The notes under the pieces were generated by a model. The model made no database searches. It was not told the DNA's origin and was given only the letters and a program-made list of their open reading frames with translations. Source: Allomyces macrogynus ATCC 38327 (Eukaryota > Blastocladiomycota > Blastocladiomycetes > Blastocladiales > Blastocladiaceae). Taken from it: 64,000 bases of DNA. The stretch spans positions 398,567 to 462,566 of the forward strand of contig GG745328.1 in assembly GCA_000151295.1 (NCBI GenBank), in the 5' to 3' direction. Of this stretch, positions 1 through 64,000 are shown one piece after another. The translations under genes were made by a program, and so were the position numbers. Position 1 is the first letter of the stretch. The number at the start of each line of letters is the position of its first letter.

Positions 1-326
1 CGTGCGTCGCACACCCCGCAGTGCGAGACAGAACGGCCGCGCCCGCGTTGGCCCGCTTCTCTTTCCCGCGTCGGGCGCGCCGGCCGCCGTGACCACACCC
101 GGCGCACCCTCTCCGCTGCTCGTGTCTCCCGCGCGGCCCGTCGCTCCCTCTGCTGCTGATCGCCCCCTTGGCGCGCACCCCTACGCTCCCCGCCGCGCGA
201 TAACTCGCCCGTCGACCGCCGCGCACGCTCCCTCTCCCGCCGCGCTCGCCGTGCACCCGTCCGTCGACTCGTGCTCGCAATCCCCCTCGTTCCCTCACCG
301 GATCCCCGACAACCACCACCACCGCC
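1..326. other. 5' flank of first gene
   Basis: GC-rich leader upstream of the first gene. An open frame runs through it, but it is Arg/Pro/Ala-biased and looks like composition-driven translation. No promoter element or conserved segment is visible. Confidence 0.4.
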
Positions 327-3060
327 ATGACGCCGCCGCCCCGCGCGCGCATCAAGACCACGCCCGCGCGCCTCGTCACGAAAGCGAAAGCCCTCTTCCG
401 CCGCGCCTCGACGTCCGTCACCAACTCGCTCGACCAGACGCGCCGGTCACGCCGCGCCTCGGCCACTGACGTTCACGGCAATGACGACGACGCGAGCACC
501 ATCCGCGCGACGTCCTCGTCGACGACCACGCTCCCGCGCCGCCGCCGGTCGATCTCGGCCGACCCTGGGCCGCGAGTGGACGTGGACCGGAACGCGGCGC
601 CGCACACGGTCGGTGCGACGCTGTGGCCGGCCAATTCGCCGTTGCGCGAGGCGAGCGTGATCGCGAGTGCCGTCGAGGAAGTGGACCGCGGTTCGGGCGG
701 GGCCGAGGAAGATGAAGGGGGACTGATCAGCCGCGTGATCGCGACTGACGCCACGGACGGCTCCGCCGCTCAAGATGCCGCGTGTGATCCTGATCCAACC
801 CTACCGGCCGGCGACGTCTCACCTACGCCCGCGCCCACGGCGGAACCGACCACCACGCCACCCGCCGCAGCGCTCGACTCGACCCCGCGCCCGTTGCCCG
901 GCACTCTAGCCCGTACCACCCCCTCATCCCGCACCGCGTCGCTCAACTCCATTTCTTCGTCGTCGGCTTCACCCGCGGCATCCACCACCGCCCTGCGCAC
1001 GTCGCCACCCGCGTCGTTCACCACCGCCACCACGATCCGGCCGGGCCTTCTCCGCGCCTCGCCCTCCCCCACCTCGACGACCCGTCGACCCTCGTCCTCG
1101 CCGACCCCCTCGACCCCAACGCACGACGACTCGGCCGACTTCCCGTCCTTCACCTACATCTCGGCCGACGACTCGGTGCTGTTCGCCGACGACGCGCACA
1201 TGACCGGGTCGGCCGTCGATTCCCCCTTACTCGCACCGATCCCGCCGCCGCCCGCGTCCGACTTGTCCCTCAACCTCACCGATGACCTCATCCCAACCCC
1301 TCCGCGCGCGTCGTCGCTGCGCCCGCACGCCGAACGCGTGTTCCCGACCCTACTCCGGGCCGCGTCAACGGCACCCCCAGCGCGTGTCCCGTTCCCATCG
1401 GCCTACGCCACCTCCTCCACCACCTCGCCGCCAATCCGCACGACCGTCCCCGTCGCCGTCCTTGACCCGATCTCCCCGCCGCGCAACCCGCAACTGATCA
1501 CCGTCCCTGCTCCGCCCGTGCCGAGCACGGTCGAGTTGCGCACGCCGACGCCCAACCCGTTGGACGAGGACATCGACGACGAGTACGCGCCAATACGGTG
1601 GGCGAGCCACCTCCCACCACTCCCGTCCTCCCCCGCACCCTCTGGCGGCGGGCCGGACGTCGCGCACGCCGCGATCGAGTTGGGTCAAAACTCCCCGATC
1701 TCCTCACCGGCCGCGCCGGTGGTGGTGGAAGGGGTGGAAGATCGGGTGGAAGTGTTGACGGCGTACTACGAGTCGAAACTCGCCGACGTCGCACGGCAGT
1801 ACCTGACCGAAGTTGAGTCCGTGCGGCGCGCGAAAGTGGACGCGGACCGCCGTGCGACGCATGCGGCGATGGAGTTGGAGTCGCGCGCGTGGCGCGAACA
1901 GGCGCTGATGGCGAGTGTGGAGCGGTTGGAGGCGGAAGTCGCGGCGTTGCGGTCGCCGAGTGGGTCGGTGGCCGAGACAGAGACGTCGGCGAGCGAGGCC
2001 GATGCGGGTCCGGGCGAGTCGACGTGCAATGGCGTCGCCGGAAGTCGCGGACGGGCCCGGTCGCAGTTCCAAAGACAATGACGACGAGGCCGCGGCCGAC
2101 GAGGACGACCCGGACTCGGCGCTCACGACCGCCGTCTCGTCCCCCGCTCTCGGCGCCGTCACGTCGCCCAAGTCGGCGCTCGCGACCCCGTCGAAACCCA
2201 AAAAACCGAAAAAAGTGTCGTTTAGCGTCAAGTCCCTCGTCGACCAGCTCGAACGCACGTCGGCGCAGCTCGAGGCCGCGGAACACGCGATCGCGGCACT
2301 CGCTGACGACAACGCGCGGCTTGCGCGCTTTGTCGGTGGCCAGACGGAGGTGCCCGTCTGGTCGGCGCAGGAGTGGCGCGTCGTGACCGAGGCGATGCTC
2401 GATATGGATGCGTTGGTCGCGCGGGTGGAAAGGGGGGTCGCGGAGATTGCCGAGATGGAGGAGATTGAGGGAGTGAAAGGAAGGGTGCCGAATGTGGTAG
2501 ATGAGTATGTGCAGGTTCTCGAAGGTCCGTCCTTTTCGCTCTCTCCTGGTCCGCCATACGCGCATCTCGAACTGACAGTTGGGATGCAGGCGCCGCGGCC
2601 CTCGCCAACTGGCTGCACGCCGTGCACGCCGTGCCCACCGCCGACTTGGCCACCTTGGGACCGCGACTTACAGGCGGCCGCGCGAATCGCCCCCGCGATC
2701 GCGCACCATCTCACGCACCTCCAGCACCACCCGACTTCCGCCGTTCCCAACACTGCAAAGTCCCCGACCCCGCCGGACTCGCCGGAGAACGCGCACGCCC
2801 ACCCCACCGGTGGGGAGGAGGATGACTCGGCAATGGACCACGTGCTCGACTGGCTCGCGCACGCGGCCGCCTGGGCGCGGCTGACCGCGCGGCATGCCGC
2901 GTGGATGGTGCGGATGGCCGCGCCGGGCGCGGTCGTCGGAATGGATCCGGGGCAGGCTGGGGATGCGGTGACGGCGGCCGGGTGGCGCGTGGGGGGTGAG
3001 TGGAGTATCGCCGCGCCGGCGGCGGTGGTGCGTGGGGGGAGTGCGGGGAGCGTTTTTTGA
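327..3060 (+). CDS. Ser/Thr/Pro-rich coiled-coil protein, function unknown
   Basis: I do not recognise a family. The start at 327 gives a basic N-terminus, then about 450 residues of Ser/Thr/Pro-rich low complexity. A helical, probably coiled-coil stretch follows (about nt 1735-1960, starting YYESKLADVARQYL). A likely 49-bp intron (2018-2066, phase 2) joins this frame to a second region with the lysine cluster KPKKPKKVSF and another coiled coil (about nt 2225-2345). A second intron, 2505-2578, has a GTATGT donor and leads into a helical segment (AAALANWLHAVH). After about nt 2660 the coding signal moves to the frame that stops at 3060 with no obvious intron, so an indel or a different splice is possible. 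The product may be a scaffold or cytoskeletal protein; that is inference only. Confidence 0.5.
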
Positions 3061-3115
3061 GGATGCTTGGATTGGATGAATGGATGGATGGAGTGAGTGA
3101 GGGAGGGAGGGAGGG
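3061..3115. repeat. Tetranucleotide-like simple repeats
   Basis: Directly after the first gene's stop lie runs of ATGG units (about 3075-3092) followed by GAGT and GAGG units (about 3092-3115). This is a plain microsatellite in the 3' flank. Confidence 0.7.
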
Positions 3116-3899
3116 ATGTGAGTAAGTGGAATGGAAATGCGGTTCCAGAGATTTGGAGATGTAGGTAGGAGCAAGGGATTTGATGAGAGCGAGCACCGGT
3201 GTTGGGGGGTACCTTGTCCCCCGACAGCAGCGCGCGACTTGGGCCGTGGTGTGTCGGCTGGCCGTTCGTCTTGAAGCGCAAGCGGCAAGCAAGCGCGGCG
3301 ATTGCGCGCTGGGATCGCGCGGCCGTGGGGCTTTCGGCCTGCACGGCAACCCGGAGCAATCAGGAGAGGGCTCTGTGAGAGTACTCAGTCGAGAAAATGC
3401 GTGGGTCGCAGACGGGCCCCAGCGCCATCCTGTCGTTGTTCAATGGCCTAGCTATGGAAACCGAGCAACGATCGCTCCTGCTGCTCCCGCAGAGCGCAGT
3501 GTGACGCCCAGGTTCAGCGCGCACTGTCGACACGGCGAGGAGGATCGCCGCAGCAGTGACGACCATCAAGCTGCATCAACAAGTTATTCCTTCGTTGCCA
3601 ACGCTGCCGGTCCCAGAATATTGTTGCCTCAAGACCATCTTTCATCGACGCAAGACACAGGCAAGCAATCCAAGATCCAGGCACGTCACAGTATTGATGC
3701 TTGCGACTTACCATTCGCGGCTTCGTCAAAATGCATCTGCCCACGGCATTTCAAGCTCTCACGATTGACGTTTGGAGCCCAATTCATGCTTGTAGTTGCC
3801 CAACGCAGTCGCCAAAGTAGAACGGCAATGGTGACAATGTGACGAGAGAGTGGAGAGAATTCCACTCGCATCAATCCCGCACTCATGGTCCTCGGGCTT
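3116..3899. other. Stretch without a supported gene
   Basis: Several open frames occur on both strands, but none shows conserved motifs, plausible splicing or domain character. I see no RNA gene. Confidence 0.4.
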
Positions 3900-5163
3900 T
3901 AGATATGAACTGAATGCGCCCATTTGTGACATGACATGTATGTGACGTGGTCAGTTGCGCATTTCTCGGCCCGAGTCCGATCAGTGGCCCTCATGTATCC
4001 ATATGTCGCCAGAAACAACCACATTATTGTCCCCTGTTTGGATCGCCGCTTTACGGGATCCCTTTCTGTTGGATCTTTCCGGCAAAGTTCCCCCTCCGTC
4101 ACGTCATTTTCTGTTCGATTATCATGGGCCTCATGAGCGCCGTGTGGGCATCATCAGTGTTCTCACTGTCATCATCGGTTCACAGCAACACTTGCGCGTT
4201 TCTGAAATCGACGAAACGTCTCTACTCGTTTGGCGGGTTCCTTTTCGGGCAATTGCTTGCAAGCTGTCATTTCGCTCGATCTGAATCGCACCTTTTCATT
4301 GACGGAGCCACCTATAACCGATCATGGCGTGCTTGAGCCAACATATACGAGCCGTGCTTGTTCCATAGCAGCAGTCTGGTCTTACCTGATGGCGGGTCCT
4401 TATCGCAGCCGGTCAAACATATGCCAAGGAGGCCTAACGAGATCCCCAACGAAGCGATCTATATTTTTGAACCAATGACTGCAAAAGCAACCAGGAGCCA
4501 GACAGCGAAGGCACCAGTCCTTTTTCGTCACTCGATGCCTGCAGTAGCATCAGTTTTGGGGTCTTCGGAAGTCATGTATCTCGTGGGGGGCGCGAGTCCT
4601 GGGGATCATGATGAGAATGGGGCCTGGGTGTATGCAGTTATGGAGTCCAGAAGCACCAACGTGTCAGCGCTATACAAGTTGGACCCCAAGAACGGACCAG
4701 TACCGCGTCAACGAGGTTCTTTGGGTCGTGTGAATGCCACACACCTGGTCCTTTCGGGGGGAGGGACAACTTCCCGCATGAACGACGTGTGGTTATATGA
4801 AACAGGCAAGCATTCATGGGCGCAATCCCCTTCCATGCTTAATCACGTTGACCAGCATCACTTTCTTATTTACCAAGACCGATACTGGATCAGAATTGGC
4901 GGTTACGCAGAAGCTACTCTATGCTCGAGTATTATGACACGGTTACAAAGAAAACCGCAAGAGGAGTGGTCGTCAATCCAGAGAGCGGCCTGGCGAGTGT
5001 TGCTCAAGGCTGTGCGCACCTGGTCAACGATAGAGCCGGAAGATGAGGGCAAGTGCAACCAGCTTGCACAGGTCGTTGACAAGCAACGCCACAGCCTCAT
5101 CCTCTGGGTTCTGTGCCTGGAGAGACAAGTGCTTGAGACTGGTCGGCAAAGAGTGCGCAGGTG
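3900..5163 (+). pseudogene. Kelch-repeat protein remnant
   Basis: Kelch-like repeats are spread over different frames. One frame has KRLYSFGGF near 4220, another SLDLNRTFSLTEPP near 4275, and a third (4490-4920) carries the clearest blades: a VMYLVGGAS strand, then THLVLSGGG followed by NDVWLYETGKHSW, then YWIRIGGY. These match the Kelch pattern of a double glycine followed by a spaced Tyr/Trp. At about 4920 the likely continuation (LEYYDTVTKKTA) moves to yet another frame. No GT-AG pairs restore a continuous reading frame, so this is most likely a decayed gene, although an intron-rich gene with sequence errors cannot be excluded. Fungal Kelch proteins often act in polarity or signalling. Confidence 0.5.
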
Positions 5164-5915
5164 AAAACGGATTGCGCTCCCAAAAAAACAACTTGAGATA
5201 GAGGGAAATCTGGCAATTTGGGAGGGCCGGCACGTCATTGGGATGATGGCAGCTGAAGTTCAAGCTTCATGCCCATGGAGGAAACGTGAGGTGCTGGGTG
5301 TTCTTGTCAGATGCGCACAGCCACCGCAAACAAAGCGAACAATGCGAGCGCGAACTGGAAACGTGTGGCTCGGCCAGCCAAGAGTAGTACGGCGTGGCAG
5401 ACAGGCTTGAGGGGCTCGTAAGGAAGCAGTTCAATGGGTGCACGAGCTGCTGTTGCGCTTGCTGCTTGTCCCCCTTGGCTGATTTGGTTCAGATAATGGT
5501 CGTGACGGCGCCACTGGCTGTTGGTGGTCCATTGATGGAGATCTGGCGATGATGCCGAAGAAGGACTTGGACAGAATGTCGCACGAGGACGCGGGGTCGA
5601 AGCCGCCAAAAGAAAGAGTGGATTTGAAAGAGTGGATTTGAAAGATTTGATTTGAAAGATTTGATTGTGAGCTCAGATGAGGAAGCGCAAGTCCCGTGAC
5701 CGCGTTCAATACCAAAAATCGCCGTTTTTCTTCCAACTTGCTGATCCTCTCCACAACGTCGACTGGCCCCGAGCCTAGACCCACCACCACTGTCACCAGC
5801 TTCCCACAACCTGCTGCAAAGTGACGGCCGTCCACGAATCTCGGCCCTCCGACACCTCCCACCTCCGACTTGCCGCAACACCGACCGCCATTACGACACC
5901 TTCCGACCTGGAACC
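5164..5915. other. Intergenic region upstream of the ODAD3-like gene
   Basis: No conserved coding signal. It contains a short tandem repeat (5616-5668) and presumably the promoter and 5' UTR of the next gene. Confidence 0.4.
5616..5668. repeat. 14-bp tandem repeat
   Basis: The unit GAGTGGATTTGAAA occurs twice in tandem (5616-5643). A diverged copy, GATTTGATTTGAAA, and a partial fourth copy follow. Confidence 0.8.
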
Positions 5916-7925
5916 ATGCTCGACAAGCAGGCGCTGCTGGAGCAGGACCTGCACGACCTCAAGCTTCGGTTCGAACTCCTCGGTACGCCCGCACTTCTCG
6001 TCTATGCTGCAAGATCCATCGCATTGACGCTTTGGCCGCTACGGTTAGAGGGCGATCGCAAGGCCTATTACGAACAGAGCCAGCTATCGATCCAGGCCAA
6101 CAAGGATGAAATTGTGCGGTTGAGAAACCAGAACAAGGAGTTGCGCGCGGCGCTCGCGCAGTTGAAAAAGGTAGGGTTCCTCGACTGGCCCACTTTGACG
6201 AATCATGCCTGACGAATATTCTCCGCGCGCGTAGACGTCCCCCGCCGACCGCGGCGCTGGCTCCGGCGGGTCCATGGCGCACCCAGCGCCACGCGCCTAC
6301 CCGTCAACGGAACTCGAGAAACTCGACCAGCACATCAACGAAGTGCACAAGAAGGCCGACGACATGACGGCCCTGGTCCGCGCCAAGCAGACCAAACTCG
6401 ACGCCCTGAATGACCAATTGCGCGACTTGGAGCAGGAAGTCGCCGTGGTCCGTGCGACGGCCGCGCACTCGCCGCAGGCGCACTCGATGCGGCACCTTGA
6501 GAACCAGCTCGACAAGGCCGTGATCAAGTACCACGAGACGCAGGCGTTGCGCAAAGTCTACGAGGAAATGGTGCGCCGGCTGCATGAGGAGCGGCAGCTG
6601 TTTGATGCGCAGCTCGCGACCATGGAGCGGACGTTGGCGGCCAAGCGGGCCGACGCCGCAGAACTCGAGCATATGGCGCGCGATGCGCACCATGCCAAGG
6701 ATTTGGCGCGTGCGGAATTGGCGAGAATCGAGACGCAGATTACCGAGGACCGCAAGCGCCGTGAAAAAGACTTGGTCGCGCAGCGGGAACTCGTGCGGCT
6801 CAAGCTCGAGGCGTCGGAGAAACTCGAATTGCAGTTGCTCGCCGATACGAACCGCGCGTCGGCTGCGGCTGCGGCGGCCGAGTTTGCCGCGGGTCCGGCC
6901 GGGGCTAATCAGGCCGCGCACGACGCGGCGGATGCGTTGGCCGAGCGCGTGGTTGAGTACGAGGCGCTGATTCGACACATCAAGGAGGCGACGGGCGTCG
7001 ACGACTTGTCGAAAGTCGTGGCCAAGTTTGAGGAGCAGCGCGATACCAAGGCGCGGCTGTCGGATTTGGCCAAGCAGCACGAGACACGGCTCGCGCAGTT
7101 GCGTGCGCAGCGCGCCCAGCTGCTCAAGGAGTTGGACGAGGCGCTCGTCACGGGCGAGCAGGCAGGGGCCGCGGCCAAGCAGGCGATGCGCGGCATGGAG
7201 CACGAGCGAGAGCTCGAGGCGGGCAAATACCGCGATGTTGTCGAACGGCACGAGCGCATGGCCCGGATTTTGGCCGATTTGAAGCGCGGTGTCGTGCACT
7301 TGTGGGACAAGATCAAGGTACGCCGCTTGGCGAGCAGTGTCGCGCTCGTCAAACGAGAATTCACCGTTGACTCCCGCCGCGTAGGATGACAAGACGCAAA
7401 AGACCGAGGTCCCCGATACCGGCATTGTCAGCGTGCTCGAGCAGTCGATTGGCAAGATCAATGCGCTTTTGCAGTCGGTCGAGGGCAAGGACATTGTTAT
7501 CGAGGTGCGTCGCCTTTCCCATCTCCCGCCGTTTCTCCACCAATGCTCTCCGCTCACTTTCCGCTACCCTTTTTTGACACCAGGGCGACCTGAGCGCGAT
7601 CCCCATGCACATGTCGCAGCACAACACGCGCGTCCGGCTTGTGCCCGCGGCCTTCGAGTCCGAGGACGACGACTCAGACAATGGCGCACAGAACGGCGAG
7701 AACGGCAAGGGCGGGCCGCCGGGCGCCATGGGCGCCGGTGGGGTTCTGGGCAATCAGAATGCGGCCGACGAGGATGCGGTCAACACGGTCGTGCCGGACC
7801 GCGACGCGATCAAGAAGGCGACAATGGCGCTCCTGAATGCACGGAACAAGGCCAAGGGCGGGCGCAAGAAGAAGCGCGGCAAGGACAGCAAGGGCGGCGA
7901 CGATGACGATGAAGTGAGTGACTAG
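5916..7925 (+). CDS. ODAD3: Outer dynein arm docking complex subunit 3-like (CCDC151 family)
   Basis: A 577-residue, almost wholly coiled-coil protein in five exons: 5916-5982, 6049-6170, 6235-7317, 7385-7504 and 7584-7925. All junctions are GT-AG and frame-consistent. Family signatures include LEGDRKAYYEQSQ near residue 22 and a central block, MRHLENQLDKAVIKYHE then YEEMVRRLHEER, that is typical of CCDC151/ODA10 proteins; the family is usually about 550-600 residues. The C-terminus is acidic and then lysine-rich. CCDC151 helps attach outer dynein arms to axonemal doublets, so the organism should make motile flagella. The gene converges on the ATRIP-like gene with only 136 bp between stops. 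Confidence 0.85.
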
Positions 7926-8061
7926 GTCGACGAGGAGGCGCGGACTTGTGGAGAGGAGGGAGGTTATGATAGATAGACTTGGGTTCTTTGACGCATTTCT
8001 TCACCTCGGATTCCACCGGGACTCGACACAAAGACAGACCAACAGTGCATTCAAAAACGGA

Positions 8062-10472
8062 TCAAAGTTCGTTGATTTTCTGAACCGCCTCGGCTAACAC
8101 CTCGTCTATCCTCTTGTCCGCTCCTCCCCTCACGTCATCCCCGTGCGGGCCCTGCACCGCAGTCATCCTCCTCAGCGCTCGCCTGTCGGCCACCGACCGC
8201 GGCTTCATGGCCCCCTCCTTGCCCGCACACAGCAGTCTCTCCCCATGCACGCGGATCCCATCCACGAGCTGCAACAGCGTCCTCCAATACAAGATCGTCA
8301 CGGGCGATGCACGGTAGCATGCGCTCAGCACCTGCTCGACATCCCCGCCACCGCACACTTCAACCACGGCCAATATCCACCGCAACCCCATGGCCAAGAC
8401 ATCCAACCGCGCGGCCACCGCGTCCGGCGGCAAGACCGGGGCCCCACGACCACCGGCATCACGACCTCGACCGCAACCAAGAGCATCATTGCAACCGTCC
8501 TCGGCAAAGCCGCATTCGCCGTTGTCACAAACGTGAGCATTTCCGTCCTGTACCGCGTCGTGATCTGCAACAACACATGCAGTACCGCCGCACGCACACG
8601 CATCGCCTCGGGCCCTTCATATTCCCCCGTCTCCGCATCCCCAGCGTGCACAACCCGTTTCTTGAGCAGCAGCCGCACAAGACACGGCACGAGCGCGACG
8701 CGCGTCGTGAGAGACCGCTGCATCGCCGCCGCAGCGGGCACCATATCCATGCACCAGTGCGCGACGCGCAAGGGAATCCTTGGCGGGAAGTCGCGCGGTT
8801 TCGCGAGGTACTCGAGCTCCACGTCGTGCGCGTAACGCGCGAGCGCACGCACTTGCAGGCGCAGGAGGCGCGCGGGACCGCCGTAGAGGAGCGCGCGAAT
8901 CGTTTGGAAGAGCCAGTCGAGCGCATCGTGGAAAGCCATGAGCAAAGCGGGGGGCACACCGCGCGTCTGCACTTGGTGGTTGATGTGCACGGAAATTCTC
9001 CGGAGAGCGAGGTGCAGCATGTGCGGTACGTTGCGCGGGTCATTGGTGGGGTGGGTTTGCGACTCGAAGCGGGTTAGGATCGCGCGCACGTCGCGCGTCG
9101 TCGCAAGCCAGCGGAGGAGGTAGGCGGTGTCGGGCGACGAGCGATGCGCGCCCGGGCGGTGATGGGTCGGGCACGTCGGTCGCGTACGTGGCCGTTGGGG
9201 TGAGCGGGTCGTTGTCGCCATCGGCCTGGCCGGTCAGTGGTGGAGTGGCGGAGCGCGTGGGTGGAACGACCCGATCGAGGTACTGCGCGGCCAATTCAAG
9301 CGCGAGCGGGTCGTGCTTCCGACACGGACAAAGAACTGGTCGCACAGATCTGGGGCAAGACCGGCAGCGGCGAGACGGCGGAGGGTCGCGAGAATACGAG
9401 CGGGAATCGGTAGCGGTGGTGGAGCAGGCTGCGCGGCAGCTGGCGGCTCGACAGGTGCCGGTGTAGGCGCCTCGTTCGGTTCCGTGGGGAGCGGAAACGG
9501 CGGCGGTCGTGGCGGCGCAGGGACAATTGGCACCGCATCCACCTCCATCCGATCCTCGCGCTCCTCGGCAATCCTCTGCACCGGCGGCACTGCTCGTCCT
9601 CTCGGCATCGGACACGGCGTACCCGGCACCTCGACCGCATGATTCCCACCCCTGCCACCAGCCCCACCATGAACCATGGGCGACGTCGCCGTCGCGTTCG
9701 CTGCCTGCGACAAATGCGTCCTCCTGCGCTGCGGCGCGAGCCGCTGATGTATATTATGCTCAAAGAACGCGCGCTCCGACTGCAACTTGTCGAGATCCGC
9801 GCGCAGACTTTGCACGTGCGCGTCGGCCGCGGCGCGCGCCTCGTCGAGTTTGCGCGCATACTCGGCGTCCTTGTTGAGCAAAAGCGACTCCTTTTCGGCC
9901 ATTTTCTCACGTAGAATCTTGACTTCGCCGCGCCGTTGCAGGACCTCGTTCTCGACATCGCGCTTTTCGGCACGCAGCCGTTCGAGCTCGGCGAGGAGCG
10001 CGGTCGCATCGAGATGGGGGGCGGCAGCGGCGGCCGCGCCGTGTGCGGGAACTGGCGTCTGCGGGCCCGGAATCGCGTTCCACGCGTATCCTTGCCGTGG
10101 CGGAGGGTAGGCTGCGGTCGGCGCTGGGGACCATGGCGCGGGAGAACCCCAAGTCTGGTCGAGGACGGTGACTCCCGTTGGTCGGCCCTTTGTCAAAATC
10201 GCTTGGTCGAGGTGCGCGAGCGCCGGCAGCAGCGCCTCGTCGTCGAGATCGCCGTCATCGAACGGGTCGATAGCAAACGGGTCAGGCGCGGGTGTTGGGG
10301 TATCGGGTCGTGCAGCGAGTTCGGCCGCGACAGTGCCGCGGGCGCGCTTGGCCGCGGGCGCGGCGCCCGGTGGCGGGTCGGGGGCGTAGCGTCGCATGTC
10401 ATGGGGAAGTGCGCGCGAGTGCGGCAAGTTGGGAGCGGGGTTGGAAGGCAAAATCGTCGTCGTCACCGTCAC
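8062..10472 (-). CDS. ATRIP/Ddc2/Rad26-like checkpoint protein, frameshifted in this sequence
   Basis: The N-terminal third is acidic and Pro-rich. A coiled coil follows with RRGEVKILREKMAEKES and then SERAFFEHNI, resembling the EVxILR coil of ATRIP-family proteins that bind ATR/Mec1. The C-terminal half is a long helical region, as in ATRIP. The frame breaks three times: near 9318, near 9150, and near 8445 beside a GGGGCCCC tract. Adding one base at each place makes the protein read smoothly, for example VRVG into KHDPLALELAAQYLDR at the first. There are no intron signals there, so these are sequence errors or inactivating indels. Start at 10472, or at an internal Met at 10398. Family assignment is by pattern only; another DNA-damage coiled-coil protein is possible. 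Confidence 0.5.
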
Positions 10473-10687
10473 GAAAATTGGTCGTCGTGGTCGTGATCAC
10501 AAGAGCCATCGACTCGATCGCAGCACGCGTGTTCGACTTGGCCATCCGGACATTTGCATTTGTGGCTGGTGCAAACCTTTTCAGGACATCCTGACGCCAA
10601 CCGACGCAGCCGAAGCTGGAGCACAGACAAAGAGTCAACCATCATTATGAGCGGGTGGCAAAACGAATCGAACCCGCTCTCCAGCTT

Positions 10688-11825
10688 CTACAATTTCGAG
10701 GACGGCACGGGCGCTTCCTCGCGCCCAATCTCCGAAAGAATGGGGAGGGCGAGCACGCCCTCGAGGTCGGCAACGGCTTGTTCCGCACTCGCGACCACTA
10801 AGTATTATCCATCCCAGTCAATCAGTCAGTTCACGATCAACACGCGCACCAACGATGCGAATAAGCTCAACGCACAAATCGCCGTCATGCCGACCTGCTG
10901 TGCCGCGCGAATGTTGATGACCAAGTCGTCGAGGAACACGCACTCGTGCGGCGCCATGTTGAGCCGCTCAAACAGCAGGTGGTAGATGCGCGGGTCAGGC
11001 TTGCGGATGCCAACGAGACTCGACGAAACAACTTCGTCAAAGAGATTCATCAGGTGGACAACGTCGGCGCGCGGGCGGTGGTTCGGGATCTGGTAATCGT
11101 TGGTGATGCACCCAATCTTGTACTTGCCCGTTGCTACAATCGACAAGTTCAGTCCATCAAGTGTCATGACCAATCCAACCAGCTCCGTACATGCGTACCC
11201 TTGAGATGCTCAATTGCCTGGACCATGAGCGGCACGGTCCAGTTCGCCTCGCGCATCATCCTCGTGAACAGCGCCCTTGCGTCGATTTTCCCAACGAGCT
11301 CGCACAACGACGCCTGGTCAATGGACGCACGGTCGCTGCCGCTGTCGCGACTGTCCTTTTTCGCGACCCACGCGCAGTACTGCGCGACGCTCGACTCGGC
11401 GTGCAAGTCGGCCTGAAACCGCTCGACATATTCGTCGAGATGAATCTCGCCGCGCTCAAAACTGGGTGGAGAAGATGCGCCAGAATGGGTTTAACGCCGC
11501 CACGCTTGCTTGATTGATGAGCCAACGAGGACGAACCGCTGGAAGGGACCACTCTCGCCAGCAAACGCTCTGTCGATTCATAACCCGAGGGTCAGTGCGT
11601 GGAGAGCCATTCGACGTGCACTGGCAGAACAGAAACGGACAGTGTAACACCAATATACTGGCGCGGCAGGCCCAGTTCGCGCTCGTAGTGCGCAATCGCA
11701 TGACCGGGTGACCTGACGCACACGCCGCCCAAGTCGAACACGACAGCGCGGATTGGGCTGGACTCGCTCGGTTTCAGCTCGGGCTCATAGACGGTTTGCA
11801 GCGAGTTGTTTGTCTTGCTGCTCAT
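10688..11825 (-). CDS. HAD-superfamily hydrolase (ACAD10/epoxide-hydrolase N-domain type)
   Basis: Four exons: 11825-11651, 11508-11199, 11133-10876 and 10797-10688, with GT-AG introns of 142, 65 and 78 bp. Motif I is AVVFDLGGV with the nucleophilic Asp. Motif II is IGCITNDY. The KPD of motif III is in GIRKPDPRIYHLL, and motif IV is ECVFLDDLVINIRAA. The last exon supplies the usual tail (LEGVLALPIL). The order matches HAD domains related to the N-terminal phosphatase of soluble epoxide hydrolase and ACAD10. Near 11451 a TTTT run holds one base too many: STQ should continue as FERGEIHLDEY, but the frame meets a TGA. The substrate cannot be deduced. It may share a divergent promoter region with PXMP4. 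Confidence 0.75.
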
Positions 11826-12628
11826 CTTGTTTATTCTTGTGGTGATGGCGCTGCAGCAGCTCGCTCGTTCGTGCGCCGGTTCAAGATGGCTTCACGGTCC
11901 TCCGGCATCATGGATATGGCAATCCTGGGTCCTCAGATTTCGGGTCCTTGCTACCAGGATTTCGACACACACACCGAGGAGGATTGTGGCGACATCGGAT
12001 CTCGGTGCGTGCTTTGGCCATCCCGTGATCGAGATTGTAGCGTGACGTCAAGAACGTGACCGCGGAACGGGCTGGTGCCCAGAGCGACAGAGAGTCTTGC
12101 AACCACCGCTGAAAAAACCGCTGTTGGATCTGCAACCGATCGCCCAGTATCGGCCCATCGTTGTCGACACTGTGCGCGTGGACTTGCCGCAAGGTCGCCC
12201 GCGTTCGTCGCGCGCATCCAACACGCCGACGGCAACGCCCAGCGAGCGAGACCGCGTGCCCAAATTTTTGTCGAGACGCCGACGACCTGTCGCCAACGCC
12301 CTGTCGCCGACGAACCCGCTCACGTTGTCAAGGACCACGACCAGCGCCACGACGTTGGGATCAACCCAGAACGCTTGCTGCCGGCGCCGTTTACCAGGAC
12401 CTCCTCTCTCTCTCTCCGCGCCGTCGCTCCGCACCAACGCGACGACGACCGGACCCTGCCGTTCTTCGACCCCGCAACCCCACGCACACGCGCCAGAGTT
12501 CCTGCACGACCGACCGACGCGGCCATCGACGCGCTCGACCAAATTCCGACCGTGACCCCGCTCGACACGGCTCGCGCTTCCATTACTTCCTCGTTCTCCA
12601 CCGTGCCCGCCAACGCGACCGCTCCAAC
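11826..12628. other. Divergent intergenic region between the HAD and PXMP4 genes
   Basis: About 800 bp between oppositely oriented starts. The right half is GC-rich with long shadow frames on both strands but no recognisable domain. It probably holds both promoters and the 5' UTRs. Confidence 0.4.
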
Positions 12629-13303
12629 ATGATCGATTCTGTGACGCGATACCTGCTGGATCCGGCCAACCACGACACGCTCGCCCTGCTCAAGGGCCTG
12701 CGCAATGGCCTCGTCTATGGCGCCAAGATCCGGTTCCCGCACGCGCTCGTCATGACGTTCCTGTTCCGCGACGGCAGGTGCGTATTCCCTCCACGGGCGA
12801 TGCATGCACCGCCCGCACGCGATGGCGACTGACCTCCTCCCACCAACGACAGCTTCACGTCCAAGATGAAGTTCGTGCTCGAAGCGACGCAGCAGCACTC
12901 GTGGAACCTCGGCCGGTTCGTCTTCATCTACAAGTCGCTCCTCCTCGCTTTACGCAAACTGCAAGGCGGCAAGGAATCGCCCATCGACGCGTTTCTCGCG
13001 GGTACGGCCGGCGGGTACTTGATTTTCGGCAAGAACAACAACATCAACCAGCAGATTGTCATGTACCTGTTTTCGCGCATCATGATTGGGCTCGCCAAGC
13101 TGGCCGTGCAGGAAGGCATCATTCCGGACCCGCCGCAGGACCCGTTCCCGCTGTTTGCCGCCGTCGTCTGGGGAATTGTCATGTGGTTGTTCCGCCACCA
13201 CCGCGATACGCTGCAGGCCAGTTTGCAGGCCAGTATGCAGTACCTCTACAACGACTCGGATGTCTGGAACTCGCTGCGGAATTGGATCTGGCATAACAAG
13301 TAA
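12629..13303 (+). CDS. PXMP4: Peroxisomal membrane protein 4 (PMP24, Tim17-like family)
   Basis: Two exons (12629-12777 and 12853-13303; 75-bp GT-AG intron, phase 2) encode 199 residues, close to the family's roughly 210. Conserved stretches include PHALVMTFLFRDG, HSWNLGRFVFIYK, FGKNNNINQQI and DPFPLFAAVVWG, all characteristic of PXMP4. The protein has several hydrophobic segments and lies in the peroxisomal membrane; its molecular role is poorly defined in the family. The start gives the standard N-terminus (LLKGLRNGLVYGAKIRFPHA). It indicates active peroxisomes in this organism. Confidence 0.93.
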
Positions 13304-13971
13304 CCGTGCGGCGGCGAGGGCGCGGGTGTGTCGTGGGTTTCGTTGCGGTGCGGCGTGTCGTGCTTTGGCGTGCGGTCGCGGGAGAAGAGGCGATTGTGTG
13401 GCAGCGCGGGTGTGTGGTGTGCGTGCGCTCGGTAGACGGGCGCGAGGTGGGGGGCTGTCGCGGCAGCCTTTCGCGCACAATGTGATGCGTTGTTTTGGTT
13501 TGGTCTTGGTCTCTTTCGCTTTAGCCTTGGATTTAGTTTTGGCTTGGTTTCAATCGGGTTTTGGTTTGGTTTCGGCTACCCACATACAAGTCTGCCTTGC
13601 TTGGTCGCACTCTTCACGGGCATCACGGATTGTGAGATCTTAGCCGCCGCCCTCGCAAGTAAACGAAAGGAGCAAAGAGCAAGCTGGCAGAGAAACAGAT
13701 CAGCGTCACCAACGTATAGTGGGGAACAAAATGATGATTTCCCGACGCGGTCAGGTGCTGCTTGGGAGAGTACCTTTGCCCCACGCAATGCTCGTCGCCT
13801 GGATGTCGGCGTCTGATCCGATCCCGTCCCACACCTTTACCTTCCGAATAACTTGTTGCAACAGGAATCGAAGAGCTGCAAACCACAGGCATCAGGGCTG
13901 CTGGGTGCCAACAGCAGTTCTGACGGCTGCAACCACCAACACGGCATTTCGGGCCCACCAACCTCAAGATC
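13304..13971. other. Intergenic, with a T/G-rich tract
   Basis: Between PXMP4 and the pseudokinase. About 13486-13580 is low-complexity TTTGG/TTGGT sequence. The rest shows no supported gene. Confidence 0.4.
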
Positions 13972-15746
13972 ATGTCCTCGACCTCGTGGCGCGTGTCCCG
14001 CGCAGACCGCGACGCCAAGTACCGGTCGATTGCGTTCACGGCCGATATTCGCGACTATGAACTCATCACGTCCATTGGTATCGCGTCGGATCAACATCAA
14101 CTCGGCCTGTGGATGCGCAGTAATAACACTTGGTTTTTGTCCACCCAGGCGGTGTTGACGACATGTCGTTCATGTACCTGTCGCTGTTCAAGCCGGCAAG
14201 CATCTACGTTGCGCTCAAGTACACGGACTTGAGCATCTCTCCGGACATTGAGTTTGTCGAGGAGTTGATGGTGCGAGGCCGGTTGCTTTTACTCGTTGCT
14301 TTTGGGAACGTGTCTTCACCGACTTCGCGGCACCAGACCGTCATCAACAACACTATGAAGTACCGGCACCCGTCGCTGCTGCCCTACTTCCACTCTTTTG
14401 TCGAGAACGAGCGGCTGTGGAGCGTGACGCTGCCCATGAAAGCAGGTCCGGCCACAACAATCCTCCCACGCGCACGCATTTTGTGCTTCCTGACGCGCTC
14501 TTCTCATAGCTTAGGCTCCCTCCGCTCCATCCTCGACGAGCAATTCCCGCTCGGCTTTTCCGAAACCACCGTCGCCACGATCCTCAAGTACTTGCTGCGC
14601 GCGCTGTGCTACCTGCACAACCAGGGGCTCATCCACAAGTACGCCGCCGCCGCCCCACGCTCTCCACCACTGCTCATTCCAGCACGGCGTTCACCTCGCT
14701 TACCCACGTAGCGACGTGCGCGCCGATAATATCCTGCTTGACTTCAACGGCGACGTGCGCGTCGTCGGCCTGCACCAAGTGACCAACCTGGCCGAGGGCC
14801 GTGCTGCCGCATTCGACTATGTCGGTAACCCGGAATGGATGGCGCCGGAACTGTTTGAGCAGCAGGTCTCGTTCGACCACCGGTCCGATATTTACTCGGT
14901 CGGGATCACGGCCATGGAGTTGGCGTTTGGGAAGACGCCGTACCGCGACTGGCCCCCGCTCAAGGTGCGGGATCTGCGCGCGCCGTGCGCGCAAGGTAGT
15001 GCGAGATTGCTCACCGCGGAGGGTGGGCGAGTAGATTCTGGTCGCCAAGCTCAAGTACGCGCCGCCGATCAGCGAGCAGGAGCTGGCCAAGGGCAAGAAG
15101 AAGCCGTTCTCGAAGCAGTTTTATGGAATGATTCGCGCGTGCCTCGAGCGCGACCCGGCACGAAGGTACACTCTCTTGCTTGTCCTCAACGTCCGCATGG
15201 GTCGATGGCTCACTGCAATTCCATTCGGTACAGGCCATCTGCTGCCGATCTCCTCAAGCACCCGTTCCTGCGCCGCGCCAAGGGCGCATCCTTCCTCGTC
15301 GACCGTATCATCAAGTCCAGCAACCTCGTGCGGAAACACGGTACGCATCACCCTCCGCTCCTCACTCCCGCTCCGCCACCCTCCACCTTACCGACCGGGA
15401 CCTGTTAGCAACTGCGCGATCCGGCAGCCCCACGATCCCGAAACCCGGCTCCCCCGCGCTCTCTTCGACATCTGGCTCGGCGCTCAGCGACTCGGGGTCA
15501 CCGTCGGCCATGTCATCGTCGACGGCGCTGCACGCCGGTAGCGGCCGCCCGCTGTCGCCGCACGCGCACGGGTCGGCCGTCTCGAGTATCTCGGAACTGT
15601 CGGTCGTTGGGGACTTGCAGTCGCGCCCCGGGTCGGCGGCAAGCGGCGGCGGGCACGACCGCCGGCAGTCGGTCGTGTCGCAGACGAGTCGGAAGAGTTA
15701 CTTGTCGGCGACGGACGATGAGGCGGTCGAGGGCGGTAGATGGTAA
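13972..15746 (+). CDS. STE20/STRAD-like pseudokinase
   Basis: Eight exons (13972-14077, 14149-14270, 14337-14445, 14515-14638, 14712-14964, 15035-15165, 15234-15340, 15409-15746) with GT-AG junctions in frame throughout, giving 429 residues. The fold matches STE20-group kinases: a degenerate glycine loop (IGGVDDMSFMYLSLF), a VALKYTDL strand that keeps the Lys, AGSLRSILDEQF, LLRALCYLHNQGLIHN, an intact APE in EWMAPELF, and the SDIYSVGITAMELAFGKTP stretch. The HRD is HND (Arg lost, Asp kept). The DFG position reads GLH, so the Mg-binding Asp is missing. STRAD proteins show the same kind of decay and activate LKB1 allosterically, so a similar scaffold role is likely. A Ser-rich tail follows the domain. 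Confidence 0.85.
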
Positions 15747-16487
15747 AGTCGGAGTTCACTGATGGAGACTGAGGGGCGACCGGAGGAAGGGTAGATCAGT
15801 ACATGAGGTTTTCTGGATGTGATGATGGTTTTGCAGGCAACGCGAGGGCTCATGCTTGCTTCCTTGCTCGCGTACAATTGATTTGGGAGAAGCAGGGACG
15901 AGAAGGTTTAGAGAGCGCAGGTTATCCGGATTTCGAAAATTTGTCGAACAACAGCGATTTGGATAATGATTCTGTATTGCCATGTCTTCTCTTCCCTCCG
16001 GCTGCGTTCATGATGGTGCGGTTTTCAGAATAGTGACCAGTCAGTAGAGACCATGCTGCGAGATCGCCCTTTCATGAGTAGTGTGCATTCCGTCATGGAG
16101 ATGTGGGGCCAAGTCTCAGTTGTGCCCCAGACTTGTCTCTTGCCCGCATTCCTCGGCGATAGAGCTTCCAAACCGCTGAGCTCCACTCGGAGCAACTCGT
16201 ATTGCCTTGACGCTGAAAACCCACAATAAGTCTTTCATGTTGCTCTCGTCAATTCCACCGTCAACTCCGCAATGAATCTCGAGGCAATGAAGTCCATCCT
16301 GGTCGTTGTGAAACCCTGCCTGAACAAGCATGTTCTCGCAACAAATGTAATCTGTCGTTATCGCCACTCAAGATGACCTGTTTGCACTGTAAGACAAACT
16401 ATATTCGCGTTTCCGTGGTTCATCAATCCGATCATACAATCCACCCACCCGGCAAACCGTCCAATCAATCCTCCCTAGGGCCCTGCT
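15747..16487. other. Convergent intergenic region
   Basis: Lies between the 3' ends of the pseudokinase and OLA1 genes and is less GC-rich than its neighbours. No open frame has domain character, and no RNA gene is recognised. Confidence 0.4.
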
Positions 16488-18214
16488 TTACTTCTTCTTC
16501 GGCTGCGTCGTCACGTTGAACTGTTCATGGAAACACGACATTAATGACCGTCGCACTACGACCACAAATTCACAAAACCATTCCGAGCATCACGGATCGT
16601 ACCTTAAAGTGGCAAATATCGCCGTCCTCGACAATGTACTCGCGCCCGCGCTGAGCGTACTTGCCCGCGGCCTTGACGGCCGCCTCGGACCCGAGTTCCT
16701 TCAAGTCGGCAAACTTCATCACATCGGCCATGATAAACCCGCGCTCAAAGTCGGTGTGAATTACGCCCGCGGCCTGCGGCGCCTTGGACTGCTTGCGCAC
16801 GGTCCAGGCGCGGACTACGACAAACAGCCGGTCTGCGTGAGCAACCAATCGGTGGAGAAATGCCGAAATCGCAATCGCAGAATGGTACCTTCGTCGGCAC
16901 CGGCCGTGAAGAAGTAGACGAGCTGCAGCGCCTGGTACCCGGCGACAATGATCTTGGGCAGTGCCGACTGCACACCCTCGCCGAGCGACTTAAGGTACTC
17001 GGTGCGCTGTGCCTCGTCCATGGTCATGAGCTTTTCCTCGAGCGCGCCCGAGAACGGGATCAGCAGGTCGCCGCCTAAATGACGCGCGGGGAAACATGAG
17101 CAATCGAATCCAAACACTCCACCCTATGGCGGCGCGGCACGTACGGTTGTTGGCGTCGATCCATGCCTTAACCTTGGGCAGGAACTTGTTCTTCTTGCGA
17201 ATGTAGTCCTTTTCGCTGAGGTTGGCGAGGTAAATCACGGGCTTGGCCGTGAGGAGGTGCATCGTGTTCAGCACCTCCACTTCGCGAGAGGTCCAGTCGC
17301 CCGTGCGCACGTCCTTTTTCTGCACTTGGACCCAGTCCAAAACCTTTTTGGCGATCTCGTAATCCTCCTTTTTGGTCTTGGCGTCGGCCCCCTGCCCGGC
17401 ACGCGCGGCAAGCTTGCCGAGGTCTTCGACCTTCTTGATGAGGAACTCCTCGTCCTTGAGACGGCTAGATTGCGGCCGAGAGAACGGATCAGGTTCAGTT
17501 CTTGACCTCGCCGGCAATCCACGACGAGACGCGGGATACAACGGAGCTAACGTACAGCTCCTCGTGAATAATCTCCATGTCACGAACCGGGTCGACCTCG
17601 TCCTCGACATGCGCAATATCCGGGTCGATGAAGCACCGCAGCATGTGGAAAATGCCGTCGACGGCGCGAATATGTGAGAGGAACGCGTTGCCAAGCCCCG
17701 CGCCCGACGATGCGCCCTTGACGAGACCGGCAATGTCGAGAACTGTCAAAAACGCGGGCACTTTGGACGCAGGCTTGTACATGGCGCAGAGCTCATCGAA
17801 CCGCGTGTCCGGGACGGCGACGCGGCCCTCAGACGGATCGATGGTCGCGAACGGGTAGTTGGCCGAGAGCACATTGCTGTTGGTGAGCACGTTGAAGAAA
17901 AGCGACTACACACGTCGGCGATCCACGCGCGCACGTCATGAACGATGATTAGACTTGGATTTCGGACAGACGAGCAGCCGTGGGTGGCCAGGACCACGGG
18001 CCCTCGCACTCGATCACATCGGCCATGGACTTCGACGAGAATTATGGTCGATGGTCATTTGGCGCGACGGAAAGCGCGTGGGCCACGATTGAAATCGAGA
18101 GCTGGCGCCAACCTTGCCCGTGTTCGGAAGGCCGACGACGCCGATCTTCAGGTTGTTGGACGGGCGACCGAGGAGAATCTTTTCGGGGGCCGCTTGCTGC
18201 TTCTTCGGAGGCAT
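16488..18214 (-). CDS. OLA1: Obg-like ATPase 1 (YchF family)
   Basis: Six exons: 18214-18113, 17905-17556, 17464-17145, 17074-16889, 16814-16603 and 16520-16488, with frame-consistent GT-AG introns, coding 400 residues (family about 395). The G1 P-loop is [11 protein letters not shown], and G3 is [20 protein letters not shown]. The YchF-specific NxxE-type G4, which favours ATP over GTP, lies in [12 protein letters not shown]. The TGS domain follows ([21 protein letters not shown] and [12 protein letters not shown]). The P-loop is split by the first intron between GK and S. OLA1/YchF binds ribosomes and tunes translation and stress responses. The usual PNVGKS appears here as PNTGKS. Confidence 0.95.
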
Positions 18215-18630
18215 GGTGGTTGGATCGTTGGTCGTTGTGCGTTGGCCGGTGACTGAAGCCGGAGTGATGGCGAGGAGAGATCGGAAAGGCACGCCGATGT
18301 GGCCCTGCACAAAAATTGCGTGACACGTGCGTGACCCGTTGGCTGGGCCGCGTGTTGGCAAACTGGAACCGACTGTGTGTGTCCTGTCTTCTGCTTGCCT
18401 GTCTGCATGTCTTTGCTTCCGTGCTTTTGCTGGCTGCCCTGTTGATCGAGTCTGACCCGTGTCTTGCCGCATCCATCAAGTTGTGGTTCGCGTGTTCGGC
18501 GACCTCGAGGACCTCAAGCTCAATGGCGGGCTCTTTGCCGCTCCATCCAATTGACCGTCTTGAGCACTGTGCTCCGTACCTCAATGTTGATCCCTCAGTT
18601 GTGACAACTGGTTCACCCAAACCCTACGCC

Positions 18631-20414
18631 ATGGCCTCAACGTTCGAGGTGCTCCCGGTTGACGTTATTGAAGGTATCTGTTTGGCCGTGCACCGGATTT
18701 CTCGTGTCGCTCTCCTCCATTTGGCGCTTGCCTCGCCCGTCCAGTATGCTCCTGCGATCCACACCGCTCTGCGTGAGCCCAGCAACGACATACAATGGCT
18801 CTTCAACAGAGTGATCTCGCGTGACGAGCAGCACCAAATCCCAGCGAGATGCTGGCCGCCGTCACAAGCAAACGTCAGCCACGCCCAACCCTGGCGACGC
18901 TATTGCTGTGCTGCGGCATGTCGATTCGCCCGTACTCTCAACATCGGATCTTGAATGTTGGTACCTCGTTCTTCCCTCCCGATCCGAGGATTCGTCGTGG
19001 ACGAGTTTCAATTTTCTGGAGATGCAAATGCAAGTTGTGCTGTGGATCCCTCTTGCACATGTTCGCCACTTTGTCGTGTGCCGTCTCAGCAAACAGCATG
19101 TCATTGCGTTCCCACCTTTCCTCGAGTTGCTCACCATTAATCATTCTTGGATTCGAGATGAAGCATGGCAATCATTGCCACCCAAGCTTCAGTCTATTCG
19201 CATTGTTACAATGGGCTCGGCTTACTTCAATTTGCAGGTCCTTGCACGTCACTTCCCCTCTGCGCTCAGCCGCCTTGAACTTGTCATTGATCAACTGGAC
19301 GACCAGACTTTAGACAGTATTTTCGACCAGTTGCCCCAACAACTTGATTCTCTCAACGTTTGGGCTGGCGAAAAAGCACAACGGTATATGCAAGAACGAG
19401 AACGCAATGATGCTTGTCAAGCGTCTTCACATACTGCCGCGACTGACCGTGCTGGAGCATCATGCCTGGCATCTTTGTCATCTCGATGCGCTTGTCCTAG
19501 CTCTCAATACGCGCCGACTCGATAATGACGTGAAGCCACTGCGCTCCTTGACTCTAAGTTTATTGCAACCGATTGAACTTGACAACCTGGCTGCTCTTTC
19601 ACGCGTGGAGTCGAGGCCGACGCTTCATATCGAATCGGTCGACGTGGATTTTCATGAGTGGGACTGCTTCAATATCGATCTGGACGTCATTGACAGGCTC
19701 GTGAGAACAGTGATCCCCTGGCTGCCCAGAGGCACGCGTGGCATGCGAGTGGGTCTCCCCACGTGGGAACCAAGTTGGGCCGATGCGCTGGGATACGTTT
19801 TGCATCCTGACCTTTGCCACCTTACCATGGAAACCAATGGCGGGGCAAACGATCCGCAAACGTTCCCCTTTGATTCCATGAACTTTCCTGTCCATCTGCG
19901 CACGCTCTCGCTGCACGCGTGTGCCTACTCGTTTGGCTTGGTCACATTCAGCACCGTACCTCAGCCAATGCGTGTACCAGCTACGCTTGAACAGCTTGAC
20001 CTCTCTCGAAACTACTTCTCGACTGCTGACCTTACCGGTCTCTTCCCACATGGGCGGCCACTGCAGTTGCAAGGGTTGCGGCTCGACAACAACTTTCTGA
20101 CCCAACTGCCGCGCCAAATCCCACCAGAGTTGCGCAAGTTGAGTTTGAAGTCGTGTGCTCAAGTTTGCGAAGATGATGACCAGGAAGCTTGGGCTGCCTC
20201 GCTTCCCTTGTCACTTCGTGCTCTCGACATGAGCGAGTGTGGACTCGACGACCACATTGTTGAGGGACTTTTGAAATGGGCCCAGAAGCTGCCGCGGCAT
20301 CATGCGAGGCGTGTTCATATTCACGTGGAAGATTGCAATTTCGAATCGCCGACGATTGCGAAGAGGTTGCGCAAAGTTGTTGGCATGTTTGATGCTGGTT
20401 ACTGGTTTGATTGA
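18631..20414 (+). CDS. F-box-like/leucine-rich-repeat protein, copy 1
   Basis: The N-terminus has an F-box-like helix pair, LPVDVIEGICLAVHRIS then LLHLALASPVQYAPAIHTAL, typical of substrate adaptors of SCF ubiquitin ligases. A roughly 450-residue LRR-like region follows (for example LRTLSLHACA, LEQLDLSRNYF, LQGLRLDNNFL, LRALDMSECGLDD). The coding signal changes frame twice: between about 18800 and 18900, and near 19345-19400 (MLVKRLHILPRLTVLEHHAW continues in the third frame). An intron may explain the first shift; I find no clean site for the second. An upstream in-frame ATG lies at 18523. Target proteins cannot be inferred. This is the longest member of a six-copy family in this window. Confidence 0.6.
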
Positions 20415-21280
20415 ATGCGGTAACTTGCTGCGCTTTTTCATCTTCCCACTTGACGTTCTGCAAAGATCCAAGGCTCAACATTCGGGCCTTGCAGGTAGAT
20501 CTACTTGCAGGTGATGCTCCTCAAGGAATATAACGGAGAGCGCTTGCGCCATGCTTTGTTTTGTTGATCGAGCTGTTCGTGTGCCTGTTCATTTCATTCT
20601 CCACCAGCATATTTCGCCAGGATCACGCTCATTGTATCCTGGGAGTCAACAATAGTGAAATCATCCTGAATGCTGTTGTTTTCTGCTTCGGCCTTTTGTT
20701 CATGTCACGGTCTGGTTCAGGGCACTTGAGCCAACGGTTTTGCGACTAGTTTACGCGCTGGACTTTCTTTGGATGAACTGTGTCGCGGTTGAGAGAGGAG
20801 AGCCAACATGGACCACCCTCAGAACGCACGATTACAACTGCCCGTACGGTTTGTCGGCAAAGGAAGCAGTCACGGCCCAGGCCCACCCTTATCAGTTTAC
20901 TGGTGTGGGCCAACGCCATCTAGGCGCGACCTCATGGAGAGCAGCTGGATTGAACTTATTTGGCAGAGTCACACAGGCCCTGACAATGCGACAATCATCT
21001 TGTTTGCAGCGATCCGAACTGCGTTAGAAGCCGTGCAAGCTCTCTCAGCGGTTTAGAGCGTCATGCTCTCGATTTGTCCTCTCCCTCTTTGATGGCAGCT
21101 CATCGTTCCGTGCTCTATCGTCGACCTCGATCCGCTTGCTCCGCGGCCTGAAGCCCACTTCTAATTTCTTTGCTTGTTCACGATCCAAGTGACCGTTGGG
21201 TGCAACAAGCAGTTGGCGCTGGCACCTTAGTCATAACAACCCTGACTTCATGTGCAACTGTGCCCACAAATGCTCGTGTC
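20415..21280. other. Intergenic between tandem F-box/LRR copies
   Basis: Relatively AT-rich. Short open frames with no repeat or domain character; no RNA gene recognised. Confidence 0.4.
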
Positions 21281-22195
21281 ACGACGTCCATTCTCGAGGA
21301 GCTCCCGTTTGATGTGATTGAAGTTATTTGCGTGGCTGTGGACCGCGTTTCACGCAATATCTTGTTTAATCTGGCGCCTGCCTCGCCCGCATTCTTTGCT
21401 GCTGCAATCCATACAGCATTACGGCAGCCCAACAAGAGTGTATGCTGGGTCGGAGACACGATGGTTACATCTGCGACCGAGCAATGCAGAGCAAAGTTTT
21501 CCTAACTGCCAGCAATTGTGGATGTGGCCCAAACTCCCTCCAGGCAGTGGTGCTGCCGTGCTGCGGGGAATCGATTCGCCCAATGAGTTATATTTATCCG
21601 ATTTTCAGAGTTGCTCCCTCGCTCTTCGAGGCCGCCCTAAGGATCGCTTTGGTTCTTCAACTGGCGTCACATTTGTGCGGTTCGGCCAGCATCTGTCCGT
21701 AGTTCGAATCCCGCTTCAGCATGTCCGCCACTTTGTCATGTGCAGTTTGGCCATGAAGACGAACTTTGTCGCGTCCCTCTATTTCTAGAATCGCTCACCA
21801 TCGAGGGCCTCTATTTCCCAGCTTGCACATGAATGGAATGGGGGATCGCATTGAAAACGTCAACCCTGCAGAATTCGAGCGGCATCCTGTGTCGCTGCTT
21901 CATTCCAGCCGAGTTGGACATCAGTTATTTCCAAGAAACCTATCCACACCGCCTCGAGAAGTCGCAACGATCAGCAAACCAAGACAAACTCCTGCACATC
22001 ACATGTATCCACATGTGCCAACTTCAGGGCTGGTGAGCAGGAACCCGTGCATGCCAAGGACTCGAAAAGTCGCGTTCAGGGTTGTAGAATTACTTCCAAT
22101 TTGCTTCCTTATTTGTGACAACGTCATTTCCCAGCACATCAGTCTGGGCGGAATGGACTTGACATGGAATGCCAGCAACTCCACGGTCCACCCTC
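21281..22195 (+). pseudogene. F-box-like/LRR protein, copy 2 (decayed)
   Basis: The F-box-like helix pair is clear: LEELPFDVIEVICVAVDRVS, then APASPAFFAAAIHTALRQP, closely matching copy 1. The following segment also aligns with copy 1, in a different frame: AAVLRGIDSPNELYLSDF and LSVVRIPLQHVRHFVMCSL correspond to IAVLRHVDSP and VVLWIPLAHVRHFVVC. The frame stops at 21788 and later fragments lie in other frames, so most of the LRR region is gone or scrambled. Probably a tandem duplicate that lost function. Its 3' end runs up to the convergent Hsp70 gene. Confidence 0.6.
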
Positions 22196-22199
22196 ATCT

Positions 22200-24109
22200 T
22201 TATTCTTCCAGCAGGACACCCAGGTACTTGGCCATAATCCGGTTGGTCTCCATTTCAATCTGCTCTTGCAGGTCGTGCAACTCTGAGCGCGTCATGACAG
22301 CATCCATGTGAACGCTCAACTGCAGGCCCATGGCAATCACCTGATCGAGCTTCCTCATGTCTGTCGGACGCATGTGCGCTACAAGTTTCGGGTTCCTGAT
22401 GATGTTGCTGCGCAGCGTCAAGGCATATTGTTCCAGCCGGAGTCGAGCGGCCTTATGCGCTTGCACGTGCTCGTCCTCTTCCCATGCCTGCTCCACCTCC
22501 GTTGTCATCCGGTTCAACTCGTTGCGTGGCAACCGTAAACTGTCCTTGATGTCGACCTTGAGCGGATTCTGGCCCTGGTCATCACACAGCGTCACAATGA
22601 GCTCGCCGGCACAGCCCAGATTGAAATCAACTTGGATGTGTCCTGGCCAATGGTTTGCCTGGTATGGCACTTGAGCGAGCTGATGCGTCTCCTGTTCAAC
22701 AATTTGCACGAGAAAGGGCCGCGGAATGCTAATGGGGATAGGAACATCCTCTTTTTTGCGACAGGGAATGGTGTTACAACTCTTGGCAATTAGAACCTGC
22801 GGCCCTGGCTCGATTTGCACGCTCAACGAGTGCGATGTCACATCAAGTACCAGCACTTCTTTGAGCGGCATTACATTTGTCCCCGCCAACATTGCTCCCA
22901 GAATACCAGCACCATGAGCCGCTGCCTTGCCCGAGCCGACCTGGATGTTGATTCCCTGGAATTGGTCGGTCAGCATCTGCTGCAACTTGGGCATCTGCAA
23001 CATCCCGCCAACCATAATAATCTCGTGCATGTCTTGAGGTTTCATACGTGCATCGCTTAGAACTTGCATGACAGTCTCCATGCTGGAACAGAGCAAGTCC
23101 TCGCACAGGTCCTCCAACTGCACACGCGTCAAAGTTGTCGAGAAATTCAGCCCTTCGTCGACAAAATCAACGACAACTGTGGTTGAGTCAGTCAACGACA
23201 GAGTGCACTTGGCACGCTCACAAGCAGATCGCAAACGAGCGAGGGCCCTCGCGTTATTGAAGACGTTTTTGCCGTGCCGGTGATATACCTCATGCGCGAG
23301 GTGGTTGAGGAGCCGGTTGTCCATATCAATACCGCCCAGGTCCGTCACCTTACCACCAGCCACCTTGGCTTCGAAAATGCTGTCTTCGATCGTCAAAACG
23401 GCCACGTCGAGAGTCCCGCCACCGAGGTCAAAGACGAGAACATTTTTTTCGCCAAGGGGAGCGGCATTGTCAAGGCCTGTGACAGGCAACTGGCCCGTCT
23501 CCCAAAAATGCCCAAGCGCGACTGCCAAGGAATCCTTGATGAGGCGCAGAACCGTCAGGCCCGCCATTTCGGCCGCGTCCAAGATCGCCTGGAGCTGCTT
23601 GAAGTTAAACGCCGAAGGTATCGTGATGACAGCGTATTTTATGGCCGTTCCGAGGTGCGTCTCAGCCATGGCCTTGGCTTTGCGCAAGATCAGTGCCGTA
23701 TACTGCTCCGGGTACCAACACTTGCCACCAACCGCTGCAAGACGAGGACGATCATTACCAGGGGATTTGAATTGGAATGGCCCGGACTTGTCGCCAATCC
23801 GGCGATCAAGCAGCCGCCGCACGTCGCGGATCGTAGTGGTCGGATAGATATGGCTGTGTTCAATGGCAGTCTCTCCATAGATGCGACCAGTGGGTGTGAC
23901 CACGATGCATGTGGGCGTAGCATCCTTGCCGTCCTCGTTCAAAATGGTTTCGGCGCGCCCGTTGCGCCAGACGCTGACTCGCACATAAGTGGTGCCAAGG
24001 TCTATCCAGGAAGCACGTCGTCACGGATCTTTCATCAGCTTGTATTTTCTAGGGCGCAAAGAACGTGAGGGCTGCAAGTACCAATGCCAATGGCAGGCGT
24101 CTCAAGCAT
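22200..24109 (-). CDS. Divergent Hsp70-family chaperone-like protein
   Basis: Two exons (24109-24082 and 24001-22200) separated by an 80-bp GT-AG intron; 609 residues. Exon 1 encodes only MLETPAIGI and joins to DLGTTYVRVSVW to complete the phosphate-1 motif (GIDLGTT). Further nucleotide-binding landmarks are VFDLGGGTLDVAVL (phosphate-2), CERAKCTLS and IIMVGGMLQMPKLQ (adenosine site). A substrate-binding-like region (VLDVTSHSLSVQI) and a helical lid follow. It lacks an EEVD tail and a signal peptide, and is only distantly like canonical cytosolic Hsp70, so it is a specialised paralogue. The promoter holds a TATA box and four 30-bp repeats. Confidence 0.85.
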
Positions 24110-24189
24110 TGGTATACTGGAGGTTGATTTGCTGCTTTGCCTCGTTGATTGTGCTGGTGAGCCGGTCGCTGCGTGGAGCGGTCCTTCGA

Positions 24190-24197
24190 TATTTATA
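24190..24197 (-). promoter_or_regulatory. TATA box of the divergent Hsp70 gene
   Basis: TATAAATA on the minus strand, 81-88 bp upstream of the Hsp70 start codon. It lies between the start and the 30-bp repeat array, which is the expected order for an upstream activating region, TATA box and transcript start. Confidence 0.6.
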
Positions 24198-24234
24198 TCA
24201 ATCCACCCAGCACATGAGGGGTGGGCGATGCAGT

Positions 24235-24354
24235 GTGTCAACGCCAAGTGACTTGGCAGTAGGCGTGTCAACGCCAAGTGACTTGGCAGTAGGCGTGTCA
24301 ACGCCAAGTGAGCTGGCAGTAGGCGTGTCAACGCCAAGTGAGTTGGAAGTTGGA
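24235..24354. repeat. Four 30-bp direct repeats with an internal dyad
   Basis: Copies start at 24235, 24265, 24295 and 24325. Copies 1 and 2 are identical; 3 and 4 have a few substitutions. Each contains CCAAGTGACTTGG, a perfect 6-bp dyad around one central base in copies 1 and 2 and degenerate in 3 and 4. The array lies about 40-160 bp upstream of the TATA box of the minus-strand Hsp70 gene, so it may be a transcription-factor binding array. It is also open in translation as a 10-residue repeat, which I think is incidental. Confidence 0.9.
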
Positions 24355-24738
24355 GCCGGCCTGCATATCACAAGTGTCACAATGAGCGCCGCATCTACTC
24401 AAATCAATTCAGGTATTTTTCCAGAGACTGGCTCACAGCTCCATGAGGGAGCCCTGAACGAGAAAGAGGGTTAGCAAGAGGGCTTTCTACTGAGTGAAAG
24501 CATGCCCGTAACCGCGTCGGCGGATGTTTGGTCTGGTAAGTTTGACTGAGATTCTGACTTTTGGACTAACTGTCGTGGGTCTTCGATCCTCAAGCGCTGT
24601 TCGCCGGCGTGTGTCTCTCGTGAGCAAACGAAACTGCATGCGTCGGGACGGGCCCAGTCCAAGTCCCCCAAAATACACCAGAAAAGCAGCGTATGTACAA
24701 GGATCCAGCACACACGCATCGCTGACTCGTGCCATGTG

Positions 24739-24761
24739 CCCCCCCCCCCCCCCCCCCCCCC
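24739..24761. repeat. Poly-C homopolymer
   Basis: An uninterrupted run of about 23 C residues, 15 bp beyond the stop codon of the Hsp70 pseudogene. The exact length is likely unreliable. Confidence 0.85.
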
Positions 24762-24775
24762 ACCATCGCCTGTCC

Positions 24776-26135
24776 TCATTCCCCCACCACATCCAAATAC
24801 TCGGCCACGACCGCATTCGCACGCGCCTCGACGCCCGCCAACACCACTTCAAAATCGACCCGCCCGACATCTTCCCCCGCATAATCCAGCCAGTGCAGCG
24901 TTTCCGCCACCACCGATTCGAGCCGGTCCACATCCTGGCCGCTCACCCGCGCCGCGACGGTCGGGTTCCGGACCGTATTCCCGCGCAATGTCACGACATG
25001 CCGCTCAAGCCGGTTTCGTGCATCGTTTCGTGCGGTTGCTACCTGGTCGGCCTTGCACATACAGTCCAGGTCGGCGCGCATCCGGTCGAGACCGACTTGT
25101 AAGAGCCGGTTGGGGCCGGTGATTTTCGCCGTGACGCGATGCTGGTCGAGGTCGTCGGTGACTGTCACGGCGTGCGCGGCCGCGTCGAGGTCGAACGTGA
25201 CGTGGATGTGCGGGGCTCCGGGCGGGAGGGCGGCGAGATCGAGTCGGCCGAGCAAGTGTGCCGTCGAGTTTTCGTAGACGTGGATGAATTCGGGCGGTGG
25301 GGTGCTCGGGTCGAGCGGGGCGAGTTCGTCCTTGCGCGCCGGGACAATCGTTCCGTGCGAGACAATCGGGATGAGTGGGGCCGTGCCGACATGCACGCTC
25401 AGCGTGTGCGGGACCACGTCGAGTAAAGTCAGGTCGTGAATCGCAGTTGACGGGTCGCGGGATAGGATCGCGCCCATGATGGCCGCGCCGTGCACGGCTG
25501 CGTCGGGCGAGGACGACCCGAGCGTAATTCGCGCACGACCGACAAACTTGTCGGCGAGGAGTTGTTGGACCTTGGGCATGTGCGATGTGCCGCCGACGAG
25601 CAGAATCTCGTGCACGCCAGGTGGTGCCAAATGTGAATCGCGCAGCACTTGCTCGACGGGCTCGACGACGACGCGGAATTGGTCGTCGCACATGTCCTCG
25701 AACCGCGCGCACGTCACGGTCGTGCAAAAGTCGGTGCCGGGCAAGAGCGCCTCGATAATGACGGGCACCGAATTGGCCGACGACAAGGCGCACCGTCGAC
25801 GCGACCGTAATCACGTGACCGCTGTGCCGAGACGCATCTCGGCCGTGGCCTTGAGCTTGCGCAGGATCATGGCCGTGAATTGTTCAGGCGTGAACCGCTT
25901 GATCCCGTGCACGCTGTCGACCAATTCGACCCACGGACTGCCGCGGCCGTCACTCGTGACAGTAAACGGCCAGTGGAACATGTCCGACTGCACGGCCTCG
26001 GCGTCAAATGGCGGCCCAGGAGCCGCGGCAGGTCGCGAATCATGTTGGTCGGGTTCACGGCCGCTTGGAGAGTCGCGTCGGTTCCAAAGAGTCGGCGAGC
26101 GGGCGTGAACGCGATGCACGATGAAATGGAAGAGC
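24776..26135 (-). pseudogene. Hsp70-like gene with N-terminal and central deletions
   Basis: The C-terminal two-fifths reads as a continuous Hsp70: ARFEDMCDDQFR, EILLVGGTSHMPKVQ, LLDVVPHTLSVHV, then a helical lid. Upstream, ILRKLKATAEMRLGTAVT runs through an apparent two-base shift into AVITVAS. It then jumps almost directly to the position after the CERAK segment. About 140 residues of the ATPase domain, including phosphate-2 (DLGGGT), are therefore missing. Further upstream, RRLFGTDATLQAAVNPTN lies in another frame, and I see no DLGTT exon. Such a protein could not hydrolyse ATP. It is a neighbour and paralogue of the intact gene at 22.2-24.1 kb, probably a decaying tandem duplicate. Confidence 0.7.
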
Positions 26136-26708
26136 GACCTTGAGCATCGGTTATGAGGTTGACATGGTCATGGTGCCAAATGAGTTGACGTGCCGAGATC
26201 TGGCGAAAAGCAAGGGATGCGATGGGTCAGACACCCATTCTGATTAACGGCTGCAAAAGATGGGTTCTTAGTCCCTCTGGAAAGTTTATTACCGATGCCA
26301 ATCGTGGGCAGCTTGAGTGCGGGCAGCTGCATCGTGATATCGGAATAATTTGCAGCCGGATTGACAATGGATTGTCGAGCAGGTTGTGGGTCGGGCCCAA
26401 GCTGCAGCGCGTTGTTAGGTCCGGGTAGAGAGAGTATTCTGCTACTATCGTGGGTCTGACGGCTAGAATATGTTATGGAAGAGGCGTGGCGTTCAAGTCG
26501 ACTTCAAGGAACGTCGTTTCTTCGTTGGAGCAACTGCACAGAGCGACACACTGACGGCCAAGTTGAAAATCCATGTCACACGCACGTGGTGTGGCAACAG
26601 CCTGTCTCCAAAGATTTGCGGTCGGCAACTCGCCGTGTCGCCCGTCGCCGCCGACCTCACCATCTTCAAACTTCAAAAAACTTCTCAACAACCTGCTGCT
26701 GCCGCAAG
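26136..26708. other. Divergent intergenic region before the copper transporter
   Basis: About 570 bp upstream of the Ctr gene. No coding or RNA signal; probably promoter and 5' UTR. Confidence 0.4.
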
Positions 26709-28024
26709 ATGACAGCAAGGAGGATTTCCCGAGCTCCGACGCTCTGCACCATTGTGGCCGACGCCGATCATCGGCCGACCAGCGGATCTCGACGACAGCG
26801 GCCATTGGTGTTGATTATGGCCGTTGTCGCTCTCCTCGCCCTCTTGGCCCTGGTTCCCGCTGCGCAAGCTCGACCAAGTACCTCTCCACCCGGATCTGCA
26901 GCGGTCGCGCTGACGCGCGATGCCCTGGCCGCGTTCTGCTCGTCTTCCACGTCGGCCTCGCTCGGCGCGTGTTCGCTGCTTTCGCAGTGCGGAACCAGCA
27001 CGACCAAGCTCTACTGCTCGACACTGAGTCTTCTTTATGCGCTGTGCAACTATGACAACCCGACGACCGACGTGTGCACGCAATACCAGACGTACTGCAC
27101 GGCCAAGCCGAGCGCCTGCCGAGCGGACGGCAATACGGCGTGGCCCGCATGGTCCAATTCGACCGTCTTCCAGAACCAGATTTATCGCATGTGCAAGGTG
27201 CACAACATGGTACGCGTTGCCGTGGCTATCGTGGTCGGCCTCGAGCTGAAACTGACCATATTGATGATCAAACAGGAGGGCTGCGAAAAGTGCACGAACC
27301 CGGCCTCGTCGCCCTCCGTGCCCATCACGCAACTCGCTAACTGCGACAGTTTCTCCGTCTACGTGGCCATGTGCAGGTCCATGCCGGAGATGACCGTGTG
27401 CAACGTACCGTGGATTAAAATGTGCCAGTCGAACTCGTCCACGACCAAGGCCAATTTCCCGCAAATCTGTCCAGCGGCCGCGTTTGAAAGGTCGATCACG
27501 GCCACGCCCACCGCGTCCGCAGTGCCCGCCGTTGCGACCACCGTCAATCTCGACGATGCGAGTGGTCTCCCGCCGATGCGCATGTACTTTCACCAGGACA
27601 CGACCGGCATTCTCCTGTTCCGCGCATGGGTGCCGTGCACGACTGGCGCGTACGTCGGCAGCTGTTTTGGCGTGTTTGCGCTTTCGCTCGCGTCGTCGGC
27701 CTTCCATTTGGTCGCGCACCGCGCGCCCTGCCGCGGATGGCGGCGCAGACCGCGACCACGGCCGGTGCGCGCCGTGAATTGTTGATTGCCGGTCGCGCGG
27801 CCGTGGTCACGGCGCAGATCGCGCTGTCATATGCGGCCATGCTCGTGGTCATGAGCTACAACGTGGTCTGGTGCGCGATGCTCCTTCTCGGCGCGTTTAC
27901 TGCGCACGTGGCGCTGAGCCGTGGAGATGAGAACACGAGGAGGGCCGAGTGGGGGCCCGTGGCGACGCAGGAGCGCGACAAGTCGGCCGTGGATTCGCGG
28001 ATTAGCCTTGCGGACGAGCAGTAA
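26709..28024 (+). CDS. Ctr-family copper transporter with Cys-rich ectodomain
   Basis: The N-terminus has a hydrophobic segment (LVLIMAVVALLALLALV) ending at AQA, a likely signal peptide. A cysteine-rich ectodomain with more than a dozen Cys follows (CSLLSQCG, CTQYQTYC, GCEKCTNP, VAMCRSMPEMTVC). Then comes the Ctr core: PPMRMYFHQDTTGILLF at TM1, a loop, TM2 with AAMLVVMSYN (the MxxxM of the copper pore) and TM3 (LLLGAFTAHVALSRGD). A 66-bp segment, 27210-27275, has GT-AG ends and is in frame, so it is probably an intron. Near 27725 the coding frame shifts by one base within GCGCGCCC, between HLVAHRA and LPRMAAQ. Ctr proteins import Cu(I) as trimers at the plasma or vacuolar membrane. Confidence 0.8.
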
Positions 28025-28197
28025 AATTACATGTCCATAGATTTTTTGTTACATTTTCGCGTTATTTTCTGAGAATCGGGCTTGACCGGAAACGGGCATG
28101 CTTGACATGGTTTACGGGTGGGGTCACATGTGCGCTGATCAGAGGAGCGCGTTCCTTTTTGTCCCTGCCCCAACGCCATTCCGGCTTGTACACCCAC

Positions 28198-28217
28198 GTC
28201 GTCGTCGTCGTCGTCGT
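28198..28217. repeat. GTC trinucleotide tract
   Basis: About six to seven GTC units in the short intergenic region between the Ctr and succinyl-CoA ligase genes. Confidence 0.7.
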
Positions 28218-28320
28218 AGTCTTTTTGCTGCTGCCGTCGACGCCGTTGCTGCCACCGCCGCTGCCGCTGCTTCCAACGCTGCTCAACTGCCCGCACCGCG
28301 CGTGATCCAACCTATCCACC

Positions 28321-29863
28321 ATGTTCCGCTCCGCCGTTGCCCGCCTCGCCCGCCACGCCGCGCCCGCCGCGGTCCCGAAGCGTCACCTGTCCGTGCACGA
28401 GTACGTGTCGGCGCAGCTGCTGCAAGAGTACGGCGTCAAGGTCCCGCGCGGTGCCGTTGCCACGTCGGCCGCCGAGGCCGACCGCGTTGCCCGCGAGCTC
28501 GGCACCGACGACCTCGTCATCAAGGCGCAGGTCCTCGCCGGTGGGCGCGGCAAGGGTCACTTTGACTCGGGTCTGCAGGGCGGTGTCAAGGTCTGCTTTG
28601 AGCCCGCCGAGGTTGCCAAGTACGCCGAGGGCATGCTCGGCCACACGCTCGTCACCAAGCAGACGGGTGCTGCGGGAAAGCCCTGCAACAAGGTCTACAT
28701 TGTCGAGCGCCTTTACCCGCGCCGCGAGTACTACTTCTCGATCTTGATGGACCGCAAGTACCAGGTGCGTTTTGTCGTGTTTCTCGTCGTGCCCCGGATC
28801 AGAGCGCATTGGGCGCCGTTTGTGTCTTGAACGGACCAGCGTCGTTTTGCTTCGGCTCGGTTTGGTTGTGGTGGCGCTTTGCAAGCGACCTGCATAACTG
28901 ATTTTCGTTTTCCACATCATCTTCCTGTGCGTAGGGCCCCGTCATGGTCGGCTCGAACCAGGGTGGTGTCGACATTGAGGGTGTTGCCGCCGAGAACCCC
29001 GACGCGATCATCACGATGCCCGTCGACATCAAGGCCGGTCTCTCGCACGAGCAGGCGCTCGAAATGGCGACCAAGATGGGTTTCCCGACCAAGGCGCGCG
29101 AGGAGGCCGCGCAGACCTTCCTCAAGCTTTACAACGTGTTCATCGAGAAGGACGCGACCATGGTCGAGATCAACCCGCTCTCAGAAGTCTCGACGGGCGA
29201 GATTGTGTGCATGGACGCCAAGATCGGCTTTGACGACAATGCTGACTTCCGCCAGGCCGATGTGTTTGGCAAGCGCGACACGACGCAGGAGGACCAGCGC
29301 GAGGTCAAGGCCGCCGAGGCCAAGCTCAACTACATTGGGCTCGACGGTAACATTGGCTGCCTCGTCAACGGCGCCGGTCTCGCCATGGCCACCATGGACA
29401 TTATCAAGCTCAACGGCGGCGACCCGGCCAACTTCCTTGACGTTGGTGGCTCGGCCACTACCGAGCAGGTCACCGACGCGTTCAAGATCATTTCGTCGGA
29501 CCCGCGCGTCTCGGCGATCCTCGTCAACATTTTCGGCGGGATCATGCGCTGCGACGTGATCGCGCAGGGTGTCATCGAGGCGTGCCAGACGCTCGACCTC
29601 AAGATCCCGCTTATTGTCCGTCTGCAGGGCACCAACGTGGACCGCGCCAAGGAGCTGATCCAGAACTCGGGGCTCAAGATCGTGTCCGAGGACAACCTCG
29701 ACGAGGCCGCCAAGAAGGCCGTTGCTCTGTCGCAGATCACGCAGTACGTTTTCCTTTTCCGCCGCGCATGCGCTCATTACCGCGCCGTGCCTGCTTCTCA
29801 CTCGTGCTCCCCTCACCCACTAGGATCGCGCGCGAGGCCGAGGTCGAGGTGTCGTTCCACTAA
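28321..29863 (+). CDS. LSC2: Succinyl-CoA ligase beta subunit, mitochondrial
   Basis: Three exons (28321-28764, 28935-29743, 29824-29863) code 430 residues, the usual length. An Arg/Ala-rich presequence precedes [14 protein letters not shown]. The ATP-grasp domain carries [11 protein letters not shown] and the ligase region [18 protein letters not shown]. The [11 protein letters not shown] and [13 protein letters not shown] segments and the C-terminal [11 protein letters not shown] are all classical. It forms the TCA-cycle enzyme converting succinyl-CoA to succinate with nucleotide phosphorylation in the mitochondrial matrix. The last intron uses the donor GTACGT in phase 2. ADP versus GDP specificity is not resolved here. 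Confidence 0.96.
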
Positions 29864-30504
29864 GACGTCCGCACCCTGTCGTCGTCGTCGTCCTTGTTCT
29901 TTCTTTAGCTTCTGCAGTACCCTTGGTGTCTTTTCGTAAATCCAGGCCCTTTCTTTTCCACCCCTACCTTGCCTTCGCGGTTTTCCTTTCCATGAACTCC
30001 TCCGACCGGCCAGCGTCTGAACCAAAACCAGCGTCAATCCTCCCATCGCGCGAGAACTCGCCCTCCTCGTTCTTCTTCCACCTCGTTTTGCGCCGGCTCT
30101 GCTTCGTTCGGCGCGCTGCACTCTCCCTCCTCCCACGGTATTCCCCTCTCTAGTCCCAGGCTCCATTGTCTCGACCCACTCTCTCCCAACCGCCATCTTC
30201 CCCCGTGATTTCGCTCGAGAAAAACTTCATAATGAGAACGTACAGTTGAACCTCGTGGTCGTCGTCGGTTTCGTCGGTTTCGTCGGTTTCGTCTCTTTCG
30301 TCGGTGCAGCAGCTTGGTGTTGGAGCAGCGCGATCTGGGAATGACACGACCTGGCAACGCAGCATGTGCGTCCCCGTGACCATGTCCCCATCACAGCGTC
30401 CCTCTTTCGCGTCCAATCCGCCATCGTCAATGATTGACGACGCGCACCACGCCAGCAACATCAACAGCAACGACCAGCAATCACAGCAACGTCCACGACC
30501 GACC
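29864..30504. other. Intergenic region before the helicase gene
   Basis: Contains a 9-bp repeat tract (about 30258-30305) and the 5' region of the Rok1-like gene. No independent gene supported. Confidence 0.4.
30258..30305. repeat. 9-bp tandem repeat
   Basis: Roughly four to five units of TCGTCGGTT-type sequence, about 200 bp upstream of the helicase start. Confidence 0.75.
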
Positions 30505-32569
30505 ATGGACATTTTCCGCTCGCTGACGGGCGGCGCCCGGTTCGACAAGAAGCGGTTCCTGAACGACGTGCAAGTCTTCGAGGTAAAATTCTGCAAGCAC
30601 CTTCAACGCAACCAACCAGCAATGCATACCAACTGATCCCCGCGCGCGTGATGCTCGATTGACCCGTCTAGGCCAAGGACGATGCCGCCGCATCCGCCAA
30701 CGTCGGCACCGTCGCGACCGCGCTGAAAGCGCTCGACTTTTTCGGCACCTCTACCTCCGGCACTTCCTCTTCCTCGACCACCGCGCCCTCTGCCGCGGCC
30801 GCTACTACGACCGACGATCTCGACGCGGACCCGTCCGTCGAACCCTTCGCGAACGACACCGCCGTGCAAGACTTCCGGCGCAGCCACCGGATCAAAGTGG
30901 ACGGCGTCGACGTGCCCGCGCCGATCCAGTCCTTCCGGGACCTGCGCGACACCTACACGATCCGCGACCGCGTCGCGCGCAACGTGCGCGCTGCGGGGTA
31001 TGTGACCCCGACGCCCATCCAAATGCAGGCGATCCCGCTGATTTTGCGCGGGCGAGACGTGCTGGCGTGTGCGCCCACCGGGTCCGGTAAAACGCTCGCG
31101 TACGTCCTACCGATTGTGCACCAGTTGGTCGAGCCGAGCAAGGAGGGCGTGCGCGCCTTGATTGTCGCGCCGACACGGGAACTCGTGTTGCAGATTGAGC
31201 GCGAGGTCGGGAAGCTCGTGGGCAAGAAGTGGCGCGTGCATGTCTTGACGAAAGCGACGCCGATTGACCGGATGCCCAAGTGCGATATCCTGATTTCGAC
31301 GCCGATGCGGTTGGTCCAGGCGATTCAGGCTGGCGCCGTGCAGCTGAACCGCGTCAAGCATTTGGTGCTGGACGAGGCGGATAAGTTGTTGGAACTCGGG
31401 TTCTTGGAACAGGTGGACGAGATATTGGCGGCGTGCCCGACGACGCAGCGGCAGACGAGTTTGTTTTCGGCGACGTTGGCGTCCGCTGTGGAGCAGTTGG
31501 CCAAGACGGTGATGCGGGATGATGTTGTGCGCGTGATTATTGGATTGAAGTACGTGTTCGATCGGCCTCGACCGACGGGTGCAAGTCGTGCGAAAACTGA
31601 CCCCCATCGCATTGATTAGAAACACGGCCACCTCGACCATCACGCAATCGCTCGTTTTCACGGGCGACGAGTCTGGCAAGCTCATGACGATCCGGCAACA
31701 CCTGAAAACTGGCGAATTGCACCCGCCTGTCCTCATTTTCGTACAATCCATTGACCGCGCCAAGGAACTGTTCCGCGAACTCGTGTATGACGGCATGAAC
31801 GTGGACGTGATCCATGCCGACCGCACCAAGCAGCAGCGCGACAAGATCATTGACCAGTTCCGACTTGGCCACCTGTGGATCCTGATTGCGACCGACGTGC
31901 TCGCGCGCGGTATCGATATGGTCGTGCAAACCGTCATCAATTACGATTTTCCGACGTCAGTCGAGGCGTACATTCACCGGATTGGGCGTACGGGTCGTGC
32001 GGGACGGCCGGGCCGCGCGATCACGTATTTTACGAGGGACGATGCCCCGCATTTGCGCAGGTACGTACCCGGGCGTGCGCGGTCTCTCTCTTTTTCGCTC
32101 CGCCGAACTGCGCACTCACTTCCCTCGTTCGTTTAGCATCGTTAACGTCATGAAAGAGTCGGGGTGCGATGTGCCCGAGTGGATGCTGTCGCTGAAAAAG
32201 GCGTCGCAGAACGAGCGTAAAAAGCTGAAAAAGTCGGCGCCTAAGCGCGCGACCATCTCGACCATGTCCAAGTACGATGCGAACAAGGTCAAGCGCAAGC
32301 GCGACATGATCGACGCGTCGAAGCGCCGCAAACTCAAGGCCGAGGGCAAGGTGCCGACGGGACCCGCAGAAGAGGAGCGGCCGGCCAAGAAGAGTAAGAG
32401 TGGCGGCGACAGCGAGGACGCGGATCGGCCGGTGAAGAAGAGGAAGAAGGGTGCCGACGAGGCGGCTGATGGTGCAGAAGCGGGGAAGAAGAAGGGTAAG
32501 GGTAAGGGCGCGGCGCCGCCTGCCAAGAAGGCAAAGAAGGTCAAGGGCGGCGAAGGTGCGAGCGCATGA
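30505..32569 (+). CDS. ROK1: DEAD-box RNA helicase, Rok1/DDX52 type
   Basis: Four exons (30505-30582, 30672-31549, 31620-32060, 32137-32569) code 609 residues. The first exon [13 protein letters not shown] and the pre-helicase [17 protein letters not shown] are Rok1/DDX52 signatures. Motifs in order: Q motif ([11 protein letters not shown]), motif I APTGSGKT, Ia [40 protein letters not shown] and [12 protein letters not shown]. The C-terminus is a long Lys-rich tail. Rok1 acts in early 18S rRNA processing in the nucleolus. Splice sites are clean and the reading frame is intact. Confidence 0.95.
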
Positions 32570-32968
32570 GGGGAGGGAGGGGAGGAGTTGGATGCCGGTG
32601 GAATGGGTGTGATTTGGGGGATTCTTGTACAGTACATGCTGGATCGGCCAATTTGATGCGCGAGTCCTGGAGAACGCATTTTTGGTCCGATTGATCCGTG
32701 GATTGCGCTTGAGCGCGATCGAAGCACATCGTCAAATCGAGTGGAGGGCGGTGGAGAGCGTGCTGCTGAAGGTCTTGTTCGTCGCTTGTTGATTGTGGCG
32801 CACGTTCCCCGCCGAACACGACAACGCATCCCTTCTCCTGCGAGCTCTCACTCCAACGCAATCGTCAACAAGTCGGCCTCGAGCAGGCATAATCCAGCGC
32901 GTTGCGACCTTCCTGCGCTTGCTCCGCCATTGTCAACCTGCACGCCATTTGCCTTATCAGCAACTCTC
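32570..32968. other. Intergenic region
   Basis: 3' flank of the helicase and upstream region of an interrupted F-box/LRR gene. No supported gene. Confidence 0.35.
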
Positions 32969-33687
32969 GATCAATTTCTTGGGCCATGTCGACATCCCGA
33001 CCCTCTCGTCGAGAGAGTCATGTGCGCGCCACGGCAGCGCCCACGATCCGCACGCCGATCGAGCATCTGCCAACGCATAGCCTCGAGCTGCTTTCTGGTC
33101 GTCTTTGTTGCGACGACCGTGGCGCCAAAGGGTCCAAGGACCTGTTTGCATTTGCGCTCGCTTTGGCAAGCTTTTTTCGTGTCGGCCGTGCGTGTGGCCT
33201 TGGACCGTCGCGATTGCCCCGACTGTCATGTTTCGTGGCGACAGGAGGCTGATTTCGTCCGGTTTTACCTTCACTACGGACCGCAATACGTTGTTTTTGG
33301 CAGCGACGAACAAGATGAAGATCCGCACGAGTACCCCGTCGCTGTTGAAAGCATGAAGGTGCACAATCCAATGGGTGATGACCAGCGCTTCCGAATTAAT
33401 TTGCGTTCCCTCACCATGACGCTGCATGTTCTGGACACGGCCGAGGATATAGGTCCCCTGTACCGCACATGCCCTGTATGTTGCGGCTGCTCAAGATCAT
33501 TCGTGATACAGAAACGACGGAAACGTTCTTCAATTCCGAAACGTGTACCAATGACCTTGCTGCGGCCCTGGCCACTCTGCCAAACTTGACCGTGTTTGAG
33601 CACGGGTTACTGGAGGTTGATGATGTACCACGCGTGCTTCAAGGACTCGTGTCACGCACAGGTCATCACGGTGATCAGAATTCACTA
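32969..33687 (+). pseudogene. F-box-like/LRR protein, copy 3, 5' part (transposon-interrupted)
   Basis: An F-box-like start (IEHLPTHSLELLSGRLC, then FAFALALASFFRVGRAC) is followed in other frames by LRR-family text: LRSLTMTLHVLDTAED, then LRLLKIIRDTET and LAAALATLPNLTVFEHGLL. The last stretch runs up to the left edge of the repeat-flanked transposon. LRR-like coding resumes beyond its right edge at about 36.8 kb. The frame changes within the part suggest it was decaying or carries sequence errors. Confidence 0.45.
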
Positions 33688-33700
33688 TTTCAGGTTCAAA

Positions 33701-34015
33701 GTGGGAAAAGCATCAAGCATGTGGGAAATCATGGGTCCAAACTGGGATGAGGCAAGCACAAAGTGGGACGATTTATCCATTCTGGGATTATGCAGCAACA
33801 GGCGGGATTACGCGAAATCATTTGGGATAACCGGAAAACAAGTGGGACTAACGACTGAATACAGCTTGGGATCACTGACACTAAGTGGGACAAGCATCAA
33901 CAAAAGTGGGAAATCCATCAACAAATTGGGAGAAGTATGGACCAAAGTGGGATAATCAAGCTATGAATTTGGGAAACCAGTGGTCCAAAGTGGGACTGGC
34001 GTGGACCAATTGGGA
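33701..34015 (+). repeat. Left phased repeat array of the transposon
   Basis: Motif starts: 33701, 33721, 33742, 33763, 33782, 33802, 33822, 33842, 33866, 33885, 33906, 33926, 33947, 33969, 33990 and 34010. The average step is 20.6 bp, about two turns of B-DNA. Between motifs the sequence is only loosely conserved. In the inner half GTGGGA and TTGGGA tend to alternate. Confidence 0.9.
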
Positions 34016-34081
34016 ACGTGACTGCATTGGACTCCCTCAGCCAAGTCAAGCTGTTGTTGATGACAGTCAACCAGCCAGCCA

Positions 34082-35940
34082 TTGTCCACCCCCATCTCTC
34101 AGCCACCTCTGACCTACCACATGCGGGTGCAAAACATCATGGCTCAACATGCTGCCCACGCGGTGCAAGCTGCTGCTGCGCATCAGCAAGTTGCCCCTGT
34201 GCTGCCTGCTCATGGCCCAGCCCCACCTGTCAACAATGACCCATGGCCCAGTCATGGCTGGAATTACCAACCAGCTTGCTGCCATGCTTGCTGGTGCCAC
34301 TGAGGGCCCGCCCATACATGACTGCAACATGCATGATAATGGGGATGAGGACAAGGGTGGCCATGACAATGACGAGATGGAGGGTGTGCACAATGACCAG
34401 ATGGAGGGTGGTGAAAACGAGAACAATGGTGTGCTGCAGTTTGATCTGCATGCCCCATGCCCAAACTGCCATGGCCACCACCAGCACAAGTGGAACGCCA
34501 AGGGGCGAGAAGAGATCATCTGTATGTATTTTGAGCAGAACCTGTCAGTCAAGCAGATTGTGCAGCTCCTCCCATTTGGGAACAAGTTTGCAGTTGTATG
34601 TCATCCACAACTTTGAGTTTGGCAAGCTTGTGCAAATGCCATGTGGTGGAGAGCACAGCCACAAAGAGGAGCAAATCGAGTTCTTGATGGGTGAGGTCCG
34701 TGTCTTTCTCCACTTTTTTGTGCAGTTTTGTGGCCCACTGACTGGGCAACCTGCTCCTCACCCAGGTCATGGAAAACGCAGTCACGCTTGAGCAGCTGCA
34801 CTGGCGGCTCTAAGACTGGTTCAAAGTCAACATGATGAAGGAAACAATTGTGTGGTACCTGTGTGAGGAGAATTTCATGCTCAAGCGGCTTATGCACAAG
34901 GTTGTCACCATGAACAGCCCTGAGTGCATAGCTGAGTGCTGCATTTGGTGTGAGCAGTTCCTCAAGCACCACACCTTCCATGATGTGCTGCCCCTTGACG
35001 AGTCGGGCTTCAACCACCTGCACTACAGTTATGGGTGTGCGCCATGCAGCCAGCATGCAGCCCAGGTTGTGCCAATGCAATGCAGTTGCAACACGTCGCT
35101 TTGCCTGTGCATGGGTGAGCATGGTGCAGTTTTGTCAAGGCAGTGCTCAGTGTGTTCAATGGGGAGCTGGTGCGCAGTTTCATGTCCTTCCTTGTTCCTG
35201 ATCGTGTGGTTGGCTCACGTTTTTGCGTGCAACCTACATGTAGTTGACAGTCCTGTTGTTGTGTTGCGCGGAAGAAAACCAGACTCTGCTCCTTCTTCTC
35301 GATGTATTCCTTTCTGCGGATCTCGCGTCCTTATATATCACAGTGGGCAAAGCATGCAGCCAACTCGGGTGGAGAAGGAGGACGTGATGGGGGACAAATA
35401 TACGGAAATAGTGGAGAGACGATGGAGATGACAGGATGGGAGGGAGGTGGCGACGTGGCAGAGCGTAAGCATCTGCAGCGTCGGTTCGGCCAGGTTCCCG
35501 AGGCGCTGGCGCGGTATGATGGCGTGGTGGCGCTGGCGTCGAGGAAAGTTCGTGGGTCGCGTCTTGCACATTCCACACTGGCCGCGGGATATGCACGTGT
35601 AGCACGCGCACCAACAAGCTCAACCACAACCTTGTGCAAGCACTTGCTCAGCAGTACCCGGACCAGAACAAGACGATTCTCCTTGACAACGTCCGCTTCC
35701 ACCACAACCACAAAGCTGCAGTGGTGCTCAAGCAGGCTGGGCATCACCTTTACTTTCTCCCGCCATACTTGCCACACCTCAATGCCTGTGAGCTTGCATT
35801 CTTGTCAATCAAGTTGATGTTCAAGTGCAACAACCCAGCGGACCAGGGCCCAATCATGGAGCAGATCGAAGCAGCCGCCTGACGGATCATGGGCCAGCAG
35901 GCGGTGGGCTGGATTCACAAGGTGAACCACTGCGTGCAGG
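34082..35940 (+). pseudogene. Transposase remnant (IS630/Tc1-like DDE fold)
   Basis: Pieces in several frames give a recognisable transposase. An acidic N-region precedes CPNCHGHHQHKWNAKGREE and a helix-turn-helix-like stretch (YFEQNLSVKQIVQLLPFG). First catalytic Asp: LPLDESGFNHLHYSYG near 35.0 kb. FNGELVRSFMSFLVP lies in another frame near 35.16 kb. Second Asp: ILLDNVRFHHNHKAA near 35.69 kb, followed by YLPHLNACELAF with the Glu. The triad spacing fits IS630/Tc1-mariner relatives. Frame changes near 34255, 34595, 34790 and 35140, a stop after EQIEAAA, and an extra block of about 400 bp before the second Asp show it is inactive. Confidence 0.7.
35205..35615. other. Extra block inside the transposase
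   Basis: Between the FLVPDRVVG segment and NLVQALAQQYPD, where relatives need only a few dozen residues, there are about 400 bp of non-transposase sequence. It may be a nested insertion or a large unrelated expansion. I could not define clean terminal repeats or a target duplication. Confidence 0.4.
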
Positions 35941-36254
35941 CTCATGTGCACGACAAACCTGTCTCCTCAGCTGGTGCTGTGGTTGCTGCAAGTGTGGGCG
36001 CAGGTGCAGTGGGTGTGGGGGAGGCCGTGGGTGCTGCTGAAGGTGGTGTGGGTGTGGGTGCTGTTTGATTGCTGGCATGTTTTGGGAGTTGGCATGGGTT
36101 TTGACCGTTTTGAATGTGCAGCGCGTTTTTTCTTAGACGTGTGCCGTGCTGAGTGCCCTGGGCGTGAAGACAATTCGAATCCATGACCTGTTTGTCTTGC
36201 TGTTGGTTCGGTTGTTGCCTGTCAGGAGAGAAAACGTTGGGGACTGCAGTTTGG

Positions 36255-36485
36255 TCCCACATTGAAGTGAACAGTCCCACTTTGGACCACTCTAATTCTG
36301 TTTTCATCCTTGGGCTGTCCCACTTTGGTTCATACTTTTCCCAAACGCCTGATACTTTCCCCACTTTGGAGCACATGTTTCCCAAATGGTGTGGCGCATC
36401 CCAAATTGATCTGATTAGTCCCAAATGATGCCTTCTGATCCCAGTTTGCATTTGGATCGTCCCACCTGTTTTCGAAAAATCCCAG
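36255..36485 (-). repeat. Right phased repeat array of the transposon (inverted)
   Basis: TCCC-motif starts: 36255, 36275, 36318, 36339, 36358, 36380, 36399, 36419, 36439, 36460 and 36480. The step is 19-22 bp, with one 43-bp step consistent with a lost copy. Orientation is opposite to the left array. Confidence 0.88.
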
Positions 36486-36499
36486 AATGGTTGAAGTAT

Positions 36500-37140
36500 A
36501 GGAGAGCGAGTGTCAGTCATTGAGTCGCCGCTTAGACTTTGACGCCATTGACATCGCATGCGCTCGTCCCCTCTACCACGCGTGGGGTGACGATGACGTT
36601 TGTGCTGTTCTCGCCATCTTCTTCGTTCTTCGCCCTCCAGTGCACTCACTTTCCGCCTCGCCTGCGGCCTGGCGTCTGTCATTGGTGCAGCTCGTCATGA
36701 GCCATATCGCATAGTCATCAACGTTGCTCGACCTGCATTTGAATAGCCAAGTTGATGAATGGGTCCGTCAGGATCACGACGCTTGTGAGCTGAACCTTGT
36801 TGGATGCGAAATGGTGTGTAATAATGCGGGGCGTGGCATATGGGCGGCTCAGCTACCCATCGCTGCGCATCCTCAACTTGCGCGCAACGTGGCTCGACGA
36901 TCGCGCAGCCAAGGGACTCGTCACTTGGGCCAAGGAATGAAATTCTCGTTGCGTGCGCAGTTGCAGCGTCTCTCACCCAGTCGTGCAAGGTCGAGTGTGG
37001 AGACTGGAGCTTACTGCCAACGTACTCTCGCCGCCCCTCACAAAACCATTGCAACCTGCGGGCCCACGAAGAGATTATGCCCTGAAGAACACATGCAATT
37101 TTCGAATGAGGGGCCTGCATGGTGTGACATGGAACCCAGC
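36500..37140 (+). pseudogene. F-box-like/LRR protein, copy 3, 3' part
   Basis: Near 36840-36950 one frame reads YPSLRILNLRATWLDDRAAK, then GLVTWAKE. It aligns with LRALDMSECGLDDHIVEGLLKWAQK at the end of family copy 1. The flanking codons are interrupted by stops. Its place just beyond the transposon's right array suggests it is the severed C-terminus of the gene whose start lies at about 33.0 kb. Confidence 0.45.
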
Positions 37141-37322
37141 TTGATGATTTGGAAGCGAAGGGAGGGCGATCTTTCATCCAAACCACTTTGGTTTACCATT
37201 TTTTAATTACATAGGTCGGTCCCCGTTCGTCCCTTTCCTCCCTCTCCTCTCATGGCATCAAATTGTCGCCGGATCTCCCTTGAAACGCCACTCTCTTTCG
37301 TCAACACCTCGGTCAGATCACC

Positions 37323-38151
37323 ATGACCACACCAAATCAAGTCGATTCAGCGCGGATCGTCCTCCTGGGCCCTTCGCAGGCCGGAAAAACGCAATTGATC
37401 AAGTATCTCTGCGAGCAAAAGCATTTCGATTGGCCTGCGGACTCGCCGCTGGTCGTCGGTGATGGTGTTGCGCCATGTACATCCAAGACGCAGTTGCACC
37501 GCACCCGCATCGATCCAACCTGCCTTCGATTCGCGCTCACTAAAAATGCTGGCATGCCCAAAACGCTCGACCACTGGGTCCAAAAGATTACGACTGACCC
37601 GAACAGGAACAGAGAAAACGATGTGCAAGCATTGGTGGATTTCTTTGAAGAAAGTGCCAACCATCAGGTGGGCCGCGGGTGGTCCATTGTTCCGCAGCCC
37701 AATGTCGTTCCTGCTGGTGGCACCTTCCCACCGCTGGTGCTCGAGATTATCGATACGGTCGGCGTCGACACGACGGCACGCGCAGGCCCGGAAAAGCGCG
37801 AACAGGAGATAATGGACGCGCTCGCGAAAGTCAAGGCGGTGGGTGGCATGGACGTCGCTGTTATTGTAATCCGGTACCTACAAGCTTGCCTGTCTGGTCC
37901 AGTTTTCTGGCACTCATCTCCAATGCTTTGAAATCCACAGCCATTCGACTCGCCTCACGAACGATCTTCTCGACTCCTTGGCGCTCCACCTTGAGCTCTT
38001 GCTGGCGAGCAGCACATCTTGTGCTGGTTTGATTGTCGTGCACTCGCATTACCTCCCGAATGTTGCTACGCATGTCAGCCGGCCGTACCTGGACCTGTCA
38101 AACCGGATCTCGCAGTTCAATACGTGGCTGAGCGCCCAGTTGTTTGGATGA
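37323..38151 (+). CDS. P-loop GTPase-like protein (AIG1/septin-like G domain)
   Basis: Two exons (37323-37873 and 37941-38151; 67-bp intron) code 253 residues up to a TGA. Walker A is IVLLGPSQAGKTQLI at residues 11-25. A DTVGVDTTAR segment (about residue 145) fits a G3/Walker B switch II site. A core strand MDVAVIVIR crosses the intron, and a C-terminal amphipathic helix follows. The pattern resembles TRAFAC GTPases such as AIG1/GIMAP, but no NKxD/TKxD is obvious, so GTP specificity is inferred. The same reading frame stays open past this TGA until 39390, so the real product may be longer. Confidence 0.6.
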
Positions 38152-39390
38152 CGCCTAACGGTGGAGCACGTTGCCATGAACAACAAGCTGCCGCTCCCGC
38201 GGAACGGATACCCAATTCTTGAAGCTTTCTCGTACCAACAGCTGCCGCTCCCGCGGAACGGATACCCAATTCTTGAAGCTTTCTCGTACCAACAGCTCAA
38301 CGTATTTCTGTCCGTGGTCCATGGCATGCTCCGTTATGACGCAGGTACGGTCGCTGATGCGCGAACTGTCATCAGTGGCCCTACCACGTTTGTGATGGCA
38401 GATGCAGATGCGAATCTTGAATCGCAACGGCTAGCTCACGCATCTGCCCGCGAAAACGTTGCAACAGCAGTTGATGAGGTCTATTCTTCTGGTTTGCAAG
38501 CCATTGAAGAGGATCTTGCTCCTGCGACTGATCTCGCCATTGCAGACCCGCGCATTCAGGAACTTCCAGTTGCTCTGGAAGCAATGAATCATGGCCCACA
38601 AGTGCGTCGTGCAGATCCTCTCTTTGTCTTCAAGGAGTACGGCCCATCGGGTCGCGGCCTACGGCTTTCCGAACAATGGTACATCGAGCTGTGGGCTGAG
38701 CCCGGCCAATGGCTTCCCGTGTGCGAGACCGAATCACCAGTTCCACAGTCGGTTCGCATGTGGTTTGATGGCCCAACCCCAAAAGCCCAAGCTGTGTCCA
38801 CAGTGCGGAACAAGCTTGTTGATTGGTTTTCCAGCCGTGTCGATGCAACCATGATGACCTGGGTCGTGCTCCCATCGCACGGTGGTGTCGCCTTCTTGTT
38901 CCACAATTGGGCATTCATGGCCGGCACAGGCACTGGCCAAGGTCAAGTGGAAGCGGAAATGGCCAGCCATTACCAACAAGAGCACTCACGGTTTGATATC
39001 GTCCCGCTTCCAACGTCTGCGCCCCACTCGTTCCGCCCGCCGACTCGGTTGGCTGGTCGGTCGTTGCATCTCGTCCAGGTGTGGGGGCGACAGATTTTGG
39101 ATGCTTCGATCCTCCCGCGCCTGTCGCCTTCTCAGACAAGTCGGCCCTGGGTCCTGGAGCCGCTGGACAGTGGCATGTACCGGCTCAAGTCGGGCATCGA
39201 GTTCCTCTGCGTGGGCCTCAGTCGGCAGCCCGAGACGACCATGGACCCGGAATCCTCAGCGCAGGTTTGGGTCCTGCTCATGAAGCAGCCCGACCAAGTC
39301 GCGTTCATGCTGGCCGGGCCCGTTATTTCGCTGCATCAGTTTGTCGATGGAGCGCTCACCAACTCGCCACGGTTTTTGACGGCCCGATGA
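38152..39390 (+). CDS. Continuation of the GTPase frame beyond TGA; unknown domain
   Basis: The frame is the same as the preceding exon, separated from it by a single TGA (38149-38151), and runs open to a stop at 39388-39390. It could be the second half of the same protein (nonsense mutation, sequence error or readthrough) or a separate gene starting at an internal Met such as 38176. I tested GT-AG combinations around the stop and found none that keeps frame. It contains an exact in-frame tandem duplication (38186-38293). The rest (WYIELWAEPGQWLPVCE, MWFDGPTPKAQ, HGGVAFLFHNWAFM) matches nothing I know. Confidence 0.5.
   Translation, partial: RLTVEHVAMNNKLPLPRNGYPILEAFSYQQLPLPRNGYPILEAFSYQQLNVFLSVVHGMLRYDAGTVADARTVISGPTTFVMADADANLESQRLAHASARENVATAVDEVYSSGLQAIEEDLAPATDLAIADPRIQELPVALEAMNHGPQVRRADPLFVFKEYGPSGRGLRLSEQWYIELWAEPGQWLPVCETESPVPQSVRMWFDGPTPKAQAVSTVRNKLVDWFSSRVDATMMTWVVLPSHGGVAFLFHNWAFMAGTGTGQGQVEAEMASHYQQEHSRFDIVPLPTSAPHSFRPPTRLAGRSLHLVQVWGRQILDASILPRLSPSQTSRPWVLEPLDSGMYRLKSGIEFLCVGLSRQPETTMDPESSAQVWVLLMKQPDQVAFMLAGPVISLHQFVDGALTNSPRFLTAR
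38186..38293 (+). repeat. Exact 54-bp tandem duplication
   Basis: 38186-38239 and 38240-38293 are identical and in frame. Each adds 18 residues beginning LPLPRNGYPILEAFS. The complete identity points to a very recent event or a collapse/duplication artefact. Confidence 0.95.
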
Positions 39391-39720
39391 CGAAATGGAG
39401 TGGACGAGTCAGTGCGGTTTCCGGTTGTGCTTTCAATTGATTCCGGCCGAGTAAATAACAAGCATTGCATCTTTATTGGAACCCGCTTGAAATCATGTTC
39501 GAATAGGTCTTCATTCCTTTCTCGAAATTTGCCGTGGTGCGCAAACCATGCTGTTGCGGCTGTTGTCGAATCGGTTCCATAACCAGAAAACACTTGGGGC
39601 ATTCAAAATGCAACATAGATTCCATTCATTTACAGAGCAGCTTCGCAAATATCCAAGATGCAACACGTGCAAAAGTGTTGACTGGTGGAACCGTCCGATC
39701 CGAACAGCACCCAGCTGCAT
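39391..39720. other. Short convergent intergenic region
   Basis: 330 bp between two convergent stop codons. Relatively AT-rich, with no gene seen. Confidence 0.5.
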
Positions 39721-41117
39721 CTAGTCCTGCTTCTCGAAAATGCGGTTCATTTCCTGCACCAGCAAGTCGAGGTTCATGTTCGTGATGATCTTGACGTTGG
39801 CCGGGTACTTGTTCTTCGTCACGTCCGCAAACGGATACCACTCGAGGCACAGCATCCCGCGCGAATGCCGCCCGGCCAACTCAATCTCGGCATGGCACGT
39901 GAACGAGCGCGTCACGGCCTCGGGGATCGTGACCGGGAACGTGGCTGCCGTGTCGCACAGCAGCATGTACGCCTGGCCGCCCGCCCGGACCTGCGGCGCG
40001 TAAATGTCGTGCCGCGGAGGCTCTGCTAGCTGCGCGACCATGTCCGAAGGACCGGCCGACACGGTCGACTGAGCGCGGTAGAGCTGGGCGAGCGTCGAGG
40101 TGATGCGCTGCAGGAACTTGGCCCACACGTTGGTCTCGGCGTGCGCGATGATCGCGTCGAGCTGTGTCCATTCAAATGCCGTTTCCATGGTCAGTTCCCA
40201 TGGCGACAGGACGAGTTTCGGGTGGTCGGCCGTCGAGTGCTTGGTGGACGACGTGAAGACGACGTGGGCGGCTTCGGGATCGCACTGTCAAGAGGAAATG
40301 TGTAGTTTGAAGTCAGCATCCGCTTCGAGTGTCGGGAAAAGGGGGTGGATAAGGAAGCGCTGGCGGCGTACGTAGAAGTTGAACTCGGCTGATAGAAGGT
40401 TCCAGGTCACGATGGCAACGTCAGCAAGCGCGTCGCAATTTGCGGTGGAAAACCAACACCACGTACCCGTCCGGTTTGCGTTCCCCTTGGCCAAAATCGC
40501 CCCACCCATGATGAACACTTGGTCGACGTATGTCAGGAACTTTGGGTCGAGCCGAATCGCCATGGCCACGTTTGTCAGTGGCCCGAGCGCAATCAGCGTG
40601 ATCCCCGGGTTGGCCTTGGCGAGCCGCACGAGCGCCGACGCAGCGTGCTCGTCCATGATTTGAATCTGCGCCATCTCGTCGGCGAGCTCGGCCTCATACA
40701 GGTGCCGGCACCCGCCAAACCCGTCTGAGCCCATGCCGTCCCACAGTTCCTTGAAGTAGTCTTCTTGCTGAATCAGCGGGCCGGCGGCGCCCGGGTAAAT
40801 GGGGATGTGGCCGTAGCGTTTGTGGTCAATCGCGAGCAGCGTGCGAACGTTGGCGGTGCATTGTGCAAGGGCGGCGTTGCCGTCGACGGTCGTAATGGCC
40901 TGTCGAGAAGCGGGAGAGCGTGGGTAATTTGTGCCTTCAAATGGCGAAAAGTATCACCGGGGCCGGCAGCGGGGGTCGTAATTACCTGGAGGTCGCAGTT
41001 GTCGGAGCGGAGAATGGAAAGAATGGCGACGGCATCGTCGACGCCAGCGTCCGTGTCGATGATGACCTTGCGCTTCGTGCCGGCCCTCGCAGCGTGATCA
41101 TTGGGAATGTCGGACAT
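39721..41117 (-). CDS. Inosine-uridine-preferring nucleoside hydrolase
   Basis: Four exons: 41117-40986, 40899-40467, 40388-40372 and 40284-39721, coding 381 residues. The Ca-binding N-terminal motif is KVIIDTDAGVDDAVAIL. TVDGNAALAQ, ALGPLTNVAMAIRLDPKF and QVFIMGGAILAKGNANRT follow. A 17-nt exon adds AEFNFY and leads into CDPEAAHVVF. The C-terminal part continues to MNRIFEKQD. The order and motifs are those of the IUNH family, which cleaves the N-glycosidic bond of nucleosides to base plus ribose in purine/pyrimidine salvage. The upstream region is shared divergently with Dim1. Confidence 0.92.
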
Positions 41118-43077
<1,960 letters not shown>

Positions 43078-43096
43078 ACCCGACCCTAATTCGCAC

Positions 43097-43120
43097 TTTT
43101 TTTTTTTTTTTTTTTTTTTT
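43097..43120. repeat. Poly-T tract
   Basis: About 24 T residues, 20 bp after the Dim1 stop codon. It could reflect an old retro-insertion tail, a terminator-like tract or simple slippage. Confidence 0.85.
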
Positions 43121-43491
43121 GGTCGTTTGGATGTGAATATCGCTTGCTGCCCTGTATTTATTATTTCTGTCCCTGCGCCGCTGAATGCAAACACGATGCA
43201 AGCAACATCGGTGATTATTCATATTGACAATATCTGTCCCATTTCTCCGTCCCGGGTCCCGTTGATGTTCCCGCAACTCGACCAGAAACAACAGCGCGCC
43301 ATGGCGCATCCACTCGCGCACGCACCGGCCCATCGACCCCGCCCGGTGGGCAATCTAGTCAAGGCCCGGTCCGCGAGGGTGTGAAAGAAACCAGGAAACA
43401 CGATGAAGACGAAAAACGAAACTGAACACAACCGGAAGCCGCGTATTCTCGACACAACAGTCTCCTCTCCCCACTCAATCTCCAACGCGGC
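43121..43491. other. Convergent intergenic region
   Basis: 3' flanks of Dim1 and the Rex1-like gene; no gene seen. Confidence 0.5.
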
Positions 43492-46438
43492 TCAGTCCTT
43501 GATCGCGACAAGCGCACACCCGACTTTGGCCGCCGCGACAATCCGCACCAGCGCCGCCTGCTGCTCGTCGGTCCACGCGCCCGCCTGCTTGCCGCGTACG
43601 CGTTCCTGCTGCACGTGCCCGACCGGCGCCGTGTCGTTGTTGGCCGAAAACACGACCATCACACTGCCGGAGGGCATCGCGTCCCAGATCGCACGGACGC
43701 GGTCGGCAACGCGTTGCGTCGCTGCGCCAATGTCGAGCGCCGACGGGGTCGTTGGGCGCACGGGCGAGGCCGGTGCCGGGAACGCTGGTGCGGTGGCCGG
43801 GATCACAGGCCGTACGGGACGCGGAGGGAGGCCCGGCGGGGCGCGGATCGTGACGACTTTCTTGGGCGGGGATGTCGAGGAAGAATTCGGCGGCAGTGAG
43901 GCCGAGATGGGGACAGCCGGTGGTGCGGTCGGTGGTGGGGAGAGGGCGATGGCAGGCGGCGACGGCGGCGAGGTCGAGAACCCGGTGAACGCGTCCACGG
44001 CGTCGTCAAACTCGAACTGCAGCGGGCCCTCTTCCTCAACGGCGACCGGTGGCGGCGAAGCGGGGGCCACGACAGCCATAGGCTCCGGCGAAATCGCCTG
44101 CCGTGGCGACGGCGGCATCGCGCTCATCGCCGGCGAGAAACTCGAGTAATACCGCTCGATATCGCGCAACCGCGCAAACACGAAATCCGTTGACCCTTCT
44201 TGCAGCGCATGCTGCACGCTGCTCACAACCTGGTCGTCCGTATGCGCGATCAAGTGCACATCCGCTGTCATCCCTTCGCGCATGCACATGCGGTGCGTAT
44301 CGACCCACGCCGACCGCCGCGGCCGCGTGCTCGACCGCAGTCTCTGCATGAGCGGTTCCGAATCAGGCTGCGGCTGGCCATATTCGGGCCCGCGCGTGAG
44401 TTTCAGCTTGACCAGGTCCATGCACGCGAGCGCGTCCTCGATACTGTCGTGGCCCAGCTGGTCCGGGTTCGCCTGGATCTGCCGTTTGAGGAAGGAGTCG
44501 GCGAGTTTGGACAGCTTGGGCTTGTTGTAGGCGCCCGCCGGGTTCGAGTAGCACACGGCCGTGTCGATGATGAACGGGTGCGTCAGGCGTAGCGCGTTGA
44601 GGTCATTTTCGAGACTGGGACGCGATGGCGAGCAAGTGAGCGAGGGCAATGAGAGTCATAACGCTCGAATGACCGGAGTAAACGCACCTGTGCCCGACCA
44701 AAATTGTCTGGCCGTCAATCAGCTGAAGTAATCGCGCCTGCACGTCCTCGACCCGTGTCGTCACGTCGAGCATGTGCTTGGCCGTGATTCCCGAGTACCG
44801 CGTATTGTAGTCGAGAATCGGGTCGTCAGGCAGCACAAACTCGTCCATGACGGTCGTGCCGGACTCGTCCACGAGCGAAATGCGCGTCAGCTCGAGCCCG
44901 TGCTGCGTGTAGCACATTTCGCAATCCATGGCGAGGAGCTTGCGAGCGGTCTGGTCCGGGACAGTGCCGGGCATGACCGAGGTCGCGACCCATCGCGGCG
45001 GGAGTGGGTCGTTGAGAAGCCGGTGCACCGGGTGCAGCGGGTACTGGTGCGCGACGAGGTCGTCGCGCGTCAGGAGCAGGTTGGTCACGGGGAATCCGCC
45101 TGATTTCGCGATGCTGTCGATGGCTGCGTGTGACCACGTTCAAGTCAGCCGAGTAGTTCAAAATCGGGAAGGAAGGGAGAGCAAACTACGCACTCGCCTG
45201 CTTGCGCTTCTGTCGCATTTTCCGCTCCTGCGCGGTGAACGGGACCATGATCAGCGAGGCCAGCGGCGACGTGAGTCGGTTGCGGTCGCCCGGGCCCTTG
45301 ACGGGCAGAATGTACGGGAAAATGTCGCTCAGCGCCGCGGCTGCTGGTTCCAGCTGGTCCGGTGCCGGGCGCTGCACGTGGCTTATGGAAGACGGCGACG
45401 CAGGCAAGAGCAGGCCCGACACGTCCTTGGATATCTGGAACGGGCACGCTGCGGCCGGGTCGGTGCGCTCGATGTTTTTGACGAGCAGCGTAGGGTCGAG
45501 GCCGGGCACGTTGACGGCAACGACTTTGGAGATGTAGGCGCGATTCTAGTCCGAGTGTCGCGTCAGCACCTTGCACCACGCTATCGAGACGCGAGAGCAA
45601 GAGAAATGCGTGCCTGGACCATGGCGTATCGCGGATTGGTCCCGTCTTCGTGAAGGCACCACAAAACTAAGAAAGAGCAAGCTTGTCAGCATGCATCGGC
45701 CACGAAGCGGCGAAACGGAGCAACCGCGGACAGCGCATACTTAGGTCACGAATGTCCCCAACGCTGAGCGGCTTTTTCAACTCTGGCAAATTATACTTGA
45801 TCGAAGGCTAGAAGAGGAACCCCTTGGTGAGCAAAGCCATCCAGACATCCGCACAGCGAAGCAAGGAGCACGCACCCGCGTCGCCGGCGCCTTTTTCAAC
45901 GTAATAAACGGGCTCGGGCTCGGCACCGACTTGGCCAACGTCGCCGTGGCCGCTGGCGAATGCGTCGCCGACTCGGTCGGCGGCGTGAACGCGGCCCAGA
46001 GCGCAACCGGGTTGGGTGCGGATGCCGACACAGGCGACGAACCGGGTGTCGGCGACTTGGCGCGGCGCGGTGAGCGGCGACGGCGATGCTGCTTTTGCGA
46101 CTGGTCGCGCTCCGGGGTTGCGGGAGCGCTCGCAATGGCCAGAGTCGAGAGGTCCGGGCTGGGCACGGCGGTCGGCAAAGACGCCGACGTCAGGAGCAGC
46201 GGAGGGATCGGAATGGGTGCGCTCAGCACCGCGGTGGCTGCGGCGACGGCGCGTAGCGGGGAAGTCGCATCTGGTGGGTCCAAGGAGGGTGAGGAATGTG
46301 CTGGTTCGTCGTGACGACAATGTTCCGCGCCGAAATACCTTGCTTTTTCTTGCCGGAGCGATTCTTTTCGCCCTCGGCGTGCAGCGAGTCGGAGCGGACA
46401 CGTTTACGAGCCGCCTTTTTTCTGTTATTGGCGGCCAT
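43492..46438 (-). CDS. REX1: DEDDh RNA exonuclease, Rex1/REXO1 type
   Basis: Exons from the start: 46438 to about 46300 (basic MAANNRKKAARKRVRS), about 46283-45876, 45807-45741, 45666-45620, 45545-45194, 45123-44688 and 44614-43492. The first junction is unresolved. The exonuclease domain has LLAMDCEMCYT (DEDD D and E), ILVGHSLENDL spanning an intron, and LGHDSIEDALACMDLV. Upstream are LKKPLSVGDIRDL, LHEDGTNPRYAM and NRAYISKVVAVNVPGLDP, which are seen in Rex1-type proteins. A Pro-rich linker precedes the C-terminus. Rex1 trims 3' ends of 5S rRNA, tRNAs and other small RNAs in the nucleus. Rex1 versus REXO1 is not separable here. Confidence 0.85.
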
Positions 46439-47414
46439 GGCTTGCAGAGAGGTTGAGCGAGAACCAGAGCGAGAAATGGGCTTTACTCGGTTCGGTATTG
46501 CAGCATAGTTTTCGAAAACGACTACCAGACGCAGGAGCGATTGACGATCAGACCTCGTCGTCCCATTCTCGTTCTCATTTCGCAAATCTGGCCCATATTG
46601 CGTGCTGTGCATGGACCAGTCGCAAGGGAACTGTAACACGGTCGCTCACTTGCCACGACGTCCATATGAGCGCCACCACACACCTGCAGCTCAGCGTCAG
46701 GATGGCCACCGCTGGATGCAACGACCGAGAAGAACGTGATGTTGGATGATTGTTGGTCGTTGCGCACACAACGCTGCGGAAACGGCGGAAATGGACGTCG
46801 TTGGTTGGAAAACGGCAAGCTGTCGCGGCACAAGTACAACACGGCAATCAGCTCGACTACGAATTGCGTGACTTGGTGCAATCCACGCGCGCAAGCTCGG
46901 AAGACAGTGTCGTGGAGGTTGGTCAAGTACTTGCAGGCTCTTTCGACGAAATCGTTGGTCGTGCTGGGTCGTGCTCGATTTTTGAACGGTCGACGTTGCT
47001 GAACAGACTCGACATCCTGGCCAAACCACACGGGCACGTGACTTGGATCAAGTGCCAATTTTTTTTGCGTTCTCGGCTCGGCCTCTTTCTCATTGGCCTC
47101 ACGATCTACGCATCAAAAGAGCTCTCCTTCACGCGCCGGGACACGGCCACGCTGTTCCTGACCTACCCCTGCAACTATTACGCGTCGTGGTCGCCCTTGG
47201 ACGGTAGGAAAACTACCGAGCCTTGATCATGGTTAGTTACCTACTTTGCGGCACAAGAAGTATTGAATCACGTCGGAAATCTGACTCTGTGTCGTCTTGC
47301 TCGCGCTAGGGAAACGATATCAGCAAACCAGGCACGCTGCCGCTGGCTGGCGGCCCACCGCAAGTGGTCACGGTGGTTGCAGGCCCATCTTCCTCAACTT
47401 CACGCACCGACGCG
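46439..47414. other. Region with no confident gene
   Basis: Two long overlapping open frames exist, 46750-47226 (+) and 46522-47058 (-), neither with recognisable motifs. The plus frame has a hydrophobic stretch (LGLFLIGLTIYA). It could hold one small unknown gene, or only the divergent promoters. Confidence 0.35.
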
Positions 47415-48367
47415 ATGGCTGGACCGCCGCAACGTCCAAAGCCCCATGCCTCTCCACCCGGTCGCGCGGCCGGCACGTCGACGCCCACACCGTCCGAGGT
47501 CGCGGCAGCTGTCCGAGCCGCGCCACCCACGGCACACGCGTCCGACCCGTCCTGGTTCCGCGACCTGTGCGATTTGCCACCTGTCCTGCCGCTCGATGCC
47601 TCGATTGCGCGCCCAACGACGCCCTCGTCCGAACCGCTCGTCGACGACGCGTCGACCTCGACAGGCGATCTCGCCGCCGCGTCACCCGAGGGCGGCTCAT
47701 GGGTTGCTCTCTTTGCTGGCCGTCCGGTGCCACCGCCACAGGGATCGCGCACATCAACGCCTCGCGTATCGCCATCCGGCTCGCTCGGGTCCGTAGTCAC
47801 GGCCGCCAACTCGTCGCCGCCCATATCTGGTGCGAAGAGTAAACGGCGGTCGGGACCCGCGATTGATTCGGCACCATCGGCTGCTTTAGCGACGGGGTGG
47901 GAAGGGTACGCAGCGGCTCAGGCGACCGTTTTGTCCAAGCGGCAGGTATGACGACCCGCGGCCTGTTTCCGGCTTAGCAATGACACGCACTGACCCTGCA
48001 ACCGCTTCAACTGCATCATCAAAGACCAACCTCATCACCAAGATCACAGAGGCGCACGAACTGGTTGATTCGGTCACCGATTTGTGCTTGGGACGCGCCA
48101 AGCTCGCCCACCGCTTGGAGAGTGGGTTGGACCAAGGTATGCTCCATCCTCTCGGACATAGTCCCACACCGGCACTAACCCAAGTCCACGAATGTAGTTC
48201 ACGGTCTCCAAACGAGCGTACTCGACTTGGAGACCCAGTTTACCCGGCTTCTCGACTTGACGGCAGAGCTGTTGGGCGAGGGCGAGGTCGAGTATTTGCG
48301 GCGCGACGATGACCACCTTCGCCATGATCCGGCAAGCACGGCTCATGCAAGGAATGGTGCGGCCTGA
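47415..48367 (+). CDS. Small coiled-coil protein with disordered N-terminus, unknown
   Basis: Three exons (47415-47945, 48025-48136, 48198-48367) read in frame for 270 residues. The first 170 are Pro/Ser/Ala-rich and probably disordered, with one hydrophobic WFRDLCDLPPVLPL segment. The last 90 form a heptad-like helix (LITKITEAHELVDSVTDL, then VLDLETQFTRLLDLTAELL). An in-frame upstream ATG exists at 47364. The shape recalls small subunits of BLOC/BORC or kinetochore complexes, but no family motif is visible and I assign no function. Confidence 0.6.
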
Positions 48368-49535
48368 CGGTGTGGGTGGGTGGGTTGCGAATCGGAAATG
48401 TCCACGTTGCACGCAAATTGTGAGAGACGAGACGCGTTCATCCGTCACCGTGGGAGGAACTGCAAGCCGCGATGATCACGACCACTTTGACTATTAGCTG
48501 ACTCTGCCTCTTCGCAACGAGGGTCGCGTTTCGGTCAATCCCGCTGCGGCATCGCCCTTGTGGTCCATGGTCTCAATTCCAAGTGACCAAATCGCGTGCT
48601 CTCTGGGACCACAACGGTGCCCCGCCCACCGCTCCCAATGAAATTGCACTCGCTCGCTCTCTCGCCCAACCTCCAGTCGGCCGGTCAACCGGCGAGGAAT
48701 ACCTGGTACCGCTTGCTCCCTGACACGCTCGTTTCGTTGCACGTCATGGTCGCTCCGCCGCTCGTTTCGTTGTACAGTCCGGCCGCGCCGCTCAATTCAA
48801 GTCACGAAAAGTACTCTGATCTTCTGCAACATGATTGCTCGCTCGCTTCCGCGTTCTCTTCGTCATTTACATCTCTGCCTGACCCAAATGTTGAATGATC
48901 ATGATCTTGCAACGATATTGTCTGTTCTTCTTTCTGATTTTGAACACCTTGAACAGCCACTGGGTTCTGACGCCATGCCTCTCCTGAATGTCGGCCGGGA
49001 AAGTGCACCGGCCTTGTTTGGACAAATGTCGTGGTTGCGGAAACTCGGGATTCTCAAGTTTGGGGCTTTGCATGTCGTTCATTTGCATGAAGCGCTGCTC
49101 GCGCGACAAGGCCTCCGGCAGGTGAAGCCGCTTCGAGAGCTCTCAATTTCGTTTCTTGCTCCCCAATTGTTCACTGGGGCTCCGCCGAGGGAGCGCGAGC
49201 GGTTACACGTCGCGTCACTCACTTTGAGGGCGGCTCATTGGGACGCAGAAGTGCATGGTGGGAGCGAAATGCTTGGCATGGTGGTCGTCTCCGTGTTCGA
49301 CAACCTGCCTGTTGCGATTTCGTCACTGACCGTGTTCCTGCCATCGCGGAAAACAGACTGGGTGCCAGTCGCCCCGATCCTTGCGCTGTCACTCCAGATA
49401 CTTTGTCTCTCATCGATGCGGTCGGTCCCCGCTCTTGGGTATCTCGCTGCCGCCGACATTGTGGTCGCTGACCATAACCCGGTGCTGCAGCCTTGCCCAG
49501 TTTACGCCCGACCTTTCGCAAGTTTTTGGTGACTG
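48368..49535 (+). pseudogene. F-box-like/LRR family remnant, copy 4
   Basis: The F-box part is absent. Text near 48560-48660 (SIPSDQIACSLG, then PRPPLPMKLHSLALSPN) aligns with the minus-strand copy at 58 kb (VIPNEQLRTYTV, then ARPALPPHLQSLQL). From about 48831 a second frame continues LRR-like to a stop at 49532 (LPRSLRHLHLCLTQML, LRELSISFLAPQLF, LHVASLTLRAAHW). Frame change and missing F-box suggest a 5'-truncated pseudogene; a live LRR-only gene is possible. Confidence 0.5.
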
Positions 49536-50046
49536 ATGCACCGAAAGTAACGAGGGGAGCAAGCGAGGGTTGGGTCAGATGGTAAAAGCAAGTGTGGAGT
49601 TTAGTTGTAGTTGGCACTTGAGACAACGGGCAACGCTCCCGCTTTGCTTGGAATCAAGATGCATGACCAAGCTTCAGCTCTTCTCGTTGCATTCAATAAC
49701 ATGATGGAGATGCATGGTTCATTGTTCTCTCACTCACCCTAAACGTCTTCTGATGATCCGCAGGGTCGCCTGTAGCCGGTGGGTTGCCCACGTGCGTCAA
49801 TGTCTTCCAGGAGATATTGCGAGAGAAGGTGATCAGGAGTAAGCGAACGTGTCGAGCACTGTCGAGAAACCTGAAAAAACCTAGCGAAAAACCTCGTGGG
49901 ACTCGACCGCACAGGTCACAACCTGGCGCCTGCCGTCCCAGCCTGCTCGTCCTCCATGATCAGGAAAGAAACGAGGGAAAAGAGAAAGAAACGAGGGAAA
50001 GGAGAAAAAACAGAGGCAAGAAAAACTCGTCTCGACGCGCCCAAAA
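49536..50046. other. Intergenic, left of assembly gap
   Basis: No gene seen. A short A/G-rich repeat of AAAGAGAAAGAAACGAGGG type lies at about 49966-50010, next to the gap. Confidence 0.5.
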
Positions 50047-50146
50047 NNNNNNNNNNNNNNNNNNNNNNNNNNNNNNNNNNNNNNNNNNNNNNNNNNNNNN
50101 NNNNNNNNNNNNNNNNNNNNNNNNNNNNNNNNNNNNNNNNNNNNNN
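50047..50146. other. Assembly gap (100 N)
   Basis: Exactly 100 unknown bases, the conventional size for a gap of unknown length. The A/G-rich repeat on its left may be why the assembly broke. Confidence 0.98.
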
Positions 50147-51188
50147 GGCGAGACTAGTTCAGTAGCTATATCACCATCGGATTCCTCGCTAGTCTGTTCG
50201 TTACTGTGAATGTTCGGGCATCTGACAGACTTCATTTACTTTTTCCAAGAGACTAGTACAGGCAGCCCAGGTTCCTCACGTCCGGACATCCGGGGCTGCC
50301 GCATCTCAGTGTCAGGTGAAAGTTCATTCCGGCAATGAGGCTTGCATTGTAGAGTGGTGTCGGGCTACATTCGGCGAGCACGAAGGTTTGATTGAATATA
50401 CATGCAACTGCAGATATCCAGGCGGTTGGCTCGGATTGTTCAAGTGCGTCTTGTATCTCTGACCTGAGAGAGACACTTCACAGAACATCAAGAATGCCAA
50501 TTGCGTATTTGTCGTTGCAGGTTCCCCACGATTAAACATTTACTCCGAGGTGAACCCCAGAGTCCATAGGATGTGCGAAAAATAACAGACAAGACTAAGC
50601 AAGGCGTGTTTGTGTATTTTTATCCAGACGATAAGACCTAAGAGCGTTGCCCTGTTGAGCAGGAGGCGCCCCGGAGCAGAAATTAACGAGAACAATTAAA
50701 TAAAACAGCGAAGGGAGAAGATACCAAATGCCGAAAAATGGGGGGGGGGGGGGGGGAGCGGCGGCCTATTCTCGCTGCGGGCGGGAGGCACATCTTGCGC
50801 CACTTCTGTTGGCTCGGGCTCAGACAACACACGTCATTCCTCGTCGGCAGGACTGTCAGGAGACAGGCCAGACGACTCGGGCGATGGGCAAACTCCTTGC
50901 GACTATTTATTGAAGTACTACCGGTCCCCTATGGAAATTCAGAGCCGATATCGGACGCACTACGTCCATGCCGCGGCGACGCCCCTCCCCCCTCAGTCCT
51001 CACAGCCGACTTGACCTGGAGTACCGTCTCCACCGCGCCAGACTTGATCCCTCCACCGCCCACGCCGCCGCCGGCCGTCACACCATTACTCGACCCACCA
51101 CCGCCGCCGCCCGTCCGCGACCCTGGGCCACTTGACGGCCGACTGCCGCCGCACGCCTTGGTCAGGTATGTGGACCAAGTATTCAGGG
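50147..51188. other. Low-GC block right of the gap
   Basis: About 50150-50740 is clearly AT-richer than its neighbours and has no convincing open frame. A G homopolymer of about 17 follows at 50741-50757, then GC-rich sequence near the 3' end of the GPCR gene. A different origin (repeat or organelle-like DNA) is possible but not identified. Confidence 0.4.
50741..50757. repeat. Poly-G homopolymer
   Basis: About 17 consecutive G residues. Confidence 0.85.
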
Positions 51189-51251
51189 CTACCGTCGTGG
51201 GCATTTGGATGAGGATTTGATGGCCCGACTATGAGGAAGGAACATGGTTCG

Positions 51252-54200
51252 TTAGTTGCGGTACCGAGCAGAGCGAAACGGAGGGAAATGACGAACCAGC
51301 GCCCATAGCTTGACGATGCCGGCAATCTTGAACATTTCCGTCACGCTCGTCGCCGCGACATTGTCGTGGCTCGACCCTGGCAAATTACTGCTCTCATGCG
51401 GCGCACTCTCCACCGGCCCACTGACAGCCCCGCCCAACACTTTGACCGTCGCCTGTCCCAAATCCATGAACACGCCGAGATTCGTCGGCCTATCCGCGTC
51501 CAAGACTCCGAGCACGGGCGCCTTGCCGTCGTGGAACACGACGAGTATCCCAGCATACCACGGCGCAAGCACCTTGTCGAGCCGCGACGTGATGACGCGC
51601 ACGCGTGTCCGCATGACCATCGTTTCGACGGTCGTCTTGGCCGGTGCCAAAGCAGTGGCCGACCCGCCGCGCCAAATCCCGCGATGGCGCGAGGGTTTGC
51701 GCGTTGCAGCCGAAAACGAGCAGAACTTGACGTCGGTGTTGTCGCTGTCGGAGGTCCGTTTTAGGTTCACAATGGCGAAAATTTTCGGGCCAAAGAGGAT
51801 GCCGTTGGTGCTCATGCACCCGAGGAAGACGAGCATCGACTGGATCGGATATGCGAGTGTCGTGTTGGTACCCGCTGTGAGCAGGAACGAGAGGCCGATG
51901 GCTGCAAGAACCGTGAGGTTGTACATGACCATGCCGACTGGACGCGAGTGGCAGGGTCAGCGCAGCAAAAAGACGATGGTTTCATGCAGACGTACTGGGT
52001 TTGGACTCATTGAACTGGCGCGCTTCGACGGTACGGGTGATGAACCCCAGGACCGCACCGGCGAGGATCAAAAGCACGTTCTGGTGAAGGCACCAATTCA
52101 GTTGTCAGTGGTCATTCAATGCGGAGGTCGCACTTGCAAGTGAAGCAAGCACACATAAGAGAGCAGCACCCCAAGGAACGCGGACCCAGACTGACTGGAG
52201 CAGACGACATTTGTGACTCCTGCGCGGCCAGCAATGAGTTCGGGTTGCGGCGGGTCTGACGCAACCCACGCCGCGCAAATGACAACATTGACGGCAACGA
52301 TACCAGCCGCCCACGAAACGACCTGCGCGTCCGTGACCTTGGCCCCGATCAAATTGATAGTGTGGAAGAGCTTCCAGACGCGCATCGTTTTCGCGAGCAG
52401 GAGACCAATGACCGTTGCAAACGCGACCGCCGGGACAAACATTTGGGCGATGCACACGGACGCCGTCGGAATGCCGACACCAAGAAAAATTGAAGCAAAC
52501 AGGAGCACGATGCCGGCCTGCATGCCAATGCACATGGCCCACGACGTAGCCTTGATGATCGGGTGCGCGCGGAAGACGAAAATGAAGACGGCGAGACCCA
52601 GCGCCGTGGCAATCCCGAGCGACGCGAGAAACTGGAACGCGATCGCCATTCCCGAACCGGGCACAATGAACTGGAGCCCCGGGTCCTTGACCTGGCAATC
52701 CAATTCGGGCCCGAGCAACCACCCAGACTTGCAGGCGCACTCGCCCGAGTCCAAACACTCGCCATTGATCGTGCACTTGGACGGGCATGGCCAGCACTCC
52801 GCGCTCGGGTCGCGCGCGGTATTAGCGAGGCACGCAAACGTCGCGACGTTGGTCGTGTCAACAAAGAACGGACCCGTCTCGAGCACAGAATTCTGCAAAA
52901 TGTACCCGTGCGTTAAGAAAAACGACAAGCCGGCGACAGCCAGATACCCTTGTAAGAACGGCTGCTCGTTGACCGTGAACGCAATATGGCCCTGGCCAAT
53001 GGCCGCGGCCACGTCCTGGTTCAAACCGTACCCGGCCACGACCATTGCGCGACCCGTGGGAATAGCGCTCAAGACCATGCGCGCGGCCTCGGGCGTCGGG
53101 TAGACCATCGCGGCAATTTGCGGGAACGCTGCGAGCGCCGCCTGGATCGTTGCAATTGACTGCGGCGTGTTCCGAGACGAGATGGCGAGTACGAGCGACG
53201 ATGCAATCCCTGCGGGCGCGACCGCGCGACCATTCGTCAGCGCCGCCTGGATACCCGCACACTTGAGTGGCATGTCGTCGCTCCCGAGCTCCTGCGTGAC
53301 GCACAGGGCCTGTGCGCCCGATGGGATCAGCGCGTTGAGTCGTGCACCGACTTGCATCCCCGATAGCGTCTCGTTTTGCCCAATGTGCATCGCAGCCTTG
53401 CCGAGCTGGACGCGGTCGGCGCCACGAGCCATGCCGGTGCCCCAGGTAATGACCGACACGTTGGCCGCCGCGGCCATGTCGATGAGAGCGGTAAAGTCCT
53501 GACCCGACGCCGTCGATGGGACAGGCAAAACGAGCGCCGAGATACCCTGGTTGATGACGGTCGCGACCTGCGAGCTGAGCGCCTGCAGGTCAAACACGGA
53601 CGTGTCGATGAACCTCAGTGTCGTGCCGTGCTCTCTCGCCGCCGCAAGAGCGCCGTATTTGGCCTGTTGTTGGAACGCGTCGTTGCTCGACCACATGCCC
53701 GTTGCAACGAGCCCAATCGTGATGGACTAGACGAAGCAAACGAGAAACAGCTCAGTGGTGGTCAATGAAAGACTCGTGCTCTCGATCCGGAACTATATAC
53801 CGACGGAGCAATGCTCGTGCACCCGACTTGGCTCGGATCGACCTGGCACTGCTTTCGGTGCACGTTGACGGCCGTTATAATGGACGGACCAGACAAGAGG
53901 AGCTGCGTCTTGAGCCGCATGCCGCCCGTCATATGGTAGAGCTTGAGAAACTGGACCGTCGCAAACGTCTGCAGAAACTCCTGCTGGTCGACGGCCAAGA
54001 GGATCTGGCCGATACGAATTGCGGCCAAGACGTCGGTACTGATATCAAACGTGGCGATGCCAATCGATGCGCCTTGGCCGCGGCTTTGCACGACGTTTAC
54101 GGCGCGGATCGCCTGGTCGGAGCCGAGTGTCACAATCGCGTCAAAGCTCGGGTTGCTGTTCAAGGTGGTGTTGAGCCCAGCGTCAAATGCCGTGCTCGAG

Positions 54201-55295
54201 AAACCGTCGAGGTTGGTGACCGTGACGTGGGGGGACGCTATCAAAATGTACGTGGTCAGCTCCATGTTCGACGCAAGCATTGACCAAAAGGTGAGCGAGG
54301 GTCACGTACTCGAGATTGACCGGATGCCGTCAACGACCCCCTGGCAGCGCGAAACGAGACCCGAGTTTCCTGCCTCGCTGATCACGCACAGCACGCGGGA
54401 CTTGCCGCCGCGGCCGAGAGCCGTGCCCACCTTGAACCCCGCCGTGTACTCGGGCTGTCCCACATGATACATGCTAAATATGGGAATCGAATGGGTCAGT
54501 GTCCTGAACCAGCGACTCAGGCTCCCTGCTCGAGTGGACGTACACGCCCGTTTGGCCCGTGAAACTGTCGCCAGAGTTGAACGAGACCACGGTCGTTCCG
54601 TTGGCGATACCGGTCTGGACGGTCGAAGCAAGACTCGCGTCGACTACCAAATCGCGCGATATGATGAGTCTCGCCGGGCCGAGCAGGACGGAAATAACGC
54701 CAAAGATCACGCACCGACAGTTGTGCCGACCAAGCGAAAGTTCCGCTCCGTGCTGGCCATTGTTGCGCCAATCGCGCTCACGTCAAACACGGTCGGGAAA
54801 AACGGCGAGACGGAAATGTTGTACAACGTGGCTGCAGTCGTGAACCCGCGCTTCGCACTCGACCAAAACGTGCCCACATCCCAATTACCTATGCGTAGCA
54901 CCAGGGCACGTGCGTGAGGACCGCGCAGCGCAGCAAAACGAGCGATAAAAACTGGAGCGTGCTCGATTCGGACCGTGGGTCACCATGCCGATTTGCACCT
55001 CGCTCGGGCGATGACAGACACGGCATCCCGCGGCACTGGAGACCAGATCGCGCGGCTCAGGAGCGAAATGCAAGGCCGGGCTCGCCAAATGGTGGTCATG
55101 ACTGGTGCCTTTTGCCGAGCAGCTGGACGTGAGCAGGAGCAGGAAACCAAAAATCCAAACTGCGGCAGCTTGCAGCCTCGCAGATCCCCATTGGCCATGA
55201 AATGGCAATCCAATGGCCTCGATTTTGCATGGTCGAGAATGGGGCGACTTCGTGCCGGGTGCAGCAGGCTGGGCCGTCATCGTTGGATCTGGCAT
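51252..55295 (-). CDS. Class C GPCR with tandem periplasmic-binding-protein domains
   Basis: A multi-exon gene with an extracellular-to-intracellular order. A signal-like hydrophobic stretch (VWIFGFLLLLTSSCSA) is followed by sugar-type PBP domain A (EVQIGMVTHG spliced to NWDVGTFWSSAKRG, then TTVVSFNSG, HVGQPEYTAGFKVGTAL, FDAIVTLGSDQAI, LLAVDQQEFLQTF). PBP domain B comes next (MWSSNDAFQQQAKYG, VSVITWGTGMA, IAFTVNEQPFLQGYLA), then a Cys-rich spacer (CTINGECLDSGECAC). Seven hydrophobic segments include the class C text VCIAQMFVPAVAFATVIGLL followed by AKTMRVWKLF, and later FGPKIFAIV. The tail is cytoplasmic and about 160 residues long. PBP-fused class C receptors bind small ligands in a Venus-flytrap. 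The stop may be 51252, or 51189 if a 36-bp intron is used. Confidence 0.82.
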
Positions 55296-55299
55296 GCTT

Positions 55300-55790
55300 G
55301 CTTCAAATGCGAGCAAGGTCGCGGTTCTGGTCGAATCGGTCAGCCGTTGTGCGTCGATGGAGGAATGACTTTTGCAGCCGGCACGAGCTCTGTCACCAGG
55401 TTGGATCAGGAGCGCTGATAATTCTATCAACCCAGAAGCGTGTCGGATGCAGCAGCCGGTAATATTTCCACTTTTCCCAGCTTGCGCTGATTTTTCGCGC
55501 CGTGGCCGTTCAAAGAAGTCGAGTGCTCGTGTCTCCCATAACTGCGATGGAGGCATTGCCCACGCTGAGATTAAGATTTGCGTCGACTGGGCATCGAAAA
55601 GTGCGGCGGTCGACATTCGCATCTCGGAGCTCATCTCAATGTGAACATGCCCGAGGCGAACATGCCCGAGGTGAGAAGCAACAAGAAATACATTTCTTCC
55701 AAGTCAGCAAGGCGCCGGAACCACGTCACTATGCCACGTCCAACTCGCCGCTTCTCTCGTCAAGTTGACCCGCCTTCGTTACCTCGTCTT
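55300..55790. other. Intergenic with a short duplication
   Basis: Holds an imperfect 15-bp tandem duplication (GAACATGCCCGAGG, 55643-55671). No gene supported here. Confidence 0.4.
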
Positions 55791-56895
55791 GTCGGAGCGA
55801 GAACGGAATGCTTGCAAAGACCGGTGTGCTCTCTTGGAGGCCGTGCCTCGAACTGTTCGGTCGCTGCAGCTTTTACCACATTCGACCCAGTTTTCGCGGG
55901 CCCAGATTGATCGGCCTCAATTGGTCATCCCAGGCACCATTTGTTGAGTTGCCAGAGCTTACCAGTCTCGACTGTTGCCTGGAAAGCAACCCACGAACCA
56001 ATCATCGGTCGATTTCATCTCTTCTGGCACCCAACTTGAAGCGGCTCACTCTCATGCTCGAATGTGATGCTGCCTTGGACCAACAGGATGCCACCGACGT
56101 CGCGCAGTACCTGTCCAAGATCCCGTCGCTCCTCCAGTTGTCGCTGGGAAGTTGTGTGCCCGAAGGGAAGGTATACAGTTTCTTTGCAAATAAGGTGACT
56201 CGGAAGGCGATTCGGCCCTTGATGCAGGCGATCCCAGCTTCTTTGACGTCGCTCACCATTCGCCTTGCAGGTGAGGGTGACATGACCAAGGTGGCCGTTA
56301 CTTCAGATCTTGCAATACCAAGCATAATCGAAATGCTCCACCTGTCGCGGATTGCGAGTCAGGAAGACGCGGTTTCCATTGCCAAACGCATCCCATCGAC
56401 AATTCAGACGCTGGAACTGCATTGCCATGTCACAATGGCCGCCATTGAGGCGCTCGCCAAGACACCGCACCCGTTTTTGACGTCGCTCAAGCTGGTTGGC
56501 GTGAAGGTTGGCCGAACTGGAAACCTGATTTCTGCTCTTGGCCGGATTCTCTTACCGTCCGTGACCGAGATCACAATCGAGTTCAGTGGTTGTGTCTAGA
56601 TTGACGGACGGGCATGGGTGCTCTTTTGCGCTGCGTTCCCCAGCTTCGTGAGCTGACAATGACCAATGTCATGGTCGATGCACCCGGCTTGGCGGCCATG
56701 ATCCACGCGCTGCCTGGACGCACGTTAGGATACCTTGTGCTTGGCGTCGTGGGGGTCGGTCTGAAAGAGATCAAGGCGTGCCTCATGACGCGCCGCGCTG
56801 CTTGGTCGCCTTTGTGCATTGCTGTAGTTGGAGGCGTTTGGTTTGACGACGTGCTAGAGAACATGGAAGCACCAAGCAGCTGTGTTGCAGGTTAA
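55791..56895 (+). pseudogene. LRR family member, copy 5
   Basis: One frame, 55808-56599, is LRR-like throughout: LPELTSLDCCLES, LLAPNLKRLTLMLE, IPSLLQLSLGSC, LTSLTIRLAG, TIQTLELHCHV and LTSLKLVGVKVG. It stops at a TAG (56597-56599) after EFSGC. A further LRR-like frame follows at once from 56614 (VPQLRELTMTNVMVDAPGL). No F-box is seen upstream. It is either a 5'-truncated family copy or an LRR gene whose first exon I cannot place; the stop splits an otherwise consistent repeat region. Confidence 0.5.
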
Positions 56896-57042
56896 TAAAC
56901 ACGCGAGCGTTGGACATGTCCCAATTTTTTCCCTGGTCGCTCCGTCCCTGTCCACCTGTTTTCAGTCAAAAGATTGAACACAAGAGTTTGAAATTGATTT
57001 TTATAAGCTGCAGCTGAGATTTAAGTTGCCTGTCTGAAATCT

Positions 57043-57790
57043 GTGGCCAATGCACTGCATCTCCTTAACGCCGTGACAGCGGATTCAATCATGCAAGCAG
57101 AAAGGGAGCACCCGACAGAGGAATATCATGACGATGGCGACAATGCGAATACCGTTAGGACACCATCTGGCGCGGTGACTCGATCAGCTTTGGAAAAACA
57201 AGAATCCTGGTTCCACTCTGGCTCGCGCTTGCTTCGCTCTCGCTCCCAACCCCAGTCGCCTTCGCAGCAATGGCTGCTGTCACCCCGCCAAACACCATCT
57301 CCGCCAGCTTACCCTCGCTACAACGTGCCGCACAATGGCCGGCACCGTCCTCCAGCAACGCCCCACCCAGCATGACACCCGGCACCGCAACCGACGATTT
57401 GGCCACGTCGACCGAGGCGGCGCGAAGGGACCTGACCACGCTCAAGCGGCTGCTTGAAATCTATTCCGCGGACGAGATCCGATCGCTCTATGCACGCGTT
57501 GCCGACATGATGCCCACGGCGCGCGCGCTGCGCGATTTCTTGGACAGCGGGTAGATCCCGCTCGAGTTTCTCGCGCGGTACAAGCGCGTCAGGAAGATGG
57601 TCAAGGCCGACAATGTCGAGGCCGCCGTCATCGCGGCGGCAAGCTCGACCGACCAGTTGCGGGTTCGCGACGACGGCAGGGCCGTGCGCCCGGTTTCGCT
57701 CAGCCGGGTGCCGAATCTGAGCGCGTCTTTCAGATTGAACGAGCTCGTTGTGGTACGTGTGGATGCATGGGCAGTGAGTGAGTTGGTCTC
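57043..57790 (+). pseudogene. La-motif (LARP-like) fragment with in-frame TAG
   Basis: The frame from 57270 is Ser/Pro-rich and then enters a La-motif-like helix set: LKRLLEIYSADEIRSLYARV, MMPTARALRDFLDSG, a TAG stop (57552-57554), then IPLEFLARYKRVRKMVKADN and LRVRDDGRAVRP in the same frame. In La motifs the G before IPL is normally followed by Trp, so TAG probably replaces TGG. The aromatic-rich first helix is also poorly kept. A La motif binds RNA 3' ends or poly(A). This copy is probably a pseudogene fragment unless the TAG is a sequence error. Confidence 0.5.
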
Positions 57791-57949
57791 GAAGATGGCG
57801 TAGAAACATCTTAACACTGTCGGCCGCTGTTTCGTTTCCAGTCGCTCGGGAGCAGAAAAAAACGACGATGCCAGAGAGGTAACAATGGGTGTGAGCGGGT
57901 GCACCATGGACAACTGCAAAAAATCGAGTGGCACGGCGAAACGGCTCGT

Positions 57950-58890
57950 CTGCTTCTGAACGAGGGCATCTTAAAGCGTGGGCCAGTGCGCGATAGGCCA
58001 CGCAAGGTGTAATAGGGTCATTAAGTGCGGGAGATGCGGGACGCGCTCGACAAGGGCGTCCAGACTCTACTCCAAAGTCAGACGGAAACTTCCAGTCGCT
58101 GGCGTTGGCGATCAGGCGGAGCTCGTCAAGCGTCCCAGGCAGACGAGCCATAATTATGGCTAGCACGGCGTCGTCCGCGCCATCGTCGTCCACACAGAGC
58201 CCGAGCGAGCAAAGCAATGGCGGCATGTGAGATGCGAGAAAAGTAAGATTGATGGGCGAGAGCTCAGACGTGATGATGGATGGCGACTGGAGCGTGTGCG
58301 GGATCTCGCGGCACCGAGCGTCAGGAATGACACTGTCGCTGTGAAGCTGCAGCGATTGTAAATGCGGTGGAAGGGCAGGACGCGCGAGATTGCTGTTGGA
58401 AACTGTGTACGTACGGAGTTGCTCATTCGGGATCACGACTGGAGACCACTTGGCGCTCGGCACGTTGGCAATTTGGCAGTCGCCGTTGGTGAGGTTCATG
58501 CGTGGAAGAAACGCACGCATCGCGGAGCACACCGGGAGAACCAAGTACCAGGCAACTGTTTGAGTCGATGTCCATAATGCTGGTGGCAAGTCCTTCTCTG
58601 GGACTAATGCAACAAATGATCCGGCGGCCAGTTTGCCAGTGAAAAGATAATGTTCCTTGGAGAGATTCGCTCAAGTCTGTACCACAAGCCATTTACAATA
58701 CGATCCTTCATGCACCGCCGTCCAGATAGCAAGAGCAAAGAGCACAGGTGATGCCAACTCCATGATTAGCAACGTGCCACAGCCCGCCACATTTTGCACA
58801 ACCCGGCACAAGATTTCGACAACATCGAATGGAAGCTGGTCAATGTAAAATGTTCGCGCTGGTGGTGATATCGGGCGATTCAACTCAGCC
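57950..58890 (-). pseudogene. F-box-like/LRR protein, copy 6
   Basis: Minus-strand F-box-like start: TFYIDQLPFDVVEILCRVVQ, then MELASPVLFALAIWTAVHEG, stopping at 58671. A second frame, reading down from 58589, continues with WYLVLPVCSAM, VVIPNEQLRTYTVSN, LPPHLQSLQLHSD and LCSLGLCVDDD, then GTLDELRLIANAS. WYLVLP is shared with copy 1. After about 57980 the similarity fades. The F-box and LRR parts are in different frames with no clear intron, so this is probably decayed. Confidence 0.55.
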
Positions 58891-59823
58891 GACAGTGCAA
58901 CGACAGACCCTTCGTTGGCCGGTTGATCGTTGGTGCACTTGTCGTCGGTCGGCATTCCGGGAGCGCGTGGTTCAATGGGGCTAACGCTCGAGCAACGAAA
59001 TTGCAATAGGTGCGCGAATGATCGTTGGGGAGATGGTCGTTGGAAACATATTTGATCCCGATCGCTCGGCGTGTCACATTCTGATTCGTTACTCTTGGAC
59101 GTTGGGAGCCTCAGCGATTGCGACAGATCAGGCAGGCTCATGACGCAACAATGCAACACGTAACATAAAGTGAACGCGCCCCGCCAGCCTTCTCTGCTCT
59201 CACAACTCTGGATTGATAGATGTACACGTCCGCGTCCCCAATTGTGGCATGGCCAACCGTCAATCAAAAAACTATTTGCTGCCACTGCGTTGCCCTCAGC
59301 AAGCAGTACGTGTTGCTGCGCGAATTTGGTTGTGTGATCCGCTTTGTGTTTTGGTGTTGTCATGTCATGACAGATTTGGCATGCCTGCAGGCTACATCGT
59401 ACACGTCGTGCGAACGCCATTACGTTGACGAGAGCGTGCTAAGTTGCTAAAACTCGCACCACGTTGCTTCAGTGCAGGTGCACAATAGAAATGAACGCCA
59501 GACGCAGCAACCTCATGGTGTGTGCTTCCTCAAGCTGATCATTCCACAGCAGCCAAAACAAAGGTCCAGCTAGAGACAATGCTGGGCACGCAGCGGCAGC
59601 CCCAAGTTGATGATTGCATACTGGCAAGTTTGAGGTTGCCACTTTCCCACTCTCTCTCATTCGCCATCTTTCACCCTCCGTTTCTTTCCGTCAGCGTCCA
59701 CCGCCATGATTTTCCTGTTTGAAAGTATTCTGTCGATGCTATTTACCGGTGAGACAACAAGAAGGTCAGGTTGAGGCAACCAGGTTATTATCAACGCGAC
59801 AACTCACACCCACACCATGACTT
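58891..59823. other. Intergenic region
   Basis: About 930 bp between minus-strand copy 6 and the 3' end of Ipi3, AT-richer than average. No gene, RNA or repeat recognised. Confidence 0.4.
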
Positions 59824-61273
59824 CTATTTCCGCAAGCCTTCTCGCACAAGCTGCTCCCATAGTTCTTGGTTGAACGCCTTGATCTTGGCGTACACGCCTG
59901 CGAGCTGATCACGCTCGGCCGTGACTTCGGCCAACTGCCGCTCGAGCTGCTCCTCACGCGACTCCTCTTCTTCTTCCTCCTCCACCTCCTCCTCCTCGTC
60001 TTCCTGAGCCTCATGTTCCTCGGTCTCGCCATCGACATACACCGTCATGGCATCCTTTACACCCTCTTGCGCCTGGAAATACGCGACAGATGCGGCAAAG
60101 AGAGCGTCGGGGTCGAGACACGGCTCAATCTGCTCGGACCTTTCCGGGATCACGACCAAGTCGGTTGCCGGAATCAAGAACCGCGCGAGCGCCATCGCGA
60201 CCTTTGGCGGTCCATGCGCTTCGCCCAGGACCGACGCATGCACGTGCACGACGGGCGCTTTCCCCACCGCAAAACTGCGCACGACCGTGCGCGACGCCAC
60301 ATCCACGGCACGCACCGCCCCCGTCGCCGTGCCAATCAACACCGCCGCGCCCGACGGCGTCACCGCGACCGCCGTGGGCCGCGTATCCGCGAGAGTAGTG
60401 AACGGCGTGCGTCCACCGGCGGAGACCGTCGACGCGCCCGTGGTCATGTGCACGAGCGGCGTGTGGTAGACAGTGCCGTCGTCGGCGCCGACATAGAGCG
60501 CCTGGTCGAGCGGGTCGGTCATGATGCACCGCACGGGGGCCGGGTAGAGGACGGTCGCGAGAGTGGCGCCCGTAGCCAAGTCGTGCACGCGCACGGTGTG
60601 GTCGAGCGAGGCCGTGAACAGGCGCGCGTGCGCGCCGAGCGTGTGGCTGAAGTGCAGGTCGGTGATGGGCAGGGCGTGTGCGGGGAGCGCGTGCGTCGGG
60701 GTGCAGGTGGAGGTAGGAGTTGCGTGCGCGGGGTTCACGGTGCCCTTGACGAGACTGTTCGCGTGCAAGAGATCAATCAACGGCATTATGCGCAAGAGTG
60801 AATCAGAGTGCAAACGATGCATACGTTGTCAGCTCGTACACCTTGACCGCCGCATCGGCACTAGCCGTCGCGACCCACCGGTCATCGCGCGAGAACCGGA
60901 CGACCGTCACGGTCTGGAAATGCGCTTCGATCACGTTGAGCAGCGTACCGCTCGCGACATCCCACACGTAGACTTTCCCCGACTCGGCGCCCGCGATCAG
61001 GAACCGGCCCGACGCGGAGCTGGCGAGACACGTGAGCTTTTCGGGCAACGGCCACTTGGCAATGGGCTGATCGCGGTCGTGCGAGAAGACGGCAATGATG
61101 CCCTTGTCCTTTTGCAAAGCGGCGAAATGCGGGGTGGACGAGGACAGGGGCGCGACGGCGTGTGCGCTCGGCACGGTGCAGGGCTTGAAGGCGTGCAGCG
61201 TCTGGCCGGAATGCACATCGTAGAGCGCCGCCAACGGGTCGGCCGACGTGACGGCAAGAAACGCTTCGCGCAT
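59824..61273 (-). CDS. IPI3: WD40 protein Ipi3/WDR18 (Rix1 complex)
   Basis: Two exons (61273-60825 and 60754-59824; 70-bp intron, phase 2) code 459 residues. It starts MREAFLAVTSADPLAALYD. WD repeats are seen at LTCLASSASGRFLIAGAESG then VYVWDVASGTLL, VTVVRFSRDDRWVATASADA, and the family-specific LPITDLHFSHTLGAHARLFT then ASLDHTVRVHDLATG. A very acidic stretch (about ten Glu in a row broken by Val) precedes a C-terminal coiled coil (LERQLAEVTAERDQLAG). Ipi3/WDR18 is part of the Rix1 complex in pre-60S ribosome maturation, and also licenses replication. The upstream frame to 61438 is likely 5' UTR. Confidence 0.88.
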
Positions 61274-61823
61274 GGCTGGTAAGTTGATTTCGTCGTCTGA
61301 TTCGCTCGCTGGCTGTCGGTCGCTCTTGTTGGCTGCTGAACGTGGCGACCTGAAGTAAATAGTTTTGGTAATGCAATGAAATGGCCCAGCACGACTGATC
61401 AGATGCTCCCTCACCTGCGGTTGCAGCACAGTGGACATGGTCAAGTGAGCACACACTTCCTGTTGCTGGGCAGCATCTTTGGAGTGTTAACCCGAAAAAG
61501 GTGCGGGACACACACGCCTCACACCCCCAACCTCAGACAAACCTGCTGCAAACCTCACATGAACAGGTCCTGCGAACAGGGACCGCCTGCCCGCGTCATC
61601 GCCTCCATCGCCACGCCGTCCACGACCGAGCCCATCTCCTTGGCGACGACGAACCGCGACGCGATAAATTCTGCTTTGGACAGCGCGTGCATTCGCGTCC
61701 TCTCCCCACCCATCGCCACCAAGCACCCAACCAAGCCAGCTCACTTCGTGCCTCACCACCAGCGCGCATTTGTCGACCAAATCCCGCTCAACCGACCAAA
61801 TACCGACGCGACGCCGCTCCACC
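61274..61823. promoter_or_regulatory. Divergent promoter region, Ipi3 and ML-domain gene
   Basis: 550 bp between two oppositely oriented starts. No element is distinct enough to name. Confidence 0.4.
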
Positions 61824-62489
61824 ATGTCGCTCAACTCCGCCCCGCTCCTCGCCATCACGGCCGCGGCGCTCGCGCTCGTCCTCGTCGCGTCCGTGCCGGC
61901 CACGCACGCGTCGCCCGCGCCGAGCCTGTCCGACGCCTTTACCAACTTTGACCAGCACTCGTTCATCCAAGGTCTCGCACCCGCGCACTCGGATGGCCCG
62001 ATTACGATCCACTCCGTGGGCCCGTGCCGCAAAAACTCGGCGTCGGACCTGCTCGACCTCGAGGACCTCAAACTGATTCCGGACCCGCCACGCCGCGGCC
62101 AGAAGTTTGTCGTTGAGGCCAAAGGCACGCTGAAATCGACGCTCGAGCAAGGGTCGACCGTTCACGTGGTTGTGAAGCTCGGCAAGTTCATTCAGCTGCT
62201 CAAGCAGGACATGGACATGTGCAAGGAGATTGGTCAGGTTGGGATGGAGTGCCCCGTCCAGCCGGGCCCGATCGTGATTCGGTCCGAGTTTGATTTGCCC
62301 AGGGAGATTCCGCCGGTACGTTTTTTGCTTTTGTTGGTATTTGAGGGAGAGACAGGCGCGTTTGGAAGGAAGATTGACGTGTTGCGTCCTGTCGCTGTGT
62401 TTTAGGGCACTTTCTTCATCACGGCCGACGTCACGGACCAGGAGGGCGCGCAGGTGACGTGCATCCAGGCCCAGCTCACCTTCCACTAA
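61824..62489 (+). CDS. NPC2: ML-domain lipid-binding protein (NPC2 / PG-PI transfer type)
   Basis: Two exons (61824-62315 and 62406-62489) code 191 residues. The signal peptide is residues 1-29 (LLAITAAALALVLVASVPATHA). The ML domain spans about 60-191: ITIHSVGPCRK, LKLIPDPPRRGQKFVVEAKG, VHVVVKLGKFIQLL, MDMCKEIGQVGMECPV and GAQVTCIQAQLTF. The Cys positions and the PPxxG step fit the fungal NPC2/PG-PI transfer family, which bind sterol or phospholipid in the vacuolar/lysosomal lumen or secretory path. The second exon supplies the last two beta strands. The ligand is not determinable from sequence. Confidence 0.9.
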
Positions 62490-63153
62490 GCGCCGATGGT
62501 AAGCAGTGGACGTGGCGGGTCGGCACCGTGGACGCTGACGCGGGCTCGCCGCTGACCATAGGTGAGTCGCGGGTTTTGCTGATTTTTCTTCTTTCGTCGT
62601 TGTGTTGCGTTCCCCCACACACGTACGGTCATTGCACAAAGTCCACGCACGCGGAAATCTTTTGTACATCTTTTTGGGTTCCATTCGCTTCTCAACAACG
62701 CGTTCTCGTACATACACGCTCTGACATGACGAGCTTTGCCGACGCACGCTTCGTGCTTCAACAAACAGAACAGCACAACTTGAAGCTCCATTCATCGGCT
62801 CGGGACGCCGCACGACAGCATCCATCACTTGGCCACCATCGCGACGGTGCTGCTAATCCAATGCGATACACAGGATTGAAGTCTCGAATGCAGGAAGACA
62901 CGCTTGCGTCGAACGGTGAGGGCAAGACCAAATGGAGCGTTGAAGTTGAAGCGTTGAAGTTGAAGCGTTAAAATTGAAGCGAGCAGCAACGATGAAAAAT
63001 ATGGGAGTGGCGCGGTCAAGGAATAATAGACCACTTTCGTTTACCCCACCTGGGCCTGTTATTGTATCCACGTGATCCGTTGTCACCATCTGTCCACAGC
63101 ACAAGCCGCATCGCGTCCATCCCATCTCCCTCGAAACACTCTCCAATCACCAG
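62490..63153. other. Intergenic region
   Basis: 3' flank of the ML-domain gene and the left flank of a transposon remnant. A short GTTGAAGTT/GCGTTGAA repetition lies at about 62938-62982. No gene seen. Confidence 0.4.
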
Positions 63154-64000
63154 AATGCCGAGTCGGTGCTTTGTTGATGGCTGCCGCCGCACTGTCGGCA
63201 AGGAATCTGGCGTCAGCCGCTTTGAAGTGGACCCCAATCACGAGCGTATCCTGACCTACCCCACAGCTATGAGCACTACATTCGTGACCCCCTGACTGGT
63301 TTGCACGTGTGTCAAGCATGCACGACTGCTGCCGTTGCGGAACCTGCGTCGCGTGATCGGCCATATGGCCGCGCGGTTGTGTCTGTGACGCGCTTGCAAT
63401 CCATGAGCCCATTGCCATCACAACCTGCGCCTGCACAAAATGTCCGAATTCTTCGAATCCCCATGTGCCGATTTGTATTCAGCGACTAACTCCGACCGTT
63501 TAGCTGCCCACGCCGTCCACGACACGGGCAGCGCGTGTGAGACGTGAACCAGTTGCAGCACCTGCATCACCATTACCAGCTGCATGTTGCAGCCATGGGC
63601 GTGGCGGCCTGTCCAATGTCATTACACAGCAAAACTCAGCACTTTTTGCCGAGGTGGGCCAGTGCAAGAAAGTGATTGATGCCCAAGCTGCTGAGATTTT
63701 GGCAATGTGCACGACAATTGACCGCTGTGAGCTCGAGATTTGCAGTCTCAAACAGGTCATCGAGATTCAGAAGCAGCAGCAACTCGGTGCCCTGTCATGG
63801 GAGCATGTCAAGGTCGATGATATGGCCGTCCAGCTCTACACGGCGTTCCTGTGTGCCACGGTCTTTGATTGCTTTTTTGAGGCCCTTGGGCCTGCTACCT
63901 TGTACCTCAACCTCTGCCTGCCATGCCAGAAACGTGCAAGTGCGTCTGCCACACCTGGTGCAGGGGCTCAACCCACATCGACGAATCTGGAGCCTGACGC
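63154..64000 (+). mobile_element. Partial DDE-type transposon with N-terminal zinc module
   Basis: It starts MPSRCFVDGCRRTVGKESG, a C-x4-C pair followed in another frame by YEHYIRDPLTGLHVCQACT with C-x2-C, together like a THAP/BED-type zinc module. Downstream frames hold a helical segment (KVIDAQAAEILAMCTTID, then LEICSLKQVIEIQKQQQ) and VDDMAVQLYTAFLCATVF then CFFEALGPATLYLNL. That last part resembles the HTH that precedes DDE_4/Harbinger-type transposases. The frame changes several times, so it is decayed. The element runs off the window before any catalytic triad. Confidence 0.5.

Follow-up and report, generated by a model that had tools for sequence, protein, structure and literature searches.

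What is the role of a five-base motif that recurs every two helical turns at both ends of a transposon, and which protein would read it? We examined this question at a locus of the fungus Allomyces macrogynus ATCC 38327, within a 64,000-nucleotide stretch of contig GG745328.1 (hereafter, the window). The left array (33702-34011) holds 16 [TC]GGGA motifs, 15 of which are TGGGA, at steps of 19-24 bp (mean 20.6 bp); they start at 33702, 33722, 33743, 33764, 33783, 33803, 33823 and 33843 in the first half and at 33867, 33886, 33907, 33927, 33948, 33970, 33991 and 34011 in the second. The right array (36255-36480) holds ten TCCCA motifs in inverse orientation at steps of 19-21 bp, interrupted by two gaps of 41-43 bp, each equivalent to one lost motif. 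The original prediction of at least 16 left and at least ten right motifs at about 20 bp was thus borne out, and the exact inverted match that it placed between the arms is present, with a length of 20 bp (33979-33998 vs 36272-36291) in place of 18 bp. The longest TGGGA chains in the window (18-24 bp steps) comprised 10 motifs on the forward strand and 6 on the reverse strand, both inside the element; the maximum in 100 second-order Markov sequences of the window's length, scanned on the forward strand, was 2. Outside the element, no 5-mer in the window formed a chain of more than four (NNNNN excepted).

The element mapped in Table 1 is, judged from its sequence, a broken IS630/Tc1/mariner-type transposon, as indicated by a DDE_3 domain, DD34E spacing and a TA target at the family level. 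In members of this superfamily, the last two catalytic residues are about 34 residues apart, the target duplication is TA and the DNA-binding domain is of the helix-turn-helix type. The DDE_3 domain lies at 35634-35882 (Pfam PF13358, E 5.4e-12), with the codons of the second D and the E at 35685 and 35790, and 34 residues separate these two residues both in the window remnant and in the protein AMAG_18515. Frameshifts, in-frame stops and a nested insertion disrupt the gene: there is a frameshift near 34590 in the N-terminal part, an in-frame stop near 34811 and a further downstream frameshift in the middle part, and an in-frame stop at 35880-35882 in the C-terminal part. The 363-bp solo-LTR-like insertion within the gene is absent from the other three long copies. 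This repeat has many relatives elsewhere in the genome, and one genomic region (L025) contains it with no arm. The proposed bounds, 33688..36496, do enclose a transposon; on the left they start about 5 bp inside its terminus (33683), and on the right they end at a truncated arm, which in complete copies reaches some 80 bp beyond this point and has about four additional sites. Elsewhere in the window, a short tandem duplication within an open frame (38161-38330) encodes the repeated peptide LPRNGYPILEAFSYQQ.

Table 1. Features of the transposon copy in the window (positions are those of the window).
Feature	Position	Strand	Characteristics	Basis
Left terminus	33683..33701	+	CACTATTTCAG..., mutated relative to the family terminus CTCCTTTTCAG	Terminus scan of all copies, alignment of 23 arms
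Left terminal array	33688..34015	+	16 [TC]GGGA, fuller site CAAWKTGGGA, mean step 20.6 bp	
Transposase remnant, N-terminal part	34149..34691	+		ORFs; alignment with L009 and L010; family protein matches AMAG_18515
Transposase remnant, middle part	34766..35253	+	First catalytic D, codon at 34997	
Nested solo-LTR-like insertion, 363 bp	35254..35616	.	TGTTG...CAACA, imperfect 5-bp flanks AGTCC/AGCTC	
Transposase remnant, C-terminal part	35617..36068	+		DDE_3 match
Right terminal array, inverted	36255..36495	-	10 TCCCA remaining; outer ~80 bp missing	
Possible right-terminus remnant (tentative)	36497..36504	-	TATAGGAG	By-eye comparison with the L021 terminus

No intact transposase reading frame was found in the four long copies. 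The joined protein had no Pfam match to a DNA-binding domain up to E 1, its structure model was too poor for use (mean pLDDT 44), and no solved structure matched it by sequence. In word-based protein searches, in which 7995 and 200 word-sharing candidates were scored, the sole relative found was AMAG_18515 of A. macrogynus ATCC 38327. This protein is itself a family member, in which most of the reading-frame fragments of copy L009 recur unchanged, and these searches returned no relative outside the array-bearing family with which the pairing of array and transposase could be tested.

Searching the genome (54.0 Mb, 75 contigs) with the whole element and each arm, we found a minimum of 17 copies that have a whole or partial arm, namely the window element and L009-L024. 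Several are internally deleted, and DDE_3 remnants occur in four; a genome search gave four DDE_3 matches, three of them above the cut-off, and all belong to this family. TGGGA arrays were seen in 23 arms from 16 copies, and the seventeenth copy (L024) holds three motifs and seems to have an outer unit joined directly to an inner one; other copies thus carry the arrays too, and no case of copies without them was encountered. Four copies (L021-L024) show one arm or part of one with one terminus, with no partner arm within the stretch examined. Complete arms are about 330 bp long with 15-16 sites each. Among the 23 arms, 192 of 246 successive TGGGA distances were 19-22 bp and 25 more were 39-43 bp, read as one motif lost, and the mean periodogram had its maximum at 20.3 bp and a harmonic at 10.2 bp, in agreement with the autocorrelation peak expected at 20-21 bp.

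The family terminus reads TA-CTCCTTTTCAG-GTTCAAAGTGGGA, with the outermost site starting about 14 bp inside it. TA lies directly outside 15 of the 22 recognisable termini, a count that omits the truncated or degraded right ends of the window copy and L009, and the other seven have CA, TT, TG or CG. The TA target therefore holds for the family; the window copy itself reads TT at this position on the left (33681-33682) and has lost its right end. TA is present at both ends in L014 only. With the DDE_3 domain and the DD34E spacing, the TA outside most family ends supports the identification of the element as a transposon. At the L011 locus, an element-free duplicate stretch on contig C34 can be aligned across the right flank up to a few bases from where the element inserted; on the left, the flank of this duplicate has diverged too far for an exact empty site to be defined. 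This diverged duplicate (L082) may be usable for dating insertions. With the right flank of the window copy as query, no homoeologous empty site was found. The family ends (e.g., L009, L014 and L016) each open with a pyrimidine-rich run followed by CAG (CTCCTTTTCAG), which resembles a 3' splice site pointing inward.

Taken together, we consider it probable that the window holds an inactivated member of an IS630/Tc1/mariner-type transposon family, present in few copies, whose terminal inverted repeats of about 330 bp are composed of about 16 CAAWKTGGGA sites, two turns apart and predicted to be bound by transposase. The motif is most likely the predicted binding site of the transposase, repeated for cooperative assembly; a regular array in both arms, in inverse orientation, is as expected of end recognition. 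The element's own transposase would bind the CAAWKTGGGA sites, and neighbouring molecules, similarly oriented, would touch one another. A long row of transposase could then coat each end and pair both ends, bringing the catalytic domains to the CTCCT/TA terminus, with the inner sites contributing by avidity and cooperativity.

We investigated how far such arrays are specific to the family. Three TGGGA motifs at 18-23 bp steps had 157 matches in the genome (12 for a reversed control pattern), of which 142 fall in regions taken around the 17 copies. Nine of the other 15 sit at four other places, one of them a minisatellite, and six were unplaced. Regular arrays of TGGGA are thus nearly confined to this transposon family, and the predicted restriction to transposons holds apart from these few places outside. 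A TCCCA stretch near C65:532470-532710 was an ordinary minisatellite with periods of 22 and 66 bp. The genome gave no MULE match. No TGGGA array occurred in the three that were read of seven loci matching DDE_1, another DDE family, in which the element ends were not located and one locus (L085) is partly masked. An 18-bp array in L085 and a 21-bp array in L086 were rejected as ordinary minisatellites; the former (518-1094) comprises 32 copies of a GC-rich unit (GCGCGAGAGCAGGACGGC) about 2 kb or less from the DDE_1 match.

This distribution bears on the alternative that a host protein, whether transcription factor, silencer or architectural protein, occupies the array, recruited by the element or repressing it, and that the transposase needs the terminus only. 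Host factors can act at transposon ends, the short core and high number of sites are as in regulator arrays, and conservation of the first ~14 bp (CTCCTTTTCAG...) is separate from that of the array. However, few arrays exist outside the family, none was seen in the three DDE_1 loci read in the same genome, and the array has been kept in both arms in the inverted arrangement that end recognition would require. We regard a host protein as an unlikely reader of the array, if the best placed among the alternatives.

The averaged site over 272 motifs was CAAWKTGGGA, with only weak bias in the bases beyond. Left and right arms align along their length as old inverted repeats. Between eight left and eleven right arms (88 pairs), identity was 84% at the TGGGA cores and 58% elsewhere, and the size of this contrast is somewhat uncertain because alignment programs favour conserved columns. 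The core columns were set by the window's left arm, which lies outside the 88 pairs; both window arms were omitted, as were L019_L and L022_L, which match right arms better. Within left arms, core and remaining positions were 88% and 77% identical, and within right arms, 86% and 74%. Along the unit, identity was high at the core and the bases directly before it and lower elsewhere, which is what a binding site would be expected to give. The conservation of the cores relative to the rest between arms points to selection on the TGGGA motif, as far as can be judged from sequence. Some cores have decayed, including the outermost in L010_L and L019_L.

The arms also retain traces of their growth. 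In L010_R, 30-bp blocks matched other blocks of the same arm at 29/30 positions (lag 202) and 26/30 positions (lag 84); the right arm of L011 gave 27 and 27, and left arms gave up to 24-25, compared with at most 21 in shuffle controls (fifty shuffles each, four arms). The lags of the strong self-matches are close to whole multiples of the step. Block-wise duplication of units therefore accounts for part of the growth of the arrays, and duplicated units are present in the individual copies L014 and L017. Both features would suit the idea that the inverted repeats captured old expansions of minisatellite type and that the motif has no function. In that case, however, neither the divergence of the rest of the unit around retained cores nor the output of Tandem Repeats Finder, which for the window gave 3.4 units at 74% on the left and no repeat in the right arm, would be expected, and we consider a functionless motif improbable.

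Transposase assembly might be favoured if the sites shared one face of the helix, as had been proposed. In three complete arms, the best vector strength of the sites was 0.78-0.84 at 10.2-10.3 bp per turn, whereas at 10.5 bp, the helical repeat of relaxed B-DNA, it was 0.22-0.47. At this low coherence, the sites therefore drift round the helix on relaxed B-DNA; the inner eight sites hold one side at 10.5 bp (0.86-0.88), and the outer eight do so less (0.39-0.83). The single-face arrangement thus stands at about 10.2-10.3 bp per turn and is lost at 10.5 bp, where the sites wind round. When the order of the spacings was shuffled, a fraction of 0.31-0.90 of the shuffles reached the observed coherence. 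Strict phase correction of the spacings was thus not seen: as shuffled order phases equally well, the spacing is regular without a sign of extra phase correction.

The helical repeat of nucleosomal DNA is close to 10.2 bp, and the harmonic at that value, together with A-rich steps recurring every ~20 bp, could suggest that the motifs are spaced as a signal to chromatin or in DNA shape, by phasing nucleosomes or by intrinsic curvature. We find this quite improbable: in a wedge-model calculation, curvature was not above that of dinucleotide shuffles in six of eight arms (L009_L was borderline, 0.06, and L014_R more bent, 0.01), and a shape signal has no need of a conserved five-base core. That the array is a coding exon with a heptad-like W-D/E repeat after a splice acceptor TTTCAG is scarcely credible, since successive motifs occupy all three frames, the counts of substitutions by codon position (31/30/28 and 36/30/42) are without clear periodicity and none of the frames stays open in all 22 arms examined, even though one frame is open across the arm in L011_L and L010_R, stops are fewer than in spacer-shuffled controls in three of seven arms (0.02-0.03) and the TTTCAG at the ends is acceptor-like.

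If transposase binding is the function of the array, the closest known systems are instructive. Tc1-type elements have DD34E and a TA target, and Sleeping Beauty also has repeated sites in its inverted repeats. PMC4120734 describes two or three direct repeats per end in Tc1-mariner inverted repeats and, in Bari1, three repeats that are all bound by transposase. The Allomyces element resembles Bari1 and Bari3 in its DDE transposase and inverted repeats holding direct repeated sites, but it has about sixteen at a fixed two-turn step against two or three. According to PMC3573991 and PMC4079207, Galileo and other Foldback-type elements have long inverted repeats with internal tandem repeats, which in Galileo contain secondary transposase sites, and the latter source attributes mostly P- or Mutator-type transposases to them. 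The Allomyces element shares the long inverted repeats with internal tandem repeats, whereas the repeats are ~210 bp in Galileo (P superfamily) and ~220 bp in Tetris, compared with a unit of ~20 bp and a TA target here; nor are the Foldback/Galileo transposase type and target duplication of more than 2 bp matched by DDE_3 and TA. FB4 of Drosophila has repetitive terminal inverted repeats and, according to PMC8277862, is said to be annotated TcMariner in Repbase, with a target duplication quoted as 10 bp. Through this annotation, FB4 moves nearer to the Allomyces element, and repeated terminal inverted repeats in or near the Tc1/mariner superfamily are thus not unheard of.

At each end of Tn7-like elements there is an array of transposase (TnsB) sites, the two arrays being inverted relative to each other (PMC8649781). 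The arrangement is that of the Allomyces element; Tn7 differs in having three sites on the left and four on the right and in a transposase of the TnsB type that works with partner genes, whereas between the Allomyces arms only the DDE_3 remnant was identified. In piggyBac and piggyBat, transposase binds short repeated subterminal motifs, and PMC11707139 describes transposon arrays as thought to give avidity in end pairing, with extra sites also inhibitory, as in piggyBat, where they can restrict activity. These elements have few sites and another transposase and target than the Allomyces element. The target of piggyBac is TTAA. The original prediction, in contrasting the arrays with DDE transposons that have only short inverted repeats or scattered motifs, had overlooked such precedents: the Tn7-like arrays (PMC8649781), the Galileo inverted repeats (PMC3573991) and the Tc1-mariner direct repeats (PMC4120734).

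Arrays at Tn7-like, Galileo and Foldback ends are thus already known, and what appears to be new here is that a Tc1/mariner-type element has about sixteen phased sites per end. As reported relatives have two or three sites, sixteen exceed what transposition seems to need, a point against the transposase reading. This number, above that known for relatives, also suggests a long protein chain on each end. A bolder form of the transposase reading, that Tc1/mariner-type ends have been turned into platforms of about 16 sites (phase of ~20.4 bp) for filament-like transposase assembly, is tentative and, in our view, may well be wrong; we rate its probability slightly lower because FB4, with its repetitive inverted repeats, is reportedly annotated TcMariner. 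In the open-access literature, we found no Tc1/mariner-type element described with filament-type end recognition or with around sixteen phased sites, and nothing direct on Allomyces transposons and Foldback repeats.

Few eukaryotic cut-and-paste enzymes have been studied as well as the Tc1/mariner transposases. Ends with sixteen sites would allow the control of end pairing by site number, helical spacing and avidity to be tested in a natural system, and they would bear on why unrelated transposons (Tn7, Galileo and the Allomyces element) repeatedly evolve arrays. The array also provides an end signature for seeking further elements in early-diverging fungi.
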